A stretch of DNA of 64,000 nt from Spirosoma aureum (GTDB lineage: Bacteria; Bacteroidota; Bacteroidia; Cytophagales; Spirosomataceae), in assembly GCF_011604685.1 (NCBI RefSeq), contig NZ_CP050063.1, positions 378,501-442,500 on the forward strand. Reading direction: 5' to 3'. Shown one piece after another: positions 1 through 64,000 of this stretch; position 1 is the stretch's first letter, and each line of letters begins with the position of its first letter. The notes beneath the pieces are model-generated. The model searched no databases, was not told the DNA's origin, and saw nothing but the letters and a program-made list of their open reading frames with translations. Position numbers and translations under genes: made by a program.

Positions 1-521
1 ACCTCCACGACGCCGAACTGGCCCAGAAGCTCTATGACGATCCGAAAGAATCGGCCGAGCATGTGATGCTGGTCGATCTTGCCCGCAATGACCTTAGCCG
101 CAACTGTGATGTCGTAAAAGTTGAGACGTTTAAAGAGGTTCAATACTATTCGCACGTCATTCACCTTGTCTCGAAAGTGGTTGGTAACCTAACCGAAACC
201 GCCGATCCGCTCCAAATCGTGGCCGAAACGTTTCCGGCCGGAACACTTTCGGGAGCCCCCAAACATATGGCGATGCAACTGATTGACCGTTACGAAAACC
301 TAAGCCGCAGCTTTTATTCGGGCAGTATTGGCTATATGGGTTTCGATGGCGAATTCAACCACTGCATCATGATACGGACCTTTATGAGCAAAGACAATAC
401 GCTTTATTATCAGGCCGGAGCTGGAGTAGTTGCCAAGTCGGTCGTTGAAAGTGAATTACAGGAGGTACATAACAAACTGGCCGCGCTTCGGATGGCCATT
501 GAACAGGCAAAAACACTTTAA
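1..521 (+). CDS. trpE: Anthranilate synthase component I, C-terminal part (5' end outside window)
   Basis: The reading frame is open from base 3 of the window, so the gene begins upstream and only about 172 C-terminal residues are seen. This is the chorismate-binding catalytic core. Visible motifs are MLVDLARNDLSR, the FPAGTLSGAPK stretch and the closing GSIGYMGFDG and AGAGVVAKS segments, all typical of TrpE/PabB-type enzymes that make anthranilate from chorismate and an amino group. Assignment to TrpE rather than PabB rests on the trp genes that follow: trpG starts 58 bp downstream on the same strand. It is the first visible gene of the trp operon. Confidence 0.95.
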   Translation, partial: LHDAELAQKLYDDPKESAEHVMLVDLARNDLSRNCDVVKVETFKEVQYYSHVIHLVSKVVGNLTETADPLQIVAETFPAGTLSGAPKHMAMQLIDRYENLSRSFYSGSIGYMGFDGEFNHCIMIRTFMSKDNTLYYQAGAGVVAKSVVESELQEVHNKLAALRMAIEQAKTL

Positions 522-579
522 CCAATGAAGACTGTAGAATAAGTTCATCACATGAAATCTACTCTTCACGCTTAATCTC

Positions 580-1146
580 ATGAAACTTCTAGTCCTAGAT
601 AATTACGATTCCTTCACCTACAATCTCGTATATATTCTGCGGGAATTGGGCGAAAAGCCGGATGTGATTCGGAACAACAAGATTACACTTGAGGACGTCG
701 GCCAGTATGACAAGATTCTACTTTCACCAGGGCCGGGTATTCCATCTGAAGCGGGCATTATGCAGGATCTTGTGACCGAATACGGGCCAACCAAGAGTAT
801 TCTCGGCATCTGCCTCGGCCATCAGGGTATTGGCGAGGCTTATGGTGCCCGACTCGAAAACCTCGGCGATGTTTTGCATGGCGTCGCCCACCGCGCTACC
901 GTAACCGATTCATCAGAGCGTCTCTTTACCGACATTCCCGATGTATTAACAGTAGGTCGTTACCATTCCTGGACCGTTGTTCCGGATTCAATGCCTGCCG
1001 ATCTCCGGATCACGGCCGTAGACGAATATGGTCGCGTGATGGGCCTGACACACATTCGTCACGATGTGAGAGGGCTGCAATTTCATCCAGAATCCGTTCT
1101 GACCGAGAACGGTGTGAAGATGATCGAGAACTGGCTGACGGCATGA
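580..1146 (+). CDS. trpG: Anthranilate synthase component II (glutamine amidotransferase)
   Basis: This 188-residue class I glutamine amidotransferase supplies ammonia to TrpE. It opens with LDNYDSFTYNLV, has the oxyanion loop SPGPGIPSEAG near residues 49-59, the nucleophile Cys78 in GICLGHQ, and the His169/Glu171 pair in FHPES near the C terminus, so the catalytic triad is complete. The length is normal for a stand-alone TrpG/PabA. It follows trpE by 58 bp, and its stop overlaps the next start in an ATGA junction, implying translational coupling. It could also serve p-aminobenzoate synthesis, as some TrpG proteins do; the context favours tryptophan. Confidence 0.96.
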   Translation: MKLLVLDNYDSFTYNLVYILRELGEKPDVIRNNKITLEDVGQYDKILLSPGPGIPSEAGIMQDLVTEYGPTKSILGICLGHQGIGEAYGARLENLGDVLHGVAHRATVTDSSERLFTDIPDVLTVGRYHSWTVVPDSMPADLRITAVDEYGRVMGLTHIRHDVRGLQFHPESVLTENGVKMIENWLTA

Positions 1147-1826
1147 AACTGAATGAAATCGTTCCCTGGGGCCGAACATTCGACGAATACCAGCGAATGT
1201 TTAACCTGACTGCCAGCGATTTGACAAAACGCATGCTGGGAGTTGGTGATGGACCGGCCAGTTTCAATGCCGAAAGCACAGCGGCTGGCCATTCGGTGGT
1301 TTCGATTGACCCGGTTTATGTCTTTTCAGCAAAGGAACTTGAAAAACGGATTAGCGACACCTACGAGACAGTAATTGAACAAATGCATAAAAATGCGGAT
1401 CACTATAACTGGTCAGCATTTCAAGATGTCGATCAACTAGGTCGTGAACGAATGAAGGCAATGAACCTATTTCTGAGCGATTACGAGCAGGGAAAGCAGC
1501 AGGGTCGCTACCTGTCGAATCAGTTGCCCAAACTGCCTTTTACGAATCAGTCGTTTGACTTAGTGTTGTGTTCGCACCTGCTTTTCCTGTATTCAGAACA
1601 GCTTTCGGAAGCGTTCCATCTGGAGTCAATACACGAGCTAAGCCGAATCGCTGGTGAAATCCGCATTTTCCCGCTGATTTCACTAACTGGAAAGCCATCA
1701 CCTTATCTGGATCGAGTTTCGGCCGACTGTCGGGCCAACGGCATTCAGGTCGATATTATACCTGTTGATTATCATTTTCAAAAAGGAGCGTACCAAATGA
1801 TGCGCCTAACCAAACGAGTTGACTAA
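1143..1826 (+). CDS. Putative SAM-dependent methyltransferase inside the trp operon
   Basis: This 227-residue protein overlaps trpG by 4 bp and is read with it. It has the general shape of a class I methyltransferase: a glycine-rich loop LGVGDGPASF near residues 32-41, an acidic end of strand 2 (VVSIDPVY), and a later LPFTNQSFDLVLCSHLLFLY segment resembling motif IV and the following helix. The C-terminal part ends in an EIRIFPL strand and a QMMRL strand. From memory, similar uncharacterised proteins occur in cyanobacteria and Bacteroidota. The substrate is unknown. Its place between trpG and trpD is unusual and may simply be co-transcription, or may point to a tryptophan- or anthranilate-related role (inference). 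Confidence 0.7.
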   Translation: MKLNEIVPWGRTFDEYQRMFNLTASDLTKRMLGVGDGPASFNAESTAAGHSVVSIDPVYVFSAKELEKRISDTYETVIEQMHKNADHYNWSAFQDVDQLGRERMKAMNLFLSDYEQGKQQGRYLSNQLPKLPFTNQSFDLVLCSHLLFLYSEQLSEAFHLESIHELSRIAGEIRIFPLISLTGKPSPYLDRVSADCRANGIQVDIIPVDYHFQKGAYQMMRLTKRVD

Positions 1827-1852
1827 TCATTTTTCTCTTTTACCCCTGGTCT

Positions 1853-2839
1853 ATGAAAGCCATTCTAAACCACTTGTTTGAATACAAATTCCTTACCAAA
1901 GACCAGGCCCGCGAAGTATTGCTGGGCATTGGTCGGGGGGAATATAATCCGGCGCAGATCGCATCGTTTCTGACTGTTTATATGATGCGAAGCCTTCGTC
2001 TGGAAGAGCTGGAAGGTTTTCGGGACGCCATGCTTGAACTCTGCCTTCCGGTCGACCTTGCGGCCTATGATCCCATGGATCTTTGCGGAACAGGGGGCGA
2101 TGGCAAGGACACGTTCAACATATCGACCTTATCGTCTTTTGTGGTTGCAGGCGCCGGTCAATGTGTGGCGAAGCATGGCAATCATGGCGTATCATCGCTA
2201 GTTGGCTCATCAACTGTTATGGAACGGCTCGGCTATCAGTTTACCAATGATGTGGGTGAGTTGCAGCGTAAGATGGAAACAGCCGGTATTTGTTTTCTCC
2301 ATGCGCCCCTGTTTCACCCGGCGATGAAAAACGTGGCTCCTATTCGGCGGGATCTGGGAGTGAAGACATTTTTCAATGTGCTGGGTCCAATGATTAACCC
2401 TGCAAGGCCTCAAAAACAGCTCGTTGGCGTGTTTAACCTTGAATTGGCGCGATTATATGCGTACCTTTATCAGCAAACCGATAAGCGCTTTATGATACTC
2501 CATGCGCTCGACGGTTACGATGAGATTTCGCTGACAGGTCCGTTTAAGGTCATCAGCAATCAGACAGAGCAGGTTCTTATGCCTGATCACCTGGGAATGA
2601 GCACATTATCGCCTGAATTGCTGGCAGGTGGGCAAACACTCGATGAGTCGGCACAGATATTTATGAATGTGCTTAACGATGAAGCGACAATAGCTCAGAA
2701 ACAGGCTGTTCTGGCTAATTCGGCGATGGCACTGCTGGCGGCTGGCCAGGTTACTACGCGGGAAGATGCGGTAGCTATGGCTCGCGAATCGCTGGAAAGT
2801 AAACGGGCGTTGGCATGTTTTAAGAAATTGATAAACTAA
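1853..2839 (+). CDS. trpD: Anthranilate phosphoribosyltransferase
   Basis: TrpD transfers the phosphoribosyl group of PRPP to anthranilate, the second step of tryptophan synthesis. The 328-residue protein has the PRPP-binding glycine loop CGTGGDGKDTFN (about residues 78-89), the anthranilate/PRPP motif KHGN at 107-110, and the RRDLGVKTFFNVLGP segment that contacts anthranilate. The length is normal. It lies 26 bp after the methyltransferase gene and 80 bp before trpC on the same strand. There is no TrpG fusion, unlike the enterobacterial TrpGD. Confidence 0.97.
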   Translation: MKAILNHLFEYKFLTKDQAREVLLGIGRGEYNPAQIASFLTVYMMRSLRLEELEGFRDAMLELCLPVDLAAYDPMDLCGTGGDGKDTFNISTLSSFVVAGAGQCVAKHGNHGVSSLVGSSTVMERLGYQFTNDVGELQRKMETAGICFLHAPLFHPAMKNVAPIRRDLGVKTFFNVLGPMINPARPQKQLVGVFNLELARLYAYLYQQTDKRFMILHALDGYDEISLTGPFKVISNQTEQVLMPDHLGMSTLSPELLAGGQTLDESAQIFMNVLNDEATIAQKQAVLANSAMALLAAGQVTTREDAVAMARESLESKRALACFKKLIN

Positions 2840-2919
2840 TTAGACGCAAGAGAAAAGCACAAAGACAACCGACAGATAAGCAAGCTTTTCGTCCAGCGTC
2901 TTACGCCCTCTTACTCCAT

Positions 2920-3744
2920 ATGACGATTCTTGACAAAATCATTGCCCAAAAGCGAATCGAAGTAGAGCAGCGTAAAGCTACCACTCCAGCCTCTGTGCTG
3001 GAACAGATGCCCGACTTCAAACGGCAGCCCCTATCAGCGCGTGAAGCGATTCAGGGTTTGCATTCTACGGGTATCATTGCCGAATTTAAGCGTAAATCTC
3101 CTTCTAAAGGCATTATTAACGATCAGGCCGACGTAGCCATTACGACTCAGGGTTACATACAGGCGGGTGCTGCCGTGTTATCGGTCTTGACCGACGAACC
3201 TTTTTTCGGTGGCACTCCTGCCGATCTGCAAGCCGCCCGACTGGCTAATCCATTGACGCCAATTCTTCGGAAAGACTTTATTATTGATCCGTATCAACTT
3301 CTCGAAGCCAAAGCCTGGGGAGCCGATCTTATATTATTGATTGCTGCCTGTCTGACGCCTGCTGATGTATTGGAGTTTAGCCAGCAGGCACAGGATCTCG
3401 GGTTGCAGGTACTACTCGAAGTTCACGATGAGGACGAACTCGACCAGACGCTGTGTGTCAGTGTCGATCTGGTTGGCGTAAATAATCGTAATCTCAAGAC
3501 GTTTACTACGTCCATCGATACGTCATTACGATTGGTTGAGCGGATTCCAGACACGTTTGGAAAGATAACAGAAAGCGGTCTGCACGACGCAGAAACCATG
3601 TACACATTATTTCGTGCAGGTTTCGACGGGTTTCTGATTGGCGAAGCATTTATGAAAACCGCCGACCCTGCCGCTGCTTTACGATCGCTAGTAACCGATT
3701 TTACTTCACGCATGCCCACCTTTGCAAACTCGTTTACGTCATGA
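2920..3744 (+). CDS. trpC: Indole-3-glycerol-phosphate synthase
   Basis: TrpC closes the indole ring from carboxyphenylamino-deoxyribulose phosphate. The 274-residue TIM-barrel protein starts with the typical MTILDKIIAQKRIEVEQRK helix and has the catalytic lysines in FKRKSPSKG and LRKDFIID, the GVNNRNLKTF strand and the phosphate-binding ESGL and GEAFM segments. It is not fused to TrpF; the separate trpF gene starts at an ATGA overlap with the trpC stop, so the two are probably translationally coupled. Confidence 0.97.
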   Translation: MTILDKIIAQKRIEVEQRKATTPASVLEQMPDFKRQPLSAREAIQGLHSTGIIAEFKRKSPSKGIINDQADVAITTQGYIQAGAAVLSVLTDEPFFGGTPADLQAARLANPLTPILRKDFIIDPYQLLEAKAWGADLILLIAACLTPADVLEFSQQAQDLGLQVLLEVHDEDELDQTLCVSVDLVGVNNRNLKTFTTSIDTSLRLVERIPDTFGKITESGLHDAETMYTLFRAGFDGFLIGEAFMKTADPAAALRSLVTDFTSRMPTFANSFTS

Positions 3745-4385
3745 AAATAAAAGTGTGCGGTCTGAGAGACGCTGAGAACCTGAAAGAGATTGCCGCCCTT
3801 GGCCCTGATTTTGTCGGATTTATTTTCTACGATCAGTCGCCCCGCTTCGTAGGTGATGATCTGAACGAAGAAGTGGTGAAAGCCTTACCCCGTTCGATTC
3901 GGAAAGTAGGCGTGTTTGTGAACGCTAGTCCCGATTATATTCTTCGAAGCGTTAAGAAGTATGATTTTCAGTACGTTCAACTCCACGGCAACGAAAATCC
4001 GGAATATTGCCGCAGCCTGCGGAATCGGGGATTGAGTCTCATTAAAGCGTTTCGAGTCGATGAGTCGTTCAACTTTTCGATGCTGAATAACTATAAAGCC
4101 CACTGCGACTTTTTTCTGTTCGATGCCAAAGGAGATCAGCCGGGCGGTAACGGCGTCACGTTCGACTGGAGTATCCTGAACCGTTACGACAACGAAAAAC
4201 CCTTTTTCATTAGTGGCGGCATTGGTCTGGACAATCTTGATCAGTTGGCGGCTCTGAAAGGGATGAAGCTCTATGGAGTAGACGTTAATAGCCAGGTCGA
4301 AATCTCACCAGGCGTAAAAGATGTCGCCAAAGTGAAAGAACTTATTACCCGCCTTCGCCCAATCGAGGAGGAGGAAACAGTCTAA
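3741..4385 (+). CDS. trpF: Phosphoribosylanthranilate isomerase
   Basis: TrpF performs the Amadori rearrangement that precedes the TrpC step. The 214-residue TIM barrel has the general-base cysteine in KVCGLRD at the N terminus, the VGFIFYDQSPRFV loop, the general-acid aspartate in FLFDAKGDQPGGNG, and a phosphate-binding FISGGIGLDN near the C terminus. The start overlaps the trpC stop by 4 bp. After this gene the operon is interrupted by about 800 bp holding a small acidic protein and a broken PIN-domain gene before trpB. Confidence 0.96.
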   Translation: MKIKVCGLRDAENLKEIAALGPDFVGFIFYDQSPRFVGDDLNEEVVKALPRSIRKVGVFVNASPDYILRSVKKYDFQYVQLHGNENPEYCRSLRNRGLSLIKAFRVDESFNFSMLNNYKAHCDFFLFDAKGDQPGGNGVTFDWSILNRYDNEKPFFISGGIGLDNLDQLAALKGMKLYGVDVNSQVEISPGVKDVAKVKELITRLRPIEEEETV

Positions 4386-4442
4386 GCGGAACGGGCAACT
4401 GTTAGTTAGTTTCTCGTGTCAAATGCCTAAACAACAACGCCG

Positions 4443-4658
4443 ATGGAAACGACGAACAAGCAGCAATTAGAACACATTCCTACCATAAAGGAGCAGGGTT
4501 CAAATGTCTATAAACCAGAAGATATTAAACGCTGGGGCGTTGAGCGGTTTTTAAATGAGATTTCACCCGAGGAGCCCTTTCACTTTGGCATTGACTTTTC
4601 TGAGGACGAAAACCAGCGAACGGATGAGATTTTGGAGGAAGAAAAAAACCGTAAATGA
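4443..4658 (+). CDS. Small acidic protein, possible antitoxin of the PIN-domain neighbour
   Basis: This 71-residue open frame starts at an ATG 57 bp after trpF. It is charged and mostly predicted soluble: a lysine/glutamine-rich beginning, a WGVERFLNEISPEEPFHFG middle and a very acidic glutamate-rich tail ending EEEKNRK. I see no known DNA-binding domain. Its size and charge, and its position upstream of a PIN-domain gene, suggest the antitoxin half of a VapBC-like module, but the 132-bp gap to the toxin frame is larger than usual for such pairs. Function is therefore an inference from position only. Confidence 0.55.
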   Translation: METTNKQQLEHIPTIKEQGSNVYKPEDIKRWGVERFLNEISPEEPFHFGIDFSEDENQRTDEILEEEKNRK

Positions 4659-4790
4659 TATACATTGAGATTTGTAATAATTGTTCATTACTTATCTTGA
4701 AGGCTATAGTACCTGGAAAAATTTATCGGTGTAGACATGACTGAATTTCAGTCTCTTTAAGTTTGTGCCGACAAATGAATACATCCATCC

Positions 4791-5182
4791 ATGGTTTACG
4801 ACACCAATCTCTTACTACAAGCGATCCGGAAGGGGCTTACTGTACCCAACAGACTAATCATTCAATTGTAGTAGCTGGTGAGCTCGAAACACTGGCGTTG
4901 AAATCAGATTGGGGCATTCAGAAAGTGTATCGGATGAAATTTCTGCTCAATACCTACCCAATTGCTGATATTACACTCCCCATTACTGAGGTCTATGGAC
5001 AAATAGATGCTTTTAGTCAAGGAAAATTAAAAGACAAACAGCTTAGTATGTCGCCCCGCAACATGGGCAAAAACGACATCTGGATTGCTGCTACTGCGCT
5101 CTATCTGGATTTGGAACTACACACAACCGATAATGACTTCAATCACCTCCCAGCTCTGGGATTGCGTTTAGTAAAGCATTGA
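4791..5182 (+). pseudogene. Frame-broken PIN-domain (VapC-like) toxin gene
   Basis: PIN-domain proteins are Mg-dependent ribonucleases. An ATG at 4791 reads MVYDTNLLLQAIRKG, the usual start of a PIN domain with its first metal aspartate, but this frame stops at 4869. The rest of the domain (VVAGELE, then KNDIWIAATAL and TTDNDFNHL) continues in another frame to 5182. One missing base near 4863-4867, probably in the short A run before ttgtagtag, joins the halves into about 130 residues with all four acidic positions kept. The gene ends just before trpB. Either it is a recent pseudogene or the assembly lost a base here. Confidence 0.72.
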
Positions 5183-5187
5183 TTATC

Positions 5188-6387
5188 ATGCAAACCACTC
5201 TTGAATCAACAACCTCTTTCGAGGTTACCGAGAAAGGCTTTTATGGCCATTTCGGCGGAGCATTCATTCCTGAAATGCTCTATCCAAATGTCGAAGAACT
5301 ACGGCAGAACTACCTTCAGATTATAGCAGATCCTGCATTTCAGGCTGAGTTCTGGCAATTGCTGGAAGATTATGTCGGACGGCCAACCCCGCTGTTTCTG
5401 GCCAAACGACTTTCCGAGAAACTTGGCGCAACGATTTACCTCAAGCGTGAGGATTTGTGTCATACGGGAGCGCATAAAGTCAATAATACGATCGGCCAGA
5501 TTCTGGTGGCACAACGGCTTGGTAAGAAACGAATTGTGGCCGAAACGGGCGCTGGTCAGCATGGTGTCGCTACGGCAACCGTTTGCGCTCTGATGGGTCT
5601 GGAATGCATTGTTTACATGGGCAGCATTGATATGGAACGCCAGAAGCCCAATGTTGACCGGATGCGGATGCTGGGCGCTACTGTTGTGCCAGCCACATCG
5701 GGTAGCCAGACTTTGAAAGATGCGACCAACGAAGCCATGCGGCACTGGATCAACAACCCGGTCGATACGCATTACATCATTGGCTCGGTCGTTGGGCCGC
5801 ACCCTTATCCTGACATGGTCGCGCGATTCCAGTCGGTTATATCACAGGAAATCAAGAAACAACTGCTTGCCAAGACGGGTAGCGAAAATCCGGATTATGT
5901 CGTCGCCTGTGTTGGTGGCGGCAGTAATGCTGCCGGTACGTTTTTCCACTATCTGAATGAACCGTCGGTTCGTCTGGTTGCAGCGGAAGCGGCAGGGCAG
6001 GGTGTTACTTCGGGGCATTCGGCCGCAACAACAGCTCTCGGTAAACCGGGGGTGCTGCACGGAAGTCGCACGATATTGATGCAAACCGAAGATGGTCAGG
6101 TTATTGAACCATATTCCATTTCGGCCGGATTGGATTATCCCGGAATTGGCCCTCTTCATGCTCATCTGTTTGATTCTGGCCGGGGTGATTTTTACGCGAT
6201 CACGGACGACGAAGCCCTACAGGCTGGGTTTGAACTGAGTAAGCTCGAGGGGATTATTCCCGCACTGGAATCAGCCCATGCGCTGGCGGCCCTGTCTAAA
6301 ATGGGACTAAAGCAGACAGATGTCGTGGTTGTTTGCCTGTCGGGCCGGGGTGATAAAGATTTAAGTACGTATTCAAAATATTTATAG
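5188..6387 (+). CDS. trpB: Tryptophan synthase beta chain
   Basis: TrpB condenses indole with serine using pyridoxal phosphate. The protein is 399 residues from the ATG at 5188; an in-frame TTG 9 bp earlier only lengthens the frame. It shows the PLP lysine in [13 protein letters not shown], the [14 protein letters not shown] loop that binds substrate carboxylate, and the PLP phosphate loop [12 protein letters not shown]. The end, [16 protein letters not shown], is standard. It belongs to the canonical TrpB1 type that pairs with TrpA. The start lies 5 bp after the broken PIN gene, and trpA follows after 72 bp. Confidence 0.97.
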
Positions 6388-6459
6388 CCACTGACGGGCG
6401 GGCGAAAATCTGCAATGGTTAGTAATTGCCTATAACTACGGGTTTTCACCCGCGTTACG

Positions 6460-7251
6460 ATGACACAAGAATTGACTCAAAACCGCATCATCGAACTGTT
6501 TACGCAGAAAAGCGAACGGTTGTTGAATGTATATTTCACAGCCGGATTCCCGGAACTTGCTGATACAGTAACCGTTCTACGCGGCTTACAGGAAGCTGGC
6601 GTAGATATTGTCGAAATAGGAATGCCCTATTCGGACCCCGTTGCCGATGGCGAAACCATTCAGCAAAGCAATGGAAAAGCACTGCATAATGGCATGTCGC
6701 TAAAAACGCTGTTTACACAGTTAGCCGGTTGTAGAAGCGAAATAACCGTACCGATTCTGCTAATGGGGTATATCAATCCTGTTCTGCAATTTGGTGTGGA
6801 AAACTTCTGCCAAAAATGCCAGGAAGTTGGCGTAGATGGCGTTATTCTGCCTGATCTTCCGCTTGATCTTTACCTGGCGGAGTATGCACCGATTTTCCGC
6901 GAATATGGGATTCTGAATGTGAACCTGATTACACCCCAAACCTCCGAAAGCCGCATCCGGCACATTGATGAAGAGTCGGACGGGTTTATTTATATGGTTT
7001 CATCGGCCAGCATTACCGGCTCCGTAAAAGGTGTTAGCGACTCCATGAAGGGGTATTTCGAGCGAATTCAGGCCATGAATCTACGAAATCCGCGCCTGAT
7101 CGGTTTTGGTATCAATAACCACGAAACCTTTGATACGGCCAGCCAATATGCCAATGGTGCCATTGTTGGCAGCGCTTTTATCCGACATCTGGAAGAAAAA
7201 GGTACTTCGGCGGAGAGCATTCGGGCCTTTGTGCAGACGATTCGCGCCTAG
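6460..7251 (+). CDS. trpA: Tryptophan synthase alpha chain
   Basis: TrpA cleaves indole-3-glycerol phosphate and channels indole to TrpB. The 263-residue TIM barrel has the catalytic Glu and Asp in VDIVEIGMPYSDPVADG (about residues 49-65), the GVDGVILPDLPLD strand, the ASITGSVKG phosphate region and GFGINNHE. It is the last biosynthetic trp gene, 72 bp after trpB; the spacer holds an imperfect GC-rich hairpin without a T run. hisIE begins only 17 bp after the stop. Confidence 0.97.
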   Translation: MTQELTQNRIIELFTQKSERLLNVYFTAGFPELADTVTVLRGLQEAGVDIVEIGMPYSDPVADGETIQQSNGKALHNGMSLKTLFTQLAGCRSEITVPILLMGYINPVLQFGVENFCQKCQEVGVDGVILPDLPLDLYLAEYAPIFREYGILNVNLITPQTSESRIRHIDEESDGFIYMVSSASITGSVKGVSDSMKGYFERIQAMNLRNPRLIGFGINNHETFDTASQYANGAIVGSAFIRHLEEKGTSAESIRAFVQTIRA

Positions 7252-7256
7252 CGCCT

Positions 7257-7264
7257 TACCTTTG
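7257..7264 (+). promoter_or_regulatory. Possible -7 promoter box for hisIE
   Basis: The octamer TACCTTTG fits the TAnnTTTG -7 consensus of Bacteroidota housekeeping promoters. It sits 4 bp before the hisIE ATG, which would give a leaderless or nearly leaderless transcript separate from the trp message. No convincing TTTG -33 element lies at the usual distance, so support is modest. Confidence 0.35.
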
Positions 7265-7268
7265 TAGC

Positions 7269-7877
7269 ATGAATGCTGATATAAATTTTGATAAATCGTC
7301 CGACGGTCTCCTTCCCGCTGTAATTCAGGATGCCGAAACCGGCAAAGTGCTGATGCTGGGCTACATGAATCGGGAAGCATACGATAAAACCGTTACCGAT
7401 AAGATTGTAACTTTTTTTAGTCGAAGCAAACAGCGGCTTTGGACAAAAGGCGAAACATCGAACAATTTTCTACACGTTCGCGAAATTCTGGTAGACTGCG
7501 ATGGTGATACGTTATTAATCAAAGCCAACCCGGCCGGACCCGTTTGCCATACGGGCGCCGACACGTGTTTTGACGAAGAGAATCAAGGCAAAGGCCAGTT
7601 TCTGAACTACTTGCAAAGCATCATTCACGACCGGAAGGTTAATCCGTCCGATAAATCGTATACAACAACCCTATTTAACCGGGGAGTTAATAAGATTGCT
7701 CAGAAAGTAGGGGAAGAAGCTGTTGAGCTGGTCATTGAAGCGAAAGACGACAACGACGATTTGTTTAAAGGCGAGGCAGCCGACTTGCTGTTTCATTTTC
7801 TGGTTCTTCTGGAACAGAAAAATATGCATTTAGACGACATTGTTGCCGTATTGCAGTCTCGCCATCAAAAACAATAG
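7269..7877 (+). CDS. hisIE: Bifunctional phosphoribosyl-AMP cyclohydrolase / phosphoribosyl-ATP pyrophosphatase
   Basis: This 202-residue fusion carries out the second and third steps of histidine synthesis. The N-terminal half is the HisI domain: it has LPAVIQD, the LWTKGETS loop and the zinc and metal ligands in the CDGDTLL...VCHTG...CF region (about residues 77-101). The C-terminal half is the HisE MazG-like helical domain, seen in KVGEEAVELVIEAK and GEAADLLFHFLVLL with its acidic metal residues. Both halves look intact. Its location directly after trpA rather than in a his operon ties two aromatic, PRPP-consuming pathways together by position. Confidence 0.95.
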   Translation: MNADINFDKSSDGLLPAVIQDAETGKVLMLGYMNREAYDKTVTDKIVTFFSRSKQRLWTKGETSNNFLHVREILVDCDGDTLLIKANPAGPVCHTGADTCFDEENQGKGQFLNYLQSIIHDRKVNPSDKSYTTTLFNRGVNKIAQKVGEEAVELVIEAKDDNDDLFKGEAADLLFHFLVLLEQKNMHLDDIVAVLQSRHQKQ

Positions 7878-7964
7878 ATTCGGGTTTACGGTTTGTTGTT
7901 CGACGTTGTCACGCATCAGAGCGGTGATTGAGCAACGTTGCTCACCAAACACAAGCTTCTTTTC

Positions 7965-8300
7965 ATGGGACTGATTATTCGTATTCTCATCAGCGCGGTG
8001 GCCGTTTATGTCGCCAGTTTATTCATTCCAGGCATCTCGGTAACGGGCGGAGCCAGCACGTATTTAGTCGTAGCAATCGTTCTCGGCTTATTGAATGCCT
8101 TTGTCAAGCCGATCTTAACCGTTTTGACCATTCCCATTACGATTATAACGCTCGGCTTATTTTTGATCGTTATCAATGTGCTAATGGTGTATCTGACTGA
8201 TTCACTCGTTAGTGGATTTCATGTAAGCGGTTTCATTGCTGCTTTACTCTTCAGTATTGTTGTTTCGCTGGTAACAGCCTTACTTGATGCCATTATTTAA
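7965..8300 (+). CDS. Small four-helix membrane protein, phage-holin superfamily IV type
   Basis: From the ATG at 7965 the protein is 111 residues and almost entirely hydrophobic, with about four membrane segments: LIIRILISAVAVYVASLFI, a VVAIVLGLLNAFVKPIL helix, an IITLGLFLIVINVLMVYL helix and a C-terminal LLFSIVVSLVTALL helix. The FVKPIL motif and layout match the PF04020 family of so-called mycobacterial-type holins, which are common chromosomal proteins and are usually not phage genes. Their function is unknown. There is no phage gene nearby. An in-frame TTG at 7938 would add nine residues and looks less likely. Confidence 0.8.
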   Translation: MGLIIRILISAVAVYVASLFIPGISVTGGASTYLVVAIVLGLLNAFVKPILTVLTIPITIITLGLFLIVINVLMVYLTDSLVSGFHVSGFIAALLFSIVVSLVTALLDAII

Positions 8301-8313
8301 GCAAGAAATATAC

Positions 8314-8414
8314 AGTTAGGTCTTTCGCTTCGAGCCATGACACCGCAACCGCGGACGGTGTTTTTTTATGCATTATTAACAACCGTGGCACGGCTTGAAG
8401 CGAAAGACCTAACT
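8314..8414. terminator. Nested inverted repeat with a terminator hairpin inside
   Basis: The outer arms, 8314-8336 and 8392-8414, are 23-bp inverted copies with one mismatch. Inside lies a second hairpin, acaccg (8340-8345) pairing with cggtgt (8356-8361), followed by seven T residues. The inner hairpin fits an intrinsic terminator for the small membrane protein gene that ends at 8300. The long outer arms are not needed for termination and could be a small mobile relic or a regulatory fold. Confidence 0.7.
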
Positions 8415-8418
8415 ATCA

Positions 8419-8481
8419 GTAAAAAAGCAATCCGGGCAAACAGGTATCAAACGAACCAATTTGCCCGGATTGCTTTTTTAC
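8419..8481. terminator. Perfect 22-bp inverted repeat, bidirectional terminator-like
   Basis: Arms at 8419-8440 and 8460-8481 are perfect complements over 22 bp with a 19-base loop. The stem carries a GC core (aatccgggcaaa) and ends in A6/T6 tracts, so it can stop transcription in both directions. It begins 5 bp after the previous inverted repeat and lies 34 bp before the RidA gene. Confidence 0.75.
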
Positions 8482-8515
8482 ATTCAAACTCTTTTTACAA
8501 CGTAGTCTGCTCATC

Positions 8516-8890
8516 ATGACCTTCATTGAAACACCCAATGCGCCTAAACCAGGCGGTCACTATTCACAGGCGGTTGTACACGGTGATTTAGTGTATTTAT
8601 CCGGTATTTTACCCATTACGCCCTCCGGCGAAAAACTTACTGACGCCACTTTTTCGGAACAAACAGAGCAGATCCTGAAAAATCTGGACGCCATTCTGCA
8701 AGCTGCTGGAAGTACCCGCGATAAAGTGATAAAAGTAACCGTATTTATTGCCGATATCAGCGCCTGGGGAACCGTCAACCAGGTGTATACCCAATTTTTT
8801 GGCGATCATCGGCCAGCTCGCTCGGTTGTGCCCGTCCTACCGCTCCATTATGGATTTGGTATCGAGCTAGAAGCCATTGCCGCCCTTTAG
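8516..8890 (+). CDS. RidA-family reactive imine/enamine deaminase
   Basis: This 124-residue protein belongs to the YjgF/YER057c/UK114 family, trimeric enzymes that hydrolyse reactive 2-aminoacrylate and related imines. The N-terminal APKPGGHYSQAVVHGDLVYLSG, the ILKNLDAILQAAG helix, the VTVFIADIS strand and the RPARSVVPVLPL segment with the substrate-carboxylate arginine are all present, as is the terminal ELEAIA. Such enzymes protect PLP enzymes, which fits generally with an amino-acid-synthesis neighbourhood. The gene stands alone between strong hairpins and ends 20 bp from the convergent alpha-2-macroglobulin gene. Confidence 0.92.
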   Translation: MTFIETPNAPKPGGHYSQAVVHGDLVYLSGILPITPSGEKLTDATFSEQTEQILKNLDAILQAAGSTRDKVIKVTVFIADISAWGTVNQVYTQFFGDHRPARSVVPVLPLHYGFGIELEAIAAL

Positions 8891-8904
8891 AGAGCAATGG
8901 CTTC
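8870..8904. terminator. Hairpin at the convergent ends of the RidA and alpha-2-macroglobulin genes
   Basis: Arms gaagccattgc (8870-8880) and gcaatggcttc (8894-8904) are perfect 11-bp complements with a 13-base loop. The left arm overlaps the last codons of the RidA gene and the right arm ends just before the stop of the opposing gene. There is no clear T run, so termination is possible but not certain. Confidence 0.45.
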
Positions 8905-8910
8905 CACGCG

Positions 8911-11328
8911 TTACTTCACGTTCACCCGTTCACCAGCGGAATGAGCCGCAAATTCCGGCGCATAGAAACACTGAACGGTAGCAACACCCGCCGAAAAGTC
9001 ACCCGTTTGGGCTACCCGAAGATCATATTCAAACACATGCGTTCCTACGGGAAGGTGACTCATGAAAAAATCGGTACTGGCATCACGCGGAGATTCGTAA
9101 TAACCCAACCCATTCTGATACTTATAGCCCGATAATGCGGCAACAGGCTCAAACCCAGACGCCCTGCCATCTTTCAGGTGAACGTATTCCATTGCCCGAT
9201 CCGTCTTTAGAATTAACCGAACTTTGATCAGATCGCCGGGCTTGAGTGCTGTTTGCGGGGTTACCGGCGTTATCACCGGGCCTTTCGGTGAATCGTGCTG
9301 CACATAAAGTGTCTTCTGAACCGATAGCCCGGCACTTCCGGGCATAACCCGATCGAGCGGTTCGAAATGTTGCCAATACAAAGCACCCCAGGCTGGACCA
9401 TCAGCCTTTTTGGTGATTTGAATAACGCCCATCTCCGGTTTGATTTCAGACGCAGCGTATGTCACTTTCTGGTATCCTGTGATCGTCTCGGTTTTTGTTA
9501 CCCGACTTTCAATGGACTGTCCGCCAAGGCTTACCTGCGTATTCGGCTTTGTATCGAGCCAGTCGCTTCCCCGGAGCAACAACGCATAAATAGCCTCCGT
9601 GGTGGCTTTGGTCGATGACCATGACTGCGTTTGTTTCTGACGGAGGAGCCAACGCTTCATGTTATCGACCATGGCGCGATCCTGTTTGATCTCATCAAAC
9701 GCTTCGATCAGGTACGCCTGTGTTTCGATAGGCGTCTGATACCAGTACAATCCGCTGGTATTATCGGGCCAATAGGTACCCAACTCCTCCGATTGCCGCG
9801 TCCGTTCGAGCAGTGATCGTAAAATAGCGATCGGTGTCACTTTATCACCAAACCGATGCAGCGCCATTGCCGAAAGCGCCTGCCCCTGTAGGCTTTGCTT
9901 CAGCCAATCGTCGGCCACGCGCTGCTTCAGAAAGGCAAGCATATCTTTATCCACTGGCTTGTCGAGATAAAAACTGCGGGCGTAGAGGTACTGAATGGCC
10001 GAAAAATACCGCAATGGGGTTGCTTTGTCTTTCCTCTGCTCCTGAACCCATCGCTTCATTTCAGCATCCGCATAGTGAATAGCATTCGTTTGCATCTCGC
10101 TCAGGTCAGTCTGCATTTCGTCTGGGAAATGAACGCCCAGCTTCTGCAAATGCCCGAATCCACCCAGAACATGCAAGGTCATAGTAAGGTTTGGCTCCAT
10201 ACCACCAAACCACCGAAAACCTCCGCCAGACGTCTGTAATTGTTGCAGTTTCTCGAAAGCCCTTTCCTGCTCAGCCGCCATCCGGTTTTGATCGAGCAAT
10301 TGGCCTAATTGCGCTTGTCGAGCCGATTCTGATCGGGCGTCGGCCAGCCAGGGTGAATTTTCGAGGGCAACGGCTCTGAGTTCCTCATTCGATTGGAGTG
10401 GGCTTTTAGGCGGATTTTTCTGCCATTCGGCAATGACCTGTTTAAAGGCCGGTTTGCTACCAACAATATGAGCCGCCAGGCTATTAGCATATAAACGGCT
10501 GAACAATTGTTCGGCACATTCGTAACGGTATTCCATCAGATATGGCAGCGACTGCAGGGCATACCACGTTGGATTGCTCGTCACCTCAACCGTTAGCCGT
10601 TCATGCTGGACGGGTAATTCTGGATTTAAGTTTGTCAGCCCTTTTAGCTTGAATTCTTTCGTTTCCCGGCCATTTACCCAAAATGGCTGCGTATCGGTTA
10701 CGAGCATCCGATTGGGTAATACAGGCACAGTAAATTCCTCACCGTCAGTGAACGTACCCGATTGGGCAGTCAATCGGCAGGTCACAGTTTCCAGTCCCGC
10801 AGGAATAACGAGCGTCCAACCGACGGCTTGCCCTTGCCCGGCGGCTACCGTAGCTGACGTTTGCAGGCTTGTACGCGCCAGTTTCTGATCAATAGGCTCA
10901 CCCGTCAATGCGTCAGACAAGCTAAGGTTCGCCAACACAGGCATGGCCTTTCCGGTTAGGTTATTGATGCGGGCCGTTATGCGAATAGTGTCGCCTTCGC
11001 GCAGGAAACGGGGGGAATTTGCCGTAATCATCAGCTCTTTCTGCGTTACGATCTCACGTTCCAGCGTCCCTATCTTCAACTCTTTCGTATGAGCAAAGGC
11101 CAGCAAACGCCAGCGGGTTAGTGCTTCGGGCATCGTAAATTTCAGAACAACCCTCCCCTGAGCATCCGTTTTGATTTCAGGGATGAAGTAGGCTGTTTCG
11201 TTGAAATTCTTGCGGGGGTTGATTAGCTCCGTTTGCTTTTTAGGCGCTTCTTCAGTAGCAGCCTCTTTTGCCAAAGCTTTCCCCGGAGCAAATCCATCGG
11301 CCATTGAAGCTGCTGCGGGAGCAGCCAT
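8911..11328 (-). CDS. Alpha-2-macroglobulin family protein, C-terminal part (separated by a frameshift)
   Basis: This 805-residue open frame is the downstream half of one large gene; its first ATG is only the first methionine after the frame break near 11344-11352. It begins in a low-complexity Ala-rich linker, then has the alpha-2-macroglobulin domain (NETAYFIPEIKTDAQGRVVLKFTMPEALT, MAMPEALTRW-type) around residues 43-90. The thioester motif CAEQ lies at residues 271-274 in YRYECAEQ, and the helical thioester/complement-like domain and receptor-binding-like end follow. Such periplasmic proteins trap proteases, as known for the E. coli homologues. With the upstream frame it would make a protein of about 2,150 residues. 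Confidence 0.85.
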   Translation of the reverse strand: MAAPAAASMADGFAPGKALAKEAATEEAPKKQTELINPRKNFNETAYFIPEIKTDAQGRVVLKFTMPEALTRWRLLAFAHTKELKIGTLEREIVTQKELMITANSPRFLREGDTIRITARINNLTGKAMPVLANLSLSDALTGEPIDQKLARTSLQTSATVAAGQGQAVGWTLVIPAGLETVTCRLTAQSGTFTDGEEFTVPVLPNRMLVTDTQPFWVNGRETKEFKLKGLTNLNPELPVQHERLTVEVTSNPTWYALQSLPYLMEYRYECAEQLFSRLYANSLAAHIVGSKPAFKQVIAEWQKNPPKSPLQSNEELRAVALENSPWLADARSESARQAQLGQLLDQNRMAAEQERAFEKLQQLQTSGGGFRWFGGMEPNLTMTLHVLGGFGHLQKLGVHFPDEMQTDLSEMQTNAIHYADAEMKRWVQEQRKDKATPLRYFSAIQYLYARSFYLDKPVDKDMLAFLKQRVADDWLKQSLQGQALSAMALHRFGDKVTPIAILRSLLERTRQSEELGTYWPDNTSGLYWYQTPIETQAYLIEAFDEIKQDRAMVDNMKRWLLRQKQTQSWSSTKATTEAIYALLLRGSDWLDTKPNTQVSLGGQSIESRVTKTETITGYQKVTYAASEIKPEMGVIQITKKADGPAWGALYWQHFEPLDRVMPGSAGLSVQKTLYVQHDSPKGPVITPVTPQTALKPGDLIKVRLILKTDRAMEYVHLKDGRASGFEPVAALSGYKYQNGLGYYESPRDASTDFFMSHLPVGTHVFEYDLRVAQTGDFSAGVATVQCFYAPEFAAHSAGERVNVK

Positions 11329-14300
11329 GGCCCGTAAAGTTGGCCCTCCCCCGCAGCCTCCATTCTTTTCTGAGCTCCATAACCCACCACAACGACTTCA
11401 TTCAGCGAACGGGCATCGGGCATCAATTGCAATGATATCGCTTTTTGCTTGATTGCCACTTCATTGGTCATATAACCGAGCCTCGAAAATAACAATCTGA
11501 TCTCGCTCGTTTCAGAGTCAGCAGTTAACGCAAAATTCCCATTTGCATCGGATACAGCCCCATTAACCGTACCGAGGATCAAAATGTTGACCCCTTCTAC
11601 TGCCGTCCCATTTTTTTGTTTCATTGTCCCGCTGATAGCCTTCCCAGCGCGTCGAACTGTTACCCGAATTGCATCGTCTGACACGCCAATAGGGCCGGCA
11701 GGATTGCGAACGAATGGCCGATTGCCATAGGGCGCAAACTGGTATCCCATCCATCCTAACTGATCGTAGTGGCGGACCGGAGCAGGTGATTGCGGTTGGT
11801 AAGTGTCGATAAGGATGCCACTTGATTGTACGCTGAAACTTCCCGACTGCCAGCCATAAAACGTAGGAAAATAGGAATGATAAACTGATGTTGGCCAGTT
11901 AAGCACATCGAATGCATCCAATGATGCATCATAAAGAGTAGCCACCATCTCAGCCGGCACACCATTAAGACCACCAATAGTTAGTATCCACTCCTCCTGC
12001 TGGCCAGGTTTAAGTTTATTCCGGAATGTCTGGGTTTCGATGGTGAGTTGCTTGTTGGTAAACGGAACGGTTATCGGTTGTGATTTCTGATATAAGCGTC
12101 CGTTCTGTACCATAGAAAAATAGACGCCAAATCCACCCCGTTGTTTTTCGGTAACAGGCAGGGTTACACGCCGGGGACGGCCATCTGTTTTAAACCACTC
12201 CTCCCTCACAATGACATGATTTTCTTCGACAGTCATCAGCACCCAACCGGGTTGATTCGTACCAACGAGAAAGATCGCTTCCTCGCCGGGCTCAACAGTA
12301 GCTTTACGCGCCTGTACCCATCCATCCGTACGTGCCGATGCGATCGGTTGCTTATCGTCTACTACTGCAAAAAACACACGTTCTTTCGTTGTCTCCCCTG
12401 CCGAATCGTTAATGGTCAGTTCTGCTACATAGTCTCCGACTGCATAGCGACTCAAATCGGGCTTAATTAGTGAATCGGCCGGGGTTGTAATGGTTTGTTG
12501 CAGCACAGCTTCGCCTTTAGGCCACGAACGGGGATCGTTTTCATTAGCGTAAAGGTCATTAGGGAAGAGCCGTTCAAACTCTTCACGACTCAGCAACTGA
12601 CGGTCGGGACGCGCCCAGAGCCGATTCCGTAGAGGACGCGTTGGCGCCTGAAGTTTGTAAACTGTGAGTTGCCCTTTCGCAGATACTTTCTCGCCCGACT
12701 GATTCGTGATTTTTACCGGAAAAGCAGCGGGCTTATCTTTCTCCACCTGCTCCGGAATCGTTAATTCTGCCTGTAAAGCCGAATAACCGATTTGAAGCGT
12801 TTGGGTAGTGCTTCGGGTTTCGCCAGCGCGGTCGGTTACGTCAATCGTTACCTCAAACTCAAAAACGGGATTATCCTGACGCGCCTTTTGTCGGTCAGGC
12901 ACCGCCGTGAAGACAATGACAACATTACCTTTTCCATCCGTTTGAGCCACCCCATTCGCAATTTCGGCCTGATTTGTAGTACGAGAGCCTCCGCTCCGGG
13001 TATGATACCACCAATACCAGCGTTCCCGAAGTTTCCGGACAATTCGATAGCGCACATTGGCCCCATCGACAACGGCCCCGGAAAATGTTTTGGCTTCTGC
13101 TGTAAGGATAACCGTCTGTTCGAGCTTAAACGATTGTTTGATCGGCTTAATCTTGACCTCAAACGTTGGTCGTTTGTATTCTTCAACCCGAATGCTGGCC
13201 GCCCCAAAAGGAGTCTGAATGGTCATTGTGCCCGTTAATTTGCCGACGGGAGCTGTAAAACTGGAATTGAACGTGCCAAATTCGTTCGTTTTCAGCGTCT
13301 GTTGAGTTACCCGTTCGCCATTATGATCGATCAATTCAAGCTTTACATCCCGATTCATCACGACAGCGTATTGATTCATCTGGCCTTCATACAATAGTCC
13401 CTTCACATAAATAAGCTGACCTGGCCGGTAGATGGCCCGATCGGTGAACAGGTGCGCCTGGATACGTGGCTGCTCGCCATTCTGGCGATTATTGTAACTA
13501 TAATGATATTGCTGGTCTGAAAGAAGCGTGTCATTACCCTCGGCTATCAGGTATGAGAATGCCGTTTGTGCCGGCATATCACTTACTGAAATTCTAACCT
13601 GGCCATTCGCATCTGTTCGAACCTGTTTCTGACCAGATGCCGCTATTTTAGCCGATTCCACTACGGCGACAGACACGTTCGGCAACGGAGCACCCGTCAA
13701 ACGATTCGTTACAATTAGTTTTTGCGATGCCTCAGCATTGTTCATTGGCTGAAGTAGGTAACTAAGTCGGGAGACCGAAAAGGTCGAATATTGAACCGAT
13801 TCTGCTTTCTCCTGAAACTTTTCGTTGGTTATAGCCAACAGTAAATAGTGCCCAACAGGTAGCCCTGTCACTGGCATTTCAACGGAATGACGATTGAGGT
13901 CTCCATCATCGGGCAACGTCACTGATTTTTCAGCGATAACGCGACGCTTTAACCAGCTACTAAATTTTTTTCGTTGCTCATCCTCCCCATTATTAATGCG
14001 ATACGTACCCAGTTCGGACACCGACAACTTAATAATCCGGTAGGTGATTTTGCTTACATTCTGGTAATTTACCAAGGCTCTGAATGGCTGGTCCGGCGCA
14101 TTTACGCGCTCTACCAGTACGGTATACGAAGATGTAAGGAGCCGGTTTAACAACTGAAAAGCCTGCTGCCCAGCTAATGTTTTAGGAAATCGCCTGACGA
14201 GATCCCGGCAGATGTCTGAAGCGTGTTTATTGTTCCAACGAGAAGGGCCAGGATCGACGGATTCAGTGGTTAAATCATCTTCACTGTCCAGTGGCCGGAT

Positions 14301-15359
14301 AGGGCTGCCAAAATTTGCTAAAAACTCCGCCAATTGATACGCATAAATAGCTTCAGCAGGTTGATTTTTATACTGGGCAACCTGTTTTTCGAGCGCTTGA
14401 CGATATAATGAATCCTTATTGGGCACAACACTATGCTGGTGCACGAACGCCAATCGTAATGCATCAGCATCGGCCAGCGCGGATGGATTGCTATCCGGTA
14501 AGTGAAACACTACGAGTTGCTGGTATAAGAGCAGGGCCTGATAACGCCCAGACAAGGAGTCCTGACTCTGAATAATCAGCTTCGCAAATACATCTGGTCC
14601 GGCCAGGTAATCAGGTTTATCAAGGTCAAATTTGAAAACAGGCTTCAACAAATCAGGCTCGGTATTCTGGAAGAAGCTGATAGCCCGGTGCGCCAATAGG
14701 TCGTAAAGTGTTGGCCGAAGTGGGCGAGCGTCTGCATCGCCTTTTTCCAGAAGCGCGTCAAACTCGGCAAGCGGTGTTTTTTGTAGTAGGTCTTTTGCCC
14801 GAACGGAAGCCAGATAAGCCGTCGTTACAGCGCCAACGAGCCGTTGTGCATCCCATGTTCTGAAATCAGCGGTAGAGTCAGTCGTTTTTTCGGGCTTATC
14901 CGAAACAGCATTACCTGAACCTTTGGTAGTACGGCCAGTCGTGGCCCGGCCTACCGTGGCACGATCATAAAATTTGTAGCGATTTTGCTGAAAATACTGC
15001 CAATAGATGTCGGCCAGCACCGATTGCAGGACCGACTTCGATGGCTCGGGTGTATCCTGAATATCGTTCTGAAGTGATCGTACAAGCTCCACGTAAGCAT
15101 CTTCGTCGGAATAACTCCGGAAAATCATCCGGTGCATGGCCGCTTTGGCCACTTGCGGATAATTGTGGGTAGCTTTAGCTTCCTTATAAATCCGGTTTGC
15201 TATATCGAGCGCTGATTTGGGCAAGCCTTTAGCCGCCAGCGAATCAGCCCGTTTCCAGTCACGCGCATAATCAGGCTGATTTGCCGGAGTGTTCTGATTT
15301 TTCTGGGCCGAAGCAGCCAGTGCTAGCAGAACAAAAAATAAAGTCATAATAGGATTCAT
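11223..15359 (-). CDS. Alpha-2-macroglobulin family protein, N-terminal part with carboxypeptidase-regulatory-like domain
   Basis: The gene opens with a signal peptide (MNPIMTLFFVLLALAASAQ) and a roughly 350-residue helical region, followed by macroglobulin MG-type beta domains. An MG2-like stretch (HLFTDRAIYRPGQLIYVKGLLYEG) lies near residue 630, and a bait-region-like segment comes later. Residues about 1247-1317 form a carboxypeptidase-D regulatory-like beta sandwich (AISGTMKQKNGTAVEGVNI) ending in SLNEVVVVGYG at 1318-1328, a motif best known before the plug of SusC-type TonB receptors. The genuine sequence stops near 11350; the last 45 or so residues of this frame are out-of-frame readthrough. 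No neighbour suggests an operon. Confidence 0.85.
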   Translation of the reverse strand: MNPIMTLFFVLLALAASAQKNQNTPANQPDYARDWKRADSLAAKGLPKSALDIANRIYKEAKATHNYPQVAKAAMHRMIFRSYSDEDAYVELVRSLQNDIQDTPEPSKSVLQSVLADIYWQYFQQNRYKFYDRATVGRATTGRTTKGSGNAVSDKPEKTTDSTADFRTWDAQRLVGAVTTAYLASVRAKDLLQKTPLAEFDALLEKGDADARPLRPTLYDLLAHRAISFFQNTEPDLLKPVFKFDLDKPDYLAGPDVFAKLIIQSQDSLSGRYQALLLYQQLVVFHLPDSNPSALADADALRLAFVHQHSVVPNKDSLYRQALEKQVAQYKNQPAEAIYAYQLAEFLANFGSPIRPLDSEDDLTTESVDPGPSRWNNKHASDICRDLVRRFPKTLAGQQAFQLLNRLLTSSYTVLVERVNAPDQPFRALVNYQNVSKITYRIIKLSVSELGTYRINNGEDEQRKKFSSWLKRRVIAEKSVTLPDDGDLNRHSVEMPVTGLPVGHYLLLAITNEKFQEKAESVQYSTFSVSRLSYLLQPMNNAEASQKLIVTNRLTGAPLPNVSVAVVESAKIAASGQKQVRTDANGQVRISVSDMPAQTAFSYLIAEGNDTLLSDQQYHYSYNNRQNGEQPRIQAHLFTDRAIYRPGQLIYVKGLLYEGQMNQYAVVMNRDVKLELIDHNGERVTQQTLKTNEFGTFNSSFTAPVGKLTGTMTIQTPFGAASIRVEEYKRPTFEVKIKPIKQSFKLEQTVILTAEAKTFSGAVVDGANVRYRIVRKLRERWYWWYHTRSGGSRTTNQAEIANGVAQTDGKGNVVIVFTAVPDRQKARQDNPVFEFEVTIDVTDRAGETRSTTQTLQIGYSALQAELTIPEQVEKDKPAAFPVKITNQSGEKVSAKGQLTVYKLQAPTRPLRNRLWARPDRQLLSREEFERLFPNDLYANENDPRSWPKGEAVLQQTITTPADSLIKPDLSRYAVGDYVAELTINDSAGETTKERVFFAVVDDKQPIASARTDGWVQARKATVEPGEEAIFLVGTNQPGWVLMTVEENHVIVREEWFKTDGRPRRVTLPVTEKQRGGFGVYFSMVQNGRLYQKSQPITVPFTNKQLTIETQTFRNKLKPGQQEEWILTIGGLNGVPAEMVATLYDASLDAFDVLNWPTSVYHSYFPTFYGWQSGSFSVQSSGILIDTYQPQSPAPVRHYDQLGWMGYQFAPYGNRPFVRNPAGPIGVSDDAIRVTVRRAGKAISGTMKQKNGTAVEGVNILILGTVNGAVSDANGNFALTADSETSEIRLLFSRLGYMTNEVAIKQKAISLQLMPDARSLNEVVVVGYGAQKRMEAAGEGQLYGPWLLPQQLQWPMDLLRGKLWQKRLLLKKRLKSKRS
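11344..11352 (-). other. Frameshift junction in the alpha-2-macroglobulin gene
   Basis: The upstream frame runs ...LNEVVVVGYGAQKRMEAAG and then becomes unlike any family member, while the downstream frame starts with an Ala-rich linker. Adding one G to the five-G run (minus strand; C5 at 11348-11352 on the plus strand) gives MEAAGGGPTLRAMAAPAAAS and joins the frames without a stop. The break is therefore a one-base loss, by mutation or in assembly; a -1 ribosomal slip on the G run would have the same result but the slippery heptamer is imperfect. Confidence 0.7.
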
Positions 15360-15519
15360 AGCTTACAGCGAAGGTAGGTCGTTGGGAAAGATGAAAGTAC
15401 AGTTGTTTTTCCACAACGCTTGCCACTATGATTCTGATTTGAGGGAGAGGGTTTAATATCCTGCTTTTCCCTGGTTATATTTAAAGTCTGTATAATTCGC
15501 TTCACTAACTTTACTTGCT

Positions 15520-16101
15520 ATGCCAAATGTTCTGCTTCTTCTCGTCTACATCATTTCTTTGGCGACACCGTCAAAGCCACCCAAAACTTACCCGATTGGG
15601 CAGATAAAAACCAACATGGGCGAGGTGCTATTCTGGCTTTACGACGAAACCCCCAGCCATAAGGCCAGTTTCATGAAGCTTGCCAATCAGAATTATTGGG
15701 ACACACTAACGTTTAACCGCGTAATCAAAAATTTTGTGGCTCAGGGTGGCTGCCCGGATACACCGGCTGGCTTTGCCGACTCCCCTTATTTATTGAAGCC
15801 AGAATTCAGACCCACGATTCGGCACATCTACGGAGCCGTTGGCGCTGGCCGCGACAACAATCCGCAAATGCTTTCGGCAGGATGTCAGTTTTACATCGTA
15901 CAAAACAAAAAAGGCGAACACCGACTCGATGATAAATTTACGGTATTCGGACAGGTCTTTAAAGGAATGGAGGTGATCGATGCGATAGTTGCGGTTAAAA
16001 CCGATACTACCGATACGCCTTTATCGCCGGTCAAGCTGGATGTCAACGTCATTAACCTCACCGCTCCGGAACTGGCAAAGCTTGGTTATATAGTTAAGTG
16101 A
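15520..16101 (+). CDS. Cyclophilin-type peptidyl-prolyl cis-trans isomerase
   Basis: This 193-residue protein starts with a short hydrophobic, signal-like stretch (MPNVLLLLVYIISLATP), so it is probably exported. The cyclophilin fold follows: IKTNMGEVLFWLYD, the LTFNRVIKNFVAQGG active-site strand with the catalytic arginine, the SAGCQFYIVQ strand, and FTVFGQVFKGMEVIDAI. Insertions around PDTPAGFADSPYLLKPEF are typical of bacterial peptidylprolyl isomerases of the Bacteroidota. It folds secreted or periplasmic proteins. A TAACTTTA sequence 12 bp upstream resembles the TAnnTTTG -7 box. Confidence 0.92.
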   Translation: MPNVLLLLVYIISLATPSKPPKTYPIGQIKTNMGEVLFWLYDETPSHKASFMKLANQNYWDTLTFNRVIKNFVAQGGCPDTPAGFADSPYLLKPEFRPTIRHIYGAVGAGRDNNPQMLSAGCQFYIVQNKKGEHRLDDKFTVFGQVFKGMEVIDAIVAVKTDTTDTPLSPVKLDVNVINLTAPELAKLGYIVK

Positions 16102-16106
16102 TTAGG

Positions 16107-16157
16107 AAAAAAGGTGATCGGAGAATTGGGATCATCAATTCTTCAATCACCTTTTTT
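16107..16157. terminator. Bidirectional terminator between convergent genes
   Basis: Arms aaaaaaggtgat (16107-16118) and atcacctttttt (16146-16157) are perfect 12-bp complements with A and T tracts on the outside; a second small pair, gaattg with caattc, folds within the loop. It separates the plus-strand cyclophilin from the minus-strand cytochrome gene. Confidence 0.8.
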
Positions 16158-16169
16158 AGCCTCTGATAC

Positions 16170-19100
16170 TTATTGCTTTAATAGAAACGCCGTCAAATCA
16201 GCTAATTGCTGGTTAGTCAGACCCATTGCTGTAGGGTCAGGCATGAGACTGGTCTTGTATTGCCGACGCGAAAAAACCTGATTTGTTGGAATCGAATGTT
16301 TCTGGCCTTTAAGACCCTTTATGACAACGGACTGCTCTCCATCGCTAACCAGAAAACCGTAGTAGGTTTGCCCACCTTTAGTAGTAATGAGCCAGGGTTC
16401 GTAACCAAATGCAATACCAGCGCTTGGGTTGATAATGGCATCCAGCAGCCCATTTTTATCGAATTTCTGGTGAATCTGCGTTAGGTCAGGCCCAATATCA
16501 TTCCCTTGCTGGCCATGCCGATGGCAGGTGATACAATTCGTTCTAAAGACCGTCCGGCCTGCCCGTTCGTCACCCGTTAGCATGGCTACTTTACCAATCG
16601 GCGAATCTGGCTCTGATCCATTGGCTGTTTTAGAGACAGTGGGCTCACTTACCGTTGTTTTGGCTGGTTCGTTCTGGGCCGAAATCACAGGTGTAGAAGG
16701 GGTGGCAACGGCGGCTGTGGCCGAAGCAGTTGCAGTTGGCGATTGCTGTTTCCAGGGGAAATATTCTTTACCCATTGTACGAACCGACGGGTCTCTATTC
16801 GTACGAATACCAGGTCCGGCAGCTTTGATTAAGTCATACGACAATTTATTATCGGCCGCCAGGCCAATCAGGACCTTAGCACCTTCTGCATCGCGTGACA
16901 TTTCTATCGCGAGTTTTCGCTTTTCAGCGTCTGTCACATGTTCATCGAGTAGTTGCTGCCGTTTATCCAGCATCTTTTGTTCCTCAGCCGCTACTTTTAT
17001 AGGCATGACTTCATCCCAGTTCAGGAGCTTAGCCCAATCGTTTCCCCGTCTGAAACCAGCCCAGTAGTTTGCCTGATCAGCGATATCTTTATCCGCCGAT
17101 TTCGTTAAATCGACCATTGCTTTGGCGGCTGGCAGGCTTTTGATGAAGCCCAACGCGACTATGGCCTGACGACGCGCATCAGCGGTGAGAGTTTGTGTTT
17201 CGGCTCGTTTTTTCAGCGATGAAACCATCGAAGCGGGGTGCAGTTCCCAAACCAGATTAGCCGTGCGCTGATCCCATTCAACAGGATTCTCAGGCATGGT
17301 CTGCCGCAGATCGGCCATGAGGGCTTCTTCCTTTCCATCGGCCGCCTGACTTAAGGCATTCAGATACCAACGATCCTGCCCGTCGTAGCCTTTGACCAGA
17401 TTCAGCAACATAAGTCGACAATCGAAATACGGAATATCTCGTAGCGCAATTGCTACTTCACGCCGAACGGCGGCACTTGGGTCGCGGGAAAGGTTTCCGA
17501 GCAAGGGTAGGAGAGCCCGTTGCGATGCCGTTAATGCCGGATTACTCTTCGAATTTTCCGGGGTAATACTGCGTAAGGCCCGCAATGCTATCAGCCGAAC
17601 GGGCGCATCAACAGCCTTTAGCAGCCGCTCAACTTCAAATTGCCCCTCAGAGCCGAGATGAGCCAATAAGAAAATTGCCCGCGCCCGATGGTAGGGATTG
17701 GGCGATGACAACAGGGCCATTACTGGCTCGACAACTTTGTCGCCTTGTTCCTGAAGTGCTTCAAAACCCAGCATCCGAACATTAACGGCAGGACTGAGCA
17801 ATGCCGCAATTTGCCCCTGCGTCGTTTTGAGGTCGATTTTTGGCGTCTTTAGATTCTTTCCTCTGGGTGTAATTCGATAAATACGCCCGTAGCCTTTAGA
17901 ATCCTGCATCTGGTGCCCCCCCACAATGGGATCATACCAATCGGCAATGTAGATGGCTCCATCAGGCCCAACAGACACGTCGCTTGGTCGGAACCACTTA
18001 CGCGTGTCTTTCTCAACATCATTCCACTTATAATTATCGTCGACTTTGGGAAATGTACTGATAAAGTCTGTGCGCGGCAGTCGAAAACCGGCTCCCCACG
18101 GTTCGGGCTTATAGCCAAAAATAACATTTCGGCCAGCTTCAGCGCTCAGCAGCATACCCCGGTATTGGGCACCAAGTTCGTCGCCTTCATAAACAACCAC
18201 GCCGGTAGGTGATCCGGCCCCGCTAATGTCGCCCGCAGGCATAACACCTGGATCTTCCTGATGCCAGTGAGCTGTCGGAATCGTTTGGCCGGGCCGCTGG
18301 TCAGCCTGCCAATAACGAGTGCCATCACTGCTAAAATAGCCTGCATTGGCCCCTTCCATAAGCCAGCTCGTGCGACAGGCAACCACCTGATCGTCGTTAT
18401 CGTTCTGCCACATGTTGCCATACGAGTCGAGCGCCGTTTCGTAGTTATTCCGGAAATTGTGCGCCATAACTTTCAGGCCAGAGCCGTCGGGATTAACGCG
18501 TAGCGCCATACCACCCGTCCAAACACGGCCATCATCACTGACCTGATTGCCATGGTTGATCTTATTATAAGGCGTTCCGCCGACGTATAAACTACCGGAT
18601 CGAAGTGTCCATCCGTCTTTGTCGGTTACCACGTGCGGGCCCGCATTTCCTGTATTGAAATAATATTTACCATCGGGCCCAGCTACTACGGCATGAAGCG
18701 AGTGGTCATGATCTAAACCGCCAAAACCCGTTAACAAGATTTCTTTCCGATCGGGCTTGTCGTCTCCGTTTTCATCGGTGTAAACCACTACATTCGGCGA
18801 ACACGATACGATAACTTTATTGCCAACGATGGCAATACCAAGCGGTGATACCAGATCCGGGTCTTGCACAAACACCTTACTGGCATCCGCTTTGCCATCA
18901 CCATTGGTATCTTCCAGAATCATGACACGCTCACCTTCAGGGTGATCGAGCCTTTTTTCCGGCTTATTATTGAATTTCCGGTAATTCACGGCCTCTGTAA
19001 TCCAAACCCGGCCTCTGGCATCAATATCCATATTTGTCGGATTATAGAACATTGGAGCCTCAGCCCACAAGGTGGCTTCCAGGTCATCGGGTACATACAA

Positions 19101-19268
19101 TGTATTCGAATCGGCAGCGATAACAATACTACGTTGCCGAATTGGTTCGCTCGCGGGCGAAGACGCTCCTGTGAAGTCCGGCTTCCGAATTAATTGACCA
19201 GCCAGACAAAGCAAACAAGCGGTTGACAGGAAAAGTGGGCCAGCCGAAAAGGAAAAGGTTGTTCTCAT
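16170..19268 (-). CDS. Exported PVC-type protein: beta-propeller dehydrogenase-like, HEAT repeats and cytochrome c
   Basis: This 1032-residue protein has a signal peptide (SAGPLFLSTACLLCLAG) and then a six-bladed-propeller region of the membrane-bound dehydrogenase type: WAEAPMFYNPTNMDIDARGRVWITE near residue 70, and further blades with DENGDDKPDRKE and GPDGAIYIADWYDP repeats. HEAT-like alpha repeats cover about residues 490-750. The C-terminal domain is a cytochrome c with the heme motif CITCH (Cys912, Cys915, His916) and a candidate axial Met in KTSLMPDP. This is the architecture first noted in Planctomycetes (TIGR02604 plus TIGR02603) and found in Bacteroidota. A periplasmic sugar or polyol oxidation role is likely, but the substrate is unknown. 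A sugar-isomerase-like gene lies 8 bp upstream in the same direction. Confidence 0.85.
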   Translation of the reverse strand: MRTTFSFSAGPLFLSTACLLCLAGQLIRKPDFTGASSPASEPIRQRSIVIAADSNTLYVPDDLEATLWAEAPMFYNPTNMDIDARGRVWITEAVNYRKFNNKPEKRLDHPEGERVMILEDTNGDGKADASKVFVQDPDLVSPLGIAIVGNKVIVSCSPNVVVYTDENGDDKPDRKEILLTGFGGLDHDHSLHAVVAGPDGKYYFNTGNAGPHVVTDKDGWTLRSGSLYVGGTPYNKINHGNQVSDDGRVWTGGMALRVNPDGSGLKVMAHNFRNNYETALDSYGNMWQNDNDDQVVACRTSWLMEGANAGYFSSDGTRYWQADQRPGQTIPTAHWHQEDPGVMPAGDISGAGSPTGVVVYEGDELGAQYRGMLLSAEAGRNVIFGYKPEPWGAGFRLPRTDFISTFPKVDDNYKWNDVEKDTRKWFRPSDVSVGPDGAIYIADWYDPIVGGHQMQDSKGYGRIYRITPRGKNLKTPKIDLKTTQGQIAALLSPAVNVRMLGFEALQEQGDKVVEPVMALLSSPNPYHRARAIFLLAHLGSEGQFEVERLLKAVDAPVRLIALRALRSITPENSKSNPALTASQRALLPLLGNLSRDPSAAVRREVAIALRDIPYFDCRLMLLNLVKGYDGQDRWYLNALSQAADGKEEALMADLRQTMPENPVEWDQRTANLVWELHPASMVSSLKKRAETQTLTADARRQAIVALGFIKSLPAAKAMVDLTKSADKDIADQANYWAGFRRGNDWAKLLNWDEVMPIKVAAEEQKMLDKRQQLLDEHVTDAEKRKLAIEMSRDAEGAKVLIGLAADNKLSYDLIKAAGPGIRTNRDPSVRTMGKEYFPWKQQSPTATASATAAVATPSTPVISAQNEPAKTTVSEPTVSKTANGSEPDSPIGKVAMLTGDERAGRTVFRTNCITCHRHGQQGNDIGPDLTQIHQKFDKNGLLDAIINPSAGIAFGYEPWLITTKGGQTYYGFLVSDGEQSVVIKGLKGQKHSIPTNQVFSRRQYKTSLMPDPTAMGLTNQQLADLTAFLLKQ

Positions 19269-19276
19269 AATACTCT

Positions 19277-20134
19277 CTACACAAACAGCGATCGCACGGT
19301 CTTATTATTTTCGATATAGCTTTCCAGCATTGGTTTCCCCGGCGGCACAGCCCCTTCCAGTTGAAGCCAGCCCGAGTAATCAATGTCGTCCAGCGCTTGT
19401 CTGACTTTCATCAGGTCTACTTTACCCTTGCCGAGCAGGTAGCCATTTTCTTTCAAATGAAATTCGCAGATCTGGTCTTTTCCAAGATCCCTAATCTCTT
19501 TGAAAATATCGTAGCCCATCACCGATGAATTACAAACGTCGTAGTAGACTTTTACGGCTGGAGAACCTACAGCCTCCAGAATGGCCAGGTGCTCCGGAGC
19601 CGATAACCACGATTCAATACCCAGCACAATACCCGCTTTTTCGGCTTTTGGCGCAACGGCTTTCAATCGCTCAATGGCAACTTTCGTGCCTTTCGAATCG
19701 TTTTTGAGGTCATTATTCGAAAAAAATGCCAGTAGGATATTTTTCACCCCTAACGATTTGGCCACGTCTATGCTATCCTGCACCCAGGCTTCGGTTCGGG
19801 GATCTGACTTGTACGGAATTTCGTTAAGCAAACCTATAGCCAAACCACTGAAGTCTACGCCTGCCTGACGAGCGGCTTCTTTATGGGCTTGCAGTACATC
19901 GGGGCGACGAAGATGCTCATAATCAGCCTTTGTGTTTAAGCTAACCTGAACCCCATCAAGGCCAATTTTTTTGGCCATCGCAAATGAATTTGAATCACCG
20001 GCCGGACCAATCGACCAGTCGCAGGCACCAATTCTGAAACGGCTCTTTTGGGCGGTATCCGTTGACCAGGAGGGGAAAGAAAGCCCCACTAAACCAGCAC
20101 CCAACGAGTATCGGATGGCGTTGCGACGATTCAT
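19277..20134 (-). CDS. Exported sugar phosphate isomerase/epimerase-like TIM barrel
   Basis: The 285-residue protein starts with a twin-arginine-like signal (MNRRNAIRYSLGAGLVGLSF). The rest is a xylose-isomerase-type TIM barrel: IGACDWSIGPAG, GLDGVQVSLNTK, KNILLAFFSNND, VLGIESWLSAPEH, VKVYYDVCNSS and ICEFHLKENG strands carry the conserved Glu, Asp and His metal-ligand positions of that superfamily. Reaction and substrate cannot be told from sequence. It is followed after 8 bp by the cytochrome/propeller gene on the same strand, so the two probably form a sugar-handling unit at the cell envelope. Confidence 0.85.
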   Translation of the reverse strand: MNRRNAIRYSLGAGLVGLSFPSWSTDTAQKSRFRIGACDWSIGPAGDSNSFAMAKKIGLDGVQVSLNTKADYEHLRRPDVLQAHKEAARQAGVDFSGLAIGLLNEIPYKSDPRTEAWVQDSIDVAKSLGVKNILLAFFSNNDLKNDSKGTKVAIERLKAVAPKAEKAGIVLGIESWLSAPEHLAILEAVGSPAVKVYYDVCNSSVMGYDIFKEIRDLGKDQICEFHLKENGYLLGKGKVDLMKVRQALDDIDYSGWLQLEGAVPPGKPMLESYIENNKTVRSLFV

Positions 20135-20158
20135 AGTGGCTCAATAGTAAGGATTTTT

Positions 20159-20166
20159 CAAAGATA
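20159..20166 (-). promoter_or_regulatory. Probable -7 promoter box for the isomerase-cytochrome pair
   Basis: On the minus strand this reads TATCTTTG, a match to the Bacteroidota TAnnTTTG -7 box. It lies 24 bp before the start codon, giving an expected leader of about 18 bases. No clear -33 TTTG is seen. Confidence 0.45.
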
Positions 20167-20280
20167 CGTTTATTAACTTATCCGGTAAAAATTATCCTAT
20201 TTTAGTTTTTACTGTCATTTTTCTCAAATTCTGGAAAAATTTTTCTCCCATTCCAACTGTTTCATTGAGAGGGAGGTCAT

Positions 20281-20288
20281 TAGGTTTG
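20281..20288 (+). promoter_or_regulatory. Possible -7 promoter box for the ECF sigma factor gene
   Basis: The octamer TAGGTTTG matches TAnnTTTG and sits 10 bp before the sigma-factor ATG at 20299, so the leader would be very short. A TTTC element about 18 bp upstream is a weak -33 candidate. Confidence 0.35.
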
Positions 20289-20298
20289 TCAACAGGAT

Positions 20299-20850
20299 AT
20301 GCAGGATGAATACGCATTAGTCGAAGGATGCCGACGACAGGACCGGATTGTGCAGCGACAGCTTTATGAGCGATTCGCAGGGAAGCTCTTTGTCGTTTGC
20401 AAACGGTATATCCGTGATCCCGATGAAGCAGAAGATGTTTTGCAGGATTCGTTTGTAAAGATTTACCGATACATTGATTCATTCCGATTCGAATGTCCGC
20501 TGGAAGCATGGTTGAAACGTATAGTTATTAATACTGCCCTTAAGCAACTAAGAAAGCTAAAGCCCTGGGAAAACACCGCTGATGTGCAGGACCTGGCTCC
20601 GGTACTTCCTCAGGCTGATGAAAGTTTGCCAACCCTGAATTACCAGTATTTGCTACAACTCATTCAGGAGCTGCCACCCGGTTGCCGAACGGTGTTTAAT
20701 TTATATGCTATTGAAGGCTACAACCACCCCGAAATTGCTGAAATGCTCGACATTGCTGAAGGAACGTCGAAGTCGCAATATGCCCGCGCTCGGGGTCTTC
20801 TACAACAGAAACTACAATCAGATGGGCATCCTGCATTGGGTCGACCCTAG
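20299..20850 (+). CDS. ECF-type RNA polymerase sigma factor
   Basis: This 183-residue sigma-70-family protein has region 2 with the RYIRDPDEAEDVLQDSFVKIYRYIDSFRFECPLEAWLKRIVINTALKQLRK signature (about residues 34-85) and region 4 with a helix-turn-helix (NHPEIAEMLDIAEGTSKSQYARARGLLQ). There is no region 1 or 3, so it is an extracytoplasmic-function type. Its stop overlaps the start of the next gene, a membrane protein with an anti-sigma-like N terminus, which is the usual pairing. Target genes cannot be read from the sequence. Confidence 0.93.
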   Translation: MQDEYALVEGCRRQDRIVQRQLYERFAGKLFVVCKRYIRDPDEAEDVLQDSFVKIYRYIDSFRFECPLEAWLKRIVINTALKQLRKLKPWENTADVQDLAPVLPQADESLPTLNYQYLLQLIQELPPGCRTVFNLYAIEGYNHPEIAEMLDIAEGTSKSQYARARGLLQQKLQSDGHPALGRP

Positions 20851-22466
20851 TGACTAATACTAATGAGATGGATGAATTAGATAAAAACATACCGGACGAT
20901 TTTTGGCGAAAGGCTTTCGACGAAGCCTCCGAATCACCACCACCCCGTGTGTGGAACGCCATCGAACGTCGGTTAGATGAATCAGAAGACTCCCGAATCC
21001 TACCACTCTGGGGGGGCAGTTTACTATCATCAAAACCATTTACCTGGGGCCTTGGTGTTGCGGCTGCTGTGGCTGTACTTTTAGTTGGCTGGTGGCTGGC
21101 TGGTACCCAACCCGTGAACCAACCCGTTGCTCGGTCTCAACGGTCTATCCAGCAGGCACAACCGCAAACGGCTCCTGATCACCTGGCCAAATCACCAGTA
21201 AATAAGTCTACCGATCAACCAGCGAGAGCGCTTGCCTCCCTAGAAAAACGCTCGAATAATTCAGAAAGAGCAAGTAATCAGCAAGCAATTCAACAAAAGG
21301 CCCCATCCTTAACAAAATCGGCTGCGGATCAGCCGTTGGTGGCTCAGCATATCAATCGATCGAATCGGTCATACAATCCAGCTCCAGAGCAACGGTTTAG
21401 TTCCAGAGCTATTCCGAAGGGATCAGGCCGAATTAATAATGGTTTCATCCAACAATCGGGACAGGAGGCTGCTTCTGTGGCTTTTACGACGTCAGCTCCG
21501 GCAAATATCATGAGTGTCAGCGAGGCTGATCAGGCGCAGCGGCTAATGATCGAAAAACTCGCCCTGCGCCCCATGAAGTTGCGGTCGTTAGCGGGAATTC
21601 AACGGATCGTGTGGTTCCGGCCAGCCGAACTGCCACTAGAGCCAGAAGAAACCAAGTCAAAGCGTGAATCCCGGGAAGTGTGGGCTTCGGTTAGTATGAT
21701 GCCGGGATCATTCAATCCATCGGTTGGGCTTCGTTCGACGCAAACAGCCGCTTTTTCAAATGCAGCCAAAAGCAGTCAGCCTACCATTAACAACCGGGCT
21801 AACTTCTCTGTAGCCTATCAGGCTGGTGCAGGTGTTCAACTATCGGACCGCTGGTCGCTAGAGTCGGGCATTGGTTATCTGTCCGGTCATTCAACCGTTG
21901 AAAGCCCGAGTCAATCCGGCGGATCGGCTATAAGTTTAGTAACAACTGCCACCGACCGGGCTTCGTCAGCAGGTAATCTCTATGCAAACGCGGTTCGAAA
22001 TAGTGTCAGTAATGGAATGCTTAGCAGTGCATCGGTTAGTAATGTACCCAAAGCCAATTACGACAACCTGGCAGCTGCTAACGGTTTTCAGAATTATAGC
22101 AATCCATACCAGCAAGAGTTAGCCAACAATTTTGAATTCGTTCAGCTACCGATCCAGTTGGGTTACCAGTTACGCCCACACAAACGCCTGAGCATGGCAT
22201 TACTGGGTGGTTTGTTAACCAATATTTTTATGCGCAACACGATTGGCGATGATCTTGTTATAACCGGGAAAGACGGCGTTTATCGACCGGTATCCTGGGC
22301 TGCATCCATGGGAGCCCGGTTCCGATACCGGCCATCAGGTCGCTGGTCGGCATCGCTGGCCGGTATGTATCAGCCCACGTTAGGAGAGGCTACCCGACCA
22401 CAGTCACAGGTGCAGAGCTCTCCAACTTCGGCAGGAATGAGTTTTGGTCTTAATTATCATTTCTAA
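20850..22466 (+). CDS. Probable membrane anti-sigma partner with C-terminal beta-barrel-like domain
   Basis: The 538-residue protein starts at a GTG that overlaps the sigma-factor stop; an ATG at 20868 is an alternative. Residues 1-65 are soluble and acidic with PPPRVWNAIERRLDE, a pattern seen in anti-sigma-like proteins of Cytophagales. A single membrane helix follows at about 67-88 (WGLGVAAAVAVLLVGWWLAG), then a long Gln/Ser/Asn-rich linker. The last 200 residues look like an outer-membrane barrel (YQAGAGVQLSDRWSLESGIGYLSG, final Phe in FGLNYHF). One chain might thus sense the outer membrane and hold the sigma factor at the inner membrane; this is inference from layout. Confidence 0.65.
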   Translation: MTNTNEMDELDKNIPDDFWRKAFDEASESPPPRVWNAIERRLDESEDSRILPLWGGSLLSSKPFTWGLGVAAAVAVLLVGWWLAGTQPVNQPVARSQRSIQQAQPQTAPDHLAKSPVNKSTDQPARALASLEKRSNNSERASNQQAIQQKAPSLTKSAADQPLVAQHINRSNRSYNPAPEQRFSSRAIPKGSGRINNGFIQQSGQEAASVAFTTSAPANIMSVSEADQAQRLMIEKLALRPMKLRSLAGIQRIVWFRPAELPLEPEETKSKRESREVWASVSMMPGSFNPSVGLRSTQTAAFSNAAKSSQPTINNRANFSVAYQAGAGVQLSDRWSLESGIGYLSGHSTVESPSQSGGSAISLVTTATDRASSAGNLYANAVRNSVSNGMLSSASVSNVPKANYDNLAAANGFQNYSNPYQQELANNFEFVQLPIQLGYQLRPHKRLSMALLGGLLTNIFMRNTIGDDLVITGKDGVYRPVSWAASMGARFRYRPSGRWSASLAGMYQPTLGEATRPQSQVQSSPTSAGMSFGLNYHF

Positions 22467-22477
22467 AGCATACGACT

Positions 22478-22948
22478 ATGAAACTTCGCATCATCAACAT
22501 AGTGCTCTTGGCGGTTCTCGGCGGTTGTACGAGCATTTCTCCGCAAACGGAGCAGGTAGCCGATGACCTGACGATTCGTACGGGAACATCATTCGGGATG
22601 TGTGTGGGCTATTGCGTATCTGATTATGATCTCAGTGGCACATCAGTCACACTAACGCGCAAAGAATCGAGCAGGGTACCGAAAAATCCAGCCAAAACCT
22701 GTCAGACTACAATTAGTCAGGCTGACTGGAATGCCCTGAAAGCGCTGGCAAATGTGGATAACTTCAATAAACAGCCCGAACGAATTGGGTGCCCCGACTG
22801 CGCTGATGGGGGAGCCGAGTACATAGAACTTCAGGTTGGCGATTCGAAACACCGGGTTACATTTGAGTATAACAGTACAATTCCGGGGTTTGAACCGCTT
22901 GTGGAGGCTTTAAGAGCCCAGCGAAATGCATTTAAAGAGTGTAACTAA
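22478..22948 (+). CDS. Small lipoprotein of unknown function
   Basis: The 156-residue protein has a lipoprotein signal with lipobox LGGC (MKLRIINIVLLAVLGGCTS). The mature part has several cysteines, including GMCVGYC and GCPDC, and beta-strand-rich segments (SGTSVTLTRKES, YIELQVGDSKHRVTFEY). It may be related to the DUF6438 type of small cysteine-containing Bacteroidota lipoproteins, but I could not confirm this. It begins 11 bp after the anti-sigma-like gene and is probably co-transcribed with it. Confidence 0.7.
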   Translation: MKLRIINIVLLAVLGGCTSISPQTEQVADDLTIRTGTSFGMCVGYCVSDYDLSGTSVTLTRKESSRVPKNPAKTCQTTISQADWNALKALANVDNFNKQPERIGCPDCADGGAEYIELQVGDSKHRVTFEYNSTIPGFEPLVEALRAQRNAFKECN

Positions 22949-23025
22949 TAATCAAAGGCGGATTTTGCTTTACAACTGGCCACTGTAGGGCAAAAACGCA
23001 TTCCTTAAACCAATCATTATGTGTT

Positions 23026-24267
23026 ATGAAAACGACCCTTTTTTCAAGTTTGGCTACCGTTATAACTGGTGTTTTAGTAACGGCCGTTAGTTGCACGAAC
23101 AGCGTTGTTTCTCCTTCGCCTGATGCACCAACTGGCGATCTGCGCGTATCAGCTCCTTTCGCCAATCAGACTACGCAGTTTGCTTTCGATCTGGCGAAAC
23201 GGGTAAATACACAGGAAGGACAGACTAAAAACGTTTTTATCTCTCCACTAAGCCTTCATATCGCACTCGGCATGATTTTGAACGGTGCGAATGGGCAGAC
23301 AGCCCAGGAGATTCAGAAAACCTTGAATCTGGATGCGCAGACATTGGCAGAAGCCAACAAAACGTATCAGAATTTAATGGAAAATCTGCCCATTGTCGAT
23401 CCGAAAGTAACCGTTTCCCTAGCGAACTCCGTCTGGTATAGAAATACGTTTCAGGTAGCAACCTCTTTTCAGGATGTACTGAAACAGGAATTTAAGGCTG
23501 AAGTTTCGGCGCAGAATTTTGATGATCCGGGTACAGTTGGTAAAATCAATGCCTGGGCCAGCGAGAAAACGAATGGTCGAATTCCTAAAGTGATTGATCA
23601 GATTCAGCCTGATAACGTTATGTTTCTGCTGAATGCGCTTTATTTTAAAGGTGACTGGAAAACTCAGTTTAAGCCCGAACAGACTATCGATGCGCCTTTC
23701 AAGCTGGCGTCGGGTGGCGAAACAACAGTACGCATGATGCGGCTGAACAGCACAATACGTCAGGCTTTTCGACAATCGTATTCGGCGTTTGAACTGCCTT
23801 ATGGCGATGATAAATACGCCATGACGGTTCTGCTACCTGCCGAATCCAGTACTGCGGATAATTTATTGCAAAATTTCAGCGGCTCAGATTGGACTCAGCT
23901 CCAGAAGGATATGGCGGCAGGCGTGCTGGATTTGGGACTACCAAAGTTTACGCTGACCTATGAAGTCAAATTAAACAGTGTTCTGAGTGGTATGGGAATG
24001 CCTACGGCCTTCACCGATCATGCTGATTTTACAAAAATGAACGCAAACGGTGGCTTAACGCTCAGCTTTGTGAAGCAGAATACGTTTGTTGCTGTTGATG
24101 AGAAAGGTACGGAAGCGGCTGCCGTTACAACAGGAGGCATTTCAACAACGTCAATGCCAATGCCAAAGCTCTGTGATCGACCATTTGTGTTTGTTATTCA
24201 TGAAAAAACCTCAGGAACTGTGTTATTTGTTGGAAAAATTGCGGATCCAACAAAAACGAATTCATGA
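23026..24267 (+). CDS. Serpin-family protease inhibitor, exported lipoprotein
   Basis: This 413-residue protein has a lipobox-like VSC in its signal peptide and a full serpin fold: NVFISPLSLHIALGMILNGANG, the NALYFKGDWKTQF strand, the LPYGDDKYAMTVLLP strand and the closing RPFVFVIHEKTSGTVLFVGKIADP. The reactive-centre hinge EKGTEAAAVT (from residue 359) keeps the small residues needed for loop insertion, so it is probably inhibitory. Counting as in antitrypsin puts P1-P1' at Thr375-Ser376. The target protease is unknown. Two small lipoproteins follow with 4-bp overlaps. Confidence 0.93.
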   Translation: MKTTLFSSLATVITGVLVTAVSCTNSVVSPSPDAPTGDLRVSAPFANQTTQFAFDLAKRVNTQEGQTKNVFISPLSLHIALGMILNGANGQTAQEIQKTLNLDAQTLAEANKTYQNLMENLPIVDPKVTVSLANSVWYRNTFQVATSFQDVLKQEFKAEVSAQNFDDPGTVGKINAWASEKTNGRIPKVIDQIQPDNVMFLLNALYFKGDWKTQFKPEQTIDAPFKLASGGETTVRMMRLNSTIRQAFRQSYSAFELPYGDDKYAMTVLLPAESSTADNLLQNFSGSDWTQLQKDMAAGVLDLGLPKFTLTYEVKLNSVLSGMGMPTAFTDHADFTKMNANGGLTLSFVKQNTFVAVDEKGTEAAAVTTGGISTTSMPMPKLCDRPFVFVIHEKTSGTVLFVGKIADPTKTNS

Positions 24268-24713
24268 AAAACGGCTTGATCATCTCCCTGCTCATTCTTG
24301 TCATAACCATTGGATGTGGCAAACGGGAGACTGAAGTTGCTCCATTATTGGCAAATTTGGTTGGCACCTGGAAGCTGATCGAACCCGATTCTTCCTACGC
24401 CATCACGTTGCAGTTTGCTTATGATACGAGAAACCCGCCCATTGATATTACACCTTATTTAGCAAGCGGAAAATCATCGGTCAATGAGTATTCAGCACGC
24501 ATGTTTGCCACCATTGATGGCACCATGCAGATCAATGAAGTGGTAAGTACGGAAAAGGCTGGTTCGCCCGCAGCGATGCAGTTCGAGCAGGACTACTTTG
24601 CTAACCTAAAGACGGTTGCTCGTTTCGAGTCACCAACCGAAACGCAGCTTCGTCTTTATCACGGAGGACCGAAGCCGGGTGTTTTAGTCTATAAAAAAGT
24701 CCTGACCCCATGA
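24264..24713 (+). CDS. Small lipoprotein, lipocalin-like
   Basis: The 149-residue protein has lipobox-like ITIGC and then a VGTWKLIEPDSSYAITLQFAY segment, a pattern common in lipocalin-like and META-type beta-barrel lipoproteins of Bacteroidota. It overlaps the serpin stop by 4 bp (ATGA) and the next gene by 4 bp, so it is translated in one unit with them. Function is unknown. Confidence 0.7.
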   Translation: MKNGLIISLLILVITIGCGKRETEVAPLLANLVGTWKLIEPDSSYAITLQFAYDTRNPPIDITPYLASGKSSVNEYSARMFATIDGTMQINEVVSTEKAGSPAAMQFEQDYFANLKTVARFESPTETQLRLYHGGPKPGVLVYKKVLTP

Positions 24714-25129
24714 ATCGCTTACGATTTGTCTTTTCTTCGCTTGTTGTCATAGCGCTGGTATTCAGTTGTTCGGAGCAACCCGTCTGTGGATGCGTGTTTC
24801 CAGAATCGCCATTAAAAGGCGACTGGAGCCTGACAAAAATAACGTATGGACTAACCCAGAAGACAGTCACACCAGCCGAAGCGGGTTATACCGAAACGAT
24901 TTCGTTTGTTAATGGTAGCTATAAGCAGAGCAGAAATGGGATTCCTGTTCAAACCAGTTCTTATACGTATGCATTTCCGAATGGTGGCATTAGTGATGGC
25001 TTGATTTATTATCAGATCGATACAACACAGCAAGCTTTTCGGTTATCGGAAAACAAATTATTTCTGTCGGAACGCAGCCCAAAGGGCGTTGTCATTGCTG
25101 ACGGAGCAACGTATGAATATAGTCGATAA
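24710..25129 (+). CDS. Small lipoprotein, lipocalin-like
   Basis: This 139-residue protein has lipobox-like VFSC and a cysteine-bearing start (SEQPVCGCVFPESPLKGDWSL). The GDWSLTKITYG strand and the even beta pattern that follows (ETISFVNGSYKQS, LFLSERSPKG) resemble lipocalin-like domains, as in the preceding gene; the two may be distant paralogues. It overlaps the previous gene by 4 bp and is the last of the serpin-lipoprotein run. Function is unknown. Confidence 0.7.
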   Translation: MNRLRFVFSSLVVIALVFSCSEQPVCGCVFPESPLKGDWSLTKITYGLTQKTVTPAEAGYTETISFVNGSYKQSRNGIPVQTSSYTYAFPNGGISDGLIYYQIDTTQQAFRLSENKLFLSERSPKGVVIADGATYEYSR

Positions 25130-25223
25130 TCGGTGGCCAGTAGCCGATAATATCCATGATTTATAGCAATTTCTAACTGGCAAATCTTGACTAAGTATTG
25201 CTAACTTTTTGTGTAAGATCAAT

Positions 25224-25260
25224 ATTACCCGGCCGTAATCAGGACAGCCGGGTAATTTTA
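25224..25260 (+). terminator. Hairpin 95 bp after the serpin-lipoprotein run
   Basis: Arms attacccggc (25224-25233) and gccgggtaat (25247-25256) are perfect 10-bp complements with a 13-base loop, followed by tttattta. This fits an intrinsic terminator for the upstream lipoprotein genes. The 200-bp gap to the next start holds nothing else I can name. Confidence 0.6.
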
Positions 25261-25329
25261 TTTATCGAGTACACCAACGCTTTCAATACGTTGAGGGTCT
25301 TGCAATTAAAACCTCAACTCTTTAAGCCT

Positions 25330-26604
25330 ATGAAAGCGAATCGTTTACTTTTCCTGTTCGTGCTGTCCATTTTTGCGTTAACAGGTTGCACGGACAAATG
25401 CGAAGAAACCCGCACATTTAAACGCTTTACACCCGTTACGCTTACCCTGCGCCAGGTTCGCGAGGGTGTTCGTGTCGAAGACGCCCGAACTTTACAGAAC
25501 CCTGGCAAGATTTATACTAAAGACGGTTATTTGTTCATCAACGAGATTAAAGAAGGAATTCATCTCATTGATAACAGAAATCCTGCATCGCCAGAGCCGG
25601 TAGCATTCCTGCGCATTCCGGGGAATGGCGATATGGCTGTCCGAAACAATATCCTCTACGCCGATAGCTATATGGATCTGGTTGCCTTTGATATCAGCGA
25701 TCCAACCCACCCCCAGGAGGTGAGTCGTGTAGAGTCTATTTTCTCCAGCGGACAGTTTGAGGGTGGTTCGTGGAGTGTCAATCCACAAACCGTTATGTTA
25801 AGCGACCAACGGGTCGACTACGTAACAGAAACTGTTAAAACCGATTGTGATGCCGTAGGGCAGTGGGCGAACAATTGTCCAAACTGTTTTGTCTTTGATG
25901 CGTTAAGTAGTGGATCAAAAAGTCCAGCAGCTCCAAATACCAACGGGACAGCCGGCTCGATGGCACGATTTGCTCTCTACGACAATTTTCTGTATACGGT
26001 AAGTCAATCTGATATGCAGTTGTTCAACATTCAGAACGCGGCTAAACCAACACCTCGTAGCCGCATTTCGATGGGCTGGGGCATAGAAACCATTTTCCCG
26101 TATAAGGATAAATTGTTTATCGGCTCCCAGACGGGCATGCATATTTATGATAATGCGAACCCGACCAATCCTGTCCATTTATCAACGTTTCAGCACGCAA
26201 GGGTATGCGACCCGGTTGTGGTTCACGATAACATTGCCTATGTGACCCTGCGTGATGGGACACAATGTGGTGGTTTTACCAATCAATTAGACGTTGTCGA
26301 CATAACCAGTCTAACGAATCCACGTCTGCTTAAAAGTTATCCGATGCAGAATCCACATGGCCTGGGCATTGACTTTCCCAACCTTTTTATCTGCGAAGGA
26401 GTACACGGCTTAAAAACGTTCGATGCACAATCGGCTCTGGATATCAAACAACGGGAGCATCTGACCGGCATGAATGCCTACGACGTCATTCCTCTTGACA
26501 AAACACTGCTCATGATCGGTCGCGACGGACTCTACCAATTCGACTATACGAATCCGGCTCAGCTGCGGCAGATCAGCAAAATTGCGGTTAACCGGCCTTA
26601 CTAA
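25330..26604 (+). CDS. LVIVD-repeat beta-propeller lipoprotein
   Basis: From the ATG at 25330 the protein has 424 residues with a lipoprotein signal (MKANRLLFLFVLSIFALTGC). It is made of repeated blades such as INEIKEGIHLIDNRNPASPEP, LVAFDISDPTHPQEV, MQLFNIQNAAKPTP, MHIYDNANPTNP and LDVVDITSLTNPRLL, the LVIVD repeat seen in surface or periplasmic propellers. No enzyme motif is visible. The next gene starts 16 bp after its stop, so the two are likely co-transcribed. The open frame extends upstream to a TTG, but that would place the signal peptide inside the protein. Confidence 0.85.
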   Translation: MKANRLLFLFVLSIFALTGCTDKCEETRTFKRFTPVTLTLRQVREGVRVEDARTLQNPGKIYTKDGYLFINEIKEGIHLIDNRNPASPEPVAFLRIPGNGDMAVRNNILYADSYMDLVAFDISDPTHPQEVSRVESIFSSGQFEGGSWSVNPQTVMLSDQRVDYVTETVKTDCDAVGQWANNCPNCFVFDALSSGSKSPAAPNTNGTAGSMARFALYDNFLYTVSQSDMQLFNIQNAAKPTPRSRISMGWGIETIFPYKDKLFIGSQTGMHIYDNANPTNPVHLSTFQHARVCDPVVVHDNIAYVTLRDGTQCGGFTNQLDVVDITSLTNPRLLKSYPMQNPHGLGIDFPNLFICEGVHGLKTFDAQSALDIKQREHLTGMNAYDVIPLDKTLLMIGRDGLYQFDYTNPAQLRQISKIAVNRPY

Positions 26605-26620
26605 ATCGCATTTTGCTACC

Positions 26621-27199
26621 ATGAAAAAGATACTACTTATGCTGTTGGGGCTAGTGCCTACACTAGTCGCTGGGCAAACTGAGCGATTCAAGCCTGTTTT
26701 TACAAATATGACGGAGCTCGGTGCTTCTTTTGGGCAGGTTCGATATGGTATACAAGCTGCTGAATCGGTGTCGAAGCGCGTTAATCTCACCGCTCAGTCA
26801 TTCAACGGCATTCAGTTACGGCCACGCTTAGCTATTGGCAGTACGATCGGGGTTGACTGGTATAATTCGGCATTGCTCATCCCCGTGTGCGCTGGTGTCC
26901 GATATGACCTTGCCCGGCCGGGGCAGAAAAACCTTCGGGTGTTCTCCAGCTTCGATACAGGTTGGGGATTTACCTGGTTGAATGAAGATCCCAGCGGCTA
27001 TAAAACAACGGGCGGCTGGGTGATTTCGCCGGGTATTGGCTTTCGGGTTGGAAAGCCAACCAGCGCCAATTTCATTATGTCATTGAGCTATAAACGTCAG
27101 GAAGCAGAGGCCGATAAACCGCTTTTCTGGAATGAACTCGCCAAACATGAAACGCGGGTATACAATCGAATGACCGTTCGATTAGGAATTAGTTTTTAA
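26621..27199 (+). CDS. Putative outer-membrane beta-barrel protein
   Basis: The 192-residue protein from ATG 26621 has a signal peptide (MKKILLMLLGLVPTLVAG) and an amphipathic beta pattern: TELGASFGQVRYGIQ, RLAIGSTIGVDWYN, VRYDLARPGQKNLRVFSSFDTGWGF, GIGFRVGKPTSANFIMSLSYK and a final MTVRLGISF ending in Phe, as in outer-membrane barrels. It follows the propeller lipoprotein by 16 bp and may act with it at the outer membrane. Function is unknown. Confidence 0.7.
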   Translation: MKKILLMLLGLVPTLVAGQTERFKPVFTNMTELGASFGQVRYGIQAAESVSKRVNLTAQSFNGIQLRPRLAIGSTIGVDWYNSALLIPVCAGVRYDLARPGQKNLRVFSSFDTGWGFTWLNEDPSGYKTTGGWVISPGIGFRVGKPTSANFIMSLSYKRQEAEADKPLFWNELAKHETRVYNRMTVRLGISF

Positions 27200-27472
27200 G
27201 GATGACCAAATGACTAATTTGCGTCTCACTATATACCATTCACACAGATGGCCTAACAATTCGTGCATCTGCTGTGTTATAGGTTCCGGTCTCTGAGTTC
27301 AATTTCGTTGATTTATAGGGGCTATTAGTGGAACAGGATCTATTTTTCCAGTGCAATTCTGCTTCAGGAAAATATTTTCAGGTGGTTACAACGGTTCAAT
27401 ATGTTTTATTGTCTTAAACCTTGATGGGTGTTCGCAATCAAACGATAAGCTAACGAACTAAAGAGAAGAACT

Positions 27473-27859
27473 ATGGAGTCTGTATACTGGCATTCACATC
27501 AGCAGGAAAATTGGGACGTTCTTCCCTCTGAACCTAAACAACAGGCAACAGGTGGCTTATCGCGTGGCTTTGGTGGGCAGTTTCCGGATTCTATGGCCAG
27601 TGAGGTAGCGGTGTTAGAACCGACGGTGTTTACAAGTGAAAATCAACTTTTGAGTGATATAAAAAACGTTATGAGAAAAATGGCCATGATTGTAGTTGGG
27701 ATAACGCTCTTTGTAGCAGGTTATCGCCACACTCACCGACAGACCGCATATGTTACCGCACAAGCCGCCTTATCGAATTCTGGTTATGCTACAACACCCA
27801 AAGTTGTTCCAGATAATATCAAACAGACTGTTGCCTTTCGATTAGTGCAACCTCTTTAG
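27473..27859 (+). CDS. Hypothetical protein with one membrane helix
   Basis: This 128-residue open frame has a soluble N-terminal half rich in Gln, Ser and Gly, one hydrophobic helix at about 66-84 (KMAMIVVGITLFVAGY) and a short polar tail. I recognise no family. The 272 bp before it contains no other gene that I can see. A strong terminator 12 bp after its stop supports it as a real transcript end. Confidence 0.5.
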   Translation: MESVYWHSHQQENWDVLPSEPKQQATGGLSRGFGGQFPDSMASEVAVLEPTVFTSENQLLSDIKNVMRKMAMIVVGITLFVAGYRHTHRQTAYVTAQAALSNSGYATTPKVVPDNIKQTVAFRLVQPL

Positions 27860-27870
27860 GAAATAACCAA

Positions 27871-27914
27871 TACTAAAAAAGCCTCTCAGAAAATTCTGAG
27901 AGGCTTTTTTAGTA
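27871..27914. terminator. Bidirectional terminator, 20-bp perfect stem
   Basis: Arms 27871-27890 and 27895-27914 are perfect 20-bp complements around a 4-base loop. A6 and T6 tracts flank the GC-rich gcctctcaga core. It serves both the plus-strand hypothetical gene and the minus-strand typA gene. Confidence 0.85.
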
Positions 27915-27939
27915 TCAAGCTAGTTAAGTTCAACCCAGA

Positions 27940-29754
27940 CTAGGCCATGGCGAACTTGTTTTGATTGCGTTTGCGCTCGTTCTCATCCAGGTAGATTTTA
28001 CGAATTCGCATCGCCTTTGGCGTTACTTCCAGGTATTCATCCTTCTGGATGTATTCCATCGATTCTTCGAGAGAAAACGAGATTTTCGGAGCAATCTTAA
28101 CGTTATTATCCGAACCAGAGGCCCGCATGTTGGTCAATTGCTTTGCCGTTTGCACGTTTACAACGATATCGTTCTGGCGGTTATGTTCGCCAATTACCTG
28201 GCCTGTATAAATTTCGTCGCCGGGTTCAACAAAGAAAGAGCCCCGATCCTGAAGTTTATCAATTGAGTAAGCCGTAGCAACACCGCTGGTCATTGAAATC
28301 AGCGAGCCGTTTATCCGCTCAGGAATTGCACCTTTATACGGCTGATATTCTTTGAAACGGTGGCTCATGACAGCTTCACCAAATGTAGAAGTCAATACGT
28401 TCGAGCGCAGACCGATCAACCCACGTGACGGAATTTCAAACTCCAGATGTTGCAAATCGCCTTTCGGTTCCATGATCAGCAGTTCACCCTTCCGTTGCGT
28501 AGCCAGTTCGATTACTTTACCAGCAGTTTCTTCCGGTACATCGACAACAAGGGTCTCAACGGGTTCCAGTTTCTGACCGTTCTCATCTTCCTTGTAAAGA
28601 ACCTGTGGCTGACCAACCTGCAATTCGTATCCTTCACGACGCATTGTTTCGATTAATACCGACAAGTGAAGAATGCCGCGACCATATACCAGGAATCGGT
28701 CTTCGCTATCGGTTGCCTCGACGCGCAGAGCCAGGTTTTTTTCGATTTCCTTGTAAAGCCGGTCGCGCAGGTGACGAGAGGTCACAAACTTTCCTTCCCT
28801 ACCAAAGAATGGCGAGTTATTGATCGTGAACAACATGTTCATGGTCGGCTCATCCACCGAAATCCGAGCAAGTGCCTCGGGCGTATCAGCATCAGTCAGT
28901 GTATCTCCGATCTCAAACTCTTCAATACCCGTAACCGCACAGATGTCACCACACTGAACCTCCGAAACTTTGAGTTTACCTAACCCTTCGAAAGTGTGTA
29001 ATTCTTTTATTTTTACTTTCTTGATCGATCCATCTGACTTTACAAGGGCCATATTGGCACCTTCTTTCAGCGTTCCACGGTGTACGCGGCCGATAGCGAT
29101 CCGACCAACGAAAGCCGAATAATCGAGTGACGTAACCTGCATCTGCGGCAGACCTTCTCTGATAGGAGCCGACGGAATGTGTTCAACAATCGTATCGAGC
29201 AGATATGTGATGTTATCGGTTGGTGTTTTCCAGTCCGGTCCCATCCACCCCTGTTTCGACGAACCGTAAACAGTTGGGAAGTCGAGCTGATCTTCCGTGG
29301 CACCCAGGTTAAACATCAGGTCGAATACCTGTTCGTGTACTTCGTCAGGGCGGCAGTTTTCTTTATCAACTTTGTTGATAATGACGATGGGTTTCAGCCC
29401 TAATGAGAGCGCTTTACCTAACACAAAGCGTGTTTGCGGCATGGCACCTTCAAAGGCATCCACCAACAGACAAACGCCATCGGCCATTTTAAGAACGCGC
29501 TCAACTTCACCGCCGAAGTCACTGTGGCCCGGTGTGTCGATAATGTTGATTTTAACGTCTTTATAGCGAACCGATACGTTTTTAGAAACGATGGTAATAC
29601 CCCGTTCCCGTTCCAGGTCGTTATTGTCTAAGATCAGGTCCCCAAATTCCTGATTATCCCGAAAGAGCTTAGACGCATGAATAATTTTATCAACCAGGGT
29701 AGTTTTACCGTGGTCGACGTGGGCGATGATTGCTATGTTGCGAATTGCTTGCAT
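27940..29754 (-). CDS. typA: Ribosome-associated translational GTPase BipA/TypA
   Basis: TypA is an EF-G-like GTPase that helps 50S ribosome assembly and stress responses. The 604-residue protein has the P-loop AHVDHGKTTLVDKI, the switch-I DLERERGIT, the DTPGHSDFGGEVER motif and NKVDKE, followed by domain II, the EF-G-like domain III/V and the BipA-specific C-terminal domain (YQPYKGAIPERINGSLISM). The order and length are normal. It is monocistronic, with a clear TATCTTTG box 110 bp upstream. Confidence 0.97.
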   Translation of the reverse strand: MQAIRNIAIIAHVDHGKTTLVDKIIHASKLFRDNQEFGDLILDNNDLERERGITIVSKNVSVRYKDVKINIIDTPGHSDFGGEVERVLKMADGVCLLVDAFEGAMPQTRFVLGKALSLGLKPIVIINKVDKENCRPDEVHEQVFDLMFNLGATEDQLDFPTVYGSSKQGWMGPDWKTPTDNITYLLDTIVEHIPSAPIREGLPQMQVTSLDYSAFVGRIAIGRVHRGTLKEGANMALVKSDGSIKKVKIKELHTFEGLGKLKVSEVQCGDICAVTGIEEFEIGDTLTDADTPEALARISVDEPTMNMLFTINNSPFFGREGKFVTSRHLRDRLYKEIEKNLALRVEATDSEDRFLVYGRGILHLSVLIETMRREGYELQVGQPQVLYKEDENGQKLEPVETLVVDVPEETAGKVIELATQRKGELLIMEPKGDLQHLEFEIPSRGLIGLRSNVLTSTFGEAVMSHRFKEYQPYKGAIPERINGSLISMTSGVATAYSIDKLQDRGSFFVEPGDEIYTGQVIGEHNRQNDIVVNVQTAKQLTNMRASGSDNNVKIAPKISFSLEESMEYIQKDEYLEVTPKAMRIRKIYLDENERKRNQNKFAMA

Positions 29755-29863
29755 ACAGTCCTGAACTGATAGTCTTCTGATTATCCTGATGAACTATGAT
29801 CGATCCAGATCAGCGTAATCATAACAATCACACGAATCACAGTCCAGACAGTTAATTTTGCCG

Positions 29864-29871
29864 CAAAGATA
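29864..29871 (-). promoter_or_regulatory. Probable -7 promoter box for typA
   Basis: Read on the minus strand this is TATCTTTG, matching the Bacteroidota -7 consensus. It implies a leader of about 100 bases before the typA ATG. I saw no riboswitch-like fold in the leader. Confidence 0.45.
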
Positions 29872-29914
29872 CGAATTTTTACGCTGAAACACAGAATTTT
29901 ACAACTAATAAAAC

Positions 29915-29938
29915 GAAAAAAGGCCCAAGGGAGGGCCT
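29915..29938 (-). terminator. Intrinsic terminator of the small CGCPNH protein gene
   Basis: Read on the minus strand, aggccc (plus 29933-29938) pairs with gggcct (plus 29921-29926) and a run of six T follows. It lies about 35 bp downstream of the small gene's stop. Confidence 0.65.
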
Positions 29939-29972
29939 AACTATAATATAAATCCTATTTCTTAACAATTGC

Positions 29973-30179
29973 TTAATGATTCGGGCAACCACAGGGGTTT
30001 TTCTTTCGAAATAATCCGGTGTTAAACAGGCCTCCACGTTTGGGTTTATAGCCTTTACGCTTTCGCCCAATGGCCGTTGTTTCGGTGGTATTCTTACTGG
30101 CAACAGCCATTGTTTCGATAGGCACCTCAAGCAATATCAGTGACACGGCGGTCAGTAAAAGTATTTTCGTCTTTTTCAT
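29973..30179 (-). CDS. Small exported basic protein with C-terminal CGCPNH
   Basis: From the ATG at 30179 the product is 68 residues: a signal peptide (MKKTKILLLTAVSLILLE) and a short Lys/Arg/Gly-rich mature part with KRKGYKPKRGG, a LFNTGLFRKK repeat-like stretch and the end NPCGCPNH. I recall similar tiny proteins ending in a CGCP-H motif in other Cytophagales, but I cannot check. Two close cysteines and a histidine could bind a metal or be a sorting mark (inference). A terminator follows the stop, which supports expression. Confidence 0.55.
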   Translation of the reverse strand: MKKTKILLLTAVSLILLEVPIETMAVASKNTTETTAIGRKRKGYKPKRGGLFNTGLFRKKNPCGCPNH

Positions 30180-30260
30180 AGCCTCAACCTGTTTTGTCCA
30201 TAACGCAAATTTGGCGCTCTTAGTCGCAATTATGGCTAAAAATCTATTATTTAGCTTATT

Positions 30261-30680
30261 ATGAGCGATACGTCTACTTTTCTGTTCGTGTATGGTACAC
30301 TGCGACCAACTTTTGACAACGCATTTTCCCAATATCTTCGGCAACGTGCCCACTACATGGGCGACGGCTGGTTTCCGGGTCAGCTTCTCGATCTGGGAAG
30401 TTATCCGGGTGCTGTTTATGACCGAAGCAGCACAGCAACAGTACGGGGAACCGTGTATGATATCCGTAAAAACAGCGAAACAGTGCTTACGTATCTGGAC
30501 TATTATGAAGGAGTTGGATCAGAATTTGAATCACCAACCGAATATGTTCGGGCCATTGTTCCTGTCCGCTGTAAAGGCACTCTCATTGACTGCTGGGTAT
30601 ACCTGTATAATCACCCGTCAGACGATAAGCCGCTCATCGAATCAGGTGATTATAGCCACTTTTTAAACCAGTCGAGGTAA
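30261..30680 (+). CDS. Gamma-glutamylcyclotransferase-fold (AIG2-like) protein
   Basis: The 139-residue protein has the GGCT-fold start FLFVYGTLRP, the GQLLDLGSYPG strand, the RGTVYDIR strand and the LDYYEGVGSEFESPTEYVR segment, whose glutamate aligns with the catalytic residue of the family. Members cyclise gamma-glutamyl amines to 5-oxoproline; the substrate here is not known. It is monocistronic, divergent from the small CGCPNH gene and ends before a hairpin at 30697-30730. Confidence 0.85.
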   Translation: MSDTSTFLFVYGTLRPTFDNAFSQYLRQRAHYMGDGWFPGQLLDLGSYPGAVYDRSSTATVRGTVYDIRKNSETVLTYLDYYEGVGSEFESPTEYVRAIVPVRCKGTLIDCWVYLYNHPSDDKPLIESGDYSHFLNQSR

Positions 30681-30696
30681 GATTCGATAGAAATAT

Positions 30697-30730
30697 AAAA
30701 ATCCCGGCACTCGACAGTACCGGGATTTTT
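30697..30730. terminator. Bidirectional terminator
   Basis: Arms aaaaatcccgg (30697-30707) and ccgggattttt (30720-30730) are perfect 11-bp complements with a 12-base loop. It separates the GGCT-fold gene from the convergent Gly/Tyr-rich lipoprotein gene. Confidence 0.75.
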
Positions 30731-30749
30731 TATTGCTGGTTGATAGCGA

Positions 30750-31064
30750 CTACCTCGGACCTCTGGCGCGTCCTCCGCCCCGATAACCACCACCATTATT
30801 TCCATAACCCTGACGGGCGTTCGGGCTATTGTAGTAACGTGGTCCTGAATAACGCGGGCGCACTACCACCGGTGGCCTTACCACTACTGGTGGGCGATAG
30901 TAGCCATAGGGTCGGTATCCATAACCATAAGGACTATAACCATAACCATAATAAGGACGAGGGCCATAGCCAACTCCTGTATTTACATAAGCGGGGCCAC
31001 AGCTTGCCATCAGAACAACCAGTAAACCAGCCATTAGGATAGGCATTAATTTGATAGTTTTCAT
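30750..31064 (-). CDS. Gly/Tyr/Pro-rich small lipoprotein
   Basis: The 104-residue protein has a lipobox-like MASC (MKTIKLMPILMAGLLVVLMASC) and a mature part of simple repeats: YGYGYSPYGYGYRPYG, two PPVVVRP units and a Gly/Arg-rich tail. Such compositions are found in many small Bacteroidota surface proteins; no function is known. A similar but longer repeat protein follows upstream on the same strand (31129-31563), and the two are probably related by composition or duplication. Confidence 0.7.
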   Translation of the reverse strand: MKTIKLMPILMAGLLVVLMASCGPAYVNTGVGYGPRPYYGYGYSPYGYGYRPYGYYRPPVVVRPPVVVRPRYSGPRYYNSPNARQGYGNNGGGYRGGGRARGPR

Positions 31065-31128
31065 GATTTCTGTTCACTGTTTATTTGTTGAACCATCTAT
31101 TAACCGTTTGGTTTGAGGTCGACTCCGT

Positions 31129-31563
31129 TTACCAACGCCGTCTACCGTAACCACCACGCCAGGCTCGGTGCCCGTAACCGTACCCATAATTTGCATAGGG
31201 ACGGACAACAATCGGCGGTGCTACAACGACCGGGGGAGCAAGTACAACCCGTGGCGGAACAATTACGACCGGAGGCTGCACTGACGGATAAGGCCGACCA
31301 TACTGGTCATATTGACCATATGGGTTTGGGTAATTCGGGTTATAGCCATTTCCATTAGGATAGTTCTGACCATAGCCATTTGGGTAATTGGGATTCGGAT
31401 AATTCTGACCATATCCATTACCGTACCCATTCGGGTAGTTCGGATTATAACCATTATTCGGATACGTTTGACCGTAACCAGGCCCATATCCCTGTCCGAA
31501 ACTAACAGTAGCTACTCCCAACAAAAGACCAGCTACCAATGCACTCCATTTTGTCGTTTTCAT
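31129..31563 (-). CDS. Secreted repeat protein rich in Asn-Pro-Tyr-Gly
   Basis: The protein is about 144 residues from the ATG at 31563 (an ATG 6 bp upstream is also possible). It has a signal peptide (MKTTKWSALVAGLLLGVATVSFG) and then imperfect repeats of the NPNYPNGYGQ kind over about 70 residues, followed by PPVVVAPP/PPIVVRP units and a GYGYGHRAWRGGYGRR tail. The tail units match those of the neighbouring lipoprotein gene. It is probably extracellular and disordered; function unknown. Confidence 0.7.
   Translation of the reverse strand: MKTTKWSALVAGLLLGVATVSFGQGYGPGYGQTYPNNGYNPNYPNGYGNGYGQNYPNPNYPNGYGQNYPNGNGYNPNYPNPYGQYDQYGRPYPSVQPPVVIVPPRVVLAPPVVVAPPIVVRPYANYGYGYGHRAWRGGYGRRRW
31300..31520 (-). 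repeat. Imperfect short tandem repeat coding for NPNYPNGYGQ-type units
   Basis: The DNA repeats short motifs such as attcgg, taattcgg, and accatatccatt with variation, in step with the repeated peptide NPNYPNGYG. The units are not identical and vary in length, so this is a decayed in-frame repeat that could expand or contract. It lies wholly within the secreted repeat protein gene. Confidence 0.6.
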
Positions 31564-31647
31564 CGCCATGGTGGGCTTTCACCCGATTTGTAAGTTAGAC
31601 AGACCTACACCCATTGCGTTTAATTAAAACGTAGATATTGTGGTTAA

Positions 31648-31703
31648 AGTTTTATTAAAAAGGCCTGATCATAGTACTACGATCAGGCCTTTTTAATAAA
31701 ACT
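31648..31703. terminator. Bidirectional terminator, 23-bp perfect stem
   Basis: Arms 31648-31670 and 31681-31703 are perfect 23-bp complements around a 10-base loop, with an aggcctgatc core and A/T tracts. It lies just after the minus-strand dienelactone-hydrolase gene and upstream of the secreted repeat protein. Confidence 0.8.
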
Positions 31704-31715
31704 CGACTGAGTGAA

Positions 31716-32570
31716 TTACGCTTTTAACTTCCCTTTCAGGTAGCTTAATGCCAGTTTGTAGGCATCGGCAGCCGCTTCTTTATTGTAAACCGGATTACTT
31801 GGGTTAGCAAAACCATGACCTGCATCATACATTTTCACCGTAACTTTTTCGCCCGCTTTTCCCATGTTTTCTTCAAACATCTTTACCGATTCTGGTGTAA
31901 TGCCTTTGTCCTGGCTACCAAAGATACCCAACACGTCCGTTTCAAGCGTTTTCAGCTTCTCTACGTCCTGTTCAGGGCGACCATAGTACATGACGCAGCC
32001 TTTAGCCTGCTTGCCTTCCAGAATAGCCGATTGCAGCGACAGCATACCCCCGAAACACCAGCCTACGCTGGCAAATTCAGCTTTGGGACCTGCATAGGCA
32101 ATGGCCCCTTTCATGATACTGCCTATCCGATCTTTATTAGCTGCCTGCATCAATTTACCTGCTTCTGCAGGTTCGGTCGCAACCTTCCCATCATACATAT
32201 CAACTGCCAGGACATTTACATCCTTAAGATCGTTGTAGAACGTTTCAGACTGCTGCTTGATGTTGTCATTGAGTCCCCACCATTCCTGATACACTAACAA
32301 CCACTTATCTGATGGCTTTTTGGCTTTCAACAAAAAACCATTGGCCGACTGACCGTCGGGAGTCGAAAATTTGACCATCTCGCCAGCACCCGTGTAGGTA
32401 AAGGGTAGGGGAGCTTCATGCAGGCGCTGAAAAGCGGGATCAGCCGCCATTGCCGACATGTCATTTCCACTGGTATGGCAAAGTGGAATTTTCGTCTCTT
32501 CCTGCTTTGGAGTTAGCCAGGAAACAAGCGACATAAAAAACGAAAGACCGGTTATGAAAACGATTTTCAT
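31716..32570 (-). CDS. Dienelactone-hydrolase family protein, exported
   Basis: This 284-residue alpha/beta-hydrolase has a signal-like N terminus (MKIVFITGLSFFMSLVSW), a propeptide-like stretch and then the DLH fold: the glutamate of YQEWWGLND, the nucleophile-cysteine elbow GWCFGG, the aspartate of FGSQDKGI and the histidine of YDAGHGFANP. These form the Cys-Asp-His triad typical of the family. DLH enzymes open dienelactones in aromatic-ring breakdown, but many family members act on other esters. It stands alone between terminators. Confidence 0.9.
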   Translation of the reverse strand: MKIVFITGLSFFMSLVSWLTPKQEETKIPLCHTSGNDMSAMAADPAFQRLHEAPLPFTYTGAGEMVKFSTPDGQSANGFLLKAKKPSDKWLLVYQEWWGLNDNIKQQSETFYNDLKDVNVLAVDMYDGKVATEPAEAGKLMQAANKDRIGSIMKGAIAYAGPKAEFASVGWCFGGMLSLQSAILEGKQAKGCVMYYGRPEQDVEKLKTLETDVLGIFGSQDKGITPESVKMFEENMGKAGEKVTVKMYDAGHGFANPSNPVYNKEAAADAYKLALSYLKGKLKA

Positions 32571-32643
32571 GAGTGTTTGGTGATAATTAGTTTAGTAGAT
32601 TAAGGTAACTGACTGAGTAAGGCATTAGTTAGGCTGATCCATA

Positions 32644-32690
32644 AAAAATGGGTAAGCTGTCTGCTTTGCGCACACAAGTTACCCATTTTT
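32644..32690 (-). terminator. Terminator of the metallophosphoesterase gene
   Basis: Arms aaaaatgggtaa (32644-32655) and ttacccattttt (32679-32690) are perfect 12-bp complements with a 23-base loop; on the minus strand the stem is followed by a T run. The metallophosphoesterase stop lies 14 bp upstream. Confidence 0.65.
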
Positions 32691-32703
32691 CACGTTCACC
32701 GGA

Positions 32704-33984
32704 TTAAGCCTTTATTAACTCAAAAATTGTGATTTCCGGCAAAATACCGACTCTGCCCGGATAACCGATGTAGCCATACCCCCGGTTAACATACAACCGT
32801 TGATTACCTTCCTGGTATAACCCAGCCCATTGTTTATAAAAATACTGCGCCGGGCTCCATTTTACATCGCCAAGATCTACGCCAAACTGGGCTCCGTGGG
32901 TATGCCCACTAAATTGTACGTCGATATCCGGGTATTTTGGCCGAACCTCAGCATCCCAATGCGTCGGATCATGCGACAAAAGAAGTTTTACCGGATATTC
33001 TTCGGTACCCTGATAGGCTTTTGCCAGATTACCTGCCCGTAAGGCCGCCGGACCGAAACCAAGGTTCTGTACACCAATGAGGGCAAGTTTATCGCCGTTC
33101 ATATCCAGAATCTTATTTTCATCCATCATAATATTCCAGCCCATCTGTTTGTGGGCGGCAACCACATTCATAACGTTCTGCCGTTCGGCCTGGGCGCTCG
33201 GCCACTGCACATATTTGCCATAATCATGATTGCCAAGGGTCGAATAAACACCCAACGGAGCTTTCAGCTTATCAAATACGTCGATATAACTATTCACCTC
33301 TTCGGCATGGCTATTGACCAGATCACCCGTAAAAAAGATAATATCGGGTTTCTGCCCGAGGAGCATCTCAACGCCCCCCCGCACGGCTGTTTTATTGAAG
33401 AAACTTCCCGAATGAATATCCGAAATCTGGGCGATAGTCATGCCATTGAACCCTGAGGGTAGGTTTTTCAGCGGGAGCTTGACGCGACGAATACGATAAT
33501 CATGTGCCCCAGACAAAATACCCCATGTAAAACCGACCAGCGGAATTGTTCCAACAACCAGAGCTGTTTTCATCAGGAATTCCGAACGGGGAATTGCATC
33601 GGTGGCTGGTAAAGTCTTGGTGGTCGTATCCTCAACTGCCTCACGAACTTCTGGCTTGTAGAATAGGGAGACTATCCACCGGAAAAATCGCCCGATGTCG
33701 TCAATGAAAATGATTAATACGGCAAAAATTTTCGAGAAATACGGAATGGCGATCGTTGCCCACAGAAATGTACGGGTATTTCGGCTAATGGAGTCAGGCG
33801 GCAGAAACTGCATGACAACATATAATAGAATTGATATAGCCGTAAAGCCCCAGTAGATGAGTGCAATTGTTCGTTGGGTGCTTTCGCTCGCCGATCGGCT
33901 TAGCGTTTTGATCGCCTGATAGACGTACGTATCAATGAGCAATAAAATTGCCGGCAGAATAAAAAATAAGGCTGTACGGTTCAT
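32704..33984 (-). CDS. Membrane-anchored metallophosphoesterase
   Basis: The 426-residue protein has four or so N-terminal membrane helices (ALFFILPAILLLIDTYVY, IALIYWGFTAISILLYVVMQFL, FLWATIAIPYFSKIFAVLIIF and FLMKTALVVGTIPLVGFTWG). A calcineurin-type phosphoesterase domain follows with all metal motifs: AQISDIHSGS, FTGDLVN, GNHDYG, LLSHDP and FSGHTHGAQFG. The layout matches YkuE-like proteins; those act on membrane or periplasmic phosphoesters, but the substrate here is unknown. It is monocistronic. Confidence 0.9.
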   Translation of the reverse strand: MNRTALFFILPAILLLIDTYVYQAIKTLSRSASESTQRTIALIYWGFTAISILLYVVMQFLPPDSISRNTRTFLWATIAIPYFSKIFAVLIIFIDDIGRFFRWIVSLFYKPEVREAVEDTTTKTLPATDAIPRSEFLMKTALVVGTIPLVGFTWGILSGAHDYRIRRVKLPLKNLPSGFNGMTIAQISDIHSGSFFNKTAVRGGVEMLLGQKPDIIFFTGDLVNSHAEEVNSYIDVFDKLKAPLGVYSTLGNHDYGKYVQWPSAQAERQNVMNVVAAHKQMGWNIMMDENKILDMNGDKLALIGVQNLGFGPAALRAGNLAKAYQGTEEYPVKLLLSHDPTHWDAEVRPKYPDIDVQFSGHTHGAQFGVDLGDVKWSPAQYFYKQWAGLYQEGNQRLYVNRGYGYIGYPGRVGILPEITIFELIKA

Positions 33985-34040
33985 TGGGGGCTCTTATGGA
34001 TGTATGGCAAACGCATGGTTCGTTGCAATAGTTTAAAAAC

Positions 34041-34092
34041 AGAAAAACAGCAGGGAGCACGGTATTAACGTTGTGCTCACTGCTGTTTTTCT
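34041..34092 (-). terminator. Terminator of the RND efflux operon
   Basis: Arms 34041-34060 and 34073-34092 pair over 20 bp with one mismatch and a 12-base loop, with T runs on the minus-strand side. It follows the RND permease stop by about 12 bp. Confidence 0.7.
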
Positions 34093-34103
34093 GCTTACCA
34101 ATC

Positions 34104-37100
34104 CTAAACTAATTCTTCTTCAAGTTGCTTTCTGCGCTCCAGGGCAGGATCTTTCTTACCAAACCACTTCATCCGGATTCGCTCGTTCACCCAGTACATA
34201 CACGGTACAATGACCAGTGTCAACACGGTTGAGAACGTCAGACCATAGATGATTGTCCAGGCTAGAATATTCCAGAATACAGAGCTATCGCCACCAATAA
34301 CCATGTGTGGGTCGAAATCACGGAAGAGCGTAACGAAGTCGATAGTCAGACCAAAAGCCAGCGGAATCAGTCCCAGTACGGCAGCCGAAGCTGTCAGCAA
34401 TACGGGCGTCAAACGAATACCGCCCGCTTCAATGATCGCTTCGCGCAGTGGAACACCCCGACCACGTAACTCCTCAATGAACTCAATGAGCAGAATACCG
34501 TTTTTCACCACAATACCGGCCAGAGCAATGATACCAACCCCGGACATGATAACTGAGAACGTTTTCCCGGTAATGATGAAGCCCAGTAATACACCAATCA
34601 GCGACAACAGAATCGTCGTGAAAATGATCAATGGCTTTACCACTGAGTTAAACTGCGTTGCCAGAATCAGATAGATCAACAGAATAGCGATACCGAATGC
34701 AGAAACCAGGAAGTTCATCGACTCCTGCTGGTCTTCCTGTTCACCACCCATTTTGATGGTATAGCCATTTGGCACTTCCATATCATTCACAAGCTGCTGA
34801 ATCTCAGCTACAATCTCATTGGCGTTGTAGCCTGTCACCACATCAGAACTTAAGGTAACGATACGCTGCTGGTTCTTGCGGTTAATTTGGCTAAACGTTG
34901 TCGAATAGCTGATATTGGCTACAGATGTAATCGGAACCTGCCGCAATTGCCCGCCCGTTACCATGTCGCGATACACAATATTCAGGCTTAGCAGTCGGTC
35001 AATCTGACTCCGGTCATCGGGTTTCAAGCGAACCATAATCGGGTATTCGTCCTTCGCATCCCGGAACTTCGATACTTCCAGGCCGAACAACGCTGTCCGG
35101 ATGGCCATCGCTATTTGCGCCGATGAAATACCTTCCCGTTCCGCTTTGTCGCGATCGATGTCGATAACGATTTCGGGTTTATTCGTAATCAGATCGGATT
35201 TGAGTTGATCGATTCCCTTAATGCCAGACTTACTGATCTTTTGGCGTACCTGTTTTTCCAGTGCACTCAATTCGGCAAAATCATCGCCCGCAATTTCAAT
35301 GGCAATGGGTTTACCCGTTGGCGGACCGTTGGCTTCGCGTTCTACCGAAATTTCGCTACCGGGTAAGCCTTTCATGGCAACCCGCACTTTGGCCAGCAGC
35401 GAATCGGTAGAGATTCCTTTTCGTTCTTCGTTCCCTTTAAACGCAATCGTCACTTTCGATTTTTGCGGAGTGGCCGATCGGTCAGGATTTGAGGGGTCGC
35501 CCGCGTTTTTACCGACGTTCGAGATCACGGAGTTCACCACATCAGTAGCGTTATTATCAGCGAGAACTTTAAATACCCGCTTTTCGATCACTCTGGTCAC
35601 CGAATCCGTGACGCGTGCGTCAGTACCGACAGGCATTACATTATAAACGTAAATATAGTCGGGCTCTCCACTCGGGAAAAAGATAACTTTAGGCTGGGCA
35701 ATTCCCGTAATAAAGAACGTCAGAATCAGCAGACTAAAGGCTGCCAGAATCGCGATTACAGGCCTCCAACCGGTTAAAATCCATGAAATCAGGCGACGGT
35801 ATCCATTCTTCAGACCCGGTAGCAACCGCTCCTGGAAAGGAAGAATCAATCTGGGGGTCAATACGTAATGGTTAAACACGTAGAGGATAATGAACAACAG
35901 AAACAAGTTTCCGATACCCCGGTCGATCACGTAGCCAATGCCCGCCAGCACCGTCATGATAATGAGCGGACGCTTGATTTCATCAAAGCTCTGTTTGTCT
36001 TCGTGATTATCGTCTTCATGCCGTTTCATGAATGTTACGGCAAAAACCGGATTGATCACATAAGCCACAAACAACGAAGCAAACAAGGTTAAAATAAGCG
36101 TCAGAGGAAGAAACTTCATGAATTCGCCCACAATACCTGGCCAGAATAGCAGCGGGAAAAACGGCGCAATTGTCGTCAGAGTCCCAGAGAACACCGGTAC
36201 AAATACCTCACCAGCGGCCGCTTTTACGGCCTGTTTGATGTTCCAGTCTTTGTTTTCGTTAAAGAGTCGGTGGGAGTTTTCGATAACCACAATGGCATCA
36301 TCGACCACCAGACCCAACCCAAGCAGGAACGCAAATAAAACAATGGTATTCAGGGTGAAAGCCGTTCCAACAACGGGCCCAACCACTGGCATAACCACAA
36401 ACGCTACCAACGCCGACAGAGGTACTGATAAGCCAATAAAAACGGCATCGCGAACCCCCATAAAGAACATGAGGATCAATACCACGAAGATGAAACCTAA
36501 CACAACGGTATTGATCAGATCATTGACATTTTCGCGGGTTGGTTCCGATGAATCAGCGGTGACCTTCACATCAAGACCCTGAGGAAAACGCGTGTCCCGG
36601 TATTCTTCAATGGTTTTTTCAATATTATCGGCTGCCGACAACAGGTTAGCTCCCGAGCGCTTGATAACGTTCAGAGTAATAACCGACTTGTTGTTCAGAC
36701 GGGCAAAATCCTGTTGCTCTTCGAAATTGTCCCGTACTTCGGCAATATCACCAAGCCGCACGGTTGCGCCCGTTGCCGTCCGGATTTGAAGGTTCTGAAG
36801 TTGATCTACATCCGTAAATTCACCCTTTACCCGCACTGTCCGGCGAACACCATCGACGTTCAGTTCGCCACCTGATACGTTAATATTTTCGCCCTGAACG
36901 GCCTGCTGAATATCCGTGAATGCCAGACCCGCCGACTGCATCCGGGGAAGGTCGACATTGATCTGAATCTCACGCGTCAACGCACCTACGATGTCCACAC
37001 GCCGAATTTCAGGCATAGCTTCAATAGCGTCCTGTAAATCTTCGGCATATTCTTTGAGTTGCTTCAGCGAGAAATTACCGGCCATGTTGATGTTCATGAT

Positions 37101-37538
37101 CGGAAACTCGGAGAAGTTCACATCCTGTGCTGTCGGGCCAGAGTCGAGTTTTTGCGGGAGATCAGGTTTCGCTTTGTCGATGGCATCACGAACACGCTGT
37201 AGGGCTTCGGCGGTTTGCACATCCGGATTGAATTCAACCAGTATGACCGATACGTCCTGCAAGGCATTCGATTTGATCCGCTTCACGCCCGAAATGGACT
37301 TCAATTGCTTCTCTATCTGCTTGTTGATTGTATTTTCGATATCGGCAGGAGCCGTTCCTACGTACACCGTATTGATGTACACCTGCGGCACTTTGATATC
37401 CGGGAACTGCTCCTTCGGCAGATTATTATACACAAACAACCCACCGAGTGTAATCAGGAAGGTGAAAATGTAAATCGCCGTTCGGTTCTCCACGCACCAG
37501 TTGGTGAATCCGAGGGTTTTATAATGTTCAAATTTCAT
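34104..37538 (-). CDS. RND-family efflux transporter permease
   Basis: The 1144-residue inner-membrane pump has the AcrB-like architecture: an N-terminal helix (YIFTFLITLGGLFVYNNLPKE), a large periplasmic porter domain, a central helix block with the proton-relay aspartates of GLGLVVDDAIVVIEN, a second porter loop, and a final helix block (FGIAILLIYLILATQFN, IMSGVGIIALAGIVVKNGIL). It exports hydrophobic compounds using the proton gradient. It is the last gene of tetR-tolC-adaptor-permease, 79 bp after the adaptor. The specific substrate cannot be read from sequence. Confidence 0.95.
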   Translation of the reverse strand: MKFEHYKTLGFTNWCVENRTAIYIFTFLITLGGLFVYNNLPKEQFPDIKVPQVYINTVYVGTAPADIENTINKQIEKQLKSISGVKRIKSNALQDVSVILVEFNPDVQTAEALQRVRDAIDKAKPDLPQKLDSGPTAQDVNFSEFPIMNINMAGNFSLKQLKEYAEDLQDAIEAMPEIRRVDIVGALTREIQINVDLPRMQSAGLAFTDIQQAVQGENINVSGGELNVDGVRRTVRVKGEFTDVDQLQNLQIRTATGATVRLGDIAEVRDNFEEQQDFARLNNKSVITLNVIKRSGANLLSAADNIEKTIEEYRDTRFPQGLDVKVTADSSEPTRENVNDLINTVVLGFIFVVLILMFFMGVRDAVFIGLSVPLSALVAFVVMPVVGPVVGTAFTLNTIVLFAFLLGLGLVVDDAIVVIENSHRLFNENKDWNIKQAVKAAAGEVFVPVFSGTLTTIAPFFPLLFWPGIVGEFMKFLPLTLILTLFASLFVAYVINPVFAVTFMKRHEDDNHEDKQSFDEIKRPLIIMTVLAGIGYVIDRGIGNLFLLFIILYVFNHYVLTPRLILPFQERLLPGLKNGYRRLISWILTGWRPVIAILAAFSLLILTFFITGIAQPKVIFFPSGEPDYIYVYNVMPVGTDARVTDSVTRVIEKRVFKVLADNNATDVVNSVISNVGKNAGDPSNPDRSATPQKSKVTIAFKGNEERKGISTDSLLAKVRVAMKGLPGSEISVEREANGPPTGKPIAIEIAGDDFAELSALEKQVRQKISKSGIKGIDQLKSDLITNKPEIVIDIDRDKAEREGISSAQIAMAIRTALFGLEVSKFRDAKDEYPIMVRLKPDDRSQIDRLLSLNIVYRDMVTGGQLRQVPITSVANISYSTTFSQINRKNQQRIVTLSSDVVTGYNANEIVAEIQQLVNDMEVPNGYTIKMGGEQEDQQESMNFLVSAFGIAILLIYLILATQFNSVVKPLIIFTTILLSLIGVLLGFIITGKTFSVIMSGVGIIALAGIVVKNGILLIEFIEELRGRGVPLREAIIEAGGIRLTPVLLTASAAVLGLIPLAFGLTIDFVTLFRDFDPHMVIGGDSSVFWNILAWTIIYGLTFSTVLTLVIVPCMYWVNERIRMKWFGKKDPALERRKQLEEELV

Positions 37539-37617
37539 AAAAAAATGAGTTTTTAGTTTCCAGTTATATGCCCGATTATCAACCTAAAAGTTGAAAAACC
37601 GTAAACTGAAACCTCAC

Positions 37618-38748
37618 TTAGAAATTGATTGGTTGTCCGTCAACTAAATCCTGGTACCCGGCAGTAACGATCTGATCGCCTGCCTGCAATCCTTGCGTAA
37701 TCGCAATTTTGCCCCCGTATGATTCACCCGTTTTCACCGTCCGTGCTTTTGCTATTTTCTTGCCCCCTTCATTGACCGCCACATAAACCAGTTGTCCGCT
37801 TTCTGTACTTTGAATCAGATTTTGGTTAATCACAATAGCATTTCCTAAGGTTTTGTCATTGATTTTTATCTGTGCCAGCATGTTTGGCTTCAGGCTATTA
37901 TCGGATGGGAGGGGAGCTTCAATCGTGAACGTCCGGCTCAGTGGATCGACAGTTGTTGACACGAAGCTGATACGGGAATTCAACTCCCGGTTTAAATCCG
38001 GAAAACGAACCAGCACGGCATCACCTTTTCGTACGCTACCCGAATAGGTGTCCGATACTTTAGCAACCACTTTGAGTTGCGATAGATTGACGACCCGAAC
38101 TAAACCGATACCCGGTGCCGCCGACTGACCAACCTTTACACTTACCTGATCGACAACGCCCGAAATTGGGGCCGTAACCGTAGACTGACCCAATTGGGCG
38201 TTCAGCGTTGACAAACGGCGCTCCAGTGATTCCTTGTTGTTTTTAGCCTGTAAATACTGAATCTCCGTTCCGATCTGTTGTTTCCAGAGCGCAGATTGCT
38301 TTTCAAACACTGTGTTTGCCAGCGACAACTGGGTTTTCACTTCGGAGATCGACTCCCGCAAAATCTGGTCATCGACCTGAGCAATGGCTGAGCCAGCCCG
38401 AACATTATCGCCCTCTTTGACGTAAACAGCTGTAATGACCCCACCCGACTTCGGCGAAACCTGCACGTTGTTTTTTGCGTCGATCGTACCTTGCAGTTCA
38501 ACAAAGTGACGGAATGTCGTGGCCGAAACAGGAGCTACCGTGACATCTTTAACGCGGGCTTCCTCTTCCTTTTTTGGCTCGAGTTTTGCCAGATCGCCCT
38601 CCAGGGTTTTGATCTTTGTGGCCAGCTCGGTTTCCTGTTTTTTCAGTTCAGCGAGTTCATCACGCTTACCCTGCAAATCTGATTTTTTCTCCTGCGAACA
38701 AGCTATTAACAGACTTGTTGCTAAGGCAATGGCATAATATGCTTTCAT
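37618..38748 (-). CDS. RND efflux periplasmic adaptor (membrane fusion protein), lipoprotein
   Basis: The 376-residue protein has a lipobox LIAC signal (MKAYYAIALATSLLIAC). A charged coiled coil follows (residues about 24-62), then the split biotinyl-lipoyl domain (VQVSPKSGGVITAVYVKEGDNV near residue 100 and TVTAPISGVVDQVSVKVGQS later), separated by an alpha-hairpin, then beta-barrel and membrane-proximal domains (LKPNMLAQIKI). It connects the permease to the TolC channel. It sits between tolC and the permease gene. Confidence 0.94.
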   Translation of the reverse strand: MKAYYAIALATSLLIACSQEKKSDLQGKRDELAELKKQETELATKIKTLEGDLAKLEPKKEEEARVKDVTVAPVSATTFRHFVELQGTIDAKNNVQVSPKSGGVITAVYVKEGDNVRAGSAIAQVDDQILRESISEVKTQLSLANTVFEKQSALWKQQIGTEIQYLQAKNNKESLERRLSTLNAQLGQSTVTAPISGVVDQVSVKVGQSAAPGIGLVRVVNLSQLKVVAKVSDTYSGSVRKGDAVLVRFPDLNRELNSRISFVSTTVDPLSRTFTIEAPLPSDNSLKPNMLAQIKINDKTLGNAIVINQNLIQSTESGQLVYVAVNEGGKKIAKARTVKTGESYGGKIAITQGLQAGDQIVTAGYQDLVDGQPINF

Positions 38749-38796
38749 TGTAGATCTATTTTTATGTCGTGTTGTGGGAGGGGTGTTATGGGGTGG

Positions 38797-40179
38797 TTAC
38801 TGGCCAGAATACAATTTACCGCTAGCCTTATCGGCATCCACTTTCGTTTGCAAAAAGTTGTATAGCGACACGAAGTAGTTATTCTGCGCCTGCCGAAACG
38901 AATTTTCAGCATCCAGCACCTCAATGTTCGAGCCAACGCCCTCCTGATATTTAATCTTGGTTACCCGCGCAACCTCTTTTGCCAGATCGACATTGCGTTT
39001 TTGTGTTCGCAACGTTTGTAAACTGTTTTTGAGCGTTACCGACGCCTGGCGAATTTGCAGATCAATTGAGTTTTTCAAAAGAATACTGCTATTCTGCGTC
39101 TTCTGCAACGTAAACCGCTTTTGCTGAGCCTGATAACGCTTTTGAAAACCATCGAAAATTGGAATCGATAAGTTGATGCCAATGGCTGATGAGTTAAACC
39201 AGGCATCGGTGAATAAATGGCTAAATTGATTCCTACCCGTATTGTAGCCATAATTGGCAAAGGCCGACAATGTTGGATAGTACCGCTTGGCTACGCTCTG
39301 AACGTCAAGATCAGCCAGTTCGATTTGCGATTGTAGTGTGGCAAACTCAATCCGTTGATTATAGTCGAATTGTTCAGTTACTGGCTGAACCGTTGTCCGT
39401 TCTACTTCGTCAAGGTCGATGTCCTTTATGTCTTCCGTTAGCGCAATGTTGTCGTTTATGCCAAGCCCCATCTGAAACTTAAGCAGATAATAACTCAGCT
39501 CGATCAGATTCTGTACATTCTGCCGCTCTGCTTTCAGGTTATTGACCTGCACTTCAAGTCGGCTCACATCGATCTTTTCGGCAAAACCCTGTTTGTTCAG
39601 GCCGAGCGTGTTCTGATAGAGTGTATCGACCCGACTGATGTTCAGATCCAGCAGTTTCAATTGCTGCTCATTGACCAGGACACTATAATAGGCTTTGGCC
39701 ACCTGCTCAGCAACGGTTACTTTCGAAGCCATAATATTTTTCTGCGCCAGCTGCCGATAGGTATCAGCCGCCCGTAGTCCTAGTCGATACGATGCATCGA
39801 ACAAGAGCTGGTTCAGATTTCCCGTTAAACTTCCCGAGTAATTAACGCCAAACTGCACTGGAACGGCAGGAGCATCTGGTGATGCCTTAGGGTCGAAAAA
39901 GACAGCGGGCAGAAACACGCGCTGAATAATCAGATTATCCATTACCTGACCGGAAGCACTCACCTGAGGAAGTGCAACACCTCTCAGTTCACGAATACGA
40001 CCTTCGGCGCTCTGAGCATCCAGCACCGAGTTTTTAACATTGATATTGTGTTCAACGGCAAACCGAATCGCTTCATTCAGCGAAAAACTCTGTCGGTCCT
40101 GAGCTAACAATAAACCCGGACTACTCAGCAGGCTGAGGAGCCAGATCATTACTGTCCGCTTGGTACTCCTTGTTATCAT
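38797..40179 (-). CDS. TolC-family outer-membrane efflux channel
   Basis: The 460-residue protein has a signal peptide (MIWLLSLLSSPGLLLAQ if read from 40149, or with ten more residues from 40179). It then has two TolC-type repeats, each with the FSLNEAIRFAVEHN-type start and long alpha-helical stretches, e.g. QVAKAYYSVLVNEQQLKLLDLN. The second repeat ends in LDAENSFRQAQNNYFVSLYNFLQTKVDADKASG, the usual family end. The start overlaps the end of the tetR gene by 29-59 bp, a sign of coupled expression. Confidence 0.93.
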   Translation of the reverse strand: MITRSTKRTVMIWLLSLLSSPGLLLAQDRQSFSLNEAIRFAVEHNINVKNSVLDAQSAEGRIRELRGVALPQVSASGQVMDNLIIQRVFLPAVFFDPKASPDAPAVPVQFGVNYSGSLTGNLNQLLFDASYRLGLRAADTYRQLAQKNIMASKVTVAEQVAKAYYSVLVNEQQLKLLDLNISRVDTLYQNTLGLNKQGFAEKIDVSRLEVQVNNLKAERQNVQNLIELSYYLLKFQMGLGINDNIALTEDIKDIDLDEVERTTVQPVTEQFDYNQRIEFATLQSQIELADLDVQSVAKRYYPTLSAFANYGYNTGRNQFSHLFTDAWFNSSAIGINLSIPIFDGFQKRYQAQQKRFTLQKTQNSSILLKNSIDLQIRQASVTLKNSLQTLRTQKRNVDLAKEVARVTKIKYQEGVGSNIEVLDAENSFRQAQNNYFVSLYNFLQTKVDADKASGKLYSGQ

Positions 40180-40780
40180 AACTGTGGTGGTTAACGTACT
40201 GGTTGTAAATGATAAATCCTTTTTCTGTCAGCATGCCGCGCACAAAATGGTGCATCAGTTCATGTTGAATTTCCAGCATCGTATACTGGTCTGTGGGGAA
40301 GATTTCATTGTTGAATGCTAGTTCAATTTGTTCGACCCGCAAACGGGCTAAAAGAGTTGGATTAATGTCTGACCGATACAATCCCTGAGAAATACCTTTT
40401 TGTATATTTTCAAGAATAGAATGCATAATATGTTGTTCTTTATACTGCCGGAACAACGCAAATGCCTGTGGATAGTGACGTTTAATATCAATCAATAAAT
40501 TGGGACTGACCTGATCGGCATGTTTCTGCATCATTGTCAATACATGCAGAATTTCCTCTACTGGATTGTCTGTCTTAATGGTCATGCATTCCATTTCCGA
40601 TTGATTCTTAACCATCTTGTCGCGCATAACCTGATAAAGAATCTGTTCCTTATCAGCGAAATGCTGATAGATGGTTTTCTTTGAAATGCCGAGTTGCCTG
40701 GCTATATCTTCCATCGTTACGGATCGAACTCCATACTTCCAAAACAATCGCTCAGTCTCCGCCAGAATTCGTTCTTTCAT
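40121..40780 (-). CDS. TetR/AcrR-family transcriptional regulator of the efflux operon
   Basis: This 219-residue regulator has the N-terminal helix-turn-helix GVRSVTMEDIARQLGISKKTIYQHFADKEQIL at about residues 17-48 and an alpha-helical ligand domain with no close family. It is the first gene of the operon and overlaps tolC. By family it is likely a repressor of its own operon released by an exported compound, but no operator palindrome is obvious in the promoter. A TATATTTG box lies 42 bp upstream. Confidence 0.92.
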   Translation of the reverse strand: MKERILAETERLFWKYGVRSVTMEDIARQLGISKKTIYQHFADKEQILYQVMRDKMVKNQSEMECMTIKTDNPVEEILHVLTMMQKHADQVSPNLLIDIKRHYPQAFALFRQYKEQHIMHSILENIQKGISQGLYRSDINPTLLARLRVEQIELAFNNEIFPTDQYTMLEIQHELMHHFVRGMLTEKGFIIYNQYVNHHSYDNKEYQADSNDLAPQPAE

Positions 40781-40821
40781 TATGTGAAAATAGAACTTTT
40801 ACGGGGTGAACTTTGGAAACT

Positions 40822-40829
40822 CAAATATA
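40822..40829 (-). promoter_or_regulatory. Probable -7 promoter box for the tetR-led efflux operon
   Basis: The minus strand reads TATATTTG, a match to TAnnTTTG. It lies 42 bp before the tetR start, implying a leader of about 35 bases. No clear -33 box was found. Confidence 0.4.
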
Positions 40830-40990
40830 GTTCGGAGTTTCCGGCTTATTTTTGGTTATATGACGAACGGCCCAAATACCGGAGTGAACCGCCGAAAAAG
40901 ACCGATGAACTTGCGGCTCTTCAGGCCCTATTCCGGGGATAGAAAGATTAGATAAAAGAAACTGGACGAGTTGCTTATATAGAAAAAATA

Positions 40991-42091
40991 CTATTCGCCA
41001 ATCTGAAAAAAACGCACATCGGCTTTCACATTAGTAAGTAATTCACGCGTACGCTCCGGGCGGGCGTCGGTGATAAATAGCTGGCCGAACGCCCCTTCAT
41101 CCATCTGCTGGATGAGTTTGCCGATGCGTCGGTCATCAAGTTTGTCGAAAATATCATCCAGTAGCAAAATTGGCTTAACGCCCTTCTCAGCCTGCAATTG
41201 ATCAAACTGTGCCAGTTTCAGCGCAATGACGAATGTTTTCTGCTGCCCCTGAGAGCCAAATTTTTTCAAAGCAACCGGCTCGCCCGAACGATCACCGATC
41301 ATGAAAGCATAATCATCTTTATGGACACCCATTGTTGTGCGTTGCAAAACCGTATCGCGCCGGCGAAAATGGCGAAACTCATCGGCAAAGTCCGGATTGC
41401 TCACCTCCGATTCATACACGATACTGACAGTCTCCCGGTCATCGCTCAGGTACGCATAGTGTGCCTGAAAACTAGGCAGGAACTCTTCCACAAACTGTCG
41501 GCGACGGTCGTGTATTTTCTGTCCCAGTTCCAGCAAGGGTTCGTCGTAGGTATCCAGCAAATCATTGTCGACCTGGTTTCGTTCGGCAAAGAGTTTTAGC
41601 AGGCTGTTCCGCTGCTTAAGCACCTGCTGATAGGTCAGGTAATTACGAAGGTATTCAGCATCGAGCTGCGATAATACGCCATCGAAGAAATGACGACGGT
41701 CTTCGCTATGCTCTCGCACGAGGTCTGTATCATTCGGAGCAACCAGCACAACCGGAAAACGGCCGATGTGCTCGCTGATGCGTTCATATGGCTTTTTGTC
41801 GGCCATCAATACCTTCCGCTGCCCCCGCTGTAAACTAATGGTAATTTGTACGGTACGCTCGTGTTCTTCAAAAATACCATCTATAATAAAATAGTCGGCA
41901 TCATGCAGAATGCTCAACGCGTCCTGGCTCTGAAACGCACTTTTGCTCAATGCCAGAAAATAAACGGCATCTAATAAGTTCGTTTTACCACTACCATTTG
42001 GCCCGACAATCACGTTCACCTGTCGTCCAAACGCATACCGGCCATCTTCATAGTTCTTAAAATTGGTCAGGCTCAGCTTTTCCAGGTGCAT
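40991..42091 (-). CDS. recF: DNA replication and repair protein RecF
   Basis: RecF helps load RecA on gapped DNA and is an SMC-like ATPase. The 366-residue protein has the Walker A GPNGSGKTN (residues about 30-38), the signature-like FGSQGQQKTFVIALKLAQ and the Walker B ILLLDDIFDKLD. The N-terminal MHLEKLSLTNFKNYEDGRY is the family start. Length and order are normal. It is monocistronic; in many bacteria recF lies near oriC, which fits the origin candidate 17 kb away. Confidence 0.96.
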   Translation of the reverse strand: MHLEKLSLTNFKNYEDGRYAFGRQVNVIVGPNGSGKTNLLDAVYFLALSKSAFQSQDALSILHDADYFIIDGIFEEHERTVQITISLQRGQRKVLMADKKPYERISEHIGRFPVVLVAPNDTDLVREHSEDRRHFFDGVLSQLDAEYLRNYLTYQQVLKQRNSLLKLFAERNQVDNDLLDTYDEPLLELGQKIHDRRRQFVEEFLPSFQAHYAYLSDDRETVSIVYESEVSNPDFADEFRHFRRRDTVLQRTTMGVHKDDYAFMIGDRSGEPVALKKFGSQGQQKTFVIALKLAQFDQLQAEKGVKPILLLDDIFDKLDDRRIGKLIQQMDEGAFGQLFITDARPERTRELLTNVKADVRFFQIGE

Positions 42092-42182
42092 AGGTGTATT
42101 GCATAACGCTATAATGCGTAATTTCGCAGCAGTTAATCGCTCATTCAGTTAAGTGTACTAAATGAGCAATTGATATTGGCAA

Positions 42183-42190
42183 CAAAGATA
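42183..42190 (-). promoter_or_regulatory. Probable -7 promoter box for recF
   Basis: The minus strand reads TATCTTTG, a match to TAnnTTTG, 92 bp before the recF start. It lies in the divergent gap between recF and pdhA. Confidence 0.4.
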
Positions 42191-42266
42191 CAGGCGGTTT
42201 GTTAGGTAAACAGAGTCTCATCAAGTTGCTAAAAGCGATTGCTGATTTATATTGAACTCATTCCTC

Positions 42267-43328
42267 ATGGCAAGCGTCAAAGAGAAATCCGAGCGGGGAA
42301 CAACCGCAAAACAGAACGGCAAAGCTCCAGCAGCTGCAAAAACACAGCACCCCAAAGAGCGCTATATGTACTGGTATGAATCCATGCAGTTACAGCGTAA
42401 ATTCGAAGAGAAAGCCGGACAGCTCTACGGACAACAGAAAATTCGGGGTTTCTGCCATCTTTACATTGGCCAGGAAGCCTGCTCATCAGGGTCCTATTCG
42501 GCCCTTACTAAAGATGACAAATGGATTACAGCCTATCGTGACCACGGTATCCCACTGGCCTTAGGTTCTGATCCAAAAGCCATCATGGCGGAGTTGTTTG
42601 CAAAACAAACCGGCTCCTCCAAAGGTAAAGGTGGCTCAATGCATATCTTCGACAAGTCGGTAAACTTTGTTGGCGGTCATGGTATCGTCGGGGCACAGAT
42701 CCCGATGGGAGCTGGAATTGCCTTCTCCGAGAAATATAATAAGACTGGTAATCTCTGCATCTGCTTCATGGGCGATGGTGCTGTTCGGCAAGGTGCCCTG
42801 CACGAAGCGTTCAATATGGCAATGCTCTGGAAACTGCCGGTTATTTTCGTTGTCGAGAACAATGGCTATGCAATGGGTACATCCGTTGCCCGTACCTCGA
42901 ACGTAACTGATTTATATACCCTTGCAGAAGCCTACGATATGCCATCTGAACCAGTCGATGCGATGAGCGTCGAAGCGGTTCACGAATCGGTTAGCCGCGC
43001 AGCTGAACGCGCTCGTGCTGGTGAAGGTCCTACATTCCTTGAGTTTCGTACGTATCGGTATCGTGGTCACTCTATGTCGGACCCACAGAAATACCGGACA
43101 AAAGATGAGCTTGAACAATACAAGCAACGTGACCCCATCGAGCATATCAAGGGTCAAATTCTAGAGCTGGGTCACGCAACAGAAGAAGATCTTGCCGCTA
43201 TTGATCAGAAGATTAAAGGTATCGTTGATGAGTCAGTTAAATTTGCTGAAGAATCACCTTATCCTTCTCCTGAAGAAGCATTTAAAGATGTGTATATGCA
43301 GCAGGATTATCCATTCCTGATGGAATAA
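42267..43328 (+). CDS. pdhA: Pyruvate dehydrogenase E1 component, alpha subunit
   Basis: The 353-residue protein (from ATG 42267; the frame also opens at a TTG 15 bp earlier) binds thiamine diphosphate: GDGAVRQGALHEAFNMA and the later NNGYAMGTS form the ThDP/metal motif, and the phosphorylation-loop-like YRYRGHSMSDPQKYR lies near the end. Its order and length fit the alpha subunit of the alpha2beta2 E1; the beta subunit and E2 are not in the window. It links glycolysis to the TCA cycle. The N-terminal Lys/Ala-rich stretch is probably disordered. Confidence 0.93.
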   Translation: MASVKEKSERGTTAKQNGKAPAAAKTQHPKERYMYWYESMQLQRKFEEKAGQLYGQQKIRGFCHLYIGQEACSSGSYSALTKDDKWITAYRDHGIPLALGSDPKAIMAELFAKQTGSSKGKGGSMHIFDKSVNFVGGHGIVGAQIPMGAGIAFSEKYNKTGNLCICFMGDGAVRQGALHEAFNMAMLWKLPVIFVVENNGYAMGTSVARTSNVTDLYTLAEAYDMPSEPVDAMSVEAVHESVSRAAERARAGEGPTFLEFRTYRYRGHSMSDPQKYRTKDELEQYKQRDPIEHIKGQILELGHATEEDLAAIDQKIKGIVDESVKFAEESPYPSPEEAFKDVYMQQDYPFLME

Positions 43329-43360
43329 TGATCGCAATGCATACCCTTACCTTTTCTCTA

Positions 43361-43391
43361 AACCCGGGACTTATCGTCTCGGGTTTTTTTG
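43361..43391 (+). terminator. Terminator of pdhA
   Basis: Arms aacccggga (43361-43369) and tctcgggtt (43377-43385) pair over 9 bp with one G-T wobble, and a T run follows. It lies 32 bp after the pdhA stop. Confidence 0.7.
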
Positions 43392-43489
43392 TTGAACTCT
43401 TTGCAATATTTAATTGTATATACATTAAATGTAACGACATTAATTTTCAAAAGTAAAAATTAGTTAACCAGTTAACCACGTTCAAATTC

Positions 43490-44428
43490 ATGGAAACGCT
43501 CATAAACGGACTTCACCACGTTACAACGCTTGCAGGCGATACACAGAAAAATGTTGATTATTATACAGATATTCTGGGGCTTCGGTTGGTAAAGAAGACG
43601 GTCAACTTTGATGCTCCGGATGTGTATCATTTATATTATGGTAACGAGACTGGTTCGCCTGGAACGATACTAACCTTTTTCCCGTATGGCAATTTACCAC
43701 GCGGTCGGAAGGGAGTTGGCCAGTTGACCTACACAGCCTTTTCGGCACCAATCGCATCACTACGTTTCTGGATGGACCGGTTGCATGAACGTAACATTCC
43801 ATATGCTGGTCCGTACAAACGTTTTTCGGAAACCTATCTGCGCTTCGAAGATTTTGATGGAATGGGAATTGAACTAGTCTTTAATGACGATGATCAACGC
43901 CCTGGTTGGGACAACGGTCGAATTCCGGCTGAGTTTGCTGTGCGTGGTTTTCATACCGTCACCCTGAACGAATCAAATCCAGATCGTACCATAAAACTGC
44001 TGACCGAAAATCTACAGCATACACTGGTAGGGGAGGAGGAAGGCCGTTTCCGGTTTAAAGCTGCGAATGGCGGTTCAGGAAACTACGTAGATGTCCTGCA
44101 TTCTCCTACTGATGTGCGGTCGTTACAGGGCGCAGGTTCGGTGCACCATGTGGCTTTCTCGACCGATTCCGATGAAACGCAACTGATCCTTCAGGAGCAA
44201 TTGCTGACTGCTGGCTATCACGTCACCCCTGTGCAGGACCGTAACTATTTTAACAGCATTTACTTCCGTGAGCCAGGTGGTATTCTTTTCGAAGTAGCCA
44301 CTAACCCTCCTGGATTTGCCGTCGATGAACCCGTTTCTGAACTGGGAACAAACCTTAAATTACCCGCTCAATACGAACCTCGTCGGGCAGCGCTGGAAGC
44401 TGAATTACCGAAGATTATCGTCAAATAA
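43490..44428 (+). CDS. VOC-family ring-cleaving dioxygenase
   Basis: The 312-residue protein contains two vicinal-oxygen-chelate halves: LHHVTTLAGDTQKNVDYYTDILGLRLVKK at the N terminus and SVHHVAFSTDSDETQL plus GGILFEVATNPPGF in the second half, giving metal-ligand His and Glu positions. The layout matches the MhqE/MhqO/YkcA type proteins induced by quinones in Bacillus subtilis. The next gene is a carboxylesterase-type hydrolase as in the mhqED operon. The likely role is detoxification of hydroquinone-like compounds (inference from family). Confidence 0.88.
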   Translation: METLINGLHHVTTLAGDTQKNVDYYTDILGLRLVKKTVNFDAPDVYHLYYGNETGSPGTILTFFPYGNLPRGRKGVGQLTYTAFSAPIASLRFWMDRLHERNIPYAGPYKRFSETYLRFEDFDGMGIELVFNDDDQRPGWDNGRIPAEFAVRGFHTVTLNESNPDRTIKLLTENLQHTLVGEEEGRFRFKAANGGSGNYVDVLHSPTDVRSLQGAGSVHHVAFSTDSDETQLILQEQLLTAGYHVTPVQDRNYFNSIYFREPGGILFEVATNPPGFAVDEPVSELGTNLKLPAQYEPRRAALEAELPKIIVK

Positions 44429-44529
44429 ATTGATGAATGCGGAGTCTAAAAGACACACGTGTTTTACACAGTAATGGCTCTGTGTCCTTTTGGCTCCGCG
44501 TTTAAAATAACCTTTGCATTTACACGGTT

Positions 44530-45159
44530 ATGATTCACAACCCGAATAACATCCGAACTGCCGGTAAGCCGCTCGAAGAAGCATCGAAAGTGATGATCAT
44601 GGTTCACGGTCGGGGCGGATCAGCGAGTGATATTCTGTCGTTATCTCAATACATTAATGATAAGGATTTCGCTTTTATCGCGCCCGAAGCTCAGGGTAAC
44701 ACCTGGTATCCTTATTCATTTTTGAGGCCAGTTCAGGAAAACGAACCCTATCTGTCATCAGGTCTCGAAGTGTTGGCTAGCCTGCGCGGTCGGTTACAGG
44801 CTGACTTTAATTTTAAGCTACCTCAGATTTACTGGCTTGGTTTTTCGCAGGGTGCCTGTCTGATGCTGGAGTTCGTAGCTCGCAACGCTACCGAGTATGG
44901 TGGTGTATTTGGTCTAAGTGGCGGACTGATCGGTCCCGATGAAACGCCACGGCAGTATGAGGGGTCTTTTGGGAATACACCGATTTTTTTAGGCTGTAGT
45001 GATCGAGATGCTCATATACCAAAAGAGCGTGTTCTGGAATCAGAGCGCGTATTTCAACAGTTGGGAGCTAGTGTTACGGCAAAATTGTATCCAAATTTTC
45101 CACACACAATTAACGAAGATGAGCTAAAGATTGTTAATTTGCTGATAGCCGACAGTTAA
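44530..45159 (+). CDS. Carboxylesterase/phospholipase-type alpha/beta hydrolase
   Basis: This 209-residue alpha/beta hydrolase has the VMIMVHGRGGSASDILSL oxyanion loop, the nucleophile elbow GFSQGACLMLEF with catalytic Ser, the CSDRDAHIPKERV segment with the Asp and NFPHTINEDE with the His. It matches the small carboxylesterases of the YpfH/MhqD type. It follows the ring-cleaving dioxygenase by 101 bp on the same strand, a pairing like mhqE-mhqD. The actual substrate is not known. Confidence 0.9.
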   Translation: MIHNPNNIRTAGKPLEEASKVMIMVHGRGGSASDILSLSQYINDKDFAFIAPEAQGNTWYPYSFLRPVQENEPYLSSGLEVLASLRGRLQADFNFKLPQIYWLGFSQGACLMLEFVARNATEYGGVFGLSGGLIGPDETPRQYEGSFGNTPIFLGCSDRDAHIPKERVLESERVFQQLGASVTAKLYPNFPHTINEDELKIVNLLIADS

Positions 45160-45189
45160 TCGTCCGGCCAACATTTAACAAATTTGCCT

Positions 45190-45486
45190 ATGAGCCAGTA
45201 TATGGTTGAATTTGACCTTCCGGCTGTTATGGATGATGGGTTCACAAACCGGATTCCTGCCCAACGGCTCAAAGTGGAGGAATTGATGGAAAAAGGCTTC
45301 CTGCTCTCTTATTCACTTTCAGTAGATCGCCAGAAATTATGGTGCATCTTCAAAGCCGATTCGGAGCTGGAAGTTATGGAGTCAATCTCGGAGTTTCCAC
45401 TTATAAAATATATGACGCCGATGATCACTGAATTGATGTTTCACAATATGGTGGCCGCCCGAATTCCATTGTTCTCATTGAACTAA
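45190..45486 (+). CDS. Muconolactone-delta-isomerase-like protein
   Basis: The 98-residue protein from ATG 45190 has the muconolactone-isomerase-like ferredoxin fold: MSQYMVEFDLP, IPAQRLKVEELMEKGFLLSYSLSVDRQKLWCIFKADSELEVMES, and a final LIKYMTPMITEL helix. Family enzymes isomerise muconolactone in aromatic-ring catabolism, but many homologues have unknown roles. It follows the esterase gene by 30 bp and may belong to the same detoxification unit. A terminator follows. Confidence 0.75.
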   Translation: MSQYMVEFDLPAVMDDGFTNRIPAQRLKVEELMEKGFLLSYSLSVDRQKLWCIFKADSELEVMESISEFPLIKYMTPMITELMFHNMVAARIPLFSLN

Positions 45487-45494
45487 ACGAATTG

Positions 45495-45519
45495 AAAACC
45501 CTTCCTTACGAAGGGTTTT
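45495..45519 (+). terminator. Terminator of the dioxygenase-esterase-isomerase unit
   Basis: Arms aaaacccttc (45495-45504) and gaagggtttt (45510-45519) are perfect 10-bp complements with a 5-base loop and a following T run. It lies 9 bp after the gene's stop. Confidence 0.8.
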
Positions 45520-45537
45520 TTCTTGTCCTGTAAATTG

Positions 45538-45545
45538 TACTTTTG
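45538..45545 (+). promoter_or_regulatory. Probable -7 promoter box for the barstar-family gene
   Basis: TACTTTTG matches TAnnTTTG and implies a leader of about 125 bases, which contains the parS-like palindrome at 45622-45637. No -33 motif at the right spacing was found. Confidence 0.4.
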
Positions 45546-45621
45546 CAGGCATCATTTACCCAAATATGCATAAGTAACCGGGTTTTAACTGGTTACATAA
45601 TTTTATAACTGTTTGATTATC

Positions 45622-45637
45622 AGTTCCACGTGGAAAC
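45622..45637. other. parS-like ParB-binding palindrome
   Basis: The sequence agttccacgtggaaac holds a perfect 12-bp palindrome, ttccacgtggaa (45624-45635). It agrees with 13 of 16 positions of the known parS form tgttccacgtggaaca. It lies in the leader of the barstar-family gene. One of two such sites in the window. Confidence 0.55.
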
Positions 45638-45679
45638 ATTTTTTTATGTGTAGTTGAACTGCCAATTTATAAGAAACAC

Positions 45680-46129
45680 ATGACTCCCAACATACTTATT
45701 TGTCAGTCTGAACGCGAGCTTGAAACCCTGTTCGCGACTGATTTTATAGCTCATATCGATGGCAAAAAGACGCAGACACTTCGTCTATTTTACGAGGAAA
45801 TTGCCGACCTTCTAGAGATCCCAGACTTCGGTTTTAACCTGGATGCGCTCAACGATTCGCTCAACGATTTGCAGTGGCTGGAAGATGAACGGATCGTTAT
45901 TTACGTAACCAGCACGAATGAGTTTATCAGTAAAGAACGCGACCCAGCAAAATTAGGCAGTGTGTTAAGTATTCTGGATGCTACCGCCGAAGACTGGAAA
46001 TGGGTCGATGACGACGATGAAATAACCGAGAAAAAGGAAATAGTTATTGTCTTCGAAGACAGTAGTCGAATCAGGAAGCTGCTGGATCAGGAAAGTATTG
46101 ACTATAAGCAAATGTCAGAGTTGAAATAA
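45680..46129 (+). CDS. Barstar-family protein
   Basis: The 149-residue protein has the barstar layout: ILICQSERELETLF, DGKKTQTLRLFYEEIADLLEIPDFGFNLDALNDSLNDLQWLEDERIVIY with the family's asparagine/leucine helix, and acidic residues that in barstar contact barnase. Its C-terminal half is longer than barstar itself (about 90 residues) and ends in an acidic helix. There is no adjacent ribonuclease gene, so it is either an orphan inhibitor or acts on another target. Confidence 0.8.
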   Translation: MTPNILICQSERELETLFATDFIAHIDGKKTQTLRLFYEEIADLLEIPDFGFNLDALNDSLNDLQWLEDERIVIYVTSTNEFISKERDPAKLGSVLSILDATAEDWKWVDDDDEITEKKEIVIVFEDSSRIRKLLDQESIDYKQMSELK

Positions 46130-46174
46130 CTTATTAACGCAACAAATTTTGAAAACCTGCTGTTACACTAGTAT

Positions 46175-46203
46175 GCCGCCGGAATACCCTTCCAGCGGCT
46201 TTT
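46175..46203 (+). terminator. Terminator of the barstar-family gene
   Basis: Arms gccgccgg (46175-46182) and ccagcggc (46192-46199) pair over 8 bp with one mismatch, followed by four T. It lies 46 bp after the stop. Confidence 0.5.
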
Positions 46204-46233
46204 CGTGTTTGCTCATTCCAACCTGAACGTCGC

Positions 46234-49200
46234 TTGAAACCAGAAGATTTGCTCGGCCTGTATGCCGACGATAGTTATATAAAACTACTAGCCGAACCCT
46301 TTAGTCACAAGCCTACAAGTGAGCCGCAACGCTTACAGATCAAAGGGATGGCAGGGAGTCTGGATGCCGTATTAGCCTCATCCATCTATAAATCGGTTGG
46401 TGGTAATCACCTGTATATCCTGACTGACCGGGATGAAGCCGCTTATTTTTTCAACGATTTGCAAAATCTGCTTGGTCGTGAAGTGTTGCTATTCCCGATG
46501 TCCTATAAGAAGCCCTATCAATACGAAGAGGTTGAGAATGCGAATGTATTGATGCGGGCTGAAGTCTTGAATAAGCTCAATCCGGCTCCGAAGGATGGAC
46601 TATTGATGGTGACGTATCCAGAAGCTTTGTCAGAAAAAGTTATTAACAAGCGATCGTTGCAGGCCAACACACTAACCATCCGGGTAGGAGAGAAACTGGA
46701 TACCAATTTTGTTGCAGAACTGCTTAACGATTACGAGTTTGAAAAAACAGACTTTGTCTATGAAGCTGGGCAGTTTTCCGTGCGGGGGGGTATCATCGAT
46801 GTGTTTTCATTTGCCAGCGAGTTCCCGTTTAGGATCGATCTGTTCGACGACGAGGTCGAAAGTATCCGCAAATTCAATCCAGAATCCCAGCTTTCGACCG
46901 ATCCCGTCGATTTCATCAATATTATTCCCAATATTCAGACAAAGCTCACTCAGGAAACCCGCGAGCCATTTTTCGATTTCCTGCCCGAGGGCACGACCAT
47001 CTGGGCAAAGGATGTTGAATTTACGCTCGAAATCATCGAGAAATGCTACGAAAAAGCTGAACAGAGTTTCGCTACAGTTCTGGCAAACAGCGGAGGAATT
47101 CAGATCGTAGCTGATCCTGGCGACCTGTTTGAAACCCGCCGAACATTTTTAAACGAGTTAAAAACGTTCCGCACGGTCGAGTTTGGCCGCAAATTCTATT
47201 TTAAAACCGAAAGCAGACAGCAGTATAGCTCCAAACCACAACCGTCGTTTAACAAAGATTTTAAACGATTGGTCGATGTTTTGGGCGAAAATCAGTCGAA
47301 AGGTTTTACCAATATCATTGCGGCCGAATCATTCAAACAACTCGACCGCCTTCGGACCATTTTTGAGGAACTTGATCCATTCGTAAAATTTCAGCCAATG
47401 AACGTTGGTTTGCGCGAGGGATTTATTGATGAGGCCCTTAAAATAGCGTGCTTCACCGACCACCAGATTTTTGATCGTTATTACAAATACCGTGTTCAGG
47501 ATAAGTTTTCGAAGTCAAAGGCGCTAACTCTCCGCGAATTAAAGACACTTCAGCCAGGCGATTACGTTACCCACGTCGATCATGGTATTGGCCGTTTTGC
47601 TGGATTAGAGAAAGTAGACCATGCCGGGAATGAGCAGGAAGCGATTCGGCTCATTTATCGCGACAATGACATTCTGCTGGTCAGTATCCACAGTTTGCAT
47701 AAGATTGCGAAGTACAGCGGCAAGGAAGGCGGCCCGCCAACCATGAGTAAACTGGGTTCGCAGGAGTGGGAACAGAAAAAATCACGTGTCCGAAAGCAGG
47801 TAAAAGATATTGCCCGCGAGCTCATTGCCCTTTACGCCAAACGTAGAACCGCACCCGGTTATGCCTACAGCCGGGATAGTTTCTTGCAGGCTGAACTTGA
47901 ATCGTCGTTCCTGTACGAAGACACGCCCGATCAGGCCAAAGCGACTAACGACGTTAAAGACGATATGGAACAGCCACACCCAATGGATCGGCTGGTCTGT
48001 GGTGATGTTGGATTCGGCAAGACAGAAATTGCGATCAGAGCGGCTTTCAAAGCAGTTACGGATAATAAACAGGTAGCTGTGCTTGTGCCTACAACCATTC
48101 TGGCCATGCAGCACTTCAAGACGTTTAGTGAGCGAATGGCCGATTTCCCGGTTAAAATTGATTACATCAACCGATTCCGAACAGCTGCTCAAACGAAAGA
48201 AATTCTGAAAGGTGTCAGCTCAGGAGAGATCGGTATTCTCATTGGAACTCATCGAATTGTCAATAAAGACATCAAATTCAAGGATTTAGGGCTTTTAGTG
48301 ATTGATGAAGAGCAGAAATTTGGGGTTAAAACCAAAGATCGGCTGAAAGAAATGCGGGTTGAAGTAGACGTATTAACACTTACAGCTACCCCAATTCCGC
48401 GCACGCTCCATTTTTCGCTCATGGGTGCCCGCGACCTCTCGGTCATTGCTACGCCCCCGCCCAACCGCCAGCCGGTTACGACAGAGGTACATCCATTTAA
48501 TGAAACCATTATCCGTGATGCAATCAGCTATGAAATTCGGCGTGGTGGCCAGGTTTTCTTTGTGCATAATCGAGTTAACGACATCGAATCGATTGGGAAC
48601 CTGATTCTGCGACTCGTTCCCGAAGCGCGTATCGGTGTAGCTCATGGTCAGATGGACGGCGATAAGCTGGAACGGGTTATGACACGATTTATTGAAGGCG
48701 ATTACGATGTATTAGTATCCACCAATATTATTGAGTCGGGTCTGGATATTTCGAACGCTAATACAATTCTGATCAACAATGCACATTACTTTGGCTTATC
48801 AGATCTCCACCAGATGCGCGGTAGGGTAGGGCGGTCGAACCGGAAAGCATTTTGTTACCTGCTTACACCCCCGCCCTCCGTTATGACGTCAGATGCCCGA
48901 AAACGACTTCAGACACTTGAAGATTTTTCTGATCTGGGCGAAGGGTTCAAAATTGCCATGCGCGACCTCGACATTCGGGGTGCCGGAAATTTGCTGGGCG
49001 CCGAGCAAAGTGGCTTTGTGAACGATCTCGGTTTTGAGATGTATCATAAAATATTGGATGAAGCCGTTCAGGAACTGCGCGAAAATGAATTTAAAGATCT
49101 GTTTGAGACGAAGCCTGGCGACTTGAAGCTGGCCTTGCCTGACACCGTCATTGAAACTGACTTACAAGTCGTTATTCCAGAGCGGTATGTCTCCAATATT

Positions 49201-49587
49201 TCTGAGCGACTGGCTCTTTATACCCGGTTAGATAGTATCCAGAACACCGAAGAATTGCAGGCATTTCATCAGGAAGTCCTCGATCGCTTCGGTCCAATGC
49301 CGGAAGAGGTCGAAAATCTTATTAAAATGGTTAACGTTCGCTGGAAAGCCGAACGGTTGTACCTTGAAAAACTGACGCTTAAGAATAATATCCTTAAAGG
49401 CTACTTCGTTTCTAACGGGAATGATGACTTCTTCAAATCCGATCAGTTTGGCAAGGTAATTGAATACATTAAACGAAATCCAGCCCACTGTTCGTTGAAG
49501 GAATCGAAAAACCGCCTTGTTTTCACGCACAACAACGTATACTCTGTTGAGCAGCTCAATGAAATAATGGGGAATTTAACAAGTTAA
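46234..49587 (+). CDS. mfd: Transcription-repair coupling factor
   Basis: Mfd removes stalled RNA polymerase at lesions and recruits UvrA. The 1117-residue protein has the N-terminal UvrB-like domains, the RNA-polymerase-interacting CarD-like domain (LQPGDYVTHVDHGIGRFAGLEK, about residue 440), and the RecG-like translocase with Walker A GDVGFGKTEIAIRA, VIDEEQKFG and LTATPIPRT; the C-terminal TRCF domain follows. The likely start is the TTG at 46234, since no ATG precedes it in frame and the next ones cut into the domain. The stop is followed by about 100 bp to gldJ. Confidence 0.94.
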   Translation: MKPEDLLGLYADDSYIKLLAEPFSHKPTSEPQRLQIKGMAGSLDAVLASSIYKSVGGNHLYILTDRDEAAYFFNDLQNLLGREVLLFPMSYKKPYQYEEVENANVLMRAEVLNKLNPAPKDGLLMVTYPEALSEKVINKRSLQANTLTIRVGEKLDTNFVAELLNDYEFEKTDFVYEAGQFSVRGGIIDVFSFASEFPFRIDLFDDEVESIRKFNPESQLSTDPVDFINIIPNIQTKLTQETREPFFDFLPEGTTIWAKDVEFTLEIIEKCYEKAEQSFATVLANSGGIQIVADPGDLFETRRTFLNELKTFRTVEFGRKFYFKTESRQQYSSKPQPSFNKDFKRLVDVLGENQSKGFTNIIAAESFKQLDRLRTIFEELDPFVKFQPMNVGLREGFIDEALKIACFTDHQIFDRYYKYRVQDKFSKSKALTLRELKTLQPGDYVTHVDHGIGRFAGLEKVDHAGNEQEAIRLIYRDNDILLVSIHSLHKIAKYSGKEGGPPTMSKLGSQEWEQKKSRVRKQVKDIARELIALYAKRRTAPGYAYSRDSFLQAELESSFLYEDTPDQAKATNDVKDDMEQPHPMDRLVCGDVGFGKTEIAIRAAFKAVTDNKQVAVLVPTTILAMQHFKTFSERMADFPVKIDYINRFRTAAQTKEILKGVSSGEIGILIGTHRIVNKDIKFKDLGLLVIDEEQKFGVKTKDRLKEMRVEVDVLTLTATPIPRTLHFSLMGARDLSVIATPPPNRQPVTTEVHPFNETIIRDAISYEIRRGGQVFFVHNRVNDIESIGNLILRLVPEARIGVAHGQMDGDKLERVMTRFIEGDYDVLVSTNIIESGLDISNANTILINNAHYFGLSDLHQMRGRVGRSNRKAFCYLLTPPPSVMTSDARKRLQTLEDFSDLGEGFKIAMRDLDIRGAGNLLGAEQSGFVNDLGFEMYHKILDEAVQELRENEFKDLFETKPGDLKLALPDTVIETDLQVVIPERYVSNISERLALYTRLDSIQNTEELQAFHQEVLDRFGPMPEEVENLIKMVNVRWKAERLYLEKLTLKNNILKGYFVSNGNDDFFKSDQFGKVIEYIKRNPAHCSLKESKNRLVFTHNNVYSVEQLNEIMGNLTS

Positions 49588-49686
49588 TAGTAGCATAAGA
49601 GAGAGGGAAGATGAGATAAAAGACCTATAATCAATCAAATAATCCGAAAGTCTTTTATTGTGTATCTTAAATCCTTTATCTTAAAT

Positions 49687-49694
49687 TATTTTTG
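49687..49694 (+). promoter_or_regulatory. Probable -7 promoter box for gldJ
   Basis: TATTTTTG matches TAnnTTTG and lies 28 bp before the ATG at 49722. A -33 element at the usual spacing is not obvious. Confidence 0.4.
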
Positions 49695-49721
49695 CACCTA
49701 CGTTTTACACAAAATAGAGCA

Positions 49722-50981
49722 ATGATTCAAAAGTATCACCTGCAACGAGTGGCTTATGTGCTGCTGGCAATGGCGGCCCTTGCATCTTGTAAGTCCAAGC
49801 ACCCAACCAGCGTGCAGCCAGGGAAGAAGAGTACGGCGACGGGGATTGCTTACAACCAGAAAGACGGTTTTCAGGTAAAGAAATTTGCGGGACAGAAAGC
49901 TGGTCCAAACCTCGTTTTTGTTGAAGGTGGCCGGTTCACAATGGGTGCTCTCGAAGAAGATGTAATGAATAGCCGCGATAACCGTGAGCGCACAGTGTCG
50001 ATCCAGTCTTTTTATATGGATGAGACCGAGATCGCAAACGTTCACTATCTCGAATATTTGAACGCAATCACACGCGATTCTTCGGAAGAAGTAGTAAAAG
50101 CAGCATTGCCTGATACAACTGTTTGGGCAAACCCGCTTTCGTTCAACGATTCTTACGTTACCCAATATCTTCGTTATCCGGCTTTCCGGTATTACCCGGT
50201 TGTGGGTGTGTCGTGGGTACAGGCTAGTGATTATGCTGTTTGGCGCTCGAATGCTGTCAATAACGAACTGGCAAAAGGAGGGACCAAGAAAAAAGGGGGC
50301 GGTTTCTCGCTAAAACGTAAATCGAAAAAAGAAGCAGAACCTGCTCTTGCTGAAGCAACGACATCGACAGCTCCGCCAAAACCAAGCCTGGAAAGTGGCA
50401 TGGTGCTGCCCGATTATCGACTACCAACCGAAGCCGAATGGGAATATGCTGCCAAAGCCCTGATTGGAACGCAATACATGGACGAGAATCAAATTAATCA
50501 GCGGATTTATCCCTGGGATGGTTCTTCGGTTCGGAATCCAAAGAAAGGCCGCAAACAGGGGCAGATGCTGGCGAACTTCAAGCGTGGACGCGGTGACTAT
50601 GCCGGTATTGCTGGGCGTTCCAATGATGGTGCTATTATCACAGCGGAGATTTATTCTTATCCAGCCAATGATTTTGGTCTCTACAACATGGCAGGTAACG
50701 TAAATGAATGGGTGTATGACGTTTATCGTCCGCTGTCTTATCAGGACGTAAATGACCTGAATCCAATTCGCCGGAATGGTTATATGGATGATGCCAAGAA
50801 TTACGACTCCAAGAATAAGCAGTCGCTGATTGACGATAAGCTTAGAGTTTATAAAGGCGGTTCCTGGAACGACGTAGCTTACTGGTTATCACCAGGTACT
50901 CGCCGATTCCTGGATCAGGATTCAGCTACTGCAATGATTGGTTTCCGCTGCGCTATGATCGGTGTTGGCCGTAATAAATAG
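49722..50981 (+). CDS. gldJ: Gliding-motility lipoprotein GldJ (SUMF1-type domain)
   Basis: The 419-residue protein from ATG 49722 has a lipobox ALASC. A short linker precedes FAGQKAGPNLVFVEGGRFTMGALEED, followed by the SUMF1/formylglycine-generating-enzyme fold (SFYMDETEIANVHYLEYL, YPVVGVSWVQASDYAVWRS, YRLPTEAEWEYAAKA, GLYNMAGNVNEWVYDVYRP, GGSWND). This arrangement matches GldJ rather than GldK. GldJ is a structural lipoprotein that stabilises the GldKLMN type IX secretion/gliding apparatus. A low-complexity Lys-rich insert lies near residue 190. A terminator follows at 51006. Confidence 0.88.
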   Translation: MIQKYHLQRVAYVLLAMAALASCKSKHPTSVQPGKKSTATGIAYNQKDGFQVKKFAGQKAGPNLVFVEGGRFTMGALEEDVMNSRDNRERTVSIQSFYMDETEIANVHYLEYLNAITRDSSEEVVKAALPDTTVWANPLSFNDSYVTQYLRYPAFRYYPVVGVSWVQASDYAVWRSNAVNNELAKGGTKKKGGGFSLKRKSKKEAEPALAEATTSTAPPKPSLESGMVLPDYRLPTEAEWEYAAKALIGTQYMDENQINQRIYPWDGSSVRNPKKGRKQGQMLANFKRGRGDYAGIAGRSNDGAIITAEIYSYPANDFGLYNMAGNVNEWVYDVYRPLSYQDVNDLNPIRRNGYMDDAKNYDSKNKQSLIDDKLRVYKGGSWNDVAYWLSPGTRRFLDQDSATAMIGFRCAMIGVGRNK

Positions 50982-51005
50982 ACACACAACTTACTAAATA
51001 GTAAG

Positions 51006-51037
51006 GCGGTCATTCAGCAATGGATGGCCGCTTTTTT
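51006..51037 (+). terminator. Terminator of gldJ
   Basis: The arms gcggtcat (51006-51013) and atggccgc (51024-51031) pair over 8 bp with one G-T wobble, and six T follow. It lies 25 bp after the gldJ stop. Confidence 0.7.
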
Positions 51038-51065
51038 GTTGATAGGGCCCAAGAAACAGTTCTAG

Positions 51066-51773
51066 TTAACGCGTCGTAGCAAGTGTCAATACGCCAACTG
51101 ATTTACACCCAGCCCGTAACAACTCAATTGCACAGGCTTCAATAGTCGATCCCGTCGTTAATACATCGTCGACTATAACGATATTTTTCCCTTCAATTTC
51201 TTCTGGATTTGGTACGGCAAATACCGTTTTTACGTTTTCCCACCGTTCCAGGCGATTTTTCCGGGTTTGTGATTCTTTAAACCGTTTCCGAATAAGTATA
51301 TCGGTTCTGGCAGGAACGTTAAGTGCTTCAGAAAGTCCTTCGGCAATCCAATCGGCCTGATTATAACCCCGTTGTTGTAAGCGACGCTTATGCAACGGAA
51401 CGCCAATTATTACGTCTATTTCTTTTATCAGTTCACTTTCCGATTTGAGTTGATAACCGTACCAGCCAGCTATTTCCTTTGCAGCTTCTTTTTGGCCTTT
51501 ATATTTAATCTGATGGATTAGTTTTTGTACTGTACCAGCCTTTGCGTAGTGGATGAAAGATGCCACAAAATGAATGGGGACTTTTCCGGCGAACTTATTG
51601 AGAAGATTTTGGTCATAAGGCTGACGATGTTGATTTGTTTCCGGTAAATTAATCCGGCAATGCGTACAAAGTAACTTTTCGTGATCACCCAAAGACCGGC
51701 TACAACCGAGACATAGCACAGGAAAAAGTAGGTCCGTAAAGTCAGCTACAAGTGTTCGAATAAACCGAAACAT
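51066..51773 (-). CDS. comF: ComF-family protein (phosphoribosyltransferase-like)
   Basis: The 235-residue protein has the N-terminal zinc-type cysteines CLGCSRSL...CTHC and the C-terminal PRTase fold with IIGVPLHKRRLQQRGYNQADWIAEGLS and the PRPP-binding-like IVDDVLTTGSTIEACAIELL. ComF proteins help natural DNA uptake; the Gram-negative homologues are often called GntX. It is divergent from the next gene and lies after gldJ on the opposite strand. Confidence 0.92.
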   Translation of the reverse strand: MFRFIRTLVADFTDLLFPVLCLGCSRSLGDHEKLLCTHCRINLPETNQHRQPYDQNLLNKFAGKVPIHFVASFIHYAKAGTVQKLIHQIKYKGQKEAAKEIAGWYGYQLKSESELIKEIDVIIGVPLHKRRLQQRGYNQADWIAEGLSEALNVPARTDILIRKRFKESQTRKNRLERWENVKTVFAVPNPEEIEGKNIVIVDDVLTTGSTIEACAIELLRAGCKSVGVLTLATTR

Positions 51774-51839
51774 GGTGATTGTTCGTTAGTTAAAAGAAAT
51801 CGTTGTAAATTAGAGAGAACAATAACTGCCTGAATTGTT

Positions 51840-52184
51840 GTGGATATAAAAAACATAGATGAGGCCTGGAATGAACTGCTTAACCAACTCGAAAATTTGG
51901 TTGGCAAGCGCCCTGTTGACCTCAACGCCGTCCTGTTTTTGATTGGCGTACAAGAACTGGGGAAGGGGCCCCGACGATTTTCGAAAGAAGTAAAACAGGA
52001 CTTAATGCACATTGCTGTTTGTCGGGTATTGAGCCAGTCAGGTTATTATTCCTTCGAGGGTTATGACAAAGATGGCTGGCCACAATGGACATTAATGAAG
52101 CCAATTCCGCATGCTGATTTATTAACGCAAGAGATTTTTTTGAAAGAACATGTAATTTCCTACTTCCAGTCTGAATTAGTTTAA
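51840..52184 (+). CDS. Conserved hypothetical protein
   Basis: The 114-residue open frame starts at a GTG and looks real: it has a hydrophobic-helix pattern (IDEAWNELLNQLENLVGK, VDLNAVLFLIGVQELGKGPRRFSKEVKQDLMHIAVCRVLSQ) and a conserved-looking WPQWTLMKPIPHADLLTQE end. I do not recognise a family. It precedes the DUF4175 gene by 19 bp on the same strand, so the two are probably co-transcribed. A TGTGGATAT one mismatch from a DnaA box overlaps its start codon. Confidence 0.65.
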   Translation: MDIKNIDEAWNELLNQLENLVGKRPVDLNAVLFLIGVQELGKGPRRFSKEVKQDLMHIAVCRVLSQSGYYSFEGYDKDGWPQWTLMKPIPHADLLTQEIFLKEHVISYFQSELV

Positions 52185-52203
52185 CCGCTCAACCTGAATA
52201 CCT

Positions 52204-55200
52204 ATGCACTCGTCAAACTCTTACACGATGTTAGTGCAACGCATTGAAGAATACAAAAAACGCTACTTCCAGAATCAATTGGTTAAAGGCGTTTTATTCT
52301 TTGTTGCCTTGCTTGGAAGTGGATATCTACTTATCAATACCGCCGAATTCATCGGGCGTTTCAACTCAGTTGGTCGGGGAATTCTGTTTTTCAGCTTTCT
52401 ACTGACTATCCTTGCTGGCCTATTTATGCTCGTAGTACGGCCACTTATGAGCTTATATGGGCTAAATAAACCATTGTCGAATGATGAAGCTGCCCGACAG
52501 ATTGGACTCTATTTTCCTGAGGTAGGGGATAAGCTGTTGAATACATTACAGCTTCAGCGTATCTCCTCTGATCAAAGCGATTTGCTTCAGGCAAGCTTGA
52601 ACCAGCGCTCGCAACAGCTGCTAATTAATCGCTTTGCCAATGCAATTCAGATTAGCCGGAACAGGCAGTTTTTGAAATATGCAATACCACCTCTTGCCCT
52701 GATTCTATTGATATTGGTGGTAAACCCTACCTTTTTTACAAACTCTTCGACACGTTTGGTAAATTATAATGAAGAGTTTGTAGAAGAAGCTCCTTTTCAA
52801 TTTGTTATTCAAAACAAATCGATGAAGGCGTTCCGAAATGAAGACTTTCCGCTTTCTGTTAAATTAAAGGGTGATGCATTGCCTCAAGCAGTTTATGTAG
52901 TAACAAACGGCACTCGCTTTAAACTTGACCAGAAAGGAGATCGGTTTACCTATAATTTTGATAACCTTCAGAGAGATCTGAACTTTCATTTAGAAGCATC
53001 GGGTTTTAATTCTCCTGCTTACAAAATTTCTCTCATTGATCGGCCATCTGTCCTTTCGTTCAACGTACGGCTCGATTATCCTGCATACTTGAACAAGCCT
53101 ACCGAACAACTAGCTAATGTAGGAAATCTGCTTGTTCCACAAGGGACGGTAGTTAACTGGGAGTTTGCCGCTGACCATACCGACTCACTTTTATTACGGT
53201 TTAATACGGATTCAAAAGCGACGCCAGCACGTTTGGCTGAGGCCAACACGTTTACCGTGAATCGGCGATTGATGCAAAATGCCACTTATACTGTCTCGTT
53301 AAAGAATGGACAGATTGCAACTCCGTCAACTATCCAGTACAATGTCCAGGTTATTCCTGATCGTTTTCCACAGATTTCCGTCGATCGAATCCAGGACACG
53401 GTAACCTACAATTATATTGCGTTATCCGGTTTGGTTTCAGATGATTACGGATTTTCAAAAATGCGGTTGAATTATAAGATCACCCGTAACGGAAAGGCTT
53501 CACCCCAGTATAGCAAAGACATCCCCGTTAACCGGTCAACAACTTCCCAGAACTTTGTTTATAACTGGTCGCTCGATAGCTTAAAACTTGGTCAGGAAGA
53601 TCGTCTGGAATACTTTGTTCAGGTGTGGGATAATGATGGTGTGAATGGTCCTAAATCGAGTCGTTCAAATCAGCTTAATTTTGTCATACCCTCTAACGCT
53701 GAGATTCAGAAGCAGGTTGACCAGTCGGCTGAGAAAACTGAGCAACAGATCGATAATGCGTTGAGTAAAACCCAGGCAATCAAAAAAGAACTGACTGCCA
53801 TGGAAGATCGTATGCGCACGAAAAAGTCCTCTGACTTCCAGGACAAAAAACAATTGCAGGACATTCTTCAGAAGCGAGAAGAATTGATGAAAGAGGTTCA
53901 AAAACTGCAGGAACAGTTCCAGAAAACGAACGACACGCAACAGCGTTTTGCTGAGAAAAATCAGGAAATGCAGGATAAAATGCAGCAGTTGCAAAAACTC
54001 TTCAATGAGTTGCTTGACCCAGAATCGAAGCAATTGTATGAGCAGTTGAAGCAGTTACTGGAGCGTAAACAAGATGAGAAAGCATCCGAAATGCTTGATA
54101 AATTAAGCCGGAAAGAACGCAACCTGGAACGCGATTTAGACCGGGCATTGAAGCTCTTCAAGCAAATGCAGTTAGAGCAAAAGGTTAATAATATTGCTGA
54201 GAACCTGGAAAAACAGGCGAATGAGTTAGACAAACAAGCCGAAGAAAACGCGAAGAAAAACGAGACTTCGGAGGATCAGCAAAAGCAACAGGAAAAGGCT
54301 CAGGAAGATTTTAAAAATACAGAAGAACAATTAAAGGAGCTGGAAAAGCAAGCAGAGAAAGACGAACTCAATAAACCTGAATCTTCAGAGCAAGATCAGA
54401 AGGAAATTGAGAAGGAAATGGAAGAGGCTATGAAGCAGATGAAGCAAAATCAGGGAAAGAAAGCAGCTTCATCGCAGAGTAAATCGGCCAAATCCATGCG
54501 TCAGATGAGTAAACAGATGAAAGAGTCGATGGAATCCTCGGAGATGCAGGAGATGCAGGAGAATATGGATGATCTTCGCAATATCCTTGAAAACCTGATT
54601 ACGCTTTCCTTTGGCCAGGAGCGAGTCATGAAAGATTTTCGTGGCATGAGCCTTCAGGACCCTCGTGTTACCAAGCTTTCTCAGGAGCAACTAAAGCTTC
54701 AGGATGATGCTAAAATCATCGAAGATAGTCTCAATGCACTGGCCAGTCGAGTTGTCCAAATTCAGTCATTCGTTACCCGAGAGTTAACAAATATGAAGTC
54801 GTACATGGATGAAAGCGTACAACAGCTGCGGGATCGTCGGTTAAGCATGGCCGCTTCTAAACAGCAGTTTGCTATGACATCGATTAACAATCTCGCCCTT
54901 ATGCTGAGTGATGTATTGAAGAACATGCAGCAGCAAATGAATGCAATGGCTATGCCTGGAAAGGGTAAAGGCGGCAAGAAAGGCGAGAATCCAAGTGGAA
55001 TGGGGGAGATGCAAAAACAGCTAAATGCAAAAATGCAGCAACTCCAGAAAAGCGGTAAATCGGGTAGGGGTTTGTCAGAAGAGCTTTCTCAAATGGCTGC
55101 CGAGCAAGCTATGATTCGCAACATGCTCAAGAAATTAGAGGAGAGTTCAAAGGGAACAGAAGCTGGGAAACAACAAGAAAAACAGGTTAAAGATTTGATG

Positions 55201-55506
55201 GAAAAAATGGATGAATCCGAAACCGATTTAGTGAACAAGCGGGTGAATCCAAATACAATTAATCGCCAGAACGAAATTTTAACCCGTTTACTCGAGTCTG
55301 AAAAAGCGTTAAAACAACAGGAGGAAGATCCAAAACGTCAAGCTGAAGCGGCTAAGTCAACTAAGCATAGTACTCCTGCTTTCTTTGATTCTACCAATTT
55401 ACAGAATAAGACCAAACAGGTAGAAGTACTTCGGTCAGTAACTCCCAACTATAATCTCTTCTATAAAAAAGAAGCAAACCAGTATTTGCAAAAAGTAAGT
55501 AAATAG
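52204..55506 (+). CDS. DUF4175-family membrane protein with long coiled coil
   Basis: The 1100-residue protein has three or so N-terminal membrane helices (GVLFFVALLGSGYLLINTAEF, GILFFSFLLTILAGLFMLVV, YAIPPLALILLILVVNP). It then has beta-rich domains to about residue 500 and a very charged Gln/Glu/Lys-rich coiled-coil region (about 500-800) and a Gly/Lys/Gln-rich end. These features match DUF4175, a family of Bacteroidota and alphaproteobacterial envelope proteins of unknown function. It is preceded by a small gene 19 bp upstream and followed by a terminator. Confidence 0.8.
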   Translation: MHSSNSYTMLVQRIEEYKKRYFQNQLVKGVLFFVALLGSGYLLINTAEFIGRFNSVGRGILFFSFLLTILAGLFMLVVRPLMSLYGLNKPLSNDEAARQIGLYFPEVGDKLLNTLQLQRISSDQSDLLQASLNQRSQQLLINRFANAIQISRNRQFLKYAIPPLALILLILVVNPTFFTNSSTRLVNYNEEFVEEAPFQFVIQNKSMKAFRNEDFPLSVKLKGDALPQAVYVVTNGTRFKLDQKGDRFTYNFDNLQRDLNFHLEASGFNSPAYKISLIDRPSVLSFNVRLDYPAYLNKPTEQLANVGNLLVPQGTVVNWEFAADHTDSLLLRFNTDSKATPARLAEANTFTVNRRLMQNATYTVSLKNGQIATPSTIQYNVQVIPDRFPQISVDRIQDTVTYNYIALSGLVSDDYGFSKMRLNYKITRNGKASPQYSKDIPVNRSTTSQNFVYNWSLDSLKLGQEDRLEYFVQVWDNDGVNGPKSSRSNQLNFVIPSNAEIQKQVDQSAEKTEQQIDNALSKTQAIKKELTAMEDRMRTKKSSDFQDKKQLQDILQKREELMKEVQKLQEQFQKTNDTQQRFAEKNQEMQDKMQQLQKLFNELLDPESKQLYEQLKQLLERKQDEKASEMLDKLSRKERNLERDLDRALKLFKQMQLEQKVNNIAENLEKQANELDKQAEENAKKNETSEDQQKQQEKAQEDFKNTEEQLKELEKQAEKDELNKPESSEQDQKEIEKEMEEAMKQMKQNQGKKAASSQSKSAKSMRQMSKQMKESMESSEMQEMQENMDDLRNILENLITLSFGQERVMKDFRGMSLQDPRVTKLSQEQLKLQDDAKIIEDSLNALASRVVQIQSFVTRELTNMKSYMDESVQQLRDRRLSMAASKQQFAMTSINNLALMLSDVLKNMQQQMNAMAMPGKGKGGKKGENPSGMGEMQKQLNAKMQQLQKSGKSGRGLSEELSQMAAEQAMIRNMLKKLEESSKGTEAGKQQEKQVKDLMEKMDESETDLVNKRVNPNTINRQNEILTRLLESEKALKQQEEDPKRQAEAAKSTKHSTPAFFDSTNLQNKTKQVEVLRSVTPNYNLFYKKEANQYLQKVSK

Positions 55507-55521
55507 TTAAACACATCTTTT

Positions 55522-55552
55522 AACCGTCAGTCTGGCACAAAGACTGACGGTT
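55522..55552 (+). terminator. Terminator of the DUF4175 gene
   Basis: Arms aaccgtcagtct (55522-55533) and agactgacggtt (55541-55552) are perfect 12-bp complements with a 7-base loop, followed by a T run. It starts 15 bp after the DUF4175 stop. Confidence 0.85.
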
Positions 55553-55622
55553 TTTTGTTGCCCTACTATTAAACAACCTCACGTTTTTCGCTTTTCAACA
55601 ACTTTCATCAATTTTGTGAAAA

Positions 55623-55638
55623 GTTTCCACGTGAAACA
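55623..55638. other. parS-like ParB-binding palindrome before mnmG
   Basis: gtttccacgtgaaaca agrees with 14 of 16 positions of the parS consensus forms (one half like tgttccac, the other a perfect gtgaaaca). Outside it, tgaaaa and ttttca extend the symmetry. It is 20 bp before the mnmG start, a common place for parS near bacterial origins. Confidence 0.65.
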
Positions 55639-55658
55639 TTTTTCAAAAGTCTTCAAAA

Positions 55659-57518
55659 ATGTTTTCTTCTTACGATGTCATTGTAGTAGGGGCAGGGCAT
55701 GCCGGTTGTGAAGCAGCCAGTGCTGCTGCCACGATGGGTTCTAAGGTTCTGCTCATTACGATGAACATGCAGACTATTGCCCAGATGTCCTGCAACCCAG
55801 CCATGGGCGGAGTTGCAAAAGGACAAATTGTACGTGAAGTCGATGCGCTGGGTGGCTTGTCAGGAATCATAAGCGACAAAAGCATGATCCAATTTCGAAT
55901 GTTAAATCGTTCGAAAGGTCCTGCTATGTGGAGTCCAAGATGCCAGAGCGACCGAAATGTATTTGCCTCAGAGTGGCGAAAGGCACTGGAAGAAAACAGA
56001 AATATTGATTTCTGGCAGGATACAGTAAACGAAGTTCTTGTAAAAGATGGTCAGGTAACTGGCGTGAGAACTAGTTTGGGAGTGGATTTTCTTGCCAAAG
56101 CAGTTGTATTGACGAATGGCACATTCTTAAACGGGCGGATGTTTATCGGTGAAAAAGTTTTCGGTGGAGGACGAACAGCCGAGCGTTCTGCAACCGGTTT
56201 AACTGAGCAGCTGGTTAGTTTGGGTTTTGAATCGGGCCGGATGAAAACCGGAACTCCTCCCCGTGTAGACGGTCGGAGCCTAAACTATGCGTTGATGGAA
56301 GAACAATTGGGTGATGAAATGCCCGGTAAGTTTTCCTATACAAACACGCCCGCATTAACGAAACAGCGTAGTTGCTGGATCACGTATACGAATCAGGCAG
56401 TTCATGATGAACTCAAGACTGGTTTTGAAAAATCGCCCATGTTCACTGGTCGAATCAAAGGCCTTGGACCCCGTTATTGCCCTTCAGTGGAAGATAAAAT
56501 CAATCGGTTCGCTGACAAAGATCGGCATCAGATCTTCGTAGAACCAGAAGGTTGGGACACTGTCGAAGTGTATGTTAATGGATTTTCGACCTCATTGCCT
56601 GAAACCGTTCAGTATAACGCCTTACGAAAAATACCCGGATTTGAGAATGTTAGAATGTTCAGACCCGGCTACGCTGTGGAGTATGATTTCTTTCCACCAA
56701 CTCAGTTAAAGCCAACACTCGAGACTCAGCTGGTCAAAAATCTGTTCTTTGCTGGGCAGATTAATGGAACAACGGGCTATGAAGAGGCCGCCTGCCAGGG
56801 ACTGATGGCAGGTATCAATGCACACCGAAATACAAATGAAGAAGCTGAGTTTACAATCAAACGGTCGGAGGGTTATATTGGCGTCCTGATTGATGATCTG
56901 ATAACTAAAGGGACGGAAGAACCGTATCGGATGTTTACATCCCGAGCAGAATATCGGACCTTGTTACGTCAGGACAATGCCGATTTACGGCTCACTGAAA
57001 AGGGATACGCTATTGGCTTGGCATCGCAGGAACGGTATGAATCTATGGTTACCAAACGGGATGGGATCGCTCAGTTAACAGAAGCAATACGGAGAGCAAA
57101 GCTCAAACCCGAAGATGTAAATGGTTGGTTAGAGACAAAAGGAAGTTCGCCGTTGCGCGAAAAAAGCAGCCTGTATACCTTACTCAAGCGGCCAGAAATT
57201 GATCAGTCCGACGTAAAAGAACTGCTGAATCTCCTGCCAGAAACGCCTGGGGTAGGGGAGGAGACGATTGAGCAAACTGTTATTGAAATCAAGTACGAGG
57301 ACTATCTCAATCGGGAAAAACAGAACGCCGAAAAATTAGATAAATGGGAAAGTCTGGCAATTAATCCCACATTCGATTACGACCGCCTTAAAGCTTTATC
57401 GTTTGAGGGAAAGGAAAAATTGAAGCGACTTCGGCCAGCAACGATCGGTCAGGCATCCCGCATCAGCGGAGTAAGCCCTTCCGATGTTTCCATCCTTCTG
57501 GTCTATATGGGCCGTTAA
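55659..57518 (+). CDS. mnmG: tRNA uridine-5-carboxymethylaminomethyl modification enzyme MnmG (GidA)
   Basis: MnmG with MnmE modifies the wobble uridine of several tRNAs using FAD. The 619-residue protein has the FAD-binding VVGAGHAGCEAA at the N terminus, the CNPAMGGVAKG and KTGTPPRVDGRS segments, the GTEEPYRMFTSRAEYRTLLRQDNADLRL region and the C-terminal helical domain ending SGVSPSDVSILLVYMGR. Length and motifs are normal. The parS-like site directly upstream and the DnaA-box region 1 kb downstream match the old name gidA, given for its position beside oriC in other bacteria. Confidence 0.97.
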   Translation: MFSSYDVIVVGAGHAGCEAASAAATMGSKVLLITMNMQTIAQMSCNPAMGGVAKGQIVREVDALGGLSGIISDKSMIQFRMLNRSKGPAMWSPRCQSDRNVFASEWRKALEENRNIDFWQDTVNEVLVKDGQVTGVRTSLGVDFLAKAVVLTNGTFLNGRMFIGEKVFGGGRTAERSATGLTEQLVSLGFESGRMKTGTPPRVDGRSLNYALMEEQLGDEMPGKFSYTNTPALTKQRSCWITYTNQAVHDELKTGFEKSPMFTGRIKGLGPRYCPSVEDKINRFADKDRHQIFVEPEGWDTVEVYVNGFSTSLPETVQYNALRKIPGFENVRMFRPGYAVEYDFFPPTQLKPTLETQLVKNLFFAGQINGTTGYEEAACQGLMAGINAHRNTNEEAEFTIKRSEGYIGVLIDDLITKGTEEPYRMFTSRAEYRTLLRQDNADLRLTEKGYAIGLASQERYESMVTKRDGIAQLTEAIRRAKLKPEDVNGWLETKGSSPLREKSSLYTLLKRPEIDQSDVKELLNLLPETPGVGEETIEQTVIEIKYEDYLNREKQNAEKLDKWESLAINPTFDYDRLKALSFEGKEKLKRLRPATIGQASRISGVSPSDVSILLVYMGR

Positions 57519-57524
57519 TTAATT

Positions 57525-57557
57525 AGGCGCTGATTGCAAGGAAAGCAATCAGCGCCT
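57525..57557 (+). terminator. Terminator of mnmG
   Basis: Arms aggcgctgattgc (57525-57537) and gcaatcagcgcct (57545-57557) are perfect 13-bp complements with a 7-base loop, followed by five T. It starts 7 bp after the mnmG stop. Confidence 0.85.
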
Positions 57558-57587
57558 TTTTGTTTTCACACAATTTAACTCGCTAAC

Positions 57588-58469
57588 TTGGAAACCGTCA
57601 ATTCATGCCCAGTCTGCGGCAGTACAAAATTTACTCCCTATTTAGTTTGTAAAGATTATTTAGTCAGCAATCAAAACTTCAACATCGAGCAATGTGAAAC
57701 GTGTGGTTTCCGATTGACCAACCCTCGACCCGATGAAAAAACGATTGGATCATATTATAAATCGGAGCAGTATGTATCACACAATGACGAGAGCAGTGGT
57801 GTGATTAATACGGCGTATCGGTTAGTTCGTAATTATACGCTTCGGTCAAAATTAAATCTTATCAATAAGCTTAATGGTGGGCCAGGACGAATTCTGGATG
57901 TAGGTTGTGGTACGGGTGCGTTCCTAGATACTAGTAAACAGGGAGGCTGGCAGGTGATGGGAATGGAACCAGATCCAGATGCCCGTGCTGTTGCTCAAAA
58001 AAAATTAGAAGCCGACATACAGCCTAATCTTAGGGCATTGGACGGAGCAACACCTTTTGACATAATTACCTTATGGCATGTGCTCGAGCATATTCCTGAC
58101 CTCAATGAAACAGTACCTCAACTGAATAAATTATTGAGTCCGAAGGGGACATTACTGATCGCCGTTCCCAATTCAGATTCTTATGATGCGCACTATTTTA
58201 AAGAATATTGGGCAGCCTATGATGTCCCTCGCCATTTACAGCATTTCACTCCGTCTACCATCAAGCTCTTATTTAAAAAGCATGGTCTGACGTGTATAGA
58301 GCAGAAGCCAATGGTTTTTGATGCTTTCTATATTGCGATGCTGAGCACCCGGTACATGACCGGTAAAACAGATTATCTGAAAAGTATGAGGGTAGGACTT
58401 ACCTCTAATCAACAAGCCAAACAAACTGGCAACTCATCCAGTTTAATCTATCTATTTAAGAAGGCCTGA
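57588..58469 (+). CDS. Class I SAM-dependent methyltransferase with N-terminal zinc ribbon
   Basis: The 293-residue protein begins with a zinc-ribbon-like CPVCGS...CETCGF (residues about 7-38), then RLTNPRP and the Rossmann-type methyltransferase with ILDVGCGTGAFLD, a later GMEPDPDARA, DIITLWHVLEHI and a GTLLIAVPN strand. This is the layout of common methyltransferase-domain-11 proteins in cell-envelope and sugar-modification clusters, but no target is seen. The only plausible start in frame is a TTG at 57588: an upstream stop bars an earlier one and the next ATG would cut the zinc ribbon. It ends right at the start of the oriC candidate. Confidence 0.87.
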   Translation: METVNSCPVCGSTKFTPYLVCKDYLVSNQNFNIEQCETCGFRLTNPRPDEKTIGSYYKSEQYVSHNDESSGVINTAYRLVRNYTLRSKLNLINKLNGGPGRILDVGCGTGAFLDTSKQGGWQVMGMEPDPDARAVAQKKLEADIQPNLRALDGATPFDIITLWHVLEHIPDLNETVPQLNKLLSPKGTLLIAVPNSDSYDAHYFKEYWAAYDVPRHLQHFTPSTIKLLFKKHGLTCIEQKPMVFDAFYIAMLSTRYMTGKTDYLKSMRVGLTSNQQAKQTGNSSSLIYLFKKA

Positions 58470-58954
58470 TAATTGCACTGATTCTAAGCAGTATGCCATT
58501 TTTTTCACTGACAGGTAAAGGTCAATTCTAAATTAAAAAAGTTAAAGTTTTATGTGAATAACCATGTGCATAACTCTGACTCACAAGTGGATAAATTGTT
58601 TATAAGGCATGAAAGTGATGTGGATGAATAACGTAGTAATCCACATCACTTTTTTTTGGGCCAGTTAATGTGGAGAAACAACTACATATCACGAATGAGC
58701 CCACACAATTTCCCCACTTAAAATTGTGTACAGAAATTATTCACAAATCCACATTCATATCGCACATAAAATGTGGATAAAATGTTATTTACCTAAAAAT
58801 AAGATGGTTATAAGTGGATAACTTTAAAACAGTAAGTGGATATGTTGCGGTTCTTATCCACATTCTGTATCTTCATCAGTGGACAACTTATTTGTACACA
58901 TTTCCACATAGCTAATGGTTATAATAACGTTTCTTTAAAAAGCTTTTATATAAA
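58470..58954. other. Candidate chromosomal replication origin (oriC)
   Basis: This 485-bp AT-rich gap has no plausible gene and is crowded with DnaA-box sequences. Perfect boxes are TGTGGATAA at 58772-58780 and TTATCCACA at 58854-58862. One-mismatch copies are at 58553-58561, 58565-58573, 58586-58594, 58619-58627, 58637-58645, 58669-58677, 58737-58745 and 58813-58821; further two-mismatch ones are at 58745, 58835, 58878 and 58900. The final 40 bp (58915-58954) are very A/T-rich and could be the unwinding element. Its position near mnmG and a parS-like site supports the assignment; the location of dnaA is not in the window. Confidence 0.85.
58612..58659. terminator. Terminator-like hairpin made of DnaA-box-like arms
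   Basis: Arms 58612-58625 and 58639-58652 (aaagtgatgtggat and its complement) are perfect over 14 bp with a 13-base loop and are followed by a T run. Each arm contains one DnaA-box-like element (TGTGGATGA at 58619 and TAATCCACA at 58637). It could end the methyltransferase transcript just inside the origin. Confidence 0.6.
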
Positions 58955-60763
58955 ATGTTAATAAGGTCAAAAGTCATTATTGCGCTGATGTGGCTGTTGT
59001 CAGCCGGACTCGCCTGGGGGCAGGGGGGAGCGACGTTGGCCGAAGAATATTTTAAAGCGGGCGAATTTGAAAAAGCCGCGAACGAATACGCGAAGCTGTT
59101 GAAAACCGATGTGACCTGGGTTCGCCTGGCACGCTATGTGAACAGCCTGCAAAAAAGTAACAAGGCAGAGGAGGCCGTAAAATATTTGCGCAAGCAGGAA
59201 CGCAGCGATGAACCCAACCGGGCATACTACCAATTGCTCATTGGGCAACTCGCCACCCAGCAGGGCGATACAGTTCTGGCGAGCAATCAATACACGGCCG
59301 CCTTACAATCCAGCAAATCGTCGACCAGTAAGCTTGAACGGATCGCCAGTGCCTTCAACGAAGCAGGAGAGCCCCGCTGGGCGGTCCGGGCGCTCGAAAT
59401 GGCCCGAGAGGTCAGCAAAGAGCCTACGGCCTACAGCGAGGATCTAATGGGCCTTTACAGGGCGACGGGGCAAACTGAAAAATCGATCAATGAAATTATA
59501 ACGACTGGCAAACAGCCCGATAAAAAAGAAACCGTATTGGCCGCATTACAAGGGTTTATCAACACAAAAGATGAGCCGCTTGTGGAAAAAGCGTTATACA
59601 GCAAAATACAACTGGAACCCAATGAACTTTCCTATAACGAATTATTGATCTGGTACTTTGTGCAGAAACAGAAATTCGGCAGGGCGTTGCTCCAGGAAAA
59701 AGCGACGGATAAACGCGTAAAATTGAACGGTAGCCGTGTTTATGACCTGGGAATGCTGGCAATGAACAACAAAGAATACAAAACAGCGGCCGAATCATTC
59801 GAATACATAACCACAACATATCCACAGGGCCAGCTCTATCCGTTCGCACGGCGGTTGGTTATTCAAGCCCGCGAAGAACAGGTAAAAAACACGTACCCTG
59901 TAGATAAGGTGGAAATCCGTAAGTTGATTGGTGATTATCAGAAAATGCTTCAGGAGATCGGGACAAATGTTAAAACACTTGAAGCGCTCCGGAGCACTGC
60001 CAATCTATACGGAAATTATCTCGACAGCAAAGACACCGCTCTAACGGTTCTGGATTTAGCCATTGAATTGGGGAAAACCGATAAGAATTTTGTGGATCGT
60101 TGTAAGCTCGACAAAGGGGATATCTACCTGCTGAAAGGTGAACCCTGGGAATCTACGCTGTTGTATTCTCAGGTTGAAAAATCTCAGAAAGAAGAATTGT
60201 TAGGTTATGAAGCCAAGCTTAAAAACGCAAAGCTTCACTATTATCGGGGAAATCTGGCTGTAGCTAAAGACATTTTGGATGTACTTAAACTGGCCACATC
60301 ACGGGAAATAGCCAATGATGCTGAACAGTTAAGTTTATTAATTGTGGATAACACGGGCATGGATAGTACCGAAGCTGCAATGCGGGAATATGCCGGGATC
60401 GACTTATTACTCTTCCAGAATAAAACTGATGAAGCCATTGAAGCGCTCAAAGAAATGTGGAAGAAGTATGCCGAACATCCACTGGCAGATGAAATTCTCT
60501 GGCTGCGGGCGAATACATACATGAAACAGGGTAAGAATACCGAAGCACTTGAAGACTTAAAAAAGATAACAGCCAGCTACCCAACTGATATTTTAGGGGA
60601 TGATGCCTTGTTTACGCAGGCGAAAATATATGAAGAGCGTCTCAAAGATAAGACAGCTGCCATGGAAGCCTATCAAAAAGTATTAACACAGTATCCAGGG
60701 AGTATCTATGGAGCCGAGTCACGTAAGCGGTTCAGAGCCTTACGAGGTGATACCGTTAACTGA
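58955..60763 (+). CDS. Exported tetratricopeptide-repeat protein
   Basis: The 602-residue protein has a signal peptide (MLIRSKVIIALMWLLSAGLAWG) and many TPR-like helical repeats, for instance AEEYFKAGEFEKAANEYAKLLK near the N terminus, KTAAESFEYITTTYPQGQLYPFA and DDALFTQAKIYEERLKDKTAAMEAYQKVLTQYPGS near the end. Function is unknown; by composition it may help envelope assembly. The gene starts directly at the right edge of the oriC candidate, so its promoter lies among DnaA boxes. Confidence 0.85.
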   Translation: MLIRSKVIIALMWLLSAGLAWGQGGATLAEEYFKAGEFEKAANEYAKLLKTDVTWVRLARYVNSLQKSNKAEEAVKYLRKQERSDEPNRAYYQLLIGQLATQQGDTVLASNQYTAALQSSKSSTSKLERIASAFNEAGEPRWAVRALEMAREVSKEPTAYSEDLMGLYRATGQTEKSINEIITTGKQPDKKETVLAALQGFINTKDEPLVEKALYSKIQLEPNELSYNELLIWYFVQKQKFGRALLQEKATDKRVKLNGSRVYDLGMLAMNNKEYKTAAESFEYITTTYPQGQLYPFARRLVIQAREEQVKNTYPVDKVEIRKLIGDYQKMLQEIGTNVKTLEALRSTANLYGNYLDSKDTALTVLDLAIELGKTDKNFVDRCKLDKGDIYLLKGEPWESTLLYSQVEKSQKEELLGYEAKLKNAKLHYYRGNLAVAKDILDVLKLATSREIANDAEQLSLLIVDNTGMDSTEAAMREYAGIDLLLFQNKTDEAIEALKEMWKKYAEHPLADEILWLRANTYMKQGKNTEALEDLKKITASYPTDILGDDALFTQAKIYEERLKDKTAAMEAYQKVLTQYPGSIYGAESRKRFRALRGDTVN

Positions 60764-60840
60764 GTTCTCTAAAAGTTATCCACAAAAAAGGCCCCAAATA
60801 CACAATTTGGGGCCTTTTTTGTGGATAACTTTTAGAGAAC
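60764..60840. terminator. Perfect 36-bp inverted repeat with a DnaA box in each arm
   Basis: Arms 60764-60799 and 60805-60840 are perfect complements over 36 bp around a 5-base loop (acaca). The inner part (aaaaaaggccccaaat and its complement) is a bidirectional terminator. Perfect DnaA boxes are embedded: TTATCCACA at 60776-60784 and TGTGGATAA at 60820-60828. The left arm begins right after the TPR stop, and the right arm covers the thrC stop codon and the codons before it. Confidence 0.9.
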
Positions 60841-62142
60841 TGTATGGAGCAAAGACTCTTTAAATGCCTCGTATTGAGCAGGAATTCGAATGCTTATTTT
60901 AGATCGGCTGGCTAAACTGGCCAGTCTGTCAGGGACATGAACAGATTGGCCCAGTACATCTTCAACTAAGGGCTTAAATTTTGACGGATGGGCCGTAGCT
61001 AATGCAACACCCGTATAATCGATATTCCTGTCGAGCAGGTATTGTTGTAAGCCCAAAATGCCAATGGCGGTGTGAGGACAGGCGATATAGCCAAATTGGT
61101 CATAGATACGTTTCATCCCCACTCGTGTTTCGTCATCATCATAGAAATAGCCTGAAACATTTTCTTTGAAATGATCAAAATCATTACCGTAGAGATGAGC
61201 TAAACGAACAAAGTTGCTTGGACTCCCCACATCCATCGCATTCGAGATCGTCGCAATAGAGGCTTTAGGCGTATACACTCCCGTTTTTATGTAAGACGGC
61301 ACTACATGATTTAGGTTAGTTGCTGCCACAAAATGAGCAACAGGCAAGCCCATTTGTTGAACCATGGCACCAGCGCTAAGATTACCGAAATTTCCACTGG
61401 GCGTTGAAAAAACAACGGGTTTCCCCCATTTGCGTACCTGGCCGTATGCCCGAACGTAATAAAACCCCTGCGGAATCAACCGAAAAATATTGATCGAATT
61501 CGCAGAGGATAGGGATAAATGAGCGTTTAGCTCCGTATCGACAAAGGCTTGTTTCACGATAGCCTGACAATCGTCGAAAGACCCATCTACTTCAAATGCC
61601 TGAACATTTCCACCAAGCGTTGTTAATTGTTTTTCCTGAAGATCGCTAACTCGGCCAGAAGGATATAAGATTGAGACACGAACGCCAGGAACATTGTGGA
61701 AGCCCATAGCAACAGCTCCGCCCGTATCACCCGAAGTAGCTACCAAAATATTAACTTCTTTATCGTTACGGCCTGAATAATAAGACATTAAAGCCGCCAT
61801 ATAACGAGCTCCAACATCTTTAAAGGCCAGCGATGGACCGTGAAACAACTCAAGAACACTGGTTTTTCCTGGCTCCAGATCAACAACTGGTGTATCGAAT
61901 GGAAAAGCCTGATGCGTAAGGTTTTCCAGATCAGCCGTACTTATTTCATCACTAAAGAGTGCTTTACTGATCTCAAATCCAATATCTGCTAAAGACTGTC
62001 CAGCAATTTTTTCGAAAAAGTCAGTGCCTAAATGAGGTAAAGGAGTTGGCATATACAGTCCTTTATCAGCAGGTAGGCTGTGAAAAAGGGCTTCCTCAAC
62101 AGAAACAGTATTCTGAGGATTGTTGGTGCTATAAAAACGCAT
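60832..62142 (-). CDS. thrC: Threonine synthase
   Basis: ThrC makes threonine from O-phosphohomoserine with PLP. The protein is 436 residues from the ATG at 62142 (the frame runs 12 bp further to a TTG). It has the PLP lysine in HGPSLAFKDVGARYMAAL (about Lys108), the phosphate-binding ATSGDTGGAVAMGF and SANSINIFRLIPQ segments, and the C-terminal ATAHPSKF strand. It is of the long bacterial threonine-synthase type. It is convergent with the TPR gene; its last codons lie inside the 36-bp inverted repeat. Confidence 0.96.
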   Translation of the reverse strand: MRFYSTNNPQNTVSVEEALFHSLPADKGLYMPTPLPHLGTDFFEKIAGQSLADIGFEISKALFSDEISTADLENLTHQAFPFDTPVVDLEPGKTSVLELFHGPSLAFKDVGARYMAALMSYYSGRNDKEVNILVATSGDTGGAVAMGFHNVPGVRVSILYPSGRVSDLQEKQLTTLGGNVQAFEVDGSFDDCQAIVKQAFVDTELNAHLSLSSANSINIFRLIPQGFYYVRAYGQVRKWGKPVVFSTPSGNFGNLSAGAMVQQMGLPVAHFVAATNLNHVVPSYIKTGVYTPKASIATISNAMDVGSPSNFVRLAHLYGNDFDHFKENVSGYFYDDDETRVGMKRIYDQFGYIACPHTAIGILGLQQYLLDRNIDYTGVALATAHPSKFKPLVEDVLGQSVHVPDRLASLASRSKISIRIPAQYEAFKESLLHTVL

Positions 62143-62212
62143 ATGAAAAGGCAAAATAAGGCTACAAAGTACGGTAAATCAGTTCAATGAATCGAGTTTA
62201 AGTCATTGAAAA

Positions 62213-62242
62213 TGTGGAAAAGTAATGTGGATTAGTGGATAA
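62213..62242. promoter_or_regulatory. Cluster of three DnaA-box-like elements upstream of pruA
   Basis: Within 30 bp lie TGTGGAAAA (62213-62221), TGTGGATTA (62226-62234) and AGTGGATAA (62234-62242), each one mismatch from a DnaA box and all in the same orientation. They lie between the divergent thrC and pruA genes, 14 bp before a TACCTTTA element that resembles a -7 box. They could tie pruA or thrC expression to DnaA or be an outlying part of the origin. Confidence 0.5.
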
Positions 62243-62255
62243 GTAGGGCAATACG

Positions 62256-62263
62256 TACCTTTA
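62256..62263 (+). promoter_or_regulatory. Possible -7 box for pruA
   Basis: TACCTTTA differs from TAnnTTTG in the last base only. It lies about 100 bp before the pruA ATG and just after the DnaA-box cluster. Confidence 0.3.
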
Positions 62264-62362
62264 CAGACCAATAAACTTCACAACAGAAAAGAGTCGAAAT
62301 AGTCAAAGTGCAGAATGATATTTGCAAAAAACTACAAAACGTCTCGTAATCAGCAATTAATT

Positions 62363-63994
62363 ATGTCATTTGGATTATTCAACGTTCCAACGCCGGTTAA
62401 TGAGCCGGTAAAAGAGTATCGTCCTGGTTCTCCAGAGCGCGAAGCAGTAAAAAAAGCTTTGCAGGATTTTCGATCGGTAGAAACAGACATTCCTATGTAT
62501 ATCGGTGGCCAGGAGGTTCGCACAGACCGTAAAATCCGGGTCGCACCCCCTCACGATCATCAGCATACACTCGGCTATTTTCATGAAGGCGATGCTCAAC
62601 ATGTTGAACAGGCAATTGAAGCCGCATTAGCCGCAAAAGATAATTGGGCGAATTTATCCTGGGAGCACCGGGCCAGCATTTTCCTAAAAGCGGCTGATCT
62701 ACTCGCTGGACCATATCGGGCACGAATAAATGCTGCAACAATGCTTGGTCAGTCGAAAAACGCTTTTCAGGCAGAAATCGACTCTGCATGTGAGCTGATC
62801 GATTTTCTGCGATTCAATGTCCATTATGCAACGGATATCTACCGGCAGCAACCAAACTCTTCGCCGGGCGTCTGGAATCGACTTGAGTACCGTCCCCTCG
62901 AAGGATTCGTTTTTGCCCTGACTCCCTTCAATTTTACCGCTATTGCCGGTAATCTACCCACATCGGCCGCAATGATGGGAAACACAGTCGTTTGGAAACC
63001 AGCCTATACGCAGGTTTTATCGGCTAAAGTCATTATGGAGGTGTTACTGGAGGCAGGTTTACCTGATGGCGTCATAAATCTGATTTATGTAGATGGTCCG
63101 GTGGCTGGCGATAAAATTTTCAACCATCCCGATTTTGCAGGCATACACTTTACAGGTAGTACAGGCGTATTTCAAGCGATTTGGGGTACAATTGGCGCGA
63201 ACATACACAAGTACAATTCATATCCGCGAATTGTTGGTGAAACAGGAGGGAAAGACTTCGTGCTTGTGCATGAATCCGCAGATGCCGATGAAGTAGCTAC
63301 TGGTCTTGTACGTGGAGCATTTGAATATCAGGGACAAAAATGCTCAGCTGCATCACGCGCCTATGTTCCATCATCGCTTTGGCCGGCTATCGAAACCAAA
63401 GTAAAAGAGTTTCTGAGCGAGATAAAGATGGGCGCAACTGAAGACTTTACCAACTTCATTAACGCTGTCATTGATGAACGATCCTTTAAAAAGATCAAAG
63501 CTTATATCGATGCCGCTAAACAGAGTGATCAGGTAAAAATCGTGGCAGGAGGGAACTACGACGGTTCTAAGGGGTATTTTATCGAGCCAACCGTGCTTCA
63601 GGTAAATGATCCGAACTATAGAACAATGTGCGAAGAGATATTCGGGCCGGTATTATCAGTTTATGTGTATGAACCATCGGAGTTCGAATCGATACTACAG
63701 ATTGTGAACAGTACCTCACCTTATGCGTTGACAGGATCTATTTTTGCGAAGGATCGATATGTGATCGAACATACTTCGAAAGTACTCCAGAATGCCGCCG
63801 GTAATTTTTATATTAACGATAAACCTACCGGAGCAGTAGTAGGACAACAGCCATTTGGGGGAGCGCGAGCGTCGGGAACGAACGATAAAGCGGGATCAGC
63901 TTTAAATTTATATCGCTGGGTTTCGGCACGTACAATTAAGGAAACCTACGTGACTCCCAGGCACTTCGCTTATCCATTCCTACAGGCCGACTAA
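62363..63994 (+). CDS. pruA: L-glutamate gamma-semialdehyde (1-pyrroline-5-carboxylate) dehydrogenase
   Basis: PruA oxidises glutamate semialdehyde to glutamate with NAD, the second step of proline breakdown. The protein is 543 residues from the ATG at 62363; an in-frame start 48 bp earlier is less likely. It has the aldehyde-dehydrogenase fold: TPFNFTAIAGNLPT, FTGSTGVF, the catalytic glutamate in VGETGGKDFVLV, the catalytic cysteine in EYQGQKCSAASRAYVP, and the C-terminal GGARASGTNDKAGS. Length and layout match stand-alone P5C dehydrogenases. The gene ends 6 bp before the window ends. Confidence 0.95.
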   Translation: MSFGLFNVPTPVNEPVKEYRPGSPEREAVKKALQDFRSVETDIPMYIGGQEVRTDRKIRVAPPHDHQHTLGYFHEGDAQHVEQAIEAALAAKDNWANLSWEHRASIFLKAADLLAGPYRARINAATMLGQSKNAFQAEIDSACELIDFLRFNVHYATDIYRQQPNSSPGVWNRLEYRPLEGFVFALTPFNFTAIAGNLPTSAAMMGNTVVWKPAYTQVLSAKVIMEVLLEAGLPDGVINLIYVDGPVAGDKIFNHPDFAGIHFTGSTGVFQAIWGTIGANIHKYNSYPRIVGETGGKDFVLVHESADADEVATGLVRGAFEYQGQKCSAASRAYVPSSLWPAIETKVKEFLSEIKMGATEDFTNFINAVIDERSFKKIKAYIDAAKQSDQVKIVAGGNYDGSKGYFIEPTVLQVNDPNYRTMCEEIFGPVLSVYVYEPSEFESILQIVNSTSPYALTGSIFAKDRYVIEHTSKVLQNAAGNFYINDKPTGAVVGQQPFGGARASGTNDKAGSALNLYRWVSARTIKETYVTPRHFAYPFLQAD

Positions 63995-64000
63995 TTATTT

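Follow-up and report, generated by a model that had tools for sequence, protein, structure and literature searches.

The genome of Spirosoma aureum is a single contig (C1) of 8,898,242 bp, of which we analysed one 64-kb window (C1:378,501-442,500; positions below 64,000 are those of the window). Within it, a 485-bp gap lies exactly between a methyltransferase ORF, which stops at 58469, and an ORF for a TPR-repeat protein, which begins at 58955. On the left, 0.95 kb separates the gap from the end of mnmG; on the right, thrC converges on the TPR gene. The features of the region are as follows.

45624-45635, no strand: second palindrome with the parS core, TTCCACGTGGAA, intergenic, 13 kb left of the gap
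55623-55638, plus strand: parS-like site upstream of mnmG (motif scan), degenerate here, with a CACGTG conserved in relatives
55659-57518, plus strand: mnmG (gidA), the conserved left neighbour by homology and synteny
58470-58954, no strand: candidate core oriC, AT-rich intergenic DNA with ten DnaA boxes of at most one mismatch (boxes, shuffles, conservation)
58519-58539, plus strand: left-edge element AGGTCAATNNNAAATWAAAAA, at the start of an AT-rich stretch
58553-58573, minus strand: two DnaA boxes 12 bp apart, pointing left, which lie at +34 and +46 relative to the left-edge element (box scan, alignment)
58612-58652, no strand: inverted repeat whose arms (19 nt, 89% complementary) resemble DnaA boxes, then a T run (repeat search)
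58772-58862, no strand: three boxes 41 bp apart (58772 minus, 58813 minus, 58854 plus), the outer two perfect
58892-58908, plus strand: tandem boxes TTGTACACA and ATTTCCACA, two mismatches each, one base in common; one of the best-conserved blocks in the gap
58913-58962, plus strand: putative DNA-unwinding element with TAA repeats partly in 3-nt register (DnaA-trio-like; stability, relatives)
58955-60763, plus strand: TPR-repeat gene with five intragenic boxes (59556, 59581, 59818, 59899 and 60343; box scan)
60763-60841, no strand: 37-nt perfect inverted repeat between the convergent TPR and thrC genes; both arms contain a perfect DnaA box; terminator-like (repeat and terminator scans)
62213-62242, minus strand: three one-mismatch boxes upstream of thrC, their starts 13 and 8 bp apart (box scan)

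DnaA boxes within and beyond the gap

The gap has a GC content of 31.3% compared with 46.4% for the window, and the longest ORF within it is 41 aa, in line with its initial annotation as AT-rich and lacking any plausible ORF. Counting perfect and one-mismatch copies of the DnaA box consensus TTATCCACA, we found two perfect boxes, at 58772-58780 (minus strand) and 58854-58862 (plus strand), and eight with one mismatch, at 58553, 58565, 58586, 58619, 58637, 58669, 58737 and 58813; two perfect and about eight near-perfect boxes had been noted before. Dinucleotide shuffles of the gap (n = 5000) contain 0.26 boxes on average and four at most, against the ten observed. The genome-wide rate for boxes with at most one mismatch, 2171 in 8.898 Mb, corresponds to 0.118 expected per 485 bp, giving a Poisson probability for ten boxes of 1.3e-16, or 1.2e-9 once multiplied by all positions. 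By both measures the gap holds a DnaA-box cluster of the kind expected of an oriC, with a density beyond chance as originally proposed. The inverted repeat at 58612-58652 is possibly the terminator of the mnmG-methyltransferase unit; our terminator scan did not call it.

Boxes are also frequent in the genes to the right. The TPR coding sequences of 21 genomes contain 71 boxes compared with 27.9 (sd 4.3) after synonymous-codon shuffling (perfect boxes, 27 versus 3.0), and the thrC coding sequences of 19 genomes contain 41 versus 10.3 (sd 2.9; perfect, 8 versus 0.5), counts that are not independent as the genomes are related. The observed and shuffled values for control coding sequences are 12 and 7.8 for mnmG, 11 and 9.8 for DUF4175, 3 and 3.2 for the methyltransferase, and 11 and 6.9 for P5CDH. 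Given the excess in TPR and thrC relative to these control genes, the intragenic boxes of the 21-genome set extend rightward and not leftward. When 48 named loci are divided by genus, the TPR excess is strong in the Spirosoma-like set and weak in Dyadobacter (26 versus 13.2 shuffled; thrC, 3 versus 8.2). Boxes in P5CDH are also raised in the Spirosoma-like set (24 versus 5.7 shuffled), so the excess is not limited to TPR and thrC. The small excess in Dyadobacter rules out intragenic boxes as a general feature. We infer that the TPR excess arises in part from amino acids that favour boxes and in part from codon choice. A literature search directed at boxes within coding sequences found no precedent for them among the matches listed.

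The spacing of 13 and 8 bp upstream of thrC recurs in three of 20 relatives (L093, L095 and L096). The perfect inverted box pair that follows the TPR gene is also present in L092 and L093, where the spacing is 43 bp compared with 44 bp here.

Conservation of the cluster and its parts

Two sets of relatives, which overlap partly and whose members are not independent, were compared. The named set is the best 80 of 545 relatives from the TPR alignment, of which 79 have upstream sequence (L211 was dropped); the family set comprises 58 genomes with mnmG, from which 20 were chosen for further reading. The closest named relative by TPR protein is Spirosoma profusum (87%; among the best 80 of 545, the host itself possibly being excluded). 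The rRNA genes (23S and 5S read; L049) lie on the plus strand about 7.5 kb to the right of the gap and are directed away from it, and rRNA genes are perhaps the reason that several relatives' draft contigs stop soon after P5CDH.

In all 20 family genomes the 500-bp window with the most boxes (4 to 17) starts just before the TPR gene. Among the best 80 of 545 relatives, the 700 bp upstream of the TPR match contains at least three boxes in 79 of 79 named loci and at least five in 73, with a mean of 9.9, and in 71 of the 79 no other window of the locus, TPR-thrC aside, has as many. Eight named loci, mostly Emticicia and relatives with one Siphonobacter, have a rival window with equal or more boxes (L141, L185, L186, L188, L190, L196, L197 and L200). 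One relative (L109, from G001) has a 19-kb mnmG-TPR locus with 41 widely scattered boxes, 17 of them perfect. In eight of 30 loci the 1.5 kb beyond mnmG contains no box; five of these were extended (G005, G008 and G032 were left out), and the cluster was found past an inserted 2 kb. The cluster remains with the TPR gene in genomes that have some 2 kb of additional sequence after the methyltransferase gene, and in G048 the GC skew still switches at the cluster.

It is conceivable that the boxes serve as promoter or terminator control of the TPR gene and are unrelated to replication, as they lie directly before its start and in hairpins, one of which is terminator-like. However, of 101 genomes from other families that have a TPR match (some of the distant TPR genes are perhaps not orthologs), 20 were chosen, and 19 of these have zero or one box in the 800 bp upstream of TPR; the exception, G108, belongs to the same order and has four. 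The TPR genes of these 20 genomes contain eight boxes in total, compared with the 71 of the 21 family genomes. Such control would also leave the skew switch described below unexplained, and we regard this explanation as highly improbable. With 19 of 20 other-family genomes lacking a cluster, a universal link between the TPR gene and the origin across the phylum is rejected, and it follows that the cluster goes with the origin of this lineage and not with the TPR gene as such.

The anatomy of the gap was determined from an alignment of ten gaps, our own included, read together with the positions of boxes with at most one mismatch. On the minus strand, the first two boxes from the left are spaced 12 bp apart in eight of the ten, and the 41 + 41 bp spacing is present in four (our own, L092, L093 and L094). 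The layout at the right end is strongly conserved, with the tandem boxes followed by four bases and then TAA or TAG. The four-base spacer is TAGC here and is often G/C-rich among relatives.

We estimated duplex stability across the 64-kb window in 50-bp stretches using nearest-neighbour energies. The least stable stretch starts at 58913 (-1.040), narrowly ahead of one outside the gap at 43405 (-1.042), and stretches starting at 58777 and 58515, both within the gap, rank third and ninth. An AT-rich, easily melted element therefore lies beside the boxes, in near tie with 43405. Within 24 bases past the last TCCACA, in-register TAA/TAG occurs 164 times compared with 107.8 in shuffles (sd 5.4, maximum 121), a count over 75 of 80 sequences that leaves out the five with no TCCACA in the interval and in which the anchor is misplaced in a few. 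There is no such excess after 358 other boxes (0.81 versus 0.77 per site), whose windows are less AT-rich. The run in our own gap is imperfect (TAA TGG TTA TAA TAA), with three of five in register.

The rule for the basal unwinding system (BUS), as given in the cited parts of PMC8287927, specifies a box with at most two mismatches, a spacer of 0-16 bp and at least three NAN trios. A match to it lies at 58900, with ATTTCCACA, a spacer of 11 and TATAATAAC, in another register than our TAA run. This is the only plus-strand reading in the gap. The opposite strand yields another five, and the rule is consequently loose; it is easily matched in AT-rich DNA. Applied to the left box pair, it returned no trio-like run.

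At the opposite end, the left-edge element at 58519 reads AGGTCAATTCTAAATTAAAAA, and the genome contains no second copy within one mismatch. Of 61 family genomes, 22 have AGGTCAATNNNAAATWAAAAA with at most one mismatch, at 23 places. All 14 exact matches lie within 5 kb downstream of mnmG; seven of these 14 genomes came from the alignment that defined the pattern and others were already among the named loci, whereas G027 and G049 were new to the comparison. Two of the nine one-mismatch matches (G004 and G039) are also just downstream of mnmG. The reversed AGGTCAATNNNAAATWAAAAA gave seven matches across the same 61 genomes. With at most one mismatch the pattern is absent from 39 of the 61, including one of the same genus.

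Among the named sequences (the best 80 of 545), 32 of 80, our own included, have a relaxed form, AGGTC[AT]A[AT], between -436 and -505 relative to the TPR match. The genera include Spirosoma, Fibrisoma, Fibrella, Larkinella, Rudanella, Arsenicibacter, Emticicia, Rhodocytophaga and Xanthocytophaga, the last with a copy that has no A-rich half. The motif was not found at that position in Dyadobacter, Runella or Arcicella of the named set. The match to TGTGGATAA peaks at +34 and +46 of the motif, with means of 6.6 and 6.4 of nine bases, compared with 3.0 and 2.3 at the same distances from 46 copies of the relaxed motif found elsewhere. We know of no protein for this site, and our literature search, which was not directed at its sequence, returned no precedent for the element.

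These observations suggest, tentatively and at somewhat under even odds, that Spirosoma and several related genera share a two-ended origin design, and that TPR and thrC were recruited in the same lineages to carry intragenic DnaA boxes. On the right would be an unwinding end of the trio type. On the left, about 330 bp away, would be a mirror-facing pair of boxes, set beside AGGTCAATNNNAAATWAAAAA at a distance exact to the base pair; this element, usually present once per genome, may be bound by some origin protein or may be a second unwinding site.

Chromosome-wide skew, dnaA and putative segregation sites

GC skew was sampled in 58 stretches plus the window, about 14% of the 8.9-Mb chromosome. 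It is positive in 29 of 30 stretches to the right of the gap (0.44 to 4.69 Mb) and negative in 26 of 28 to the left (4.89 to 0.38 Mb, through the contig ends), leaving three of the 58 with the wrong sign. The minimum of the cumulative skew, calculated over a contiguous piece from 222 to 662 kb, is at C1:421,120, which is 16 kb (0.18% of the chromosome) to the left of the gap. The opposite switch lies between 4.69 and 4.89 Mb, and the antipode of the gap is at 4.886 Mb. Within the sampled 14%, the chromosome thus has one skew switch at the locus, with the minimum 16 kb off, and a single one opposite. Two relatives with single contigs were sampled in ten 20-kb stretches each: the skew is negative in five of five stretches before the locus and positive in five of five after it both in G048 and in G004, where one value is just +0.001.

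The whole genome contains 80 perfect DnaA boxes. The densest 2.1 kb holds five (437,272-439,328), and no 2.1 kb elsewhere in the genome holds more than two. For one-mismatch clusters we covered 1.22 Mb of the genome (the 58 stretches, and the window outside 58470-62400), where the densest 485 bp contains three boxes. No rival cluster was therefore found among perfect boxes genome-wide or among one-mismatch boxes within the 1.22 Mb sampled. The skew minimum and competing clusters were two of the checks proposed with the initial annotation, and both results are favourable to it.

We rejected an enrichment of perfect boxes in the origin-proximal half of the chromosome (51 of 75 outside the origin, compared with 28 of 49 for a reversed control; Fisher p = 0.25). 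Five further inverted pairs of perfect boxes occur at C1:158490, 561614, 954953, 1505401 and 7567265, with starts 16-25 bp apart, more than we estimate would be expected by chance from 80 boxes. The three that were examined sit within longer palindromes. These pairs are possibly terminators or DnaA control sites.

An origin beside dnaA is a common arrangement outside Bacteroidota, and an origin adjoining dnaA would here lie at C1:1.592 Mb. However, dnaA (C1:1,592,258) is 1.155 Mb from the gap, the skew is positive on both sides of it (+0.039 in L008 and +0.038 in L009), and there is no perfect box in the region around it from 1,555,819 to 1,794,880. We consider such an origin extremely unlikely. 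The distance accords with the expectation, stated in the initial annotation, that the origin in Bacteroidota is often not near dnaA, and with the cited portions of PMC4755523.

The E. coli sites datA and DARS titrate or regulate DnaA, and the gap could likewise be a titration or regulatory site close to a true origin elsewhere in 421-437 kb. The skew minimum at 421,120 would fit this explanation, as would the extent of the boxes, which cover 3.7 kb and enter genes, beyond what unwinding needs. However, there is no other box cluster from 415 to 437 kb, and the gap has an end of the unwinding type, with very unstable DNA and a box-spacer-TAA layout that recurs in relatives. The cluster also keeps its place by the TPR gene despite the insertion of about 2 kb, together with the skew switch of G048. 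By a weak yardstick of our own, a datA-like cluster would lie away from the skew switch, whereas this one is within 16 kb of the minimum. We judge a titration site to be improbable, if somewhat less so than control of the TPR gene or an origin at dnaA.

The initial annotation also placed mnmG and a parS-like site about 1-3 kb away, and the distances are 0.95 kb for mnmG and 2.8 kb for the site at 55623, both to the left. As a match to the canonical 16-mer the site is weak alone, having three mismatches, which 25 of 100 shuffles equal. The parS-core pattern TTYCACGTGRAA occurs three times in the genome (424,124, 434,125 and 3,036,290) and its reversed control not at all; two of the three sites, both intergenic, precede the gap by 13 and 3 kb (within 13.1 kb). 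In 74 of 77 named loci (from the best 80 of 545 relatives) a CACGTG hexamer stands no more than 180 bp before mnmG, and L206, L207 and L208 have the exact canonical parS 16-mer there. Canonical parS with at most two mismatches is absent near the origin; the sole match in the genome, at 4.14 Mb, is a palindrome without the CACGTG core. A ParB gene is present at 7.98 Mb. A ParABS system, with sites near the origin and an encoded ParB, is thus indicated by the CACGTG core and not by the two-mismatch 16-mer rule. In the cited portions of a study of gut bacteria, origins were placed by parS clusters and GC skew, and caution was urged over dnaA (PMC10197239).

The box cluster, the skew switches at and opposite the locus and the conservation among relatives all agree with the candidate origin of the initial annotation. 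From these computed signals, together with the low stability, the trio-like register among relatives and the placement of parS, we predict with a probability of roughly 0.94 that the gap at 58470-58954 is the single chromosomal oriC, remote from dnaA. In the mechanism that we propose, DnaA would occupy the box array of the gap, and a filament would extend from the right-pointing tandem boxes (58892-58908) onto the trio-like strand. This filament would melt the AT-rich stretch at 58913-58962, as far as the TPR start codon, where helicase would be loaded and from which two forks would depart toward the terminus at 4.7-4.9 Mb. The extra boxes to the right (in the TPR gene, the TPR/thrC hairpin and thrC) probably hold or titrate DnaA. 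Segregation of the new origins would fall to ParB at the two leftward parS sites (3 and 13 kb).

Relation to known origins

Origins in Bacteroidota cannot be found by way of dnaA, and here a predicted one is pinned to a few hundred base pairs. Its neighbours, the TPR gene on one side and mnmG preceded by a parS-like site on the other, would be a usable marker of the origin in Spirosoma and many related genera. The comparison also gives defined targets for experiment, namely the trio-like end, the left-edge element and the intragenic boxes, so that initiation can be tested directly in a phylum that has been little studied.

The oriC of E. coli has its boxes beside an unwinding element, and its right-hand genes and sequence layout differ from those of the gap. 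A flanking gidA/mnmG is common to both, going by the cited description of E. coli (PMC4446571). The BUS of Bacillus subtilis and others is described in the cited parts of PMC8287927 as tandem boxes and a short spacer, with a trinucleotide repeat leading into the melted stretch. Tandem boxes and a short spacer are also found here, followed by a trio-like run that is imperfect in this genome. In contrast to the BUS, the gap has at its other end another box pair, which faces outward and is accompanied by a conserved element that is not a box, and to our knowledge this combination has no counterpart.

Prevotella intermedia belongs to another order than Spirosoma. Its predicted oriC has, in common with the gap, a skew transition, several DnaA boxes and a distant dnaA, an arrangement that the cited portions of PMC4755523, based on DoriC, extend to other Bacteroidetes as common in the phylum. 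None of the matches listed in our literature search concerned, by title, the origin of Spirosoma or Dyadobacter. DoriC presumably holds predictions for some of the genomes compared here.

The closest precedents are in Flavobacteriaceae. For Mariniflexile and Algorimicrobium, Ori-Finder 2022 and GC skew put oriC at mnmG, and in Mariniflexile the position of dnaA disagreed with the skew, according to the cited portions of PMC11278836 and PMC12843772; a figure legend in PMC11278836 marks mnmG as ter, against its own text. The origin is by mnmG in both cases. However, the cited portions of those reports give position alone, whereas here the predicted origin lies 1-4 kb beyond mnmG, by the TPR gene, and the comparison tells its parts from one another. 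Given these predecessors (PMC4755523, PMC11278836, PMC12843772), as far as they are cited here, the gap is best seen as an unusually well supported addition to the known origins that are remote from dnaA and at the side of mnmG.
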